Origin: Panorpa germanica
Lineage: Eukaryota; Arthropoda; Insecta; Mecoptera; Panorpidae
Direction of reading: 5' to 3'
Assembly (NCBI GenBank): GCA_963678705.1
Contig: OY783209.1
Location: forward strand, 9,610,001 to 9,674,000
Length of the DNA: 64,000 bases
The notes under the pieces are model-generated. The model was not told the origin of the DNA. It made no database searches and saw only the letters and a program-made list of their open reading frames with translations. Below are positions 1 through 64,000 of this stretch, piece by piece. Every line of letters begins with the position of its first letter. Position 1 is the first letter of the stretch. The position numbers and the translations under genes were made by a program.

Positions 1-77
1 ACAGCATGGTGTTAAACGAAAGAACGTTTTTCAGGAAACCAGTCGCTGTCGCGGTGGATGACATAAATCTAAATTGA
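1..77 (+). other. Possible last coding bases of a gene cut by the window edge
   Basis: One frame is open from the window edge to a TGA at 75-77 and would encode about 24 residues ending in DDINLN. The stretch is richer in G and C than the AT-rich DNA that follows, as exons are elsewhere in this window. There is no family I recognise and no second exon, so this could be chance. Confidence 0.2.
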
Positions 78-1892
78 AATACATAACCTCAAAAAAAATG
101 TAAGTCAGTTTAAAGTCAATTTGTAAATGTATTTAAAAGAAATATTAACTAGAAATGAAGTATAATTATTACAAATTCTTATAATAATACTGTTTTTGCT
201 TTTATTAATATAAATAAGATACTACTGTCTATGTAAAAGAAGATATAGAGATTATTCAAGAAGAAGCAAGTGTCTACGAGAAATTTAATGGATAAAATAT
301 GTTACAAATGTTACATGTCTCGTTGACATCTCGTCTTATGTCTCTATATCCTTTATATAATCAGTTTGACTTATTTCTTATTATAAGTAATAAATTAATA
401 ATTATTTCAAATGCGGCGCCATACAATGCAATTCTTGTACATTAAAAAAGACATCACGCTAGGGTTAGCTCATATAAAAATGTATCATTTAAAAAAGAAA
501 TACGTTATCATATTTTCACGTTATATAAATTACAATTATTTTAATATTTAATAAAACAAAAATTATTGAAGAAAACAACAAGGATAGATAGATATGCATT
601 GCTGTGAAAATGAAAGAGAAAGCATCAAGTTATAGTAATATTCACACACTTATAAAACCCTGTTTTTACATTTGTTATTAGATTATACGTGTATATTCAC
701 AAAAGCAACAGTTTTTGCTTTTCAATTAATTAAATAAATATAATAAAACACATTTTTCGACATTTAACAAATGTCAAACACTCCCAAAGATTTTTATCTA
801 AAAATTGTACAAAAATTAATCGAATTATATACATTTATTATTGTTGTTTATTGTAAATGTTTATTTATTGTTATTTGTTATTTAAAATTAAAGTTTATGT
901 ATATTTTAAATTGTAAAGGTTCTTCAAAAGTTGCAAACTAATATTGGTTTGGTTCTTGGGTTGTTATATGACAAACATACCTGATTGAAGTTTGCAACAA
1001 AGAAGAAATCAATGTTATTTAAAGTTCAAATAAGTTAAAATTACTTGTCCGATTCAAGGCTGCAAATATACAAATAAATCACATGTGTATTATATATGCA
1101 TATTAAAATCAAATTCAAAATAAGTTATTGCCTTTTGATTAACGATAGCTTTTTGGACCAATTAAATTGTTTTAACATTTAAAACAGTAAAAGAAACGCA
1201 ACACAATATGTATTTTAAATGTATTTATTTTGAATCATAAATCGGAGCCAACAATTTCTGCAGTTCTTACCACGTATTTATAGAATAAATATATAATTAC
1301 GTTAGCTGCCAAAAGTATAAAATTCTTGAAATTCAAATTGTTTGTTAATGATTCATAAATAACTTTTTAAATATATTATGTGATGACATCTACAATCACA
1401 AAGGTACCTACTATAAATTTGGTTTGCGTCCAAACTAAAAAGAATATATATTTAATTTCTCTTTTTATAAAGAATTATAAGAAAAATTATAACGGATGAA
1501 ATAATAACATAAATAATAACTTTTGAATTAGAAAGAATTAATTACAAATCAAATTGTTTGGGAAACTTTCACAAAGTTTCGAAATCGATATGTAATAATT
1601 GTAGAAGCAGTTCAAGCGCACATTTCTTGTGAAAATTTAATCTAACTAACTGCCTATATAATTCTATAGATATTATTTCTAATAATATTACATTCATATA
1701 TTTATACGCTCGCTTATAATTTCAAGACATATCATGTAAAGAAAACAGTCTAAAATATATTAATATAAAAGAAAATGTACCATAATGTGCGGCATATTTT
1801 TATTAAATAAATAATATTGATTAATAAAGAATGTATAATTATAAATAAGTAGATGTATATATCATTGTAAGTAAGGAACCCAACCGAGAATG
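78..1892. other. AT-rich stretch with no gene seen
   Basis: Very AT-rich sequence with no open frame of note, no splice-flanked coding block and no clear terminal inverted repeats. I see nothing that can be annotated here. Confidence 0.6.
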
Positions 1893-2267
1893 CCCAGTAA
1901 ACATTTTGGAGTAAATTCTACTTAATTTCTATTACGTATCATGAATTTTTTGTCTGGAACGTGTTCGTTTTCTATTCAGTCGTTCAAAGGAAAGGTCCTT
2001 TTTATGAGCTACAGACATTGCAACGACGGTTCACTGCTGAATTAAAAGCGGAGTAGGTTTATGATTTATGACCGGATAATAAAAATATTCCCATGTGGGA
2101 AAGAAACAGAAATACTTAATGAATGATGTTGGAAAAAGAAAGAATATTATTATGAAAAACTAACACAAAATCTGTGACAGGTAGAGAACTTGTAAAGCGT
2201 TAGAATAGAATTGTACGAGTGACTCGAACTTCACCAAATAGGACACTTCACCAAATTGTTTACTGGG
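1893..2267 (+). mobile_element. Family B inverted-repeat element, copy 1 (internally deleted)
   Basis: The left end reads CCCAGTAAACATTTTGGAG and the right end is its imperfect inverse, TTTGTTTACTGGG-like (TTGTTTACTGGG). Both ends match the copy at 9807-10486, but the middle is shorter, so it is an internally deleted, non-coding relative. No clear target duplication is visible. Superfamily is not determined. Confidence 0.75.
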
Positions 2268-2891
2268 TGGTAACTGATAATCAACAAATAAATTTACAAG
2301 TTTTTTACTCTGTTTGCTAACCTTGCAAATATTTTATATAATTGCATAAAAACTTCACAGCAAACTATAAGAGAAAATAGAAGTAAGGTTCTCGATGAAT
2401 TAATAATGAATTGATTGTTAACTGAATTTGACTTTACTAAATGTTTCTATTTCTTAATATAGTTTACTGAGTTCTCAAAATTATGAAACAAATATTCTAA
2501 ATAGCTTGTAATTGGTTTTAATTTTGTTAAAAAGTGTTTAAACTAATGAATGTGTATACGTTGAAGTAAGGAAAATGTTAATAATTGATTTGACAGTTCG
2601 ACAAGTTTCATCATAACCTCAAAATGTGATGTAGAAAGATAAATAATTTGATGTACTCTGTAAATTCGATTGTATACTTAAGTAGATAGCGGATAATAAG
2701 GTACATAGCGAACTAGTTGAACTGTCAACTTTTAAATGTGACCAATAGATTAATTTTATTCTTTATAAATTAAAATATATAATGACAACAGTGGTGCTAT
2801 GATATTTTTAGGTTATTTGTTCATATTTTGAAAGAAGAATTGGTCAGATCTTTATCTCTCTAGCAAGAATAATAACGTTAACGCAAGTTTA
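2268..2891. other. AT-rich stretch with no gene seen
   Basis: No coding block or repeat was recognised between family B copy 1 and family A copy 1. Confidence 0.55.
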
Positions 2892-3527
2892 ATGGGCTTG
2901 TGTTCTCATTTTTTAGTGGTCGATTTTTCAATTGTTGATTGAAATTGATGTTAATAAATGTGTATTGGCGTGTCTATTTTATTAAATATCTAAATGTTGA
3001 CGCAATTAAAAATTTTAATTGTAGTTTTAGCTCTAGAAATGGTCGGCCAAATATGTATGACGTGAAATGCATTTTAACGTCACTTATTTGTTGAGTAGGT
3101 CAGTGCTGTGGTAATATTTTGTAGCTGTTGGTAGTCAAATAATCAAGTCAAGTCAAAGAATAATAAGTTTTTATTTTATTTAACCCTGTTACGGCAGACA
3201 TAATATTGAAATTTTATTATATCTTGAAATAGCTGTAAATAATATTTGATATTTTGATATATATAAATACATATAGCAGAGATTTATGAGCTGTAAGGTT
3301 GGTAACCTTACACAAGGATTGTGATGTCACATGCATTTGGAATGTGTACAACATTGAATCCCTTTAATAATCAAGGAGATAAAATGACTTGTTTAATTGT
3401 TAATATCTCTTAACATATAAGGAGTTGAACATATAAGGAAATAATTGAACATTTGAGGTTCTAGTAACCCACTTTATCAATATATAGTACACTTTTATAG
3501 AAATTAAGACATAGGACACAAGCCCAT
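2892..3527 (+). mobile_element. Family A non-autonomous element, copy 1
   Basis: It begins ATGGGCTTGTG and ends CACAAGCCCAT, so the ends are inverted repeats of about 15 bases. The body is shared with eleven other copies in this window, in both orientations, and codes for nothing long. The flanks here read TTAA on both sides, but other copies do not share that, so I do not treat it as a diagnostic target duplication. Confidence 0.9.
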
Positions 3528-4406
3528 TAACAAATACTGTGGAACTCACCTGTAGAATACGACGTCACGAAGATAATTACACTTATTACACTATACTTAA
3601 CTAAAAGAACTACTCATTACTTTCCATATATCATTCTCTTTAACCTCGAAATCTTTCCATAATTTTATCTTTAACAGTTAATTGCTGGACTCATAACAAT
3701 TACTTACATATTATCGTTTGTTGTTACGGAAATAACACGGTTGTGTTTACAAGCTTGCTTTAAAATGATATGATAATAAAACGCCTGATAAGATACCACA
3801 CTAATAACACAGCACCACTGTTTCAATATTTATCATTCGTTTTATTCTAATTACAATTGTATATTCAAAGTGATGCAAAGCTAAATCTGCCAGCCTTTAA
3901 AAATTTACTAGGAATTGTAAAATATAATGAATAAATTTAAGGTTAAAATTATAATTGTAATGCACTAAATAAATAATGTTATATTTATAAATTAAAATCT
4001 TTGTTAATGGTTGGTTGTTGGGTACTTCAAACGTTTCTGACATCGTGCTGATTTCAGGCTCTGTTTTGCGCACGTAAAATTCAATTTTCTTATATCCAGT
4101 GTATATTTGTATAACGTCCAAGTGATGCTTTATTACAAAATAATAATTTGTATTTTATTAGTTCATATTTACGCCACGAGGCGCTTTTTCATAGCTGTTG
4201 CATTTGTAGTAGTATGAGTAGGTTGTACCACCAACAACCACCGTTTTTATTTTATAACAAAAATAATTTATAAGTGTAACGTTGTAATATTAAATAAAAT
4301 TAATATTTGCCTTTTAATAAATAATACTTATGGCCATTTTAATATAAATCAATATTTATATAGTATATATGACTTTATAGACCAATTATTAGGTATTACA
4401 TCTATT

Positions 4407-4408
<2 letters not shown>
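3528..4408. other. No gene seen
   Basis: This stretch contains a 74-residue open frame on the minus strand (3897-4121) without a recognisable domain or splice context. I see no other structure. Confidence 0.5.

Positions 4409-4410
<2 letters not shown>

Positions 4411-4448
<38 letters not shown>
4411..4448. repeat. (TA)n microsatellite
   Basis: Nineteen uninterrupted TA units. Confidence 0.97.
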
Positions 4449-4449
<1 letters not shown>

Positions 4450-4567
4450 TGCACATATTAGTATAAATATGTAATCAAATTATTAAAACATTGTTACATA
4501 ATAATATTATCAATATATCAAGCAAAATTGTTGCCGTCGATGAATTTCAAGTAAACACAGTTACAAA

Positions 4568-4800
4568 CATAAAGATGTAAGAATAGAGTGTGCGAAGGCA
4601 AAGAGAGAGATAGCTTCCGAGTGTTCTATCTCTTTCTAGCCGAACAGCTACTGCTGGCTTGGTTGATTGGCATTGAGGTAGTGTGTAAACAAGCAAGCAG
4701 ACGCAGTACTCGGCTAGAAAGAGACAGGAGAACTTTCGGTATCTCTTTGCTTTTATCGCAGTATTCAACCTCTTGCGCACTCTATTCTTATACCTCTATG
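4568..4800. mobile_element. Short hAT-like inverted-repeat element
   Basis: The left end CATAAAGATGTAAGAATAG and the inverted right end CATAGAGGTATAAGAATAG pair over about 25 bases. A second inner inverted pair (CTCTTTCTAGCCGA and its inverse) lies inside. The flanks are GTTACAAA at 4560-4567 and ATTACAAA at 4801-4808, an 8-bp duplication with one mismatch, which fits the hAT superfamily. The open frames on both strands here are by-products of the inverted repeat. Confidence 0.75.
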
Positions 4801-4861
4801 ATTACAAATGATTCTATTATGATTCAAATATTCTATATAATGAGTATTCTTACAACAGTTA

Positions 4862-5480
4862 ATGGGCTTGTGTCCTCATTTTTTAGTGGTCGATTTTTCA
4901 ATTGTTGATTGAAATTGATGTTAATAAATGTGTATTGGCGTGTCTATTTTATTAAATATCTAAATATTGACGGAGATATAGCAATTAAAAGTTTGAATTG
5001 TAGTTTTAGCGTTAGAAATGGTCGGCCATATTTGTGAAATGCATTTTAACGTCAGTTATTTGTTGAGTAGGTCAGTGCTGTGGTAATGTTTTGTAGCTGT
5101 TGGTAGTTGAAATAATCAAATCAAGTCAAAGAATAATAAGTTTTTATTTTATTTAACCCTGCTAAGGCAGACATAATATTGAAATTTTATTGCTCCTTGA
5201 AATAGTTGTAAGTAATATTTGATATTTTGATATATAAATAGATATAGCAGAGATTTATGAGCTGTAAGGTTGGCAGCGGTTGTGATGTTACATGCATTTT
5301 GAATGTGTACAACGTTGAATCCCTTTAATAATTAAAGAGACAAAATGACTTTTTTAATTGCTAATATCTCTTAACATATAAGGAGTTATTAAAAAATAAT
5401 TGAACATTTGAGGTTCTAGTAACCCACTTTGTCAATATATAGTACACTTTTATAAAAATTAAAACATAGGAAACAAGCCT
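4862..5480 (+). mobile_element. Family A element, copy 2
   Basis: Starts ATGGGCTTGTGTCC and follows the family body closely. The right end is worn (AAACAAGCCT). Confidence 0.9.
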
Positions 5481-6096
5481 TTATGTTAATGGGTAAGTTT
5501 CTTTACAGGAAACAGACAAATTGTTAATTTTTAAGTCACAGGTAACTTTTGTAACAAATGTTTCAAAATATTCATTCAAAACAATACATAAAACTACCCT
5601 ATTCGTGGCAAAATTTTCATTGAATTATTAATAACATTATTATATTAACTAATTATAATAAATAAAATCAATATAAACTTAAATTAAACAACTAAAAATC
5701 GAATATATATATAAATAAATAAATATATACATACTAATATTATTGATAAACAAATATTGCGGGTTAGAAGCTCGGCTCAGCTACGATGTGATTGAAAATT
5801 AAAAAGAAAAACATTTTCACTGATTTTCACGCTAAATAGTATTCGGAGCGTGTTACATTCAAATTTTTCGCGTCGTTTTTTAGAAACAAAAATATTGTTA
5901 AATTAGAATTGTTATATAGGAAAGTCATTAATAAATTTCTGCTGTAAACGCTGTAATAGCCATCTATCGGCTACTAATTAAACTATATTCATTAATAAAT
6001 ATTGTTGCTTGCAACTTTTAAATATAATAATAGAACTAAGGTGTTACTAAAATAAAGTGTGATTACACTACACGCTATATAGGAGCGTGAATTTTA
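5481..6096. other. No gene seen
   Basis: AT-rich DNA without a coding block or recognised repeat. Confidence 0.5.
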
Positions 6097-7160
6097 AGGT
6101 TAGGTCAAAACGATACAAAAAAAACATATTTTTTATAATGTTTTTTGACGACACAGATAATAGATAATTAATTCTATAAATACTACATGATAAAATAACA
6201 TTTAAAGAATCCTTTGTGAAATTTTCATAAATAAATATCAAGAAATGAGTTAATGGCAGCGAATCTCCGCAGACGTTACAAAAAATGTTTCATTACGATG
6301 CCACGCATAACTCATCACTGGATTATTTGAAATTAAAAAACCAAAATGATTTCATTAGTTGATAACTTTCTGCAGGAAACCCTGATTTTTCTTTATTGAT
6401 TTTTCAATTTTTTACAGCACTTAGAAGTCAAAATATCGATCTCTCATGAAAAAAATCAGACACTTCCCAGTAAACATTTTGGAGTAAATTCTACTTAATT
6501 TCTATTACATATCATGAGTTTTTTGTCTGGAACGTGTTCGTTTTCTATTCAGTCGTTCATAGGAAAGGCCCTTTTTATGAGCTACAGAGATCGCAACGAC
6601 GGTTCACTGCTGAATTAAAAGCGGAGTCGTTTATGATTTATGACCGGAGTTATAAACTTGACACTAGGAGGGGTATAAAATTTATTGGAATTCTACTTTT
6701 TAGAGTCTGCAAAATATAAATATTTAAATGAAAAAATAAATAGATGTAATCTTTAGTACGGATCGTGATTTTTTTAATGAATATTATTCATCTTCAACAA
6801 TACTCGTTATATTAGTTTTTTACATTATTTGGTGATTCAAAAATCCACGATCGGCAGGTCTGCGTTAGGTTTAAAACCTCTGTCTTACCATCGCTGGATA
6901 CTATCTTCGTTTAAATACATTATATTCGGGGATTGAGGGAGATAGCGTCTGTCTATTACCATTAAAGAAATATTTGTTGAAAAAGGATACTGTTTAAAGG
7001 ATACTGAACGAAAACTAACAAAATTTTAAAATAACAAATTTGTTATTTTAAAATACGTTAAAATTAATTTATGCAAAGAAAGAAAGAGTGTGTAAAATTT
7101 CAAAAGGATCGGTGCAGTCGTTTTTTAGCTAGAGAGGACACCGACTCTATAAAAAGCTAA
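6097..7160 (+). repeat. Family C dispersed repeat, copy 1, split by a family B insertion
   Basis: The stretch 6097-6465 and the stretch from about 7037 to 7160 match consecutive parts of the uninterrupted copy at 31477-32000. The DNA between them is a family B element. The repeat is probably a non-autonomous or decayed transposon: it has no long open frame and I saw no clean ends. Confidence 0.7.
6466..7036 (+). mobile_element. Family B element, copy 2 (right end lost), nested in family C
   Basis: Starts with CCCAGTAAACATTTTGGAG. Its internal part after 6690 matches 9858-10140 of copy 3 almost base for base. It has no CCCAGTAAACA-type right end. The uninterrupted family C copy places the insertion right after a CAGACACT-like host sequence. 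Confidence 0.75.
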
Positions 7161-8639
7161 TTAATAATTATTCAATTATATGTCATTCAAAAAAACTCGT
7201 GGTATGATCAATTAATAAATTAAAAAACATCGCAACATATTTATCAATGAATATATTATTAATCTATATATATAACAACGAAAAGTAACTATTTTTTAAG
7301 ACAATGCACTTAAGACATTCATATTTCATATGTAAATACACTAAAAGTTATTTAACAATTAAATATTACACAACATTATATGTAAAAATATATATACGAA
7401 GATAACTTTGTCTGTAAAACTATTTCGTGCATTTGTAATAAACATTTTACGTCATCCACCTTTTAATTACATCAGCAGATGACTTTTGAATGATGATAAA
7501 TGATGTAATGAGACAATTAATTAATTATTATACTGATTAATTAAATGCGGATGTATGAAATAATTTTGAAAACAAAAATATTATTTATGTCAACTATTAT
7601 TTATGATTGTAGAAGTAATAAATAAATGTTTTTGTATAATTAAATAACAATTTTAAGAAATGAACAATTTTAGAATAATTAATTATTAATGAATTTCACA
7701 GTAAATTCACAAACAAGCACTGAAAATTATGAAATTTTCTTTTACGTTAATAAGAAATTAATATGTTTTTATATTATGATTAATTTTACCCACGTAACAT
7801 TAAATATTTCTTGTATATTCATATATGCTCCATAATGTGAAAATAATATCCTGTACATATATTGCATATACATGAAATGAATATACCTCGAATATAGTAT
7901 GTATATCCAAATGTTTTCTGGGTAATTTATAATGATTTTTTAAAAGCCTATATTTTACAAATTATGCTATGTAAGTTTACCCAAAACTATCAGCCGAACT
8001 TAAATAAAGAGCCAAATAATCTCCATAGCTTGCGACGGGCACAAGTAGCCTAATTTAGAAAATATAGGCCATGAGACTATCCCGTTGAATGTGTTATTTG
8101 GTATTGCAAGTTCTATTAGCATTTGTTACTACATAAACCTTTAAAAATCAACATGTATATAGTTCTAGAATTCTAGAACTATATATTTAACGATATGAAT
8201 TTGAAGTATTTAATATTTTAATGGTTTTATAGATTTCTTACACCTGAAAAAAATAATTGTTTGTCTTAGCCAAGTCTCAAACCCTGAATTTTGATTCAGT
8301 GTATCAACTCACGAGTAAAAATGAAAGTAATGATTTCTTTTTTAATTATTACAACTAAAAACAAACATTTTTAATACCACTAAGTTAAAATAAAATGATT
8401 TAGAATTTAGAAGTAAAGCATCAATTAACCGATGGGATTTCCCATTGATAAATTAGTTCGGCTTTTGGACGCTTTACTGACATGATAATAGATGTCGCCA
8501 TACACCACCTTATGATCACTTTAATCTTGTATATAATTAATCTATATAAAATCATAATTATTTATCACGTGCTGTACATAATACTATTATACTGTATATT
8601 TTATGGAAATCATTTTCAATAAAGACACAAATTTGAAAT
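7161..8639. other. AT-rich intergenic DNA with a short shared repeat
   Basis: No gene is seen. About 7945-8050 is similar to 17010-17125 (both contain GCTATGTAAGTTTAC and end near AAGTAGCCTAAT), so it is a short dispersed repeat. A 30-bp palindrome lies at 8156-8185. Confidence 0.5.
8156..8185. repeat. Perfect 30-bp palindrome
   Basis: Fifteen bases pair perfectly with the next fifteen around a central GAATTC (half-arm TAGTTCTAGAA). It lies outside any coding exon, about 490 bases past the receptor stop codon. Confidence 0.9.
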
Positions 8640-8645
8640 TTTATT
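8640..8645 (-). terminator. Poly(A) signal of the class B receptor gene
   Basis: The minus strand reads AATAAA about 30 bases past the stop codon at 8675, which would give a very short 3' untranslated region. Other signals further on cannot be excluded. Confidence 0.5.
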
Positions 8646-8674
8646 CAATATATTGTATTAATTACATATGTAAA

Positions 8675-9400
8675 CTAATCTGTAAAAACGACAGCATCGC
8701 CTCTACTACGCATTAGTTTCGCAGGATTTATAACAACTGGATTATCATCGCTGCCTTGGTTTTCATTTTGTTCATCTGAATTTGTTAGCGTAACTTTAGA
8801 AGGATCTTCATTGTTTTCTTTATTAGTAGAAGCAATATTTAAATTGTTATTACCGAAACTGCTGTACAAACTATCATATATATTAAACATCAACGCATTA
8901 CTTGAATTTTGAGTTTTTGGCGCCATTAAAGATGGCGGCGCATGTACTTCATCATATATGTTTTCCGTAGGTGTAGGTTGCTCTATTTGATCATAGATGT
9001 CGGCAGTATGTGTTAAATGATTCACAGAGCTTCCTTCGACATTCAAAACCTCGTTTTCATTTATATTTTTTGGAAGATAAGTTTCAGAATCTATATTTAA
9101 TGCTTTCGGAGCAGACTCAACTAAACTAGTACCACTTAGTGTCATATTTATTTTGTCTTTACTCAAATCGTCATGTTCCTCACTATCTTCGTGGATTGGT
9201 TTAGAAACTCGATTGTGAATCATATTTAAGATACTCTGTCGACCGAGTTCGGAATGATTCTTCTCACCAGGTAGTGGATCTACGTTTGTTGTGAACGTAG
9301 TCCTACGATTATTCATAGTACTGCGTCGATCCTGAAAACTTTCGGTCCACATGGAATGTATCTTGGATCGTTTCCAGGATAATTTGATTGCCTCGTGCAC
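8675..9400 (-). CDS. Receptor exon 9: cytoplasmic tail
   Basis: The acceptor is TTTACGTTTCAG and the exon opens with VHEAIKLSWKRSK, the helix-8 region of class B receptors, after NKE from exon 8. The rest is hydrophilic, rich in N, S, D and E, with repeated tyrosine motifs DIYDQI, NIYDEV and NIYDSL. It ends MRSRGDAVVFTD. The tail looks disordered. The motifs could be kinase or SH2-domain sites, which is inference only. Confidence 0.85.
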   Translation of the reverse strand: MHEAIKLSWKRSKIHSMWTESFQDRRSTMNNRRTTFTTNVDPLPGEKNHSELGRQSILNMIHNRVSKPIHEDSEEHDDLSKDKINMTLSGTSLVESAPKALNIDSETYLPKNINENEVLNVEGSSVNHLTHTADIYDQIEQPTPTENIYDEVHAPPSLMAPKTQNSSNALMFNIYDSLYSSFGNNNLNIASTNKENNEDPSKVTLTNSDEQNENQGSDDNPVVINPAKLMRSRGDAVVFTD

Positions 9401-12400
9401 CTGAAACGTAAACAAACATAAATACTATATAAGCAACGCTCAATCTCAATCTTTTTCGTGAATTTGCTGACTTAAACTCTCTTTATCCTAAATTATAATA
9501 AAAGAATTTTTATAAATTAATCAATTGTTATTTAAAAGGAGTATGCCTAGTAAAAAGATCACGTGATGTTTTTTCGTAGTGTGGTGCGCCTATACATGAA
9601 ATGCCCACTAATAAGCTTAAAAAATTATTTACTTCTTCAAGTTAAGTAGCTTTAAAATATTTTTACGTGACGTTTAATCCTTTTGTAAGCTAATTATTTA
9701 AATCTTAAGATTATTAATCTCCGCAAATATTAAGCCTTGTGTAATAATCTTAGGATAAGATCACTGGAAATTGCAATTCAGAATAATCAAAACAGGATTT
9801 AAATAACCCAGTAAACATTTTGGAGTAAATTCTACTTAATTTCTATTTTAATTTTCTTTTTAGAGTCTGCAAAATATAAATATTTAAATGAAGAAATAAA
9901 TAGATGTAATCTTTAGTACGGATCGTGATTTCTTTAATGAATATTATTCATCTTCAACAATACTCGTTATATTAGTTTTTTACATTGTTTTGGTGATTCA
10001 AAAATCCACGATCGGCAGGTCTGTGTTAGGTTTAAAACCTCTGTCTTACCATCGCTAGATACTATCTTCGTTTATATACATTATATTCGGGGATTGAGGG
10101 AGATAGCGTCTGTCTATTACCATTAAAGAAATATTTGTTGAAAAAGGATAGCATATACTTTAAACATACTGTACTGAACAAAATACTATACAAGTATACA
10201 AGTGTAACGGTGAAAAATATATTTTACTTGTCTAACCGCATCTGGTTTCTCTCTCACTTTGGAATAAATGAGATGAAAGTGAACTTAAAAAAAATATATC
10301 CATGTGGGAAAGAAACAGAAATACTTAATGAATGATGTTGGAAAAAGAAAGAATATTATTATGAAAATATTCTAACAACTAAGATAAAATCTGTGACAGG
10401 TAGAGAACTTGTAAAGCGTTAGAATAGAATTGTACGAGTGACTCGAACTTCGCCAAATAGGACACTTCACCAAATTGTTTACTGGGAAACCCAGATAAAA
10501 ACCTAGCTCACTTTACTCGTTAGAATGGGCTTATGTCCTCATTTAATAGTGATCGATTTTTCAATTGTTGATTAAAATTGATGTTAATAAATATATATTG
10601 TCGTGTTTATTTTATTAAGTATCTAAATGTTGTCGGAGATATAGCAATTAAAAGTTTGAATTGTAGTTTTAGCGCTAGAGATGGTCGACCATATTTGTAT
10701 GACGTGAAATGCATTTTATCGTCAGTTATTTGTTGAGTAGGTCAGTGCTGTGGTAATGTTTTGTAGCTGTTGGTAGTCGAAATAATCAAGTCAAGTCAAA
10801 AAATTTCTTGAAAGCTGTAAATAATATTTGATATATAAATACATATAGCAGAGATTTATGAGCTGTAAGGTTGGTAACCTGTAAACTTGTCAGAGTTTTG
10901 TCAAGAATATATCTCTTTTACACTCTCTTGTATAAAAGAGATAACAACTAGCGGTGGTGAGGCCACATGCATTTGAAATGTTGTACAAAATGACTTTTTT
11001 TAGTTGTTAATATCTCTTAACATATAAAGACATTAAAAAATAATTGAACATTTGAGGTTCTAGTAACCCACTTTATCAATATATAGTACAGTTTTATAGA
11101 AATTAAGACATAAGACACAAGCCCGAGTGAAGCCACTGATACTGACCTCTTTGTTGAAGTAGCAAAACAGCATAGCGACTAGGAACCCTTGCAAGCCATC
11201 CAGCGCATAGGCAAAGAAATAGTAGACCTGCTCCCCGGTACAGGAATCCGTGTTTGGTCGGACTGCAGTCAGCAGGAATGGAATGCCGAATAAGGGCATC
11301 AAAAACAGAGTAATGCGAGCTGTTCGTCTGAAAAAACGTCTAGGATATAGGTTTGAAACTTGAGTAGTAAAGATAATAACTTAAACTAATCCAAAGATTA
11401 TCTCTGATCCAAAGCAGTGACGGCTGTTGAGTTGGATACAGAAAAATAACAACACGTAGGCATTACAAGTACTAGATCATCTAGACCTGTGCCGCTTCAA
11501 CTTACTTCATATGAGCTGATTGAGAGTTCCTTCTTAACTTTGTCAATAACACCCAGATTATGTGACTCATGAGGACCGTGTTGATGAACAGCATCAGCAG
11601 ACGTGGTGCGTCATTGATCCATTGATAACCGTTGTCTTCGGCTACCACCCAACAGTGGACGTCGCTGTATTGTGAGACCACCACCGCCCAAGTTACTGCA
11701 GGAACGGTAGACACAACTGAAATGTAATACGCGTGTCATAATCTATTAGACCCATGTATCATACTGAGAAATCGGAGGCTACGACTGGCTCTGTCTGTTA
11801 CTCTATCAGTAGTCTTAATTCTGACTTTCGCAGTCTAATAATATGGCTTCTTTTTTTCAATAAACACCATTAGATTTTTAGGATTAGTGCCTTAAGGTGA
11901 AACGATGCTTGGCCATTTTTTCTCGCGAAATATAGATGGCGATACTATACAGCAGGTTAAATATTATCAAAAAAACAATGTTTTTTTATGTTTAAATCGT
12001 ATTATGTAAGTAATTATAAACGCGAATCAAAATCTACAGCTACAATTAGTTAGATGAATAACGTATCTACATTTTAAGCTTTCTTCCACTGACTTTTAAT
12101 GAGTCGGAACCGCAAAAATAAGTTTTGAAAATTAATATTGCTATATTTTCTAGTTAAATTCCAATTTTTATATTAATTTATATTTTTATGTTAAATTTAT
12201 TTTTATATTAATTATATTTTTATATTAAGACTACGATGGCGACAACATCAAATGTTAACTCTCCGTGCAAATGATTCAAACTTTGAATAAACTTATCTCG
12301 AGTACAAAACGGTCAATCGACTTTAAATTTTCATAATAATTAGCTAATGATATCCTTTATAATTGTACTAAAAATGTATAACATTCTACCTTGTAAGACT

Positions 12401-15400
12401 TTTGTATAGCTACCATAACCTAGAAAATATTACGTAAAAGGTAAACTCTGTTATGTTCTAGTTTTATTTAGGATTCCATTATTATTATTTTTAACACAGT
12501 AGTGACAATCCTCGAATGCCTAATAACATTAACAACAGATTCGCATAACATCGAAGTCATGTCCGACATTTGATATTGTTTAGTCTCAAGGAAGCACAAG
12601 CGTGTGTGGGCCGATATTTAGCGCGGCCACCGGTTTGATGCTATCATAAGGAAACCATGTGTACAATAAGATACCACTGTTATTGTTATTTACTTTACTT
12701 ACTCGCTCCAATAAGATATATAAGTTTCATGTTCGGTTCTTGTCGGAACACTGCAGCGATTAATTTGTGAAGGTATATTCCATCAATTAACATGAAGGTG
12801 AAGACGAAATTTGCGGCAAGGCGTTCGGAAAATGCTAATAGTTTACAGGGCCATTGATTTTGTGACATCACTGTTTCCGTATTTGATGTTAGCTCATCTA
12901 GAATAACCTGAAATTTGATATAGATTGTTAAGATTCAATATAAAAGGATTTGGGAGAGAGAGATACCACATTACTTAAGAGAAAAAAAACACAAAAAATT
13001 TAGATTTAGATTGGGAAACGAGGAGAAAGGAAACAGATACTGGGCAAATTGCGAGGAAAGAATGTGTAGAGTGTGCGGAACGGAGTTTGAAACACTGGAG
13101 CACATTAAGTTTTGTTGTCAGAAAAAAGTAATGAGCGAGAAGAATATTGTGTAGGGAAGCAGTGAAGGAAAGAGGTGGATGGCGGAAATAGAGAAAACGA
13201 ACGAGAAAAGAAAGTAACAAGAGGTGCGGAAGAATGTAGTGCCTAATGGCAAAAACATTACAATAAATAATAATCTCGTTACACGGTGGTTTCATGGGGA
13301 ACATGAAGAGAAGAAGAAGAAGCAGAAAGCACTTTTGGAAGTAGTAAAAGTCTAGAATAATTTAAGTTTAGTTTTAAGTTTGAATATAAGAATGAAATGT
13401 ATTCAGAAATATAATACTGTAGATTGTAAAGCCGAAAGGCACACAATTAATATATATAATAAAAATATAAAGAGTAATTGGCTTTAGCATTTTAGCGTAC
13501 TTGACAGGGCTGGTACTTATTTAAGTTTGACTGAGAATGGGATTGTGTCCTATGTCCTAATTTCTATAAAAGTGTACAATATATTGATAAAGTGGGTTAC
13601 TAGAACCTCAAATGTTCAATTATTTTTCAAAGACTCCTTATATGTTAAGAGATATTAACAATTAAAAAAGTCATTTTGTCTCTTTAATTATTAAAGGGAT
13701 TCAACGTTGTACACATTCCAAGTGTATGTGACATCACAATCCTTGTGTAAGTTTACCAACCTTACAGATCATAAATCACTGCTAGCTATATGTATTTATA
13801 TATCAAAATATCTAATATTATTTACAGCTATTTCAAGGAACAATAAAATTTCACTATTATGTCTGCCTTAGCAGGGTTAAATAAAATAAAACTTATTATT
13901 CTTTCATTTGACTTGATTATTTGACTACCAACAGCTACAGAACATTACCACAGCACTGGCCTACTCAACAAATAACTGACGTTAAAATGCATTTCACGTC
14001 ATACAAATATGGCCGACCATTTCTAGCGCTAAAACTACAATTCAAACTTTTAATTGCTATATCTCCGTCAACATTTAGATATTTAATAAAATAGACACGC
14101 CAATACACATTTATTTACATCAATTTCAATCAACAATTGAAATATCGACCACTAAAAAATGAGGACACAAGCCCATTGAAAACTACCGTTAGAATGGTAG
14201 TTGTACAAAATGGCAGCTATTAAAAGATGGCGGCATGTTACTGATATATTTATGGTATCTCCGTTTTGCAACTTAGAAAGTATTCATATCCCGATGAACA
14301 CAAAACATAGATATTACATCTAAATAATGAAATATTTAATCTAAAAACCTTAATTAATCTAAAATTTTAAGTGAAATTTTCTTTTAATTTATTTAACGTT
14401 GGCTTATTCCCGAAACTGAGTCATATCATCGGTAATATCATACTACGTTTTCAGTTTTTGCGTTCTCGGGGTCTCATATATGTGCACAACAAAGCTGCCT
14501 AATAAGTTTATGGTTATTTACGTGCATAATCAATTTAACTTGATAACCAAAAAAACCTAGAAAATATAACTCTCGACAACTGTGTCATCTTAAAATGTTT
14601 TAATCCTTAAAAATGTATTCTTAACACTTTCTATGAGTACGTTAATACGCAAAGAGGAAGATATATGTAAAAAAAGGTTGACCCCAGTAAACATTTGGTG
14701 AAGTGTTCCTTTTTGTGACGTTTCTATCACTATTTCACTTCAATTATAGTTCGCATCAACTTTATCTTCATTTGTATTCCGACAGGTGGAGTGGTTCCGC
14801 CATCTGTAGCCGATAAAACAGACATTTCATATGAACGATTAGAGAAACTGAACTATAAATGAACTCTTTCATGACAAAAAAATCATACGCATCTCTAATA
14901 TGATCTCAAAGTGACTCCAAAATGTTTACTGGGACAAAACGTTGTATATCAGGTAATATTATTTACGTAGCAGGTAACTTTGTTATCGTTTAGCGGGATT
15001 ATATTACATTATTCGTGTAATTACTGCTATATAGAAATAAAGTTTTTAATAAATAAAAAGAACAAATTGTAAACTAATGTTATTCAATCTTATCTGTAGT
15101 TTTTTGTCAAGTTTAACATGATGCAAGACGCCAGTTTTTACAGCAATACTTAGTTCAGATTGAGACTTGAGCAAGCTAACCCGTGATCCACATAATCTTA
15201 TAATAATCAAGATCATTTTCGAAAAATACATACAAGTTTTGATAGAACCTCTTATGACACAATTTTCCAGTCTGTGTTCATCAACGATCTTACTTTGGTA
15301 CTTCGAATGCGTCTTAAAGTTTTACGTTAAATGACTAAACAAATACAGTCCTTCTCATACTCACCACAGATTTAGTTATCAGCACCAAGCTGTTCCTGAT

Positions 15401-18400
15401 AACGATGGCGATCAACAGATTCCTATGTACGGCCACACGCATCACGCGCAATTTTCTGTAGTAGAAAAAGATAAAGATGGCCGGGACGCTGGCAGCGATG
15501 GATACAGACAGTGTGGTGATATGGAAGGTGTTCCTATCAAGAAGACGCGGCACTACGGAACATGTTGAGTAGTCTGTTTGAACGTCCCATGTTCCGTTAC
15601 GGAAGCATTGCTTGCTGCTGAAATCTGAAGAAGAAAAACGGCAATTATAGTAGCCCCATCAGACCCCTTAAGAAGGTAGCTTCCATAAAACAATCATAAA
15701 CACACAATGAAGATAAGACAGTCTGGATGCTTCTATTTCTATATTTTCACTGTAAAAATTAATTTTACTTATTTTTACCAGTATGATGATGTATGGAACA
15801 GAAATATGGGGGTGGAAGGAGCAAGAGAAGTTTGAAAGAATACAGGAGAGATACATTAAATGGATACTAGGGCTGGACAGGTGCACGCCAGGATACATGA
15901 TCATGGAGGAGATAAAAAGGGACAAGACAAGAATTAAAGCAGGTGAAAGAGCAATAAAATATGAGGAGAAAATGAGCAGTGCTGAAAGCAAAATTTTAAA
16001 GAAAATATGGGAGAAAAGAAGGGGGGTGGGCGAAAAAGAGAAAGGAGGCAGAGAGGAGAAGAGAAGGAGGCGCAAGTGTAAAGAGGAGCTAAGGAGAAGG
16101 GATAAGAAGATACAACAACAGGAAAGAATGGGAAAAATCGAGAAAAGCAATTACAATACAAGATATAAAAGGATTTGGGAAAGTAATATACCTCAGTTCA
16201 AGGTTTAGATTGGGAAATGAGGAGAAGGAAACAGATACTGGGAAAGTAGAGAGGAAAGAATGTGTAGAGTGTGCGGAACGGAGGACGAAACACTGGCGCA
16301 CATTAAGTTTGATTGTAAGGAAAAAGTAGGGAGTGAGATGAATATTGGGCAGCTCTTAAAAGGGGGCAATGAAAGGAACAGATGGATGGCTTAAATAATT
16401 AGAAGAAAGAAGGCTGAAGCTATTTAAATCCTTTTAAGGCAGAAGAATGTAATGCCGAAGGTGAAGGGAAGGGAGATAGAGAAAAAAACTAGGAAAGAGA
16501 AGGAATGGCAGAGTAGAAACAGGAGGGACAGTAGCAGGAGGAGCGAAGCAGTAGCAGTAGCAGTTTTGTTTTTATTTTTATAAGGAATTTTATATATTTA
16601 TTTTTTCGTTTGAAAAAAATGAGAATGTTTAGATTTAATAAGGATCAAAATTGAATTAAGCACAATGACATGTATATAACTGAGTTAAGCACAAGAATGT
16701 AGTGCCAAATGGCAAAAACATTAAAAATAAAATAATAATAATAATAATAATAATTTTACTTATGACAGATTGTAAGAATTTGATATTTTCCAGGGAATTC
16801 TTAATTATGATAGAGAGTTTAGATAGGATAAGACAATACCAATGAAAAGGAAAGAAGAGGAAAAAAAGAGATGAAAGATATACAAGAAGATACAAGGTCT
16901 ATAGATTGTGTAAAAGAACAGAGAAGCGTTGGAACATATGAGGAGAGAATGCGAATTTAGGAGACTATTTTGTAACTGCTTACAAAGGCCCATGTTCCCC
17001 AAAGCAACTTTTTTAAAGGCCTGTATTTACCAAACTAAGCTATGTAAGTTTACACAAATCTATCAGAAGACCTTAAATAAAGAGCAAAATGGATCCCATA
17101 CCTTGAAACTGGCATAAGTAGCCTAATGGCCTTGTGTCCTCATTTTTTAATGGTCGATTTTTCAATTGTTGATTGAAATTGATGTTAATAAATATGTATT
17201 AGCATGTCTATTTTATTAAATATCTAAAGGTTGACCGAGATATAGCAATTAAAAGTTTGAATTGTAGTTTTAGCGCCAGAAATAGTCGGCCATATTTGTA
17301 TGACGTGAAATGTATTTTAACGTCAGTTATTTGTTGAGTAGGTCAGTGCTGTGGTAATGTTTTGTAGCTGTTGGTAGTCAAATAATCAAGTCAAGTCAAA
17401 GAATAATAAGTTTTTACTTTATTTAATCCTGCTAAGGCAGACATAATATTGAAATTTTATTATTCTTTGAAATAGCTGTAAATAATATTTTGATATATAC
17501 GAGTAAATACATATAGCAGACAGTTATGAGCTGTAAGGTTTGTGATGTCACATGCATTTGGAATGTGTACAACGTTGAATCCCTTTAATAATTAAAGAGA
17601 CAAAATGACTTTTTTAATTGTTAATATCTCTTAATATATAAGGAGTTATTAAAAATAAGTGAATATTTGAGGTTCTAGTAACCCTCTTTATCAATATATA
17701 GTACACTTTTATAGAAATTAAGACATAGGACACAAGCCCATTTGTAAATTTTAGGGGTTTGAAAATTAGGTAAGCAGTTACAAAATATGTAGGTCACTTA
17801 GATTAGATAGTGATAAGAAGATAGGGGAATTGTTAGAATAATGCAAAGAAGGAAAGAGGTGTACGATACAGATACAAAGAAGAAAGAACGAGAAAGAATA
17901 AGAATAGGAGCGTTTAAAGGAAGCATACATGACAGAAAGAAAGGACAAGAATTAAAGAATGTAGAGATGACTTTAATTTAAGTTTAATTGAAGAAAGAGG
18001 CTAAATATAGATCAAAACAGTTTTAAGTTTGAATAAAGCGAAAAATGAAATGTTAATACTTACGGTGGCAACTGGGTAAGCGTCCAGAATATGCATGAGG
18101 AGAACAAACATGGTCAACAGTTTTTCCAGCAGATGCTGGTGGAAAACACGTCCATCCATCCCACGTAGCAGGACAATCACCTTCTAAAAGATACATTTAT
18201 AACCTCATTACATTAGTTCGTGTAAGTTATTTACAAATTGTTAATTATAAAGAGTCTCGAAAGCTAATTTAGACAATATATAGTTGCATCGTTACAAAAT
18301 AGGAGCAATGACGGTTACAAAAATTGACTAACCAAGTATTAGATAGTTTTAAAATGGTGCTCAATTAAAATTCACATAGGGATATAAATCATGGGAAAAT

Positions 18401-21400
18401 TGAACAAACCTATATTGTCAAAAGTATTAATCATTTCTTGGCAGCATTTCTCAGAGTCCTTACTGCACTGCAACCATTTCTCCGTCGTTTCCGGTGACAG
18501 GAACGACTCATTGATATCGGCAACAACAGTTTCATTATTAATGTCAAAAAGATACCACTGCTGAGTTTTATTTACCTATAAAGAACTGATTCAATATATC
18601 TGTTATTGTCCTTAGATATTTTTTTAAAACAATCAATTATTATCTTTTCTTTATTAAGATTATTTTATTTGAGATATGATTCATAACCTACAAAAAATGC
18701 TGGATATCTATGTCCTTCATTTGTTATTCCATTCGATGTGATATATGGACCAATTTTTGAATTAAAAGTAGTTGGAGGGTTGTAAATATAACAACCCATT
18801 GCTCCCCACCAGTTGAATATCTCCGGGGGAACAGCTGGAACATTTCGGTACTGACATAATTCCTGAAATATAAAACGAAATATTAATCTCCAACTTATTG
18901 AAGATAGTAAATATTTTTGGGGTTATGTATCTATACGTATAGTAAACCTTAATAATGTAGTGGAAGCATGTTCGTTGATTGAATTTGATTTGATGTTTTA
19001 CTGGGTTTTGACCAGTGACGTAGCTAGGTAACCAAAGGCCCCGGTGCAAAAAGAAACTGGGGCCCTACTAAACTGTTTAGGTTTTATCAAGTTAAAATAT
19101 AAATATATATATAAATACTATAAAGGTACAGAACTACTAGTTTATCATCAGCTCTTTATCGTGCACTACATGGCACAGCAAAACTACTTACTATGTGCAT
19201 GAGAGTCTTGTGTGATCTTTAGTGATCGCCTAGGTTCTACAGGTGAAGAGTTTAGAAACGTATACTAGGATTAATAATATTGGTATTAAGCAATAAAACA
19301 AAGTAAATCAAAAGGTTTATGCATGTATGTATGTAAACACTTTATTGTACATAAAACATTAATAGTATATTACACGCCGAGGGAAGAAAGTAGGACAGTT
19401 CAACCCGCGTGTAAAACTGACTCCGTTAAAATTGGAAAACACGCGGACTGGAATATCTTACTTTCTTCGCTGGCGTGTATACTATTTTTCAGCATATTTA
19501 TAACCGAAATTTTAAATTTCTGCCACTGTTTTGCGGGGAGGTTAATGCAGATGTCAAACTATTTCATTTATTTTCTCATAAGAATAAAAAGGCACTTTCG
19601 TACCGTAAAACGGAGTATAAATTTAAACTTTCGGTGCAGATAAGTATAAAACAATTATTATAAAACAACTAGCTGTCCCGGCCACGCGTTGCTGTGACTA
19701 ACGTTTTTGTCATATTACATTACATAGCGCCATCTATTGAATATTTACTCAATCTAGTCAACAGAATATTTACTCAATCTAGTCAACAGATGTCGCCAGA
19801 TGTCATCGTTTGGAGCTAACAGATAATTAATAGACAAATAATTTGTAATAAGATAATAATTGAGATGTAAGCTATCCTATCTTTCCAGTTGGATCAAACT
19901 GAACACGGTGTACAAATTTGATTAAAATCGATTAAGTAGTTTAGGAGTCCATCGCGGACACACAACGTGACACGTAATTTATATAATTAAGATTAATATA
20001 AAACAATTTATAACCTATTTTATTTACATTCCAAAGGTGGGAGAATTTTTAGCTGGTACAATACGAGGTTTGCTGGTCAGGGTCCGAGGGCCCCGGTGCC
20101 CAGCACCGACTGGCCCATACCTAGCTACGCCAGTGGTTTTGACAGCTTCATTTGCAAGCTGCAGTCTGCTTGTTTTTCAATATTATTGTTAACAGAAATA
20201 AAACTAATAGATGATAAATTATGATAATAGAATTTAAAAAAAACATTGATGATATTATTTCGACAGTATCAATACTAATATTGACCGAACACAGGTAGAA
20301 TTTAAGGCTACGTTATCGTTATCTGTTCTACGTAAACCAAAACCTTACTTTTCAGACTCGATGACACAAAGAGAGTACAATGTATCACGGTATTTAGTAT
20401 TAATTAAGGATGACGTCATCGTACAATCGAACATATTTTATCTATTTTTATTACATAGATAATCCCAATTTCCTGTAACTTGTTCATTAATTTGTAATTA
20501 GGTGTATTTGCTTGTATTGGGTTTCCGTATTTTTGCGCTGTTAGATATATCAGACGCAATAGAAGTTAAGAAACAAATTTAAACACTGAATACCATGGAA
20601 TACTATCAAGATTACTAAAAATTGCTGATAGCAATGAATTATATTATATTTTTAATAACTACGATATGTAAGATTACGAAATGGAAATATAGTATTTTGT
20701 TGTTCTTCTTTATATATTAAATACTTAATCTTTTAAACGAATAACAGCAGTGCCAAATATCAGAATGAAAATTCAACGATACGTGACATTGAATCGGGCG
20801 TTCCTAAAGGTAGTGTTCTCGGACCAGTACTATATTTATTATTTACTTCTGACCTTCCTACCATTTGTGAAACAACAGTAGCAACCTACGCTGATGATAC
20901 CGCAATTCTGACACTTCATGAAGACTCCGCCATTGCTTCCGCAAAACTGCAGAAACATCTACTACAGATTCAGAATTTGTTAAATGATTGGATGATTAAA
21001 GTAAACAAAACAAAATCAGTTCATGTAACTTTCACACTAAGGAAGAATTCTTGCCACCAGCCACACTAAATAATTTACAACTTCTACAGGCAGAGACAGT
21101 AAAATACTTAGGTATCCACTTCGACAGACGCCTAACATGGAGAACGCATATCTGGAAGAAACGGTTGCAGTTAGAAGGTAAAAGGAGAGATATGTACTGG
21201 CTCCTGGGCTGGAAGTCTCAGTTATCAACCAGCAATAAACTACTGTTATACAAGGTCATACTGAAGCAAATATGGAGATATGGTATAGAGTTATGGAGCA
21301 GTGCCAGCAATTCTAATACAGAAATCCTACAAAGGTTTCAAAACGTGCCGCGATTCGTTCCAAACTGGTTAACACATCGAGATGTTGGGGTTCCATACAT

Positions 21401-24400
21401 AAGAAGTGAAATTAAGGATATCAGCAAGAAGTACGCATAAAGATTAGAAGTTCATCCAAATGAATCAGCTGTACAACTTTTCCAGCATAAACCGGTTAGA
21501 CGACTGAAACGTAAAAATCCAATGGACCTACCAAATATGGTGTAGAATAGGTTCCAAATGTACTTAATCTTAATGTAATAGGTTAAGTCAAAGGGTGAAT
21601 CATCGATGGATGGCAAGCTCGCATGTCATATTTATATATATTCCCAAAATTTGATTAATGTTCTTCGAGGACAGATTGTAAATATGTATGTTATGTATGT
21701 TGTAAAATAAAAAAAAAAAGCAGTGCCAAATAATTTAGTAACTAAAGGGGGCTTTTGACCACCCGAGTGAACCGTCTGAGATCAGCTTAAGCAAGCGCCC
21801 ACCATTTAATACGTCTCTGGTTTGACCAAAACAATTCCTATATCAAGATTAAATTAAATTGCTATTGTTTTTAATGTTTATTATTCAATTATAAACGCAG
21901 TTATATATAAATTTTAATATAAATAAAAATATTGATTCTTTTCATTTATAACAATTGATAACATTACGTCAATTAGTAATCTGCTACGTCAATCAAATTC
22001 CATTGCGTCAAATCCTAACTCATAATTATTTTTCAATACTTATAATAACAAATTTTTCTTTATTTATTCTTATTCATAATTCTTTGTGTTATAGCATAGT
22101 TGTTAATAACAATAGACTGTTGAAGGAAATATGAGCGTATGCTTAGTCTGAACTGAAATCTTAGACAACTATTTTTTTGAATTTAATAAATAATTATCTA
22201 GCATTACACAACTCAGGAAAATAACTCAGTAACTTAAACAATGAAGCATTTTATTAAGTAGACAATTATTTATTTTGTTCCTAGAAAACACTTAAGGAAA
22301 GTTTACTAGAATATTTTAAAATAAATACTACTATCTTCATTTATTGTGAACATAAAACGTTTTGTGACGTTACTGTGACGTTCTGGTGACGTATTGACAA
22401 CGTTATATGTTGACTCGATTACTAGGTTATGTGTATTATTATTGCAAAATTGTTTTCTTTTATTAATTCAAGGTTATGTATCAGTAAGAGCCTGTTACTA
22501 AAATATGAAATATTATGCCTCTAAGATTTGTGCACTCCACCGTGATCCTCCTACTCATTGAGGGTTTATAATAATGTGCTTGTGTCCTATGTCTTAATTT
22601 CTAGAAAAGTGTACTATATATTGATAGTACTCCAATTATTTTTTAATAACTCCTTATATGTTAAGAGATATTAACAATTAAAAAAGTCACTTTGTCTCTT
22701 TAATTATTAAAAGGATTCAACGTTGTAGACATTCCAAGTGCATGTGACATCACAATCCTTGTGTAAGGTTACCAACCTTACAGATCATAAATCTCTGCTA
22801 TATGTATTTATATATCAAAATATCAAATATTATTTACAGCTATTTCAAGAAACAATCAAATTTCAATATTATGTCTGCCTTAGCAGAGTTAAATAAAATA
22901 AAAACTTATTATTCTTTGACTTGACTTGATTATTTGACTACCAACAGCTACAGAACATTACCACAGCACTGACCTACTCAACAAATAACTGACATTAAAA
23001 TGCATTTCACGTCATACAAATATGGCTGACCATTTCTAGCGCTAAAACCACAATTCAAACTTTAAATTGCTATATCTCCGTCAATATTTAGATATTTATT
23101 AAAATAGACACGCTAATACACATTTATTAACATCAATTTCAATCAACAATTGAAAAATCGACCACTAAAAAATGAGGACACAAGAACAGTAGAGTATAGG
23201 CATTACGTTTCAGATCTAGGCCATTGTGGTCCAAATATAGAGCGAAAAATGTTATTAAACCAATAACTCTTTCCTGAATCCAACAACTTAAGGAGATTGG
23301 ACTACATAACAGGCTGGAACAATCATTGCATAATTGTACCAAGCTAAAACAAAAGTGCAGCAGGTGCTCGTTAATGCGACACGCTCAAGTCCACGGCAGC
23401 GAAGAAAAAATGACGTTAGCTAGTCAACCATGTTTATAAATTTGTATCCCTTTAATTATTAAAAGACTATTTCAAACGCTAATAATTTCTGTAATATGTA
23501 GTTCCGTTTTATACAAATTAAGTCGTAGTTCACAAACTCATTTCATTCTCTAGCTCTTTACAAAATAGTCCAAAAGCCGGATGCACCTACTTGATTACTT
23601 AAGATTTACTTTTTCACGTGATTATCTGATGTGAATTATTTACACAATTAATCCACTTGATTGATTTTAAGAGTATTTATTATTGAATGCATATTATTGT
23701 TGCAGTACTACTAGTTTATAAAATGTTATACGTCTGTGTAAGTATACCTACGTACATCATAAACCACGAAAAGTTGTTATCAGCCACAGAGCAAATCATA
23801 AATACCACCACTCAATGAGCAAATGATTAGCGCTAAGTTTATGAATCAAAGAACGTGTTACTACTTGTCCCACCTCAATTGTTTTCATTTTCTGTTACAC
23901 AATTTGTATCTAATTTAGTTATAAATGCATCACAACGTGATTTGGGGGAAATAGACCCTTTAAAACATCAGATAATTTGAAGAAGTAATAATTAGACGCT
24001 TGTATTAAGATTACACGATTTGTATTAAGGTTCCACGGGGGTTCTACCACAAATATGATTGTATTGATTGTACAGGGTGTCCAGAAAGGGTATCGGGTAT
24101 TTGTTTTCGCGCCATATTCTAAACGGGGCGTCTAAAGGGTGCGGGGAGGGGTTCGTGGCGTCCGCCATTCTGTGGAGTTTTAGTCACGATGGAACAGTAC
24201 TCGGGGATGCATCGCGCATTTTGCGTACGAGCGTATTATCGTAATGGTGATTCAATAGTGACTGCTCATTCTGCGGTGTCCAGAAAGGGTATCGGGTATT
24301 TGTAAGTTCAATGAAACAAAAATTATTTGTATGCAATAAAAAAGTTTATTGTTTATTATTAGCATATGAATTGGAGAATTATTTGGAAAAGATGACGTTA

Positions 24401-26686
24401 TCCAAATGATGACCGTTACGTTGCTGGCACTCTTCTAAACGGAAACGAAGATTGGCGATAACACGTTGACACATAGCTGTCGCTATTCTTAGTCCGTATC
24501 CTTCAATTCTTGAACCAATTGAATTTTATAGGCTTTTAGATGTAAGTCTTTCTTTAAAATGTAATGTAAAGACGATTTTTTGATGTTCAACGCTTGGCTT
24601 CGCTTTCGGATGGATACAGACGGATTTTGACGAACCGACGCCTCAACTTCTTCAATTGTTTTTTCATCGCGAACTGAACGAGGACGACCAGAGTTTTGAA
24701 TTTTAACTGACGCACCTGTATTCTCGAACATCCTGATCCATTTCCTAATGCTATCGTCACTTGGCGCGTGGCGTGTACGATATAGACGTTGAGCAGTCAC
24801 TATTGAATCACCATTACGATAATACGCTCGTACGCAAAATGCGCGATGCATCCCCGAGTACTGTTCCATCGTGACTAAAACTCCACAGAATGGCGGACGC
24901 CACGAACCCCTCCCCGCACCCTTTAGACGCCCCGTTTCGAATATGGCGCGAAAACAAATACCCGATACCCTTTCTGGACACCCTGTATGATTGAAAGGGC
25001 TTGTGCATTGCTCTTACAGTTTATAAAATTGCAGTTTATACTTATAAAATTCCTCAGGCCCGCGTGGTATTTTCGCAATGTAGGTGTATTTCATTATTTT
25101 ACGGAAAATAATACAGTTTTTACTATAGTAAGTTTTTGTTGAATGACGCTAATATCAAAGAGTAATAATAAGTTTTAAAAGTAAGTACTAAGCCGGATAT
25201 GATTATAAAAACCGCAATGATTAAGAATTGTATTACCCAGTATCTCACGGGTACGCCTGTACGGGTTTTATATTGGATCTAAAGAAACATAATTAACCAG
25301 AATTTAATTTACGTTTTCCTTGTTCTTTTAGAACCTTAAAAGTTCCAATGTTTCTAAGTTAAAAATACTAAATTTAAAAAGACAATCTGTCAAAATGCTG
25401 TAGGATTTATTTTTAAAAGAAGTTCAGTGTTAGTTTATCAAAAATAAAGAAGGAAAAACAATTTCTATTACTAACTGTTATTAAGGAGGTACAGGACGTA
25501 CTGTCAATGCAAAAAGTTTATCTCTCGGTAATACGAAATGCAAAATACGAAGTACATGAGGGACGAGCAAATATTGGGACTGTACCTTTGAAAAGGAATT
25601 TTTCAATTCCCTATTAAACTGCTATTTGCTAGTTAAAATGATTTTTTTATGCATAATATCAAATTTATATTAATTCAGTTTAAATACAAATTAAATATTT
25701 TGAAAAAGGAATAATAAATTTTCCAACACTGCAAATTTACGTGTGTTGACGCATGCGTGATTTGGTTCTTTGACCAATAAATTGTTATATTTTATATAAC
25801 ATTTATTCCGATTTTGAATTTCCCGTTCAAATTGGCATTTGCAACGTTACCGGCTTATAACCTACATTTACTGTTTCTTACTGGTTTTATTTAAATATTT
25901 TCGTAAATAGGTATCCTTTTGATAATTTTCTTTTTGTAATAGTTACAGAGAAGATGCTTTTATATACACCTAGTTTTTGAAAGCCGTGTCACCATTTTTT
26001 TCATAGTTAAAAGTTATATTATGTGGTGAAATTGAGCTAAATATTATGATTTGTATGGAAAATGACTATTTTTAATCATGTATAAAAAAGAAACTATGAA
26101 CCCTAGGTCTCTAAAATTTTGAGACAGCATGTATTTGAACTATTTGCATTGACCCTCCAAATTTCACAACGTTTTCATCATTTACGTTAACGTCCAGTAC
26201 CTCCCTAAAAACAGTAATTTTAATTATTCTACTTTCAATTTTGTCCTACTGTCAAATTATCAAAAAGTATGTAACTAACCTTTAAAATTAAAACACGAAT
26301 GTGATAAGGAATGACTTTCCTGAAAACCTGAAATCTAGATTAAAATATTACTTAAAAATGTAAATTAAATATTAAAACAGTGAGTGGGAATAAAGCTTAA
26401 GGCTTAATAACTCTTTGATCTTATGGCCCTACTAAAAATTAAATCAATCTTTGGGTCTTTCAATTTTCTTTCGACTTCATAACCAGGCAACAAATAGTAC
26501 TAGGTAATAGGCAACTTTACTTACAGCTTTTCTTCCGTTTCTAAGCCAATTAAAAGTATTCAAACTTTTACTGAATTTATTTTCGAACTCCAATGGAATT
26601 TTAAGGCTGGTAACACCCTCCTGTGGCAACCCACAACACAAATAACTTTTAATTAAAAAATAAAAAACTAACACCAATAAATTCAT
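8675..26686 (-). CDS. Class B (secretin-type) peptide-hormone GPCR, nine coding exons
   Basis: Exons: 26686-26525, 18862-18692, 18575-18410, 18183-18064, 15624-15365, 12907-12703, 11716-11506, 11327-11147, 9400-8675. All junctions are GT-AG and in phase, giving 733 residues. Residues 1 to about 19 form a signal peptide (MNLLVLVFYFLIKSY). Residues 55-230 form the cysteine-rich hormone-binding domain with GDCPATWDGWTC and several N-glycosylation sites (NKT, NET, NES, NGT). Seven membrane segments follow, and TM7 carries the family signature QGFLVAMLFCYFNKEV. By family knowledge it binds a peptide hormone outside the cell and couples to G proteins inside. The 241-residue tail is long and holds YDQI, YDEV and YDSL at about Y628, Y641 and Y667. 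The subgroup is not certain: it may be the insect PTH-receptor-like or Hector-like group rather than PDF or diuretic-hormone receptors. Introns are loaded with transposons. An upstream untranslated exon is possible. Confidence 0.93.
9807..10486 (+). mobile_element. Family B element, copy 3 (both ends present)
   Basis: Left end CCCAGTAAACATTTTGGAG; right end CACTTCACCAAATTGTTTAC then TGGG. It lies in receptor intron 8, and its interior overlaps that of copy 2. Its 66-residue open frame has no recognisable domain. Confidence 0.85.
10525..11124 (+). mobile_element. Family A element, copy 3, next to a receptor splice donor
   Basis: Starts ATGGGCTTATGTCC and ends ACACAAGCCC. It carries some local rearrangement around 10800-10970. 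The right end stops 22 bases from the GT donor of receptor exon 8 at 11146. Confidence 0.9.
11717..12702 (-). other. Receptor intron 6, no repeat recognised
   Basis: Intron between exons encoding TM3/TM4 and TM4/TM5. I recognised no repeat copy or open frame in it. Confidence 0.6.
12945..13475 (+). mobile_element. Family L non-LTR retrotransposon, 3' fragment 1
   Basis: In receptor intron 5, antisense to the gene. The sequence matches the C-terminal coding part and 3' end of the element at 15781-16757: the zinc-knuckle-like region encoding CRVCGTE, then AGAATGTAGTGCC and ATTGTAAAGCCGAAAGGC near the end. It is frameshifted and 5' truncated. Confidence 0.75.
13537..14176 (-). mobile_element. 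Family A element, copy 4 (reverse orientation)
   Basis: Ends ATGGGATTGTGTCC and GACACAAGCCCAT, with a full family body, in receptor intron 5. Confidence 0.92.
14177..14682. other. No feature seen (receptor intron 5)
   Basis: Intronic AT-rich DNA between two mobile elements. Confidence 0.5.
14683..14933. mobile_element. Family B-related short element, copy 4 (intact ends)
   Basis: The two ends CCCAGTAAACATTTGGTG and the inverse of CTCCAAAATGTTTACTGGG make a compact 251-bp unit. Its interior (around GACAGGTGGAGTGG) recurs inverted at 36145-36262 and 58938-59104. No coding capacity. Confidence 0.88.
14934..15364. other. No feature seen (receptor intron 5)
   Basis: Short open frames only, and no recognised repeat. 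Confidence 0.5.
15781..16757 (+). mobile_element. Family L non-LTR retrotransposon, 3' end with coding relic
   Basis: An open frame at 15783-16208 encodes GTEIWGWKEQEKFERIQERY and RYIKWILGLDR, then a lysine-, arginine- and glutamate-rich stretch. After a stop, a shifted frame continues with CRVCGTEDETLAHIKFDC, a zinc-knuckle-like motif. This is the C-terminal tail after the reverse transcriptase of an insect LINE group common in Hymenoptera. The 3' end is AATGTAGTGCCAAATGGCA followed by an (AAT)n run, as is usual for LINEs. It is 5' truncated and broken. It lies in receptor intron 4, antisense to the gene. Confidence 0.8.
16758..17125. repeat. Purine-rich stretch and short dispersed repeat
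   Basis: 16800-16950 is A/G-rich and looks like a decayed retrotransposon piece. 17010-17125 matches about 7945-8050 (GCTATGTAAGTTTAC, then AAGTAGCCTAAT), with family A copy 5 starting directly after it. Confidence 0.45.
17126..17741 (+). mobile_element. Family A element, copy 5
   Basis: Starts ATGGCCTTGTGTCC and ends GGACACAAGCCCAT. It lies in receptor intron 4. Confidence 0.92.
17742..18063. other. Purine-rich intronic DNA, possible retrotransposon remnant
   Basis: The A/G-rich composition (for example GAAAGAAAGGACAAG) recalls the 3' part of family L, but I could not align it with confidence. Confidence 0.35.
19013..20135. mobile_element. hAT-type non-autonomous transposon with 8-bp target duplication
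   Basis: The ends are CAGTGACGTAGCTAGGTA and the near-inverse TACCTAGCTACGCCAGTG. Both flanks read GTTTTGAC (19005-19012 and 20136-20143), the 8-bp duplication typical of hAT transposons. No transposase frame remains. The interior holds a small inverted repeat around 19373-19490 and a retroelement-like piece at 19670-19990. It lies in receptor intron 1. Confidence 0.9.
19670..19990 (+). repeat. Retroelement-like 3' fragment nested in the hAT element
   Basis: The phrase ACTAGCTGTCCCGGCCACGC and the later TTAAAATCGATTAAGTAG-like segment resemble 3' tails of a widespread insect LINE/SINE group. There is also a short tandem duplication (AATATTTACTCAATCTAGTC twice). Assignment is from memory of the pattern and is uncertain. 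Confidence 0.4.
20760..21719 (+). mobile_element. 5'-truncated jockey-like LINE, reverse transcriptase relic
   Basis: Translation gives reverse-transcriptase motifs GVPKGSVLGPVLYLLFTSDL and ATYADDTAIL (the catalytic YADD), then LQAETVKYLGIHFDRRLTW, all typical of jockey-clade elements. A frameshift lies near 21045 and a stop near 21438, so it is dead. It ends in a run of A. GCAGTGCCAAATA flanks both sides (20747-20759 and 21720-21732), the target duplication of a LINE insertion. Only the 3' end was copied, so it was probably never active here. It lies in receptor intron 1. Confidence 0.92.
21733..22573. other. No gene seen (receptor intron 1)
   Basis: AT-rich. 22528-22572 contains GATCCTCCTACTCATTGAGG, which recurs at 45819-45838, so a small dispersed repeat abuts family A copy 6. 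Confidence 0.5.
22574..23184 (-). mobile_element. Family A element, copy 6 (reverse orientation)
   Basis: Full body. The left end is ATGTGCTTGTGTCC and the right end stops at GAGGACACAAG. Confidence 0.9.
23185..24072. other. No gene seen (receptor intron 1)
   Basis: No coding block or recognised repeat. Confidence 0.5.
24073..24985 (-). mobile_element. Mariner-like transposon, rearranged and internally deleted
   Basis: TA flanks both ends (24071-24072, 24986-24987) and the ends read CAGGGTGTCCAGAAAGGGTA. On the minus strand, 24869-24489 encodes the N-terminal helix-turn-helix half of a transposase (MEQYSGMHRAFCVRAYYRNG, later SGRPRSVRDEKT). Further on, another frame encodes the C-terminal end (CQRVIANLRFRLEEC, HHLDNVIFSK). 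The catalytic DDE/D middle is missing. The left 196 bp (24073-24268) is an inverted duplicate of the right end, including the transposase start codon. A second inner copy of the true 3' end begins near 24275. It is a dead composite in receptor intron 1. Confidence 0.9.
24988..26524. other. No gene seen (rest of receptor intron 1)
   Basis: AT-rich intronic DNA without recognised repeats. Confidence 0.5.
26525..26686 (-). CDS. Receptor exon 1: start codon and signal peptide
   Basis: ATG at 26686-26684 opens MNLLVLVFYFLIKSYLCCG, a typical signal peptide, and the exon continues to RNGRKA before the donor GTAAGT. The phase (0) matches exon 2, which begins ELCQYRNVP 7.7 kb away. It is the only signal-peptide exon in phase that I found upstream. 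Confidence 0.8.
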
Positions 26687-27218
26687 TTTAATAACACTTC
26701 TAACGCTCGTATTCTCGTTTATACAACTCTAACACACACAACGGTTCGATAAAATATTTAATTAAAATATCTAAATACGTGAATTAGCGTCCCTTATCAA
26801 AGACATGTATATAATAACTACAATTACAGTATATAACGAAATTAACAATACCTAATTGATTAGCGAAAACATTGATAAAATATAAGCAAATTAAAGCTGT
26901 CATTTCAATTAATAGATAAGATATCAACGAAATATTATTTGAGATAATCAGGTAAACTGTATGATCAGTTCGTAGACGATCTGATAACCAATTGATTTAT
27001 GAATATATAGTAAATCAAAGTGTCATCTTGATACAATGAAATGAAAATATGTTCGATTTTGAGTTTGCCGCCTCAATAATTTGGATTAGAAGATTTTTAT
27101 TGGGTAATAAATGTACTATCACTTTTAGAAGAGTAATAATTCACTACAATAACAATCAGTTATTACGTAGTCGTTTAATTACTAATTTTTTAGTTATTTA
27201 AACATAAAAATAGTGGTC
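26687..27218. other. Receptor 5' flank
   Basis: Contains the 5' untranslated start of the receptor transcript and presumably its promoter on the minus strand. No clear TATA element could be assigned. Confidence 0.4.
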
Positions 27219-27935
27219 AAATAACAAAAATTTCCGGAGAGCCAAATATTGGTGGAGAGCTGGGGTTTATCATTACAAATAAAGTTTTAAAAATCCCCAT
27301 CGATTCTATGTGTGCTTCAAAAGTTATTCGGGGTCAAAGGTCAAAATTTGAGGTTTTTTTGATTTTTCTCGAAAACGGTAAGTTTTATCAAAAAAAACTT
27401 CAAACCAAAGTTGTAGATCTTAAAATTCTCTACAAAAATGGTTCTAATGATTTTTTTCCTAAAAGTTACCATTCCTGAGATATCGCGATTCTAAGAGTCA
27501 CATTATACATGATATGCATACATTTCCACGCCACCTGTGAGGTAGTGTACTCGGCTATTCAACACTTGTATCGAGTATACTATTAAGTTCAAACATGGCT
27601 AGGCAATCAACTGAACCCAGAAGACTGGGGTTGGTCTCTCCATTAAAATCACAGGAATCTTCCTCTATTATACTCAACTGGAAATTTGATGGTACACGCT
27701 GAAGAACACAGCAACCAGACTTTTTTACAGCCACATCATTTTCCCACCCCCAATCATTTCCGACTGATGTTGGAAATTGATAGTTAATACTCTGCAAACG
27801 ATTCAAACTGTACTCCCACCTGCTCCAGAAAAACTCTTCAACACTATTTTTTGCAATTGCAAAAAAGATTGTAGTGCCAAATGATAAACCCCAGCTCTCC
27901 ACCAATATTTGGCTCTCCGGGAATTTTTGTTATTT
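27219..27935 (-). mobile_element. Non-autonomous element with about 55-bp inverted ends and an ORF
   Basis: The left end (AAATAACAAAAATTTCCGGA, then GAGCCAAATATTGGTGG and GGGGTTTATCAT) is repeated inverted at the right end with one or two changes. A minus-strand open frame of 116 residues (27905-27555) starts inside the right arm (MVESWGLSFGTTIFFAIAKN). I do not recognise it. No target duplication is clear, so the superfamily is open. Confidence 0.8.
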
Positions 27936-28886
27936 CAAATGTCTATCTTGACCGGGCTAAAGTAGGTATAATCCAAACACAATTACTATAATATAATATA
28001 TACTCTAATATAAACTAATATACAATGTTTTGTGATCTATTTTACTGTTTTAAAATACATATTCATACTCATAAATCTTGTTAAGAACATCTTAGGATTA
28101 TTTGATCTTAAGAAGAGCTTTCTAAAGATAAAAGGCTTTTAGAATAAGTAGAGTAAGGTTATTGTTGATTAATTTTTACTAAGTTTTAACATAGATGCAA
28201 TATTATATATAAATCTTGAAAAACTAACCTAAAATGTTAAATTTTTTGTACCCAAATACTGACTGAACTATTTGAACTTGACAAACCAAAGTTAAAAGAT
28301 GTTTACGTATAATCTGTCTAATCTATATTCAATGTCAAGTAAAATATAACGACAATTGTTACTAACCAAACATTTCGGAGTCACGTGAACGTCAAATATT
28401 GCCATGTTGTTTTGTAACATAACCTTGTTAGGTAACGGGATAATCCGTAACAGTTTTTATCTAAAGTTTATCTTATTAAGTCCTATCAATTGGACCAAGT
28501 TTAGAAATAACAGAAAAGTTATCAAAAGAAGAGTGGAAGGGGCTCGCCAGAAAGGAAATTCCCACACTCTTATATACTTTATATTTACATAACCACACTT
28601 TTGTAGATCATATTTCTTGTATATTTTTCCTTGTTTAATATATAAGTAGCAGAATTGAGTCATTTTTTATTCTTTATACTGGATATTTTAAAACGTATTT
28701 AAAAGCCAGTTTACATTACCTCTTGAAAATTTTTCAAAGTCGAAAAATGTACGAAGATTTAGAAGACTCGTTAAATTTATTTTTAGTTACCTTTTATGTA
28801 AAAAATATAATGTTTAATTACCTTATGTTTTGCTAGTAGTTGTCTCTTTGGATATTATAATATCTCTTTATAAATTACATCACACA
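27936..28886. other. No gene seen
   Basis: Short open frames on both strands at 28404-28663 overlap each other and have no recognisable content. Confidence 0.5.
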
Positions 28887-29404
28887 ATGGGCTTGTGTCC
28901 TCATTTTTTAGTGGTCGATTTTTCAATTGTTGATTGAAATTGATGTTAATAAATGTCAATACACATTTATGTGCGTGTCTATTTTATTAAATATCTAAAT
29001 ATTGACGGAGATATAGCAATTAAAAGTTTGAATTGTAGTTTTAGCGCTAGAAATGGTCGGCCATATTTGTATGACATAAAATACATTTTAACGTCAGTTA
29101 TTTGTTGAGTAGGTCAGTGCTGTGGTAATGTTTTGTAGCTGTTGGTAGTCGAAATAATCAAGGTAAGTCAAAGAATAATAAGTTTTTATTTTATTTAACC
29201 CTGTTACGGCAGACATAATATTGGAATTTTATTGTTCCTCGAAATAGCAGTAAATAATATTTGATATTTTGATATATAAATACATATATCAGAGATTTAT
29301 GAGCTATAAGATTGACAGCGGTTGTGATGTCACATGCATTTGGAATGTGTACACAGTTGAATCCCTTTAATAATGAAAGAGACAAAATGACTTTTTTAAT
29401 TGTA
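28887..29404 (+). mobile_element. Family A element, copy 7 (right end lost)
   Basis: Starts ATGGGCTTGTGTCC and breaks off after GACTTTTTTAATTGT, so the last roughly 110 bases of the family are missing. A short local duplication (AATAAATGTCAATACACATT) sits near the start. Confidence 0.9.
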
Positions 29405-30096
29405 AAACTAGTCTGTGTTGCAACTAGTCTGTTCTAATGTGAAAGACCCGTTATCTGTCTACGCACTATTTCAAACGCAATCTACAGCAACAAAAACTTA
29501 CCAAAATTCTCGCTAAAACCACTATTACCACAAATCACAAACACGCAATAAAAACTTGGAAAAATGCGTAATATACTTATAGTATTTAACTAAATTACTG
29601 ACAGTAATGGATTGCATATTACTTTAGGAGAAATACAAATAATTCTATGCAAACACACAACAACAAAAAATTGAAACAAATAATTCATAAGTTATAAATT
29701 CATCTTTAAACCAGTTCAAGGATTATTCATATTTGTAAATCTACATAAAACAAACACATGTAAAATTATTCGTTATCGCTTCTAAATGTATGATGCCATA
29801 TATATCTCATGTTAATAATAAAATACAGTGGTGTCAAAGGGTAAAGGGTCACGAGGATCACGTGTTTAGAGTACTGAAGACTGCCAAGTCATTCAAAGAC
29901 TGAACTCGTACAATTATTTGTTTTATTGCGTTATTTTCGTATAGCGATAGCTGACGTAAGTTTTGTTCACTAGAATTTGAAAAAGATTTGAACTAATATT
30001 GGCTAATAGGTCAAATGTCAAAAATGTACTGTGCTGCTCGAACTGTTTTGTCCTGTTTATGACGATTTAAGTCACAAAGATCTTCTTAACACTTCT
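29405..30096. other. No gene seen
   Basis: No coding block or recognised repeat. Confidence 0.5.
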
Positions 30097-30870
30097 ATAA
30101 AACTGTACTATTGGTGTATATTGATAAAGAGTTGGCTACCAGAACCTCAAATGTCAATGGGCTTGTGTCCTATTCTTTAATTTCTATAAAAGTGTACTAT
30201 ATATTGATAAAGTGGGTTACTAGAACCTCAAATGTTCAATTATTTTTTAATAACTCCTTATATGTTGAGAGATATTAACAATTAAAAAAGTAATTTTGTC
30301 TCTTTAATTATTAAAGGAATTCAACGTTGTACACATTCCAAGTGCATATGACATCACAATCCTTGTGTAAGGCTACCAACCTTACAAATCATAAATCTCT
30401 GCTATATTTATATATCAAATATTATTTACAACTATTTCAAGGAACAATAAAATTTCAATATTTTGTCTCCCTTAGCAGGGTTAAATAAAATAAAAACCTA
30501 TTATTCTTTGATTTGACTTGATTATTTGACTACCAACAGCTACAGAACATTACCACAGCACTGACCTACTCAACAAATAACTGACGTTAAAATGCATTTC
30601 ACGTCATACAAATATGGCCGACCATTTCTAGCGCTAAAACTACATTTCAAATTTTTAATTGCTATATCTCCGTCAATATTTAGATATTTAATAAAATAGA
30701 TCCGCCAATACACATTTATTAACATCAATTTCAATCAACAATTGAAAAATCTACCACTAAAAAATGAGGAGACAAGCCCATTTACTTTTTAATAACTCGC
30801 CATATTTTAAAAAATATTAAAAGTCATTTTGTCTTTTTAATTATTAAAGCGATCCAACGTTATAGTAAAT
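30097..30870 (-). mobile_element. Old family A copy interrupted by a younger one
   Basis: 30097-30156 (CTATAAAAC... to ACCAGAACCTCAAATGTC) and 30782-30870 (CTTTTTAATAACTC to GATCCAACGTT) are consecutive parts of a worn family A copy. The younger copy 8 sits between them. Confidence 0.7.
30157..30781 (-). mobile_element. Family A element, copy 8 (reverse), nested in an older copy
   Basis: Ends ATGGGCTTGTGTCC and GAGACAAGCCCAT, with a full body. Because the host is a relative of known sequence, the insertion point can be compared with an empty site (see findings). Confidence 0.92.
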
Positions 30871-30912
30871 ACCAATACGTCACGTCCGAGGATTTGCAAA
30901 TAATCTCATGTA

Positions 30913-31125
30913 TAGTCCAAATTACAATAGTTCGGCAGCGACTTATACTTAAAAGGTTATAAGAGCGGTATAAATCTATAATACGATAATGAATTTCATC
31001 TTATTCGTTTCTATATACATTATAGAAAAATAAGTGAGTCAGTGCTTTTTAGTTATATCGGTAGTTTATACCCCACAACTTGTTTTAAGTATGAGTCGCC
31101 GCCGAACTCTCGTCATTTCAACTAT
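30913..31125. mobile_element. Family D short inverted-repeat element, copy 1
   Basis: The ends TAGTCCAAATTACAATAGTT and the inverse of AACTCTCGTCATTTCAACTA pair up, with TA on each side. The interior matches 60496-60705 in inverted orientation (GGTTATAAGAGCGGTATAAA). Size, TA borders and lack of coding fit a mariner-type miniature element. Confidence 0.75.
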
Positions 31126-31254
31126 ACTTATTTCTTCTGTGTCGTTATACGCAGAGCCAAAACAAGCGCCAAAAGTAAAGTTAAAATTTGTTATAGTCAA
31201 AATAAAAACGTCAATATACATATATTAAAATTTATTGCAATAGAAATTGAAAAA

Positions 31255-31300
31255 ACAACCCCTAAAGAAGGAGTTCACAAGCCCATTAAACACAAAAGTG
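31255..31300. repeat. Worn family A end
   Basis: CACAAGCCCATTAAAC preceded by CCCTAAAGAAGGAGTT resembles the last 30 bases of family A. Confidence 0.4.
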
Positions 31301-31476
31301 CACTATACCCGCTAAATCCGAAACGTAAACTCATGTTTGTACACATTCGTGTTTTAATTTGAGTGACAGATTGTCACATTTTGCACATTTTCATATAATA
31401 TAGTTTTTTTAATTTAAAAACATTGGACCTTGTAAGGTTATAAGGAAAAGAAAGAAAATGTAAATTAAGAGGGGGG

Positions 31477-32000
31477 TAAGGTCAAAACGATAAAAAAGCA
31501 GCATATTTTCGATAATGTTTTTTGACGACACAGTTAATATATAATTATTTCTATAACTACTACATGATAAAATTACATTTGAAGAATACTTTATGAAATT
31601 TTCATAAATAAATATCAAGAAATGAGGCATTGACAGCGAATCTCCGCAGACGTCACAAAAAAAAGTAACATTGCGATGCCACTCATAACTCATCACTGGA
31701 TTTTCTGAAATCGAAAAATCAAAATGATTTCACTAGTTGATAAGTTTCTGCAGGTAACGCTGTCTATTTTTTCCTTTTTTATTGATTTTTCAATTTTTTA
31801 CAGCAGTTAAAAGTCAAAATACTGATTTTTCATGAAAAAAATCAGAAACTTTGTTATTTTAAAATACGTTAAAATTAAAAAATTAAAAAAACTCGACAGC
31901 GTTACCTCGGCATTTATGTAAAGAAAGACTGTGCAAAATTTCAAAAGAATCGGTCCAGTAGATTTTGAGCTAGAGAGGGCACCGACTCTGAAAAAGCTAT
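31477..32000 (+). repeat. Family C dispersed repeat, copy 2 (uninterrupted)
   Basis: Matches 6097-6465 joined to about 7037-7160 (shared TTTTTTGACGACACAG, GCGAATCTCCGCAGACGT, ACCGACTCTG). The repeat may extend to about 32130. No long open frame. Confidence 0.7.
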
Positions 32001-32129
32001 GTGTGAAAAACCGCATTTAAAAGTTTCAAAGTAACACGAAAGCAGACCAGAGAGGTGAAGACTTAAAACTCTATATCTCTGACAGTTTTACTCCAATTGA
32101 CTTCAAATTTTTACACAATAAACTTAATA

Positions 32130-33126
32130 TGTTGTGCAATAATATAAATAAATAAAAAAAAGTTGAACCCTTAAGTACAAAATTAAAACAATGAGTGGGA
32201 ATTGTACTTATAGCATAACGTTTAAATATAAATAATATGTTAGAGTTCAGTGTAAGTTTATCACAAACTCCGTTTTCTCTACTGTTAATTCGTCAGAGAT
32301 TGAAATTGCCTCTTCCTTCTTACTCCGATTTCAACTCCGTTTAGAATAACTGGAATAACCCGGTTCAGAAACTTTAAGAGCCATTGGGGGTCAATTATCT
32401 TACATTCAGATTTAGTTAGTATAATTATAATTTCAAAAAAAAAATCACCTTATCACATAGATAAAGGGGAATGACCGAATTTATGCAAAGTTTGTAAATT
32501 TCGTCATTTTTTCCACACTAATTGAAAACTACATTAAGTATATTGAATAACATTTAACAAAGTGAGATCCTTTTAAATTGTAACTACATTCTTCAACGGT
32601 TTTTTTTTTGTTGTAAATTCCAAAGAAACTCGTTTTGCAGGTTTACTAGATCATTAGTACGGCTCGGGGCATAATTCTTTTGTGCTAAGTCATTCTCCCG
32701 TGCCATTAATTCTCTTCTACCCTCGTTAAAGTAACATTATCTGTTATGAATTCAATCTAACCTAAAAATATATTCAAATATTGGTATTAAAAACAGATAA
32801 CTGTCGGATTTGTTAAAGAGATTTTATCATAGATAAAAGAATAGAGCTCCTGGTTTCTTATCAGTATTAAAATTCCTGAAATATCTAACTTCAAATGCAT
32901 AATGCATCGTAATACCCATAATGGGTTATGAAATGAACCATTAATTAATTGATAGTTTCTATAAACATTAATGACATATATTTAATGGCATATAAAGTAT
33001 TATCATTAGAGATTTCAAGGTTGCAAGGTCTTCTGGGTATCTGGGTCGGCTAGAATCTTTTGATGAACTTTTTCAATGCAATCGATTTTTCATCTAATCT
33101 GATTGTGCATATATGGCCGATCTTTT
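32130..33126. other. No gene seen
   Basis: AT-rich intergenic DNA. Confidence 0.5.
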
Positions 33127-33760
33127 AGTTTTGTGTCCTTATTTTTTAGTGGTTGTTTTTTCAATTGTTGATTGAAATTGATGTTAATAAATGTGTATTG
33201 GCGTGTCTATTTTATTAAATATCTAAATGTTGACGAAGATATAGCAATTAAAAGTTTGAATTGTAGTTTTAGCGCTAGAAATGGTTGGCCATATTTGTAT
33301 GACGTGAAATACATTTTAACGTCAGTTATTTGTTGAGTAGGTCAGTGCTGTGATAATGTTCTGTAGCTGTTGGTAGTCAAATAATCAAGTCAAATCAAAG
33401 AATAATAAGTTTTTATTTTATTTACCCCTGTTACGGCAGACATATTATTGCAATTTGATTGTTCCTTGAAATAGCTGTAAATAATATTTGATATTTTGAT
33501 ATATAAATACATATAGCAGAGATTTATGAGCTGTAAGGTTGGTAACCTTACACAAGGATTGTGATGTCATATGCACTGGAATGTGTTCAACGTTGAATCC
33601 CTTTAATAATTAAAGAGACAAAATGACTTTTTTAATTGATAATATCTCTTAACATATAAGGAGTTATTAAAAAATAATTGAACATTTGAGGTTCTAGTAA
33701 CCCACTTTATCAATATATAGTACACTATTGTAGAAATTAAGACATAGGACACAAGCCCAT
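33127..33760 (+). mobile_element. Family A element, copy 9
   Basis: The left end is worn (TTTTGTGTCCTTATTTTTTA). The right end is GGACACAAGCCCAT. Confidence 0.92.
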
Positions 33761-34324
33761 TTTTTCACAAGTGTACATTTATGTATCTAAATTGCCACAT
33801 AAGTTATTATTTATGACATAACAGAAGAACATATGTTTAAAGTTGACACGGTGACAAACATATATTTAAAATATGAAATTCAAATGTGTGTAGTTCATAA
33901 TTTGCATTGATAACCTCTATTTTATTTAACCTTGCACATTAATTATTAGATTGACAGACAGATTGATAAACAAATATTTGAACAAAAACGTGGAATAAGG
34001 TTTATGACTATGTCGAAGTTATTATCATAAATCTGGAAATACCAGTCTTATTTCTGTATTATTTTGATAAAGTATTCAACGCTGACAATTGTTTATAGTA
34101 TTGTGTCGGTACAACGGAAACTGAAATCTTATATCTATGGTAATTCAAAGTATAATCTGTGTTTCTGTGATAACCTCAGTTCAAGTGCACCAACAACTGA
34201 AATTAGAACGTAGGTACATAAATTTAAATACCCACTCAGGTACTAAATTTAAATGATGTAATCCTAAATTGTATGTTTTCAGTTTATGCATTCATTGCTA
34301 GTTGTTGACGTATTTTATTTTAGC
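33761..34324. other. No gene seen
   Basis: No coding block or recognised repeat. Confidence 0.5.
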
Positions 34325-34948
34325 AATGGTTGTGTCCTATGTCTTAATTCCTATAAAAGTGTACTATATATTGATAAAGTGGGTTACTAGAACCTCAAAT
34401 GTTCAATTATTTTTTAATAACTCCTTATATTTCAAGAGATATTAAGAATTAAAAAAGTCATTTTGTCTCTTTAATTATTAAAGGGATTCAACGTTGTACA
34501 TATTCCAAATGCATGTGACATCACAACCAACCTTACAGCTCATAAATCTCTGCTGTATGTATTTATATATCAAAATATTAAATATTATTTACAGCTACAT
34601 CAAGGAAAAATCAAATTCCAATATTATGTCTACCGTAACAGGGTTAAATAAAATAAAAACTTATTATTCTTTGACTTGACTTGATTATTTCGACTACCAA
34701 CAGCTACAAAACATTACCACAGCACTGACCAACTCAACAAATAACTGACATTAAAATGCATTTCATGTCAAACAAATATGGCGAACTATTTCTAGCGCTA
34801 AAACTACAATTCAAATTTTTAATTGCTATAGCTCCGTCAACATTGAGATATTTAATGAAATAGACACGCCAATACACATTTATTAACATCTATTTCAATC
34901 AATAATAATTGATAAATCGACCACTAAAAAATGAGAACACAAGCCCAT
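34325..34948 (-). mobile_element. Family A element, copy 10 (reverse)
   Basis: Ends ATGGTTGTGTCCTATG and GAACACAAGCCCAT, with a full body. Confidence 0.92.
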
Positions 34949-35300
34949 TATTAACTACACCTAAAACTATAATTAGAACTGTAGCTGGAAATGGCTCTTA
35001 AATGTGTGTTACGTAAAAATAAAATATTCAAGTTCTTCACCAGAATAAATTGACACAAAGAAATTAAGTAAATAAATTAGTCATTAATTAGGTTCGGGGG
35101 AGAGGGCGAATATTACCACTGTAATTGTTAACATATATATTTTGGGGTAATGCCATTGATTAGTCGTTATATTTACGTAAGATTGTGGTTGGGGAACTTT
35201 AAGAATTGTTTTAAAGAATATTTAATGGTAACGTTACTCATGGGGTTTTACAAAATGAGGACGTAATACAGTTTTGTAAAGAGACAAAAACGCATTTCTC
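34949..35300. other. No gene seen
   Basis: Nothing recognised. Confidence 0.5.
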
Positions 35301-35560
35301 TGATTAACTGATTTCCAAATTCAACAAAAATTTAACTGAATTGAAAGATGGTTCAATGATAATAAAAATATATTCAACCCATATGAAAAAGTATGCCATT
35401 CGTAAATATACAAGGAAAGGTGTAACACTGGTTGCATGCATGTAGGAGCTATGAAAGAATATAAAAATATAGTAAAATGTTTTAAATCTATTGAAAATAA
35501 GTTTGTTGTAAAAGAATTAAAAAATCGACCCATGAAAAATGAGTTCACAACACAATTGTG
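35300..35560 (-). repeat. Relic of family A
   Basis: The right part AAAAAATCGACCCATGAAAA and GAGTTCACAACACA is a diverged form of the family A end. The rest is too worn to align by eye. Confidence 0.5.
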
Positions 35561-36144
35561 TTTGTTCAGTTAAATAATTACAAAACAACACTAAATATTA
35601 ATATTTAAATAGATGTATTTGCTTATTTAATTATACAAGATATAATATGTAATAGTACATAAAGTTGTTCATCTTAAAAAGTAAGAAGAAGGTTATCAAA
35701 CATCTGTTTCTGCTTCGTTTGCATTTGCTCTAAGTATCTTATTGTTTTTATTTAATTTAAGATAAACACCGTATGTCTTACATCCGCAAAGTTTTTGCAC
35801 AACTCAGCTAAAATAATACAAGTTTTGATACAGGTTAGAATTTATTTATTATTTATGATTTTTATTATTATTTTCATTTTTTTAATAGGATTTAGATTAT
35901 TCAGTGTAGCTTCTTGTCCTAAAATGTGAGATCAATTTACAAAATATATTTAATAAGGAAATAAAAAATAAAAATTTATATATATCTTTTCGTTAACACG
36001 TATAAAAAAGTAAGAGAAAATACATATTATAATTAATACACGCCTGGGTTTTTCCACCCAGATCTTGGTTTTTAAAAAAAATATTATTTCATTATATATT
36101 GCAGCTAAAAAAAATTATTATTTCATTATAATTAGATCATTTAC
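35561..36144. other. No gene seen
   Basis: AT-rich. A short direct duplication (ATTATTTCATTATA, about 36084 and 36116) is visible. Confidence 0.5.
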
Positions 36145-36262
36145 AATCAGTTTCTCACAGTCGTTCATATGAAATGTCTATTTCATCGGCTACAAATGGC
36201 GAAACCACTCCACCTGTCGGAATACAAATGAAGATAAAGTTGATGCGAACTATAATTGAAGT
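36145..36262 (-). mobile_element. Family B fragment, copy 5
   Basis: GTCGTTCATATGAAATGTC, then CCACTCCACCTGTCGGAATA, matches the inverse of the interior of 14683-14933. Neither end is present. Confidence 0.75.
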
Positions 36263-36505
36263 GAATGTTATTTTATTTATACCCGTATTATTTAATTAAG
36301 TTATTATATCATTTAATATTTAATTCATAATCGAAAACAGATAAATAAGGATTACACAATATGAAAAAATCAGCTGTTTTTGCGATTACGCTTTGATAAA
36401 TTCTAAAACTCTAAACAAGTAATACAGATTAGTGTCAAAAACTGCGCCTTAATTAAAATTAAATTTCAGATTAAGTAAAGACGCTTTTGCAGTACTTCCA
36501 GAGAA

Positions 36506-37035
36506 ATGGGCTTGTGTCCTCATTTTTTAGTGGTCGATTTTTCGATTGTTGATTGAAATTGATGTTAATAAATGTGTATTGGCGTGTCTATTTTATTAAA
36601 TATCTAAATGTTGACGGAGATATAGCAATTAAAAATTTGAATTGTAGTTTTAGCGCTAGAAATGGTCCGCCATATTTGTATGACGTGAAATGCATTTTAA
36701 CGTCAGTTATTTGTTGAGTAGGTCAGTGCTGTGGTAATGTTTTGTAGCTGTTGGTAGTCGAAATAATCAAGTCAAGTCAAAGAATAATAAGTTTTTATTT
36801 TATTTAACCCTGGTACGGCAGAGATGATATTGAAATTTTATTGTTCCTTGAAATAGCTGTAAATAATATTTGATATTTTGATATATAAATACATATAGCA
36901 GAGATTTATGAGCTGTAAGGTTGTGATGTCACATGCATTTGGAATGTGTACAACGTTGAATCCCTTTAATAAATAAAGCGAAAAAATGACTTTTATAATT
37001 GTTAATATCTCTTGAAATATAAGGAGTTAATAAAC
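36506..37035 (+). mobile_element. Family A element, copy 11 (right end lost)
   Basis: Starts ATGGGCTTGTGTCC and breaks off at TATAAGGAGTTAATAAAC. Confidence 0.9.
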
Positions 37036-37059
37036 TTGTTAACTTGTTTAACAACCATG

Positions 37060-37250
37060 AAACGTTAAAGGAAAAGGGTTATGATACATATTAATTCTTC
37101 AATGATTATTGGAACAAAAATGACTATTTTAAGTATTAATATCTCTTTTGCGGCTTATTAAAAAATCTATCTAATTTTATCAATATATATAGTATAGTTT
37201 TATATAAAGTAAACATAATCTGGTAAAATGACGTTGACAGCTTTTAATCA
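37060..37250 (+). repeat. Older family A relic
   Basis: AATATCTCTTTTGCGGCTTA, then TATCAATATATATAGTATAG, is a diverged 3' part of the family, directly after the truncated copy 11. Confidence 0.45.
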
Positions 37251-38284
37251 GTAAAAATTAGAAACATAATGGAACTTAAATTTCTTTTTCTTTACTAAAA
37301 TATAATAAACATATTTTTTTAGTAATGTTTTAAAGTTGTTGACATTCCAGTTGAATAAAATGTATGTGTTGTACATTAGCGCCATCTACTACAATTATAT
37401 ATTTAGCAAAGAATTGAACACAATAATATAGAAGTAACATAATCCATAAAGTGCAATTTTTTTTCAAGAAAAATAAAACAATTGACAATAAAAAATATAC
37501 AGCAATAAATATGTAAATGATTTACGCAATATTTTTTAAATTTTACTTCTTTTTGGAACAGTTGCAACAACTGAAATATATAATTAAAGTTTCTATACAT
37601 TTTTTATTTTTAATTACTTACTAAGGTTTTGATTTTATAAATCAAGATTTCTTTTGCATATTTTGGCACAATTTTTTTAAAATAATGTCGAAATATAGAT
37701 CATTGATAATGTCGCAAAAGGCCATCGCAGCATCAACTACTATCTTTTAATGATTATTAGTCTCTGTTAATGATTATAGATAAGAATTTATTCAATAAGG
37801 AGTGGGGGTTCTCTATAAAACTGAAGGAATTATCCGTTTTAAGTAATATTCAACAGTTATATCTTGTGCAAGACAGTTTTACATTTAAACTATTATTTAA
37901 AAGTATTTATTTAAAAAATTCTTCACATATTCTTTGAAAGTGTTTAAAAAGTTTTTGATATCAAATTTAATTGCGAATTAACATTTTAATTTTAATATTT
38001 CTTAACTAAACGGTAAATTAAAGTATATTAATTAAATTTATTTAATACATATGTTATTTGATGTTATTGTTTACTTAGTTTGCAGTTTGTGAGATTATTC
38101 ATATCTTCCATTTATGATGAAATATTTTTTTATTGAACATCACAACTATTTCAAAAAATATTATTTAAATATAACATATGTCATATGTTAAGTTCATTAC
38201 AAAATATATTTTGTTTATTATAAATGCAAATACTATTTATTTATTTTTAAGTTCTCCGCTAAAGATAAAATGGTGCGTAGTTAA
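37251..38284. other. AT-rich DNA upstream of the synthetase
   Basis: No gene seen. Confidence 0.5.
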
Positions 38285-38290
38285 CAATAA

Positions 38291-38370
38291 CCAATCATTT
38301 TCAAGGTACTAGTCACGTGACCTGAAACCAAGTCTATAAATAGCAGCGAAACCCGGAGAAGAGGTCTCTT
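38291..38370 (+). promoter_or_regulatory. Core promoter of S-adenosylmethionine synthetase
   Basis: TATAAATA lies at 38335-38342, 90 bases before the start codon, with a pyrimidine-rich GTCTCTTTTCC about 30 bases downstream where transcription would start. Upstream are an E-box CACGTG (38314-38319) and a CCAAT motif (38291-38295). The arrangement is that of a focused TATA promoter. The factor that binds the E-box is not knowable from sequence. Confidence 0.65.
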
Positions 38371-38430
38371 TTCCACAGTAAATCGTTCAGGGAGTACTGC
38401 TTATTAAAATCAGTGCTCAAAAGGTTCAGA

Positions 38431-41400
38431 ATGCCGCAGACTTCGCAAATGAATGGCTATGCCAATGGCCACAATACTGCTTATGAAATGGAGGACGGAT
38501 CTGTATTTTTATTTACATCTGAATCTGTTGGAGAAGGCCATCCAGGTAAAGTTTTTATTATATTATAATTTATCAATATCGTTGGCTTTAATAATGGCGG
38601 TCGTATTAGCATGTGCGCAGAACCATTTATTATGGATTTTAGGGGTTTGCGAAATTAAATATATATTATTATTTACACATAAACAATAAATATGCTATGT
38701 AAAACAATGTAGTTTTTATAGATATGTTTCCTTTTTTTCAAATGTTCGTACTTTCATAAATGTATCTCTTATTGTATATTAAGAACACGTGCTAATTTTT
38801 GTTATACATATTGTTGCATCATATTGATTAAATTATTTTTAGTTGGTTATTTAATCAAACACTCTTACTTAGATACATTAAAATGCTTAAATTTTATTTG
38901 ACCTATTTTCTTATGTTTTTTTTTCAGACAAAATGTGTGATCAAATCAGTGACGCCATTCTTGACGCTCATTTGAAGCAGGATCCCAATGCTAAAGTTGC
39001 TTGTGGTGAGTTATTTTTGTAACATGTTTTTTCTATTAACCTTTTAAATTACGCTCTTGACACTGTCATGGCATTGTGCTTCAATTATATTGTTTTCGAG
39101 AAAGCATGCTGAATAAGTATTTTAAATATATGTATTAAATGTTGCAGAAACTGTTGCCAAGACAGGTATGATCTTGTTATGCGGTGAGATAACCTCAAAA
39201 GCTGTAGTGGATTACCAAAAAGTTGTTCGTGATACCGTGGCTCATATTGGCTACGATGACTCTTCAAAAGGTTAGTGTTTTTTAATGATTATATTAGATT
39301 TGCTAAATAGTTGGTTTCTTTATCTTTTAAATGTTGTGTTACACTCTGTTAATTGCATTATGAGTAGTCCACAAACTTCTTTTTTTTGTGTGTTTCGATT
39401 TATAAATGATCAAAATTAAATTCTACCTAACCTAAAACTCCTCGCTACCCCAATATCATAGGCTTTGACTGGCGGACTCTAAATCTTCTGGTCGCTATCG
39501 AGCAACAGAGTCCAAACATTGCAGGAGGCGTACATTTAGACAGGGAAGAAATTGATATAGGTGCTGGGGATCAGGTATATCTAAAATTTTTATGATGCTA
39601 ATTTTCGCGCAAATGGTCTGCGTCATTGTTATTTGTCCTGGTTCGTTAGCATCATATCCACAAATTTATTTTATATCATTTTAATCCGGGTATACTCATG
39701 ATTATAAAAAAGAAACCTTTCCTTAATTACTAACGGTGAATACACGAAAACTCATACATGTGGGACTACATTTGCATGTATTCTCTGAAACTAAATTTTT
39801 TTAATTTATATAATTGCTTACTTCAACAATATATTAAATTATATCCACATGTTATAAATTAGTCATAGCAGCTGTTAAAATATTAGCGTTTTTTACTTGC
39901 AAAATTCATTTATTTAAATATACAAAGTTTATTTTTGAAATTACAATTTTTGGCACTTTATTATATGAATAAACGTGTTGCTTATCCTAATATTTTAACA
40001 AATACATATATAGCATTTGAGATAAGGTATCAATAGAATGGTTATTAAAATATGTCCTTGATTTCACTGACTTTTTTATCTTTCGTATAAAAAAATAATG
40101 AATTTGTCTTTTTTTACTACGTATTAAATTTAAAAAGAATAATGACTGCATCTAATTGAAACACTTCTGTTTACATATGTATTTAATGTAAAATTGCAAG
40201 AGATTACTTAGATACATTAATTTAAAAAAAAAAACTTACGAATCAAGCCGGTTTCACCTCAACAAATTAAGGAAAATCTATAGAAATATGAGGCTGCGGT
40301 TAAAATTATATTATATATATGCTTGTCTTTTAGTTCGAAGTATATTGCATGATATTTGTAAACTAACTTTTTCTACTAGCTGTAAAACTTACCCATAATT
40401 GCAATTTATTTGTAGAATATTAGCCATATACAGACTGCCATGGAGGTGGTAGTTTTAGTGTAGTGTCTTTTGGTGTTCTTTTCATAAAAATGTTACGTCC
40501 GTTTTGCACTTCTTTTTGATCTATCTGAACACGACCTTATCTTTATCAATAAAACTTAACATTCGCAAGACAATTTAATTTACAATAGAAAATAAAAATA
40601 ATTTTGTGAATAATAAGTGAAGACGAAGAAAAAAAGTGCAAAACGAGTACATTTTTTGTTGAATCAAAAACGACATATGTTAAATAAATGTTTTGAGCGA
40701 TTATTCGTTGGGTGTCCACAGGATCTGGATTTTAACAAAAATACAAATGTTATTTATTTTTTGCAATAGGTTTCGACTACAAGATCTGCAATGTGTTACT
40801 AGCTCTTGATCAGCAGTCTCCGAATATTGCGGCTGGTGTGCATGAAAACAGACCTGAAGAAGAAGTGGGCGCCGGAGATCAGGTGATCTAGAATGCCCGC
40901 TGTTATTAATTTCTCAGTAGTGCAATCTGTACATCTGCTGTCTTCTGGCCTTACTCTTACTTTGGTTTTTTTTACTCTACATCAATAATGTTTTTAAAAA
41001 CTCTTGCTTAAAATTTTCTTTTCAATGCATATTTGAAAAATAATAATTGTTATCTCCTATTATTAAGCTTTTAAAAACAATATTGATGTTTAGTATACAA
41101 AATTTGTTTATTTAGTTTGTTTTTGGTGGAGGTGCTCTAAAATTTTTCTTTTTGTAGTACAAGATGCTGCAGCAGAGCTGTGTATATTTTGCAGGCGAAT
41201 TTTTGTTTTAATCTTTTAATTATTATTTAATATTTCTCATTTTATTTTTAAAATCATCATTTTCAAGGCATTGATTACCGAACCCTTTGCGTGGTGCAGT
41301 GCATAGGAGAACAAAGTCCTGATATAAGTTCAGGCATAGAAGCAAATATTTCTGATAATATTGGTGCTGGTGATCAGGTAGTTTTGATTGTTGGTTTAAA

Positions 41401-43037
41401 AAACAATTCTGTGCACTACACCATGCATTCCATTAACAAATATTAATCTCCTTAAACTTAATTCATAACTTTTCAAAACATTGAAAAATCTATTAACAAG
41501 TTCTTTTCGTTTATTTTCTTTAAAAACATTTAAACACATCATATTTTTCGTTTTGTTTGTTACAGCTTTTGCTTGCTGCTTTATCTTTTAAATAATTAAC
41601 TTATCTATTATAGTAACAGTATTTTAAGTATTTCTAAAATAATAGTTAAATTAATATATAGTGTTATAGTCTCACTGTTTCAATCTCTTCGTTTTTTTTG
41701 TGTTGATTGTAGTATTTTTTGTAGTTTAAAAATAGCCATAACAATGAAGCATTCTTTTACACAGGGTCTTATGTTTGGATACGCCACTGATGAAACCGAT
41801 GAGTGCATGCCCCTCACCGTTGTCTTGGCACATAAACTTAATCAGCGTATAGCTGAACTCCGCAGATCTGGTGAATTTTGGTGGGCGCGTCCTGATTCGA
41901 AAACACAGGTAAAGAATTTCAATAATATATATCAGCATTAATTTAACGACAATGATGTTATATGTTGTATTTGCTACTCTTGAAAGGTGTGATGATAACT
42001 TATTGCTGAGTGTTTCATTTTAATGAATTCATTTTAAAAGTTTTTATTTGATTCTAATATTGTTGTTTTTTTTCTACAGGTCACGTGTGAATATTTATTT
42101 GAACATGGTGCTTGCGTACCCCAGAGGGTTCACACTGTCGTTGTCTCTATGCAACACAGCGATAAAATTGATCTGGAAGAATTACGATCACAGGTTTTAG
42201 AGAAAGTTATTAAAGATGTCATTCCTGCACGTTACTTAGACAACAACACAATCGTTCACATCAATCCTTGCGGATTATTCATTATCGGTGGACCACAGGT
42301 AACAATTATTATATGCATTTATTATTTATGTAATTATAAATATTTATTATTAAAATATTTAACTTATTTTTATATTATTCACATTTTAAATGTATGTTTT
42401 ATTATATTTTTAGGGGGATGCCGGTCTCACTGGTCGTAAGATAATTGTAGATACATATGGTGGTTGGGGTGCCCATGGTGGTGGAGCTTTCTCCGGCAAA
42501 GATTTCACCAAAGTAGACAGATCTGCTGCATACGCTGCACGATGGGTTGCAAAGTCTCTTGTCAAGGCTGGACTATGCAGACGTTGTTTAGTGCAGGTCT
42601 CCTACGCCATTGGTGTAGCTGAACCATTATCTATAACTGTGTTTGATTATGGAACATCTAAAAGATCACAAAAAGAATTATTAGCCATAGTTAAGAAGAA
42701 CTTCGACCTACGACCTGGCAAAATTGTGAAGTAAGTGTTATTTAATTTCGTTCTCCTTCTCTTTCATTTATGTCATCTCGTTTATAATATCTTATTTATC
42801 TTCCATAGCTTATTACAATTCAAAAATACTTAACAAATCTTTTCAATCTTCCTTAGTTTAAAACTAATTAACCAGATCTTCTTCCCTATCTATATTAGTA
42901 ATTAATGTTTATATTTGTCTTTCTTTATTTTTAGGGATTTAAATCTGCGCACTCCAATTTATCAAAGCACCAGCACATACGGTCATTTTGGGCGCGATGG
43001 TTTCACATGGGAAACGCCCAAATCTTTGGTTGAATGA
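38431..43037 (+). CDS. Sam-S: S-adenosylmethionine synthetase, with three alternative exons 4
   Basis: It makes S-adenosylmethionine from methionine and ATP in the cytosol. Exons: 38431-38545, 38928-39005, 39148-39270, one of 39462-39574 / 40770-40882 / 41268-41377, then 41765-41908, 42080-42298, 42414-42730, 42935-43037. The reading phase fits at every junction. With 4a or 4b the protein is 403 residues, with 4c 402, the usual insect length. Visible family motifs are [19 protein letters not shown] near residue 30, the ATP-site [15 protein letters not shown] (signature 1) across exons 4 and 5, and the glycine-rich GGGAFSGKD (signature 2) in exon 7. The start at 38431 follows a TATA promoter. 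Broken copies of exon 6 lie downstream. Confidence 0.98.
39462..39574 (+). CDS. Sam-S: Synthetase exon 4a
   Basis: Encodes [20 protein letters not shown] then [17 protein letters not shown], closest to the animal consensus over the active-site loop. At 113 nt (phase 1 to 0), using two versions together, or none, would shift the frame. Confidence 0.93.
40770..40882 (+). CDS. Sam-S: Synthetase exon 4b (alternative to 4a)
   Basis: Same length and phase as 4a, with good splice sites (TTTTGCAATAG and GTGATC). Encodes [20 protein letters not shown] then [17 protein letters not shown]. The key [10 protein letters not shown] and GAGDQ residues are kept, while other positions differ strongly from 4a. 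It should give an active enzyme with a different loop. Confidence 0.92.
41268..41377 (+). CDS. Sam-S: Synthetase exon 4c (diverged third version)
   Basis: 110 nt, same phases, acceptor TTTTCAAG, donor GTAGTT. Encodes [20 protein letters not shown] then [16 protein letters not shown]. It is one residue shorter, with the usual GVH replaced by GIE, but QSPDI and IGAGDQ remain and no stop or frameshift is present. Its splice sites look weaker than those of 4a and 4b, so use may be rare or tissue-limited. Confidence 0.85.
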
Positions 43038-44187
43038 TATAAAATTCCTTTGATAAATAAGCTCTAATTTTAAGTATGATTTTTATTACTATATACATAG
43101 ATGTAACTTTTTAAAAATGGTTTTAATATTTAGCGTAATATCATAAAGTAATTAATTATAGCAACTAATCGAATCCGAAGTCTAGTATATTCAAGAAACG
43201 AGTATTCTGAACCTTTGAGCAGGATATGTGATTGCAACAAAATATCGTTGGCATTTTTTTTTATTGCATACTCCTGTATCATGACATATAGAAATGGGGT
43301 AACGCTGTGGATGGGGATAGCAAAGCTGCCAACTTTTACGGATCACAGTGGGCTAAGCGCCTTCTGCAAACCTTGTGTGCAGGGTGGAAGTTATATTTGG
43401 CATATTATAAAAATTATTTTACAATTTGCTAACTATGTGATGGTTACTTAAATTACTAGCATTCTAAATGAAATATATTATTTAGAATGTTAGCTTACTG
43501 TTTATTTTTAAATCGTAATATTTTTCCGCATGTTTATAACAAATAACAGTATAAATTTAAGTATTGAATGAGTAAATGTTTTTAAGTAACAAAATATTTT
43601 TTTAAATGTTACTTCTAAATGTTATGAATAGACTTCCATTCCACACGCTTTGTGTTGTGTTTACGAAAAGGAATCTAAGTGGGAAAAGAGCCATTCCGAA
43701 AACACTCCGATCCGTAAGTTGTGCAGACACACCTACGGCATTTACCTGAAAATTAAACAATATAGGCAAATCACCATTCTTGCCTCGTTAATTCAAATCT
43801 GTGACATAATTGGCCGACAATTGACAAGCTGCCGTATAATTAGTAATAATATTCACTTATCTTTTTTTATTTTAAAAGTTTTGAAAAAATATTTGTAAGT
43901 GAAATAAAATATAGCATTGTATTGTAGTAATTAGTTTTAATGTAGGTAATACATGTGACGTTATGTGGTTAAAAATAGGTAATAATTTTGTGTATGCTTT
44001 GCTGTTCCCTTTTTGATTTAAGTTTGTAATCTTTATGTATTATTAAAATGTATACAACAAGATATTTTCTTTTTTTTTAATTCATAAGACAGCTTAACTC
44101 ACTGACTACATCTACTTCTGACTGACTATTTTTAAGATATAAAAAATCTTAACAAAAAAGGTTCTCCCTAAAATACAAAATGATGTA
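43038..44187 (+). other. Synthetase 3' untranslated region and flank
   Basis: Follows the TGA at 43035-43037. Candidate poly(A) signals are at about 43901 (GAAATAAAATATAGC) and around 44040. The end GATTTAAGTTTGTA (44016-44029) recurs at 46304-46317 after the exon-6 array, so the array was built from sequence that included the gene's 3' end. Open frames here are not genes. Confidence 0.6.
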
Positions 44188-46370
44188 CTGATGTGGAGCA
44201 CGTCCTGATTCGAATATCCAAGTACGTATCTTAATATATTCCAATATCAATTTAAAGACAATGATGTTACATTTTGTATTTGCTACTACTGAAAGGTGTG
44301 ATGTTGTCTTAGTAGTGAGTGTTTAGTTTTTATTGATTGATTTTAAACTTTCCAGTTTATTTGATATTAATAGTATTTTACTTTACTACAGGTTACACGC
44401 GAAAACTTCTTTGGACGACTTTTAGATGCCTCACGGGGTACATCTGTTCTATCTGTGCAATACAATAAGAAAATTGATTGTTTGGAAAGCTATACAAGAA
44501 TTCTCCTCCTGCCCGTATTTGAACAATACATCTTGATTCGAACATACAAGTACGTATCTTAATATATTTCAATATTAATTTAAAGACAATGATGTTAAAT
44601 TTTGTATTTGCTACTACTGAAAGGTGTGATGTTGTTTTAGTTACTGAGTATTTAGTTTTTATTGATTGATTTTAAAGTTTCTAGTTTATTAGGTTTTAAT
44701 AGTACTTTACTTTTATACAGGTTACATGCAAAAACTTATTTGGACGACCCTTGAGTGCCTCTTTGAGTACATCTGTTCTATCTGTGTAATACAATAAGAA
44801 AATTAATTTCAAAATTATTCAAGAATTCGAACATCTTGGTACGTATCTTTATATATTTCAATATTAATTTAACGACAATGATGTTAAATTTTGTATTTGC
44901 TACTACTGAAAGGTGTGATGTTGTTTTAGTTACTGAGTATTTAGTTTTCATTAATTGATTTTAAAGTTTCTAGTTTATTAGGTTTTAATAATACTTTACT
45001 TTTATACAGGTTACATGCAAAAACTTATTTGGACGACCCTTGAGTGCCTCTCTGAGTACATCTGTTCTATCTGTGTAATACAATAAGAAAATTAATTTCA
45101 AAATTATTCAAGAATTCGAACATCTTGGTACGTATCTTTATATATTTCAATATTAATTTAACGACAATGATGTTAAATTTTGTATTTGCTACTACTGAAA
45201 GGTGTGATGTTGTTTTAGTTACTGAGTATTTAGTTTTCATTAATTGATTTTAAAGTTTCTAGTTTATTAGGTTTTAATAATACTTTACTTTTATACAGGT
45301 TACATGCAAAAACTTATTTGGACGACTCTTGGATGCCTCACTGAGTACACCTGTTCTATCTGTGTAATACAATAAGAAAATTAATTGGAAAGTTATTCAA
45401 GAATTCGAACATCTCGGTACGTATCTTTATATATTTCACCATTAATTTAACGGCAATGATGTTATATTTTGTATTTGCTACTCATGAAAGGTGTGATGAT
45501 AACTTACTGCTGAGTGTTTCATTTTTATGAATTCATTTTAAAAGTTGTTTTTATTTGATTCTAATATAGTTTTTTTTTTCTACAGGTTACATGTGAATAT
45601 TTGTTTGAACATGTGCTTGCGTACCTCAGAAGGTTCACACTGTCGTTGTCTCTATGCAACACAGCGATAAAATTGATCTGGAAGAATTACGATCACAGAT
45701 TTTAGAGAAAGTTATTAAAGTTGTCATACCTGCACGTTATTTGCTACCACCACCAAGATCTGTACCGATAGCGGCTTCAGGCAGTCTCACGACGAGATCC
45801 TGCGCGCACCGTCGCGATCCTCCTACTCATTGAGGCTTTATAATAATTATAACAAAAGTTATAAATACTTAACTTGCCCTAACGACTGAGTACAGGCATA
45901 ACGCTTCAGCGCCATCCATTTTCAGGGCTAGAATCTTTTCCTGCACGTATTTGGACAACATGACTTTATTGGACCATCCAAGTACGTATCTCAATATATT
46001 GCAATATTCATTTAAATACAATGATGTTATAATTTGTATTTGCTACTACTGAAAGGTGTGATGTTGTTTTAGTTACTGAGTATTTAGTTTTTATTGATTG
46101 ATTTTAAACCTTCCAGTTTATTAGGTTTTAATAGTACTTTACTTTTATACAGGTTACATACAAAAACTTATTTGGACCAGCCTTGGATGTCTGACTGGGT
46201 ACATCTGTTCTATCTGTGCAATACAATGAGAAAATTTATTGATTGGAAAGTTATTCCAAACTGCATATGCTTAATGCTTAATTATTGATTTTTTTGTTCC
46301 TTTTTTGATTTAAGTTTGTATACCTTTGTGTATTAATAAATGTAATACAAGAAATTTCTTATCTTTCATT
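44188..46370 (+). pseudogene. Tandem array of six broken synthetase exon-6 copies
   Basis: Each unit carries the end of exon 5 or its intron (AAAGGTGTGATG, CGACAATGATGTTA), a 3' splice site (TACAG) and a worn start of exon 6. Exon-6-like starts lie at 44392, 44721, 45010, 45299, 45586 and 46153. The three at 44721, 45010 and 45299 are exactly 289 bp apart and nearly identical. The copy at 45586-45748 is far closer to the real exon 6 but has a 1-base deletion early and stops after about 163 of 219 bases. None can code for the enzyme. About 45749-45930 is an inserted unrelated piece. Confidence 0.9.
45749..45930 (+). repeat. Inserted GC-richer segment inside the array
   Basis: Breaks the fifth exon-6 copy. 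It contains GATCCTCCTACTCATTGAGG (45819-45838), shared with about 22540-22559, and GCGCCATCCATTTTC. Probably a piece of a dispersed repeat. Confidence 0.5.
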
Positions 46371-47200
46371 TTTAATTCATACGGCATTGTGATCATAAAT
46401 ACTTGTATACAGCCTATAAAGAATCTTAACAAATGCGTCGTTATGAGAGCAAAAAAAAAATGAGGCTGTGACTAAAAATTTAAATTGAATTGAATTGCTT
46501 TGAACTGAACAGCTTTCAAATAAAATAGTATTTTTAAAACTTTAGTAAGAAACCGTATCAAAATTGTTCATAAGATAAGTTAATTAATTTAATTTGTTTA
46601 TAATTTTTAATTCTATTAATTTACTTTTGTAAGTTGCGCCTTCTAATATCTGTGGCGCCATCTTCATATACAAAGAGTTTTTAGTATTGCCCTCTACATT
46701 TTTTAATTGGTATTTATCTTTATTAATAATTTTGTTATTGACATCTACTTCATCCTGCATAACAAATTAAATTATTGTACAAAAACATGTCAATCTGTTA
46801 ATAATTTTATAACATTTTTAATTAAATAAAAAATTCAAAATTAATTTACCATATAAGGTTGTTTAAAAAGATAATTCAAAATTTAATTAAAACAATCAAA
46901 ATCTAACTATAAAAGTAATTACTAAATTTTTGTAGTTGTTCAATAAGTCAATAATTTGTTACATAAATAAATATTTGTTTGCATTTATCATCAAGGCAAA
47001 GAATCAAAAAAATATATATATTCAAAATAGAAAATATAAAGTGTTTCATGTAGATGAAGAGTTTTGTGGAGATGTAGGATTAGATCTATATGAATTTCAA
47101 GGAAGCTAGATTTTTCTAGAATATTTGTTTTATTCTGTTGTAATAACTGCTTACAATATATTTTTATGGGGTATATTGTGAACGGAAATACATCCTAATT
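46371..47200. other. Herc4 5' flank, no gene seen
   Basis: AT-rich. It must hold the Herc4 promoter and leader. No TATA element is convincing. Confidence 0.45.
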
Positions 47201-50200
47201 ATGTACTGCTGGGGAAACACTGTCAACGGAGAGTTAGGACTTGGCGGAATTGAAGAAGAGCAGGTTATAATTTGCCCTATTTTAAGTTTAATAATCTAAC
47301 TTCCATACACTAAGCTTTGCAAATACTGGTAAAAATTGTATATAGCATGTAAATAATATGTCAATAATATATCGCTTTTTTAAAGTAATAATCTTAATTT
47401 AAGAGTACTTTATTCAAGGAGGATGCTATATTTTTACTAGGTTCATAATCCGAAACTTTTGACTTGGAGTCAGGCTAAGGATGTCATACTTGCAGCTTGT
47501 GGTTACAACCACACATTGTTGCTTACGGCAGGCGGCAGTGTTTTTTCCTGCGGAAGTAATGATTATGGTCAACTAGGGCATGATCAACCACGAAAAAGGC
47601 CACGTATGTCATTATTTAGTATGTGTGTTTTCAACTTCTGCTAGGAAATGTTTTGATTATTTTTATTTTAAAGTAAAATTTGTATGTTTTATTCTACAGA
47701 GCTTGTGTCGTCATTAGATGCCTTCGTTATAAAGCAAATATCTTGTGGATCTGCACATTCTGTAGCAATAAGCGAATGGGGCCAACTATTTACTTGGGGC
47801 TCAGATTCACATGGACAATTAGGCTTGGCAATAGAACAACCTTTTCAACCGACACCAAAGATTGTGAAAGGCTTAGCGTTGAAACATGTCATACAAATAA
47901 GCTGCGGACAAAATCACACCATGGCACTTACAAATAGTATGCTTAAATTCTTTATAGATATTTTATACTTAAAAAACAAATAATAGATATTAAATATATT
48001 TTCTCCCGCTCTTACACAAATAGATGGAGAATTATACACCTGGGGTTCAAATAATTATGGTCAATTAGGTTTGGGATATACGTCCGAAAAGCAAAATACA
48101 ATATCATTAGTTAAAAGCTTAGCTGGAATACCAATAGCATTTCTTGCGTGTGGTGGAAATCATAGTTTTGCTGTAACCAGGTAATTTAAGTTTATGTTTA
48201 ATATATCATTAGGGAATAATGAGAACATGAAATATAGTATATATTTTTAGATCTGGTGCAGTTTTCGGTTGGGGAAAGAACACGTCTGGTCAGCTAGGAT
48301 TAAATGATGAACAAAATCGATCGTTTCCATCACACTTGAAAACATTGAGAAATATACGCATATCTCACATTGCTTGTGGAGAAGATTTTACTGTTTTTCT
48401 TACTTTAGACGGAGGAGTATTGACCTGTGGTGATGGAGCTTGTGGCCAACTGGGACATGGAGTAACAACGAATGAAGTTCTGCCAAAAAAAGTAATGATA
48501 TTCACGATATCAAAAAGTTATTATAACATTTTTTTATATTTTAACTGTACGTTTTAAAAATATAGATCATGGAGCTAATGGGAAGTACAATTACGCAAAT
48601 TTCTTGTGGTCGCCGACACACAGTTGTTTTAGTTTCATCCCGCGGACGAATTTACGGTTTTGGTTTAGGTGGTTCAGGACAACTAGGTGCACGGGTTTTA
48701 AGAAGTGTTAGCACTCCTCAAATTGTAATGGGGCCATGGGTATCGCCTAATGGGTCGCCAAATACAAAGATTAAAGTGAAGGTTTATTTTAATTATCTAC
48801 TTTTAATAGTCTATATATATGTATCATAACACATTTTTATAATAGCAGGATATAAACATTCGAAGAATCTTTTCTGGAGGAAATCATTGTTTTGCATCTA
48901 TATGTGATAATCCAGATCAAGTTGAAGACGATCGACTGCCACAACATTCACAACAAATTCTATCTATAACCTCTGAAATTGTAGAAAAATTTAAAAATGT
49001 GCCTAAAGATGCAGCTCTTGACAATGTAAGACTATAAAAATAATTTACTCATAAGCATAAAATCTAAATATTGTTTTAAATACAGGTAATAGTTTGCTTA
49101 AGAGTAACCTAATAACATTTAGTCTAAAAAGATTTTATTTTTGCCAAAAATCAATACGTAACACACTTAATTTTTTAAAAAGTTTAATGATTCTATTAAT
49201 TGGCAAAAGTTAGATTTATTTTATGATGTACATTAGGTAACATATTTTATTTTTTACATTATGATTTTTTATGTTACTATATTTGGTGGGTAGTACATAC
49301 TAGTAATCGCTAGTAATCTAATACATAAATGTATATTTATTTACAGGAAACTATAACTAATATTGAAACAGTGTTTAGAAGTCAAGCTTGTATCAATTCG
49401 TCTTTTCTGTTACAAAATTTTGAACATTATTGTTGCTCATCGCGGCATCCTGGAGTGGATATTGAAGGGGCCACGGGTATATTTGAAATAATAGCTTGCC
49501 TACAAAACGATAGGATTAAAGAATTTGTATGTATTGTAGTTAACATAGGTTCGACAAGATTTTGTGTTTTATACCATATTAAACAATTAACTGTTACAGA
49601 TATTCGAATCCATAACAAACGATGTAATTCCTTCATTATCTTGTAACCCTCCAGATGTTGAAACACTTCGTGTATATTTAACGTTACCTTTGTATCACGA
49701 ATTTTGTAACGCAAAACGTTATAAGCTTCTGCATATTCCATTTGGACGAGCTGTGTTAAGCTTGACCAAAAATCCACAACGAATAGTACTGCAGTGGTGG
49801 GCTGCACAAGGAACGCAATACGTTGAAAGATTAATTACTGTTTACAAAGAAGTTGTTGTCTATATCTTAAATAAAGAGTCTATTAAAGAATGTTCAACTC
49901 CGAAACGTGTATGTTAAAGGATATTTTATTTTAATTACTTTAAAATTATATTATAATTATTATATATTTTTTTAAAGCCTTTACCTAGAGACGCTCATAT
50001 GCATAATGCATTAGATGTTTTAGCACGATTAAACAAAATAAAACGGGATAATCCAAGAATGTCAATTCCACATAGTCTGTTTCATATGCCAGATCTTTGT
50101 GAACAATTTGATATACAAGCAGATTACTTACATTGGATGCATGACACTCCGGTAATTATTTTCATCTATGTGAATGAATTTATATTACATAAATTCTCTC

Positions 50201-52521
50201 AAATTTACTCATTATACATTTAATATGTTCATTTTAGCCAAGGAGTTTTTATTTTTGCAATTATCCGTTTGTGTTTGATGCTCAAGCTAAAACTCTTTTA
50301 TTGCAAATTGACCAAGCAGTACAAATGCATACAGCTATGAATGCAGCGGCCAATCAAGGAATGTTTCTTTTCCAAACTGGGTTACCTTTTGCTGTTAGTC
50401 AGTTTATTACTTTAACTGTTTCAAGAGAAAATATTGTAAATGATACGTTAAGAGAGTTACGACATTATGGAGCCAGTGATTTAAAAAAACCATTAAAAGT
50501 AAATCATATATTATACAAAATAAAATGAAAATAAGATGAAATCACTCTAAAAATGTTATATCTGTCTAGATTAAATTTATTGGAGAAGAAGCTGAAGACG
50601 CCGGAGGCGTACGTAAAGAATTTTTCATTTTGTTATTGAAAGAAATTCTTGATCCCAAGTTTGGAATGTTTAAAGATTATGAAGAAACAAGAACGATGTG
50701 GTTTTCAGAAGCGTCTTTTGAAGATGAAATGATGTTCTTTTTAATAGGTCTGTCCGAAAAAACTAAAACATTTACATATTTAGTTTTTGTTTATTAACAA
50801 TTACCATTTAACATTTTTGTAGGTTTAATTTGTGGACTGGCGATATATAATTTTACAATTATAAATTTACCTTTTCCGTTAGCGCTATACAAAAAGCTTT
50901 TAGGTGAACCTATAACACTTACCGATTTAGCTGATCTTTCACCATCTCTAGCTAAATCTTTGCTTGCAATGCTTGAATATGAAGGAAATGATTTAGAAAG
51001 TGTTTTCTGTGTTAATTTTGAAGTATCACGTGAGGTTTATGGTGAAGTTAAAGTAGAACCCTTAAAACCTAATGGAAGTTCCATAGCGGTTAATCAAGAA
51101 AATAAGTAAGTCATCGAAAATGAAAAAAGCTGCTTCATTCTGATAATTGTATTACATCTCTTGTTGCAGGCAAGAATTTGTTGATCTATACGTTGACTTC
51201 GTTTTGAACAAATCAGTAGAAAAACATTTTGTGGCATTTCAAAATGGTTTCTTAAAAGCAAGTAGACAATTTCCTCTCGCAAACTTTCTATTGTTTTAAA
51301 TAAGATTAAAATAAGTTGAATGTTTTTGTAGGTTTGTGGTGGAAAAGTAATGGAACTATTTCAACCAGATGAATTAATGGCTGTCGTTATTGGCAATGAG
51401 GATTATGACTGGGTGGAATTGGAAAATTCAGCAGAATATAAAAATGGATACACGTAATCTACTTTATTGATTTTCTATTATCTATTTTATCATAAAAGTC
51501 TAATTTCGTTATATTTTTTATACACTTTTCAGGTCTGGTGATCAAACAATTCGTTGGTTTTGGGAAGTTTTTCATGAGCTATCTTTGGAGGAGAAAAAGA
51601 AATTTTTATTGTTCTTGACTGGAAGTGATCGTATACCTATTCAAGGCACTAAAGCTATCAAGGTGAGTTACTTGCTTTAGTCTAAAACATTTGACATTTT
51701 TTACCCGCGAGATATTAATAATTAAAATGCGTACATTTAATATATAGTAGGAACATCAAATATAAAAGAGAGGCATCGCTTTGATATATGATTTAAATTA
51801 TATATAAGACTATATATATAAAGCAATCGATAAATTAGGAAAGTTTTGGACTGCTTTTTAAATTGTTTGACCAGTTAGTAAAAAAGGTATCAAGGCTTAA
51901 CGTTGATATTTTTTAAAAACAGTATAAACGTAATGAGGTCAGGTATTTCAACTTGGCAACATTGTAGGTTGTCATGCTTTTCACCACTATACACAAGATG
52001 TACGTTACTATATGCGATAGCCTTGCTATATTTCTAATCAATGCGATTGATTTAGTCTGCATATGTGATTACATTGATAGGTAATAAATTATACCAGTTC
52101 GCAGTGTCATCTATTAAATAGTAGACAAAGAAGACAGATGTGCAGGATTTATTAAACAGATGGCACTGTGTAAGTAGGCAAAGCGCCTGATATAGCTACT
52201 ACTACTAATGCACTTCAATACTTATTTAGATTAGGGAAATTAATTTAACAAAGTGTTAAGTAACAAATAAAAAGTAAAGGAATTAAATGCTAAATATCCG
52301 ACTAATCTTTTGCAACCGTTTGTCATTAGTGAACTACCTTAATTATAATAACATTGTTTATATTTCAGATTTATTTTCAACCCACTGCTGATGACCGATG
52401 TTTACCAGTTGCGCACACGTGCTTTAATTTATTAGATCTACCGCGATATGCGACCAAAGAAAGACTCAAGTACAAACTACTTCAGGCTATTCAACAAACT
52501 CAGGGCTTTTCACTTGTATAA
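47201..52521 (+). CDS. Herc4: HERC4-type E3 ubiquitin ligase (RCC1 repeats + HECT), 17 exons
   Basis: Exons: 47201-47263, 47441-47603, 47700-47936, 48024-48180, 48251-48491, 48566-48781, 48849-49025, 49347-49526, 49600-49908, 49978-50151, 50238-50498, 50570-50747, 50823-51105, 51170-51257, 51332-51453, 51533-51662, 52369-52521. Phases fit throughout, giving 1043 residues, near the usual HERC4 length of about 1050. Residues 1 to about 370 are RCC1 blades ([60 protein letters not shown]). The C-terminal third is the HECT domain ([34 protein letters not shown]) with the thioester cysteine in [11 protein letters not shown], about C1011. It accepts ubiquitin from an E2 and passes it to substrates. 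The intron after exon 14 starts with GC. A poly(A) signal AATAAA lies at 52582-52587. Confidence 0.97.
51258..51331 (+). other. GC-AG intron in Herc4
   Basis: The frame between KNGFLK-side exon 14 and VCGGKVMEL in exon 15 joins correctly only if the donor is GCAAGT at 51258 and the acceptor TTTTTGTAG ends at 51331. The nearby GTAGAC donor at 51262 would shift the frame. GC donors with a strong AAGT tail are known exceptions. Confidence 0.85.
52094..52212 (+). repeat. Family G short repeat, copy 1 (Herc4 intron 16)
   Basis: About 120 bp, similar to 52954-53072. It contains GCAGTGTCATCTATTAAATA and later CAGATGGCACTG, which pair as an inverted repeat, and ends with GCGCCTGATATAGCTACTAC. Confidence 0.8.
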
Positions 52522-52581
52522 AGTTATTTAAATTTAAAAAAAAAATGAAAAACTGATCCTAAATTAAAATGGAAGACTTGT

Positions 52582-52587
52582 AATAAA
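52582..52587 (+). terminator. Herc4 poly(A) signal
   Basis: AATAAA 61 bases past the stop codon. Confidence 0.6.
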
Positions 52588-52953
52588 TATAATAACACTA
52601 TGTTTTAGATGCAACATTATATATTTTTTTATAATCGGGGCATTTTTTTGTATATAATAATTGTTTGCAAATGCAAAAAAAAAAATAATAATTGTTGGTT
52701 GATAAATGTATTTTTATTATTAAGGGTATTTTACGCTTTTTATTATTAATATACAATTATATAAAGAAATTTAAATAAATAATTGTATTTTGGTTGTGAT
52801 AAATATATTTATTTTAACTATTAAAGTAGACAGCTTTCCCTCTTAAATTTATTTTTAGATATAATAAAACTAACTAAGAGTAAAAATACTACTAATTGCT
52901 GTTATTAAAATTAAATTTAAAAAGAATGCGCTAATTATATAAGAAAAATTTAA

Positions 52954-53072
52954 ACCAGCTCGCAGTGCCATCTATGAAACAGTAGATACAGAAGAAACAG
53001 TGCAGGATTTATTAAACAGATGGCACTGTATAAATTATCAAAGCGCCTGATATAGCTACTATTACTAATGCA
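52954..53072 (+). repeat. Family G short repeat, copy 2
   Basis: Close match to 52094-52212 (GCAGTGCCATCTATGAAACA, CAGATGGCACTGTATAAA, GCGCCTGATATAGC). Confidence 0.8.
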
Positions 53073-53264
53073 AATTTGAAAATTTAAGAACTTACTTATA
53101 TTAATTAACCAACAACCAGCTTGCAATACCATTGTTGTGCGAATTTATTTTCATTTTAGATTAAATAGTAGAGAACATAAGAGATTTTTAAAATAGCTAC
53201 AAAATAAGTAAGGTATAAATATGTAAGTTGCGTTCTTTCCGGTATAAAATGTAATTTGCATTTT

Positions 53265-53391
53265 AATCGTTTTGCCATCTATTAAAAGACAGCCGTATGA
53301 TACATTGTTCACGTTTTGTTTAATAGATGGGGCTATTGCGGTATTAAAATATTACATGTTTCCAAACGCCTGATCCTCACTCTAATATTAC
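53265..53391 (+). repeat. Family G short repeat, copy 3 (diverged)
   Basis: Keeps TTTTGCCATCTATTAAAAGA, TTAATAGATGGGGCTA and AAACGCCTGAT in the same order and spacing as copies 1 and 2. Confidence 0.55.
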
Positions 53392-53844
53392 AACACATAG
53401 ATTTACATAATGTGTGTTTTAAAATAACGCTTTTCATAATTGTTAAAGCTTTATTACATTTTTAATATCTGTGTTTCTCTAGTTTATGACTTTATTTAAA
53501 TTCACTGATATTTTTTCTAATAAAAATGTACATTTCAATGAAATTTTTGATGAAGAAAGATGAATAATTAATTGAAAGATTAATTAACCAATGCAAAAGA
53601 AACATAACTTTAAATAAAATGATATTACACTACCCTCTCATTGTTGTGCAACCTTATGATCCTTTTCGATACGTACATAAACCCGCTATCCAACAAAATT
53701 TTAACTATAAAATTAACAATATTAGTTTTCGATACATGAGTGTTATTTTTTCGTTGTAGATTGCACATTGTTGCAAATTATAGTTTGTTGTAGCAATAAT
53801 TTTAACTGCATTACACAAATAGTTAAGAAACCGCTTGCACGTCT
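53392..53844. other. No gene seen
   Basis: AT-rich intergenic DNA. Confidence 0.5.
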
Positions 53845-54069
53845 TTGAAGAAAGAATCTAATGAGGAAGGGAACTCCATCGCGAGTCGCGACTGTTGCGT
53901 CGCGCCGCTCCGGAACGGTACAAACAAACAGTTCTGGCGCGCTTTACTTTTACCTTTACCTTTTGTATTCAATATAATGTATCGCATTGAAGAACGCGGA
54001 CGTATTTCACAGCTCATTACAAAGTACTCGACGAAGACGCTGCCGGCACGGTATCTTAAATCACTTTAA
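53845..54069. other. GC-richer islet with CpG-rich core
   Basis: The core GAGTCGCGACTGTTGCGTCG stands out in AT-rich surroundings. Open frames of 74 (plus) and 64 (minus) residues overlap here, and neither has a recognisable domain. It could be a small exon, a promoter or a transposon piece. Confidence 0.3.
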
Positions 54070-54472
54070 AAACAATACATTTATTCTAAAACAAATCTAA
54101 TGGAAATTAAATACGAGTATAACACCTATTATATATTTATTAGTTTGAAAAGTTAGTTGTGTCAACTTTACTATTATTTATTTAAACAGTTTTGTTTCTG
54201 AAGATGTAATTAAAATGAGAGTGAATTAAATATGTTAAGAACTGTGTATGGATCGTGATTTAGCTGCAGGCGTTTAGGAACAAGGTATTTAATTTATAAT
54301 TAATAAAGATTCTTAATTGCACTGCTTTTTGTATTATAATTTATATTTTAAGGTTAACTTTCATTTTTTGAATGCACGATTTGTTTTATTACAAGAAACC
54401 GACATGCAAAAAGGTTTGCATGTAGCAGGAGTATATTTTTACAACATTTCTTGGTGAAACAACCCGCTAAAC
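54070..54472. other. No gene seen
   Basis: Nothing recognised. Confidence 0.5.
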
Positions 54473-55870
54473 ACAATTTGCTTCATTACATTTTCAATAT
54501 CTTCGCGATTCTGTCTTTTAAACGACCTTTTTTAAATTCATGGACTTTTTTTCTAAATTTTTTTTTTATTTTTTGAAATTTTTTTGATGCAATTATGTTC
54601 GCTAGGGTTTAAATTAAGAAACTGCTTCATTGCATTTTAAATATCATAGCGATTCTGACTTTTATGCGGCCTTTTTTAAATTCATAGACTTTTTTTCTAA
54701 AAATTTTTTTTGGATTTCTTGAAATTTTTTGATGCAGTTATGTTCACTAAGCTTTAAAGTAAATAACTGCTTTATTATATTTTAAATATCTACCCGATTC
54801 TGGCTTTTGTGCGACCTTTTTTAAATTCATGGATATTTTTTTTCTAAAATTATTTTCTTAATTTCTTAAATTTTTTTGATGCAGTTATGTTCGTTAGGCT
54901 TTAAATTAAAGAACTGCGTCATTAGATTTTAAATATCTACGCGGATACTCAAAAAATTGCTTTGCTCTTAAAATTATAAAAGTGAACCTTTTCATCATTT
55001 TTAACAAGATTATAGCCTTCTTTCATTGCATACTCCGACAAAGAGATTTAATATATTGATGAAGAAGAGTATAGCCTTCTTACTTTTCATAAAAATTTAA
55101 GAAAAATATATGTCATTTTATAACGGATTTTAACTTAATTTTGAATGCTGATTTCATATTTACAATTCATTTTTAAATAAGTACTTTAGTTTATGACATA
55201 TCAATATATTAAATCTCTTTATCGGAGTATGCAATGAAAGAAGACTATAATCTTGTTAAAAATGATGAAAAGGTTCACTTTTATGATTTGAAGAGCAATG
55301 CATTTTTTTGAGTTCCTGCGTAGATATTTATAATCTAATGATGCAGTTCTTTAATTTAAAGGCTAACGAACATAACTGCATCAAAAAAATTTAAGAATTC
55401 CAAAAAAAAAGTTTTAGAAAAAAAATGTCCATGAATTTAAAAAAGGTCGCATAAAAGTCAGGATCGCGAAGATATTAAAAATGTAATGAAGCAGTTCTTT
55501 ACTTTAAATCTTAGCGAACATAACTGCATAAAAAAATTTCAAGAAATCTAAAAAAAATTTTAGAAAAAAAAGTCCATGAATTTAAAAAAGGTCGCGTAAA
55601 ATCCAGAATCGCGTAAATATTTAAAATGTAATGAAGCAGTTCTTTAATTTAAAGTCTAGCGAACAAAACCGCATCAAAAAATTTCAAGAAATCAAAAAAA
55701 AAAAATTTAGAAAAAATTGTCCATGAAAATAAACAGGAGTCGCATAAATGCCAAAATCGCGTAGGTATTTAAAATGAAATGAAGCAGTTCTTTATTTTAA
55801 AGCATGAGGAACATAACTGCATCAAAAAATTTCAAAGAATGAAAAAAAAAATTAGAAAAATTTATCCATG
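54473..55870. mobile_element. Fold-back element with tandem subrepeats in both arms
   Basis: The left arm repeats a unit of about 145 bp (marked by GATGCAGTTATGTTC and CTTTTTTAAATTCATGGAC) three to four times. The right arm carries the inverse units (GAACATAACTGCATC, GTCCATGAATTTAAAAAAGG) at similar spacing. The inner 115 bp of the arms (54945-55055 and 55205-55320) also pair well (AAAGTGAACCTTTTCATCAT and its inverse). A central 145-bp spacer is AT-rich and non-coding. The structure fits fold-back transposons. Confidence 0.85.
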
Positions 55871-56384
55871 AATTTAATAAAACTTAGACATCATTGCGCC
55901 TGACAGAGCGGCAACATTACTTACGAGCAAAATTTACAGTACAGGAAAATCATGTAATTTGCTATTATTGTCTGACTACAGACTATATGTAACAATTAAT
56001 TGAAGGCAGAAGGAATATTACATTCTTATACGTTTTTTATTCACCAATTAGCAATTAAATTTAACCGTTTTTATAAAAATTAATTAAGAGTTAATTTGGA
56101 AACAGCATTGAAAATTATGTGATTGTTCAAATTATTGTAGTTTTTGTAATGACAAAGAAAGAAGCTATTTCTTTCTGATGTTTTAAGTTAAAAGTAAATT
56201 AAAAGTCACTCAATCATCAAATAAACGATAAATTAAATAAAAATAAACATGATTCATATAAAACAAGTGTGAATAATTATAATTTTCCTCGATTTTCTTA
56301 TGAACTAAGCGCCCTTTGGTATTTTAGCGAAATCAATAAAGACATGAGTGTTTTACTTAGTTATTGCGTGTACGTAGTAGCGTC
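55871..56384. other. No gene seen
   Basis: AT-rich, with a short open frame starting at 56269 that has no recognisable content. Confidence 0.5.
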
Positions 56385-56473
56385 CAGTGCGACCCTCCAG
56401 GTCCACCAGGCCCACCAGGTCCGCCACCCTATGGTCGACGCGTTATGGGTCACTGGACAATGGTGTGAGAAAA
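56385..56473 (+). other. Possible orphan exon with Gly-Pro-Pro repeats
   Basis: In one frame the DNA reads VQCDPPGPPGPPGPPPYG then RRVMGHWTMV before a TGA. Collagen-like GPP triplets preceded by a cysteine and a possible TACGTAG acceptor suggest a short last exon, but no partner exon was found. The longer open frame here (56269-56553) is in a different frame. Confidence 0.3.
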
Positions 56474-56619
56474 GTGTAAGGTCGAATATGTCAAAATGTG
56501 TTGAACTAAGCCAGGAGGAGGCAAAATATAGTCCGCGGGCTTATATAGTTTAGTAAATATCTATCATGTAACATAACAAAAGTTAACATTATTTGTTAAC
56601 TGTTGAACAATTGTTTATT

Positions 56620-57235
56620 GTTCGCCTTTCGGCTTTACAATCTACATTCTTAATACATTTCATATACTTCAACTAACAATTAAATTTACACTATTCTAGA
56701 CCTTTTTATTTCCAAAAGTACCTTCTGCTTCCGCTTCTCTTGACCCTCTTCCTTCAGGACTGGTCTATTCCCTAGTCTATTTTTCTGGGCTGAAGTTTAA
56801 CTGTTTCCTCGCTACTTCTTTCTTTCTCCTGCTTCCCTTCACTGCCTCTTTTAGTACTTCCTTTCTCTTCCAGTTCCTTGTGCAACCCAGCCATCAGCTT
56901 ATTTATTCTCCTGTTTTTTCTTTCCTTTTTACTATTTCCGCCATCCACCTCTTTCCTTCACTGCCTCCCTTTAATAGCTGGCCAATATTCCTTTCGCTCG
57001 CTACTTTTTCCTTACACTCAAACTTAATGTGCTCCAGTGTTTCGTCCTCCGCTCCGCACACTCTACACTTTCTTTCCTCACTACTTTCCCAGTATCTGTT
57101 TCCTTTTTCCTCATTTCCCAATCTAAACCTTGCTGTCCTTCTTATGTGTTTTATATCTTTTTCTATAAGGTACTGAGGCACATTATTTTCCCATAACCTT
57201 TTATATCTTGTATTGTAGTTGCTTAACATTATGTT
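56620..57235 (-). mobile_element. Family L non-LTR retrotransposon, 3' fragment 3
   Basis: The minus strand encodes SNYNTRYKRLWENNVPQYL, RFRLGNEEKGNRYWESSEER, then CRVCGAEDETLEHIKFECKE, the same tail as at 16150-16320 and better preserved. The 3' end again reads ATTGTAAAGCCGAAAGGCGA. The overlapping plus-strand frame at 56880-57176 is a shadow. Confidence 0.82.
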
Positions 57236-57469
57236 ACCTAAAATCCAACTTCTTGAAACCTATTTTACTACTTCTCTCTAAAAATTCCCCATTTATCTAT
57301 TAACGTAATAAAAAACGTTTAAATACTTAAAGAATCTTAATAAGTTCTTCTTAAGAATTAATTGGTAGTAAGGAATTCTTATTGATGCTCTTTTGGGTGA
57401 AATATTACCAGGTTTATCTTAATTAATATATTACATGAATGTAATATATGTGAAATGTCTTGTGTTTAG
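57236..57469. other. No gene seen
   Basis: Nothing recognised. Confidence 0.5.
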
Positions 57470-57790
57470 TAAGACATTAAATAAAATAGGCTTGAGCATC
57501 ATGTTTTGATAAAATTGACTATGAGGATCTCTATTTATCAATTAACGAAATATTAACAATCAAAATATTCATTCTTTCACTTTAATCATTAAAGTAAATA
57601 TTAGTTTTATAAGAAAAGGGGTTGTTCTGTGACTTCACACGCGATTCCTACCCTCTTTCCGTAAAATGGCAAAACTGAAATTTTAATTTTAGGTAGGTAT
57701 ATCCTCGTCAACTTTTTGATATTTAAAAAAATAAAAACATAATTATATATATAGTAAACCATCCCCTAAAAAATGAGTTCTATTGAATAG
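57470..57790 (-). repeat. Ancient family A relic
   Basis: The order of worn landmarks (AATTAACGAAATATTAACAA, TTTAATCATTAAAG, TGACTTCACACGCGATTCC, CCATCCCCTAAAAAATGAG) follows the reverse-oriented family A body. Confidence 0.55.
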
Positions 57791-58574
57791 AGGAGAGTGG
57801 CTGACTTACGAGTAAAAGGGCTTTTACTAAGGCCGCGCAAAACCTTAACTCGACCCTGACAAATATGTTGAAATGTATCTAGAAACATTGCTATACTTGG
57901 GATCTTTGCTATATGTACTCTGAAATAGTAACACAAAAGACACAAAATGTTACCATGGGATGTTATAAAATAAACGCCTATGACAATTTATGACTTAAGT
58001 TTATTAATTAGTCGAATATTGTTAAAGCTTACCAACCCCTGACCAACCATCACTAGCTAAGTGCGCGGTGCTTGCTTTATAGGTTTGTAGGGTTTTTAAA
58101 ACAGGGTGACCTTATTTCCAAGCATCAGTTAAACCAGTAGCTACTCTGAACCTACTCGCACGGTAATTATAACTGAATTTAAATGTTTTACGTTTAACAT
58201 CTAGCACTCTGAGTACAACACAATCGCCATAAATCTGGTTTAAAGTAGGTTTTGTTGATTGTTGACAAATCACGTTTTCTTAATTCGTTAAATATATGTA
58301 ACTATTCCAGTTTTAACTTGTTTTCGAATGCCCGTTATGTAAAACACATATAAAATGGTCGATATTTTTTGTAAATTAAGGTATATTTTACGGTATCTGA
58401 TGAATGCGAAGTTGTATGCAAACGGTACCGCTTTGTGTACTCGTATAAATGCGTTTAGCCAGCTACCAATTGCGTTTCAGTGTGAGATGGTTTAAAAAGC
58501 AACTCTTCTGTTGATCCGCTTCACTTCTTTCTTATGCTGCATCCATTAATTAATTAAATTGAACGGCGTGCACA
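57791..58574. other. No gene seen
   Basis: No coding block or recognised repeat. Confidence 0.5.
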
Positions 58575-59104
58575 CCCAGTAAACGTTTTGGAGTCACTTC
58601 GCCATCATATTGATGATGCGCATTACTTTTTAGTCATGAAAAAGTTCATTTAGGCCATCCCCACACGGGTCGACTGATTGCAAATCGATCTGCCCGAACC
58701 GAATGAGAATGGAACTGTGTTGTTAGTGAGAGACGCACGTGTATATGAGTGAAAGAAAACGCACGGCACGAGCGAAACTAAACTGGTTTTGAGCAAATTT
58801 TAAGCGACTATGTTTCTCGGTCGTAGGGCTGCTTGGTTGCATGCTTTGGATGGTTACATCATGAACAGAGATGTGCAGAAATACTATTTAAAAGTGTTTT
58901 AATACATACATACACACAAATACGGGCCTTACAATTCAGTTTCTCACAGTCGTTCATATGAAATTTCTATTTTATCGGCTACAAATGGCGTAACCACTCC
59001 ACCTGTCGGAATACAAATGAAGATAATGTTGATGCGAACTATAATTAAAGTGAAATAGTGATAGAAACGTCACAAAAGGAACACTTCACCAAATTGTTTC
59101 CTGA
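58575..59104. mobile_element. Family B element, copy 6 (longer interior)
   Basis: Left end CCCAGTAAACGTTTTGGAGT. The right end is worn (CTTCACCAAATTGTTTCCTG). The right third matches the inverse of 14683-14800. The middle (about 58655-58935) is a different, GC-richer segment containing CCATCCCCACACGGGTCGAC, perhaps a later insertion. Confidence 0.75.
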
Positions 59105-59678
59105 GCTGCGCATATACTATAGTAGACTCGACTTCTGACATCTTTTAATTAGGGAAACACTGCTTGTATGACTTTTTCTTTAAACTTGATTCAACACAAA
59201 CAAAGTTTCCATTTTATTTTCAAAATGTAAAATTTAAAAATGTATATATTTTAGATAAGTAATATGTAAAATATAGATATGTTTTGATTACATTAAATTT
59301 ACATTTAGTGGATATATTGTTAACCCATTTACAACCAAATGCAAGCGTTATATAAGTCTGTCAATAATGTAAACAACTTCTTAGGCGAATGATTTACGAC
59401 TTTAAAAAAGCAACTAATTTGAAAGTGGATATTAAAACTAGTATTGGTATTATTGCTTATTATTATAATCAAGTTCTTGATCCATCAGCGTCAGCGTCAG
59501 TCCAACTGTAACTATGTTCATGTGAGTATCACTTACAAAGTGGTCTACCGGATTTCCTTATGATCATAAATATGCTAATGATACTTCTTTATGCCTAGTT
59601 CTAATGTTCAGTTTTCAATAAAATATTTAATTACCCATATTTTTATTTAATAAAAAGTTATGAATGCGTCAAGTACCA
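59105..59678. other. No gene seen
   Basis: Nothing recognised. Confidence 0.5.
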
Positions 59679-60073
59679 AGGCGCTTGTTGTGCTGGTTTC
59701 ACACCATAGAGACAGTTCAATAAAACACGAACAAAAACACCAAGAGACAGTTCCTAAAACATTTTTGTCTTTTGTTGCTGTTTTAGTAAACAAAACACAT
59801 TCCCATCTGGAGTCTGTAAGATTAAAAGAGAACACGTTTGTTGTGGTTTTTTAATCTGCTTGGTTTGAACACGCAGTTTTGTTTTTTGTGAACTTTTATC
59901 AGTTGTTGTTTATCATGTTTATAATTTTTATGGGACACACAGGAAAACACTAAAAACAAAGCCAATCTGTTCAGTGTGAACAGTCTGTTTTCGAAAATGA
60001 AGCAAAACATGACTTTGTTTTGTTTTTTGACAACAAAACTGTTTTTAAAACTGTCTCTCTGATGTGAAACCGG
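59679..60073. mobile_element. Inverted-repeat element, single copy
   Basis: AAGGCGCTTGTTGTGCTGGT then TTCACACCATAGAGACAGTT at the left pairs with AACTGTCTCTCTGATGTGAA then ACCGGCCTT at the right. The interior is rich in AAAACA/TGTTTT motifs. Target duplication is unclear. Three overlapping open frames inside are by-products. Confidence 0.6.
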
Positions 60074-60494
60074 CCTTAGAAGTTACGTTTTCTTGTTAAA
60101 CATATGAGTATTTATTATCATAAGACTCACACTGAAATTCAAATATGATGTAGACATAACTATATCAACAATTGGATATTTAAAAAACGAAAACGAAATT
60201 GTTTGACCAATTTGAATAATTTGAGCAATTTTAGACTATTAACTTTAATAAATGCATCAATTTTGTTTTTAAATATATTTTCTCTTCTAGTCTAAATATA
60301 ACTACGGAGAATAATAGATTTATATTTACTTCTGCATTAACTTTGTATTTTTATATTCCAATCTGCTTATTAATTTTAAATTTATGAACACAAATCCATT
60401 TACAAGTTTAATGGAGATAAAAGTTGTTTATTTTAAACCTTGGTTGAGAATATTGTTTTGGAAAACCAAATTATTTCTGTTAGTATTTCTTAAT
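60074..60494. other. No gene seen
   Basis: Nothing recognised. Confidence 0.5.
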
Positions 60495-60495
60495 A

Positions 60496-60705
60496 TAGTT
60501 CAAATTACGAGAGTTCGGCGGCAACTCATATTTAAAACAAGTTGTGGGGTATAAACTGCTGATATAATTAAGAAACACTAACTCACTTATTTTTCTATAA
60601 TCTATATAGAAACGAATAAGATAAAATGCATTATTGTATTATAGATTTATACCGCTCTTATAACCTCTTTTAAGCCGCCGCCGAACTATCGTGATTTGGA
60701 CTATA
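60496..60705. mobile_element. Family D short inverted-repeat element, copy 2
   Basis: Ends TAGTTCAAATTACGAGAGTT and the inverse of AACTATCGTGATTTGGACTA, inside TA borders. Same family as 30913-31125, in opposite orientation. Confidence 0.8.
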
Positions 60706-60795
60706 TTCTTTTTCTTTGTCCAAGCTCGAACTACATATATATATCTACTAACAGAAATAATTTGGTTTTTCAATATCAAATGAATCTATCATGAA

Positions 60796-61396
60796 CAGAC
60801 CCATCTTTCCCATTGGGCACTTTGGGCAAGTGCCCAGAGCCCCGCGATCGATAGGGGCCCCCCTCAGATCAAATACAAAGTTCCTAGTTCCTGTCAGATC
60901 ATCAAACGATAACCAATATTTATTACCAAAAAACTTATTTGATTCGAAGAAATCGAACCTAAATTACTGACTAAAATACCAACTTACTCGCTTTTAAATG
61001 CGCGAAGCTATTCTACTCTCGCCCAAAAATTAGGCTTTCCGACTTCAGCATGCTTAGATAAATTTAAATATATAATGGTATACTAAGCACATACCCATTT
61101 TAAAGAAAAATCATCAGTAGTGCACTCATCATTTTTTGTAGAGCATTTAATTTCCTATAAGCATAAATATAGTTCAATTTTTTTAGCTTGATGGTTTAGA
61201 AGTTCTTACAACAGAATTTGAAAGAAGAATAATAATCTAAAATTGCGATGATAGACCTGTTAATTTTGATTTTAAGGGGTCAAAAATTTTCATAGTCATA
61301 GGGGCCCCATTATTCATAGTAGTAGTTTCAAAAAAGTCATAGGGGCCCCATTATCCTAACATGCCCAGGGCCTCCAATAGGTTAAAGACGGCCCTG
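60796..61396. mobile_element. hAT-type non-autonomous transposon, second element
   Basis: Ends CAGACCCATCTTTCCCATTG and the inverse CAGGGCCGTCTTTAACCTAT pair imperfectly. The flanks are exactly ATCATGAA on both sides (60788-60795 and 61397-61404), the 8-bp duplication of hAT transposons. The interior has GC-rich AGGGGCCCC blocks near both ends and no transposase. Confidence 0.92.
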
Positions 61397-61404
61397 ATCA
61401 TGAA

Positions 61405-62212
61405 TTATTCTGACAACGCCAATTCTGAGGGGTCACAGGAAATCAGGCCCCAATGGCTGAATTTTCAATATTTTGAAATGAAAATTTCACAAAATATTTA
61501 TCAAATGTTTATCTGTGATATATTAAAAAGTTTGAACAAAATAATTCATTTATTATATAAATATTATTTATAGAAAAACAGAGAAAGTATGATTTTATTT
61601 AGCCTTCGAAACCCAACTTACTGTTTTCGATCTATGGCGAAACTCATTTTTTAGGTTAAGCTGATTTATGTGATGACGAAGTATATCTAAAAATTGAAGA
61701 AACGACCCCAAATCTAAAGAGGGTAGGTTTTCAATGTCACCACCCTTAATGTTTACAGTTAAAACGATCATTGTTATGAATAACTTAATTTTATTATTAA
61801 TAATAAATTCGTTCCACTTTTAAAATAAACGGTTGATTTAATATTAAACACATACTATAATCTGTTTGTAAAACAACAAATAAGTTGAGAAAATTTGAAA
61901 TAATTAAATTAAAATTATATGGTTAAAGTACATTCCAATGGCGTCGCTTTAGAATAGTTTTAGTCGTTCAAAAAAAATCCATAAGTAACCACTGCGGTCG
62001 GTCAAGCTGACGTTTCAACTCCGAGCCCCCAAGCCTCGTGCAGCACCCCTCCACCCTTCAGCAATTATCGAATGTAGAGCATTGAGTTATAAATATAAAT
62101 ATCAGAGAAACGCTTAACATTATTAACACTAATACTACAATATGTAATGTTTGGACATAATTTATGGATTAGATAACACGTCATTGTAATTAGAAATATT
62201 AATTATGTAACT
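61405..62212. other. No gene seen
   Basis: No coding block or recognised repeat. Confidence 0.5.
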
Positions 62213-62372
62213 GTAGTTCAAATTACGAGAGTTCGCCGATGATTCATGCTTAAAACAAGTTGTGTCGTATAATTCTACGATACAATGAAAAGCACTGTCT
62301 CACTAGATAAAACTCACCATCGTATCGTAGATTTATGTGGCTCTTAAATGTCTTTTAACCATGACATTTCAG
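62213..62372. mobile_element. Family D element, copy 3 (worn)
   Basis: Starts TAGTTCAAATTACGAGAGTT like copy 2 and keeps AACAAGTTGTG and GTAGATTTAT in order. The right end is worn. Confidence 0.65.
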
Positions 62373-62414
62373 TACCCCTCTGCCTTCTTAGACCAGTCAT
62401 TATAGTAAGTTCAC

Positions 62415-62591
62415 CTCGGAATTCGAGATACCCAGCTGTAAGTCTGTAAATACTTGTATACTGACACCCTAAAGTTATCTCAAAACCTACATATGGTAGG
62501 ATGTATAAACCATATGTAGGTTTTGAGACAACTTTAGGGTGTCAATATACAAGTATTTACAGACTTACAGCTGGGTATCTCGAATTCCGAG
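62415..62591. repeat. Near-perfect long hairpin
   Basis: 82-base arms (62415-62496 and 62510-62591) are inverse copies with only two mismatches, around a loop of about 13 bases. Weaker pairing (CCAGTCATT and AATGACTGG) extends the structure to about 62390-62620. No coding capacity. Confidence 0.95.
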
Positions 62592-62620
62592 ATTCTTACC
62601 TAATTTAAGCTTAAATGACT

Positions 62621-63270
62621 GGGCCATCTAGTATATAATCCATTTAAGAAATGCAGAATTAAATATAAATTCTATATGAAAAATGATATATAATAAAACT
62701 ACAAGTACAGAGGTAGCTTGTGGCATACCCGTTTAGTAAATTGTTATTATTATTATTATATACAATTTCTCGGGCTTCTTAGGCACGTAGCGTTTTATCA
62801 CCCCTAATAATGTTCTACTTTAACTTTAATTAAACTTTATATCCCGACAACAACAATAATCTATTCATGGCCATTGCTCTTTTAGTAAATTGTTAAATTT
62901 CTCTAAAAGAATTTGTGAATAACAATAAACATTTGCATTGTTGTTATTAACCTCGGTCAGAGCTCCGTGGACCACTACCTCTGTGTGTAAAGGTGTTGAA
63001 AGCTGATCCGTGAATATCACCATCACAACACCTCCTCTCCCCCTCAGAGTGAGATATTTAGAGCGAATTGAACAGCTATCAGAGTTGAGACTCAGTGAGG
63101 CAAAGCAGCAAAGAAGAACGGATGAGAAACGACCTTGAGTACTGCGTACCGCGGCATGAGACGTCAGACGTGCAAATTTGAAACTTTTTAAACGTGACTT
63201 AGCTTGAGCTGGAATGTTGTTCTCAATGTTTTACATTTGTTGGTACATTAATAAATGCTGTAACTATCTA
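62621..63270. other. No gene seen
   Basis: Contains a short (ATT)n run near 62743 and a somewhat GC-richer patch at 63010-63170 with a short open frame (ERIEQLSELRLSEAKQ). Nothing recognisable. Confidence 0.45.
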
Positions 63271-63372
63271 CCCAGTAAACATTTTGGAGTCACTTTGATC
63301 ATATTGAAGATGCGTTTGATTCTTTTGTCATGAAACAATTCAATTTGATTTCAATCGTTCAAGGGAAATGTC
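63271..63372 (+). mobile_element. Family B fragment, copy 7 (left end only)
   Basis: CCCAGTAAACATTTTGGAGT, then CACTTTGATCATATT, like the left end of copy 6. The rest is missing. Confidence 0.65.
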
Positions 63373-63389
63373 AGTGATACTTTCTATAT

Positions 63390-63475
63390 TATAGGAGATA
63401 TTAAGTATTAAATTCTCATTTCTACTCTTTAATTATTAAAGGGATTCAACGCTTATTCTAATGCATGGTAAAATG
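63390..63475 (-). repeat. Family A relic
   Basis: GGAGATATTAAGTATTAAAT, then CTTTAATTATTAAAGGGATT and CAACG, is a reverse-oriented family A piece just before copy 12. Confidence 0.55.
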
Positions 63476-63519
63476 GTACACCACATCCGACTATTTGCTA
63501 TCTCTTTTATACATCAGAA

Positions 63520-64000
63520 ATGGGCTTGTGTCCTCATATTTTAGTGATCGATTTTTCAATTGTTGATTGAAATTGATGTTAATAAATGTGTATTAGCGTG
63601 TCCATTTTCAGCGCTAAAAATGGTCGGCCATATTTGTACGACGTGAAATGCATTTTAACGTCAGTTATTTGTTGAGTAGATCAATGTGATGATAATCTTC
63701 TGTAGCTGTTGGTAGTCGAATAATCAAGTCAAATCAAAGAATAATAAGTTTTTATTTTATTTAACCCTACTATGGCAGACATAATATTGGAATTTGAGTG
63801 TTCCTTAAAATAGCTGTAAATAATATTTGATATTTTGATATATATATATTCATATAGCAGAGATTTATGAGCTGTAAGGTTGGTAACCTTTCACAAGGAT
63901 TGTGATGTCACATGCACTTGGAATGTGTACAACGTTGAATCCCTTTAATAATTAAAGAGACAAAATGACTTTTTTAATTGTTAATATCTCTCAACATATA
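63520..64000 (+). mobile_element. Family A element, copy 12 (runs off the window)
   Basis: Starts ATGGGCTTGTGTCC. An internal deletion of about 80 bases after position 63610 is seen against other copies. It continues past the window edge. Confidence 0.92.

Follow-up and report, generated by a model that had tools for sequence, protein, structure and literature searches.

Background

S-adenosylmethionine is the main methyl donor of the cell and feeds nearly all methylation. In mammals, two genes (MAT1A and MAT2A) together with a regulatory subunit provide enzymes of different behaviour. The gating loop of human MAT2A comprises residues 113-131 (PMC6850014). The abstract of a study of loop mutants describes several residues at which activity was partly or totally lost, and one passage of the same source states that mutation of Ser114 abolishes activity and that mutation of Gln113 hardly alters it (PMC6850014). 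In Drosophila melanogaster, RNA-seq data for the S-adenosylmethionine synthetase gene Sam-S were scored as mutually exclusive exon use, with a reported inclusion of variant A of 0.36 with sertraline and 0.10 in controls (PMC11765297). A different form of splicing control has been described in Caenorhabditis elegans, where METT-10 blocks the sams-3 3' splice site by placing an m6A mark at UACAG|AAAC, a sequence that lies in a stem-loop; sams splice sites of the fly and the silk moth are reported to bear the motif and to be methylated in vitro (PMC8208822).

We examined a 64 kb stretch of the Panorpa germanica genome (positions 9610001-9674000 of its contig, hereafter the window), and used the 464 Mb assembly of 249 contigs for genome-wide searches. 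An initial annotation of this DNA had proposed that three interchangeable exons encode the active-site loop of an S-adenosylmethionine synthetase, that the choice among them must be exclusive, and that use of two versions is known in flies. The last point is borne out in print by the mutually exclusive exons of Drosophila Sam-S, and the two-version arrangement is therefore already known (PMC11765297).

Results

The window contains a complete S-adenosylmethionine synthetase gene of the Sam-S/MAT2A type on the plus strand (38431-43037), with eight coding exon positions and GT-AG introns throughout. Coding exon 1 (38431..38545) opens with the ATG start codon at 38431 and is followed by coding exon 2 (38928..39005) and coding exon 3 (39148..39270), which serves as the shared upstream partner of three versions of the fourth exon. 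These are exon 4a (39462..39574, 113 nt), exon 4b (40770..40882, 113 nt) and the diverged exon 4c (41268..41377, 110 nt, one codon shorter), encoding versions a, b and c of the gating loop. Coding exon 5 (41765..41908) is the shared downstream partner and starts with GLMFGY after the GAGDQ that ends each version; coding exons 6 (42080..42298), 7 (42414..42730) and 8 (42935..43037, with the stop codon TGA) complete the gene, all on the same strand. The three S-AdoMet_synt Pfam domains (PF00438, PF02772 and PF02773) score above cut-off in all three isoforms. The N-domain score of the 4c isoform is 142.9 against 149.7, a change of -6.8 bits, and the middle domain loses nothing. The best solved relative of the gene product is human MAT2A, at 660 bits.

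The exon boundaries given in the initial annotation are exact, with AG before and GT after each version. All three versions share an entry phase of 1 and an exit phase of 0, and their open frames encode 38, 38 and 37 residues, each with GAGDQ at the end; the description of 4c as one residue shorter and carrying GIE where the others have GVH is also correct. An open frame of 37 codons is by itself weak evidence (P ~0.05 at local composition). The likeness among the versions is beyond chance because the 4a peptide, searched against the 64 kb window, recovers 4b at an E-value of 9e-14 and 4c at 6e-7. The next-best hits of the 4a, 4b and 4c peptides elsewhere in the window have E-values of 0.53, 0.20 and 3.7, and therefore no fourth copy of the exon is visible among the best 12 hits per peptide. 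In phases, lengths and homology, the three versions form a tandem cluster of homologous exons between common flanking exons, separated by introns of 1195 nt (4a-4b) and 385 nt (4b-4c) as calculated from the coordinates.

The proposal that the reading frame demands an exclusive choice also holds, as only splicing of a single version gives a full-length protein. With one exon 4 placed between exons 1-3 and exons 5-8, the isoforms comprise 403 (4a), 403 (4b) and 402 (4c) amino acids. If exon 4 is omitted, the first stop falls at codon 114; it falls at codon 154 or 156 in the three possible pairs and at codon 154 when all three versions are included.

When the 4c isoform was used to search the genome, nine matches were obtained among the best candidates scored, all on this contig and at window positions 38431-45743. 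They correspond to the exons of Sam-S and one partial copy of exon 6 adjoining the gene; within the same search no second S-adenosylmethionine synthetase gene was found, and the nine matches include no retrocopies or processed copies that would record splicing. Downstream of Sam-S (44193-46177), intron 5 and the start of exon 6 recur as six partial copies, arranged in tandem or nearly so, with a unit of ~289-329 nt. Five of these are 74-77% identical to their source; the remaining one, fifth in the series (45429-45742), shows 93% identity and extends further into exon 6. A genome search with one such unit gave seven matches, all at the Sam-S locus.

The surrounding sequence contains further genes. 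Directly downstream on the plus strand is an RCC1-repeat gene (47672-48554), which we take to be HERC-like, and on the minus strand at 11063-15658 open frames matching 7tm_2 (secretin-family receptor) represent parts of a gene for a peptide hormone receptor. Between 38000 and 46600 there were no Rfam matches at the gathering cut-off. Neither (TTAGG)7 nor (TCAGG)6 occurs in the whole assembly, and the usual arthropod telomere repeat is thus not seen there.

The assignment of exon 4 to the gating loop, made in the initial annotation from the sequence motif, agrees with the human enzyme: the encoded block corresponds to residues 98-135 of human MAT2A, and the whole published loop (113-131) lies inside it (PMC6850014). 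Identity to the human block is 29/38 for 4a, 28/38 for 4b and 17/37 for 4c; 4c thus differs from human MAT2A at 20 of the 37 aligned residues and is missing one. The loop was also compared with 27 MAT sequences from outside the window, comprising the human sequence, five bacterial loci and 21 loci from viral contigs, with 26 of 31 loci retained. Q113, S114, I117, G120 and GAGDQ occur in all three versions, and each of these positions is shared by at least 26 of the 27 sequences in the family set, although 'invariant' is somewhat overstated because many of the 27 are related viral copies. P115 is likewise kept in 4a, 4b and 4c.

The reduced conservation of 4c could indicate that 4a and 4b form a working mutually exclusive pair and that 4c is an old duplicate which is decaying or is spliced as noise only. 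In line with such decay, neither the donor nor the acceptor of 4c is strong: in a ranking of nine donors by a simple matrix, those of 4a and 4c were the two weakest (6.1 and 6.7), and 4c has AAG as its acceptor. Neutrality of 4c was also not rejected by a three-branch codon model, in comparison with one in which 4c was free (lnL -387.26 vs -386.21, twice the difference ~2.1). Silent sites are near saturation, which accounts for this outcome, and the optimiser was rough, giving a worse fit with w of 4c fixed at 0.5 than at 1. Against decay stand the open frame of 4c, its single in-frame length change, and its intact GT-AG boundaries and phases. The pattern of substitution argues in the same direction. 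Over the 22 loop positions common to 4a, 4b and human, 4c is altered at none of nine family-invariant positions and at 10 of the 13 others (Fisher p 4e-4); since GAGDQ adjoins the donor, its conservation may serve splicing in part, and with GAGDQ left out the counts are 0/4 and 10/13 (p 0.015). In neutral simulations at equal divergence, the nine residues together with an open frame survived once in 6000 runs started from 4a and once in 6000 started from 4b, and an open frame alone was retained in 32% and 29% of runs, respectively. The retention of all nine residues and its rarity under neutrality make 4c look like a selected coding exon, and we conclude that it has probably been under selection as coding sequence through most of its history; its decay we regard as improbable, if deserving of serious consideration. 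As to the origin of 4c, the three topologies of 4a, 4b, 4c and human were not separable (AU p 0.59, 0.51 and 0.30). R5, L7 and I13 are common to 4c and 4a against 4b and human, N27 is common to 4c and 4b, and D19 is common to 4c and human, with N at this position in 4a and 4b. A search for insect relatives with which to date 4c yielded none from viral contigs with exon 6, and the genome contigs gave five bacterial loci.

The manner in which a single version might be chosen was considered from the intron sequences. The 4a-4b and 4b-4c introns are presumably too long for simple steric exclusion, and none of the gene's donors resembles the minor-spliceosome type. Competing intron RNA pairings between docker and selector elements, as in other insect exon clusters, could set the choice. 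One element of higher GC content (41155-41200) has its best pairing with 41520-41619, where 1.0% of background windows and 0.3% of GC-matched windows are equally strong, and it also pairs with 40400-40499 (1.3% of background windows equally strong). The single-copy 4b-4c intron further contains a plus-strand hairpin (40966..41102) with 37-nt arms that are 84% complementary (z -5.1), which a window-wide scan places as only moderately unusual (residual z -2.1). However, nine regions were tried, the pairing directly downstream of 4a, 4b and 4c ranks at 13%, 3% and 56%, and among 5053 duplexes the strongest, at -24.5 kcal/mol, falls within the range of the best from eight shuffled sets (-20.9 to -27.2). 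A hairpin at 40500/40645 in the 4a-4b intron (z -4.8 vs shuffles) is part of a dispersed, transposon-like repeat on the plus strand (40464..40684) with 39 further scored genome copies among 97 candidates, at 68-84% identity. We consider control by such pairings doubtful. Very unlikely, in our view, is that the main role of the cluster is to regulate the amount of enzyme, as in METT-10/METTL16 control, with mis-choice at plentiful S-adenosylmethionine yielding frameshifted RNA and less enzyme. Such a switch would suit the observation that every wrong combination of exon 4 versions shifts the frame, the precedents in worm, fly and silk moth (PMC8208822), and the presence in the genome of a METTL16-family gene (PF05971, contig C13). 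Along the coding strand of Sam-S a single sequence differs at just one position from the METT-10/METTL16 motif UACAGAAAC, namely TGCAG|AAAC in DNA or UGCAG|AAAC in RNA (39143..39151, plus strand). It coincides with the exon 3 acceptor and has CAG|AAAC in common with the worm sams-3 site (PMC8208822). Yet about three one-mismatch motifs are expected on that strand by chance alone, the exact motif (UACAGAAAC/UACAGARAA) is absent from 38001-46500, none of the acceptors of 4a, 4b and 4c fits it, and the exon 3 acceptor, folded in two cuts around the site, does no better than shuffled sequence (z 0.11 and -0.11), with no convincing stem-loop. As a METTL16-type regulated 3' splice site the exon 3 acceptor was rejected, its motif being imperfect and the site unstructured, and the METTL16 findings are kept as a lead and not counted as support.

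Two further features of the intron and window sequence were recorded. Soon after the 4a donor, a hairpin at 39591-39656 has an unbroken 12-bp stem (z -2.3) and could shape the use of 4a. Over both strands of the window, one-mismatch TACAGARAM motifs number 115 against 88.8 expected (sd 8.3; maximum of 100 shuffles 112), a slight excess.

Discussion

The reading that we prefer, with a probability of about two in three judged from the genomic sequence, is that two tandem duplications in the Sam-S gene of P. germanica have multiplied the exon encoding the active-site lid, and that each mature mRNA would contain exactly one of 4a, 4b and 4c. All three versions would be used in RNA, and transcripts that lack exon 4 or carry two or three copies of it would be destroyed or would yield truncated protein. 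The versions may alter opening and closing of the lid and the release of product, with the catalytic Q113, S114 and GAGDQ unchanged. As the most divergent lid, 4c is perhaps confined to a few tissues or stages. A stronger proposal, which we advance only tentatively, is that 4c represents a third lid, either ancient or specific to the lineage, with clearly different kinetics or product release in a special tissue or stage, by which one gene would give three enzyme types through a change of lid alone.

If the preferred reading is correct, P. germanica may vary the behaviour of this enzyme through a splicing swap of one 38-residue lid. A scaffold that occurs naturally with three lids would also permit a direct test of the effect of the gating loop on rate and product inhibition.

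The three lids are a variant of a known arrangement, the mutually exclusive exons of Sam-S. The alternative exon of the Drosophila gene is, we assume, the gating-loop exon. No report of a third version of the Sam-S exon was found in the open-licence literature, and the possibly new part of the present locus is this third, faster-changing version, 4c. Where human MAT2A has one loop and D. melanogaster Sam-S has two reported variants (PMC11765297), the P. germanica gene has three alternative loops. Synthesis of S-adenosylmethionine is likewise controlled by splicing of the synthetase in C. elegans (sams-3) and mammals (MAT2A), but the METT-10/METTL16 mechanism retains an intron or shifts a splice site, whereas in P. 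germanica loop exons would be swapped (PMC8208822). Dscam, Mhc, U2AF1 and OGDH likewise use tandem exon copies of equal phase for one exchangeable protein segment; these are other genes, and the case in P. germanica concerns the active-site lid of a housekeeping enzyme.
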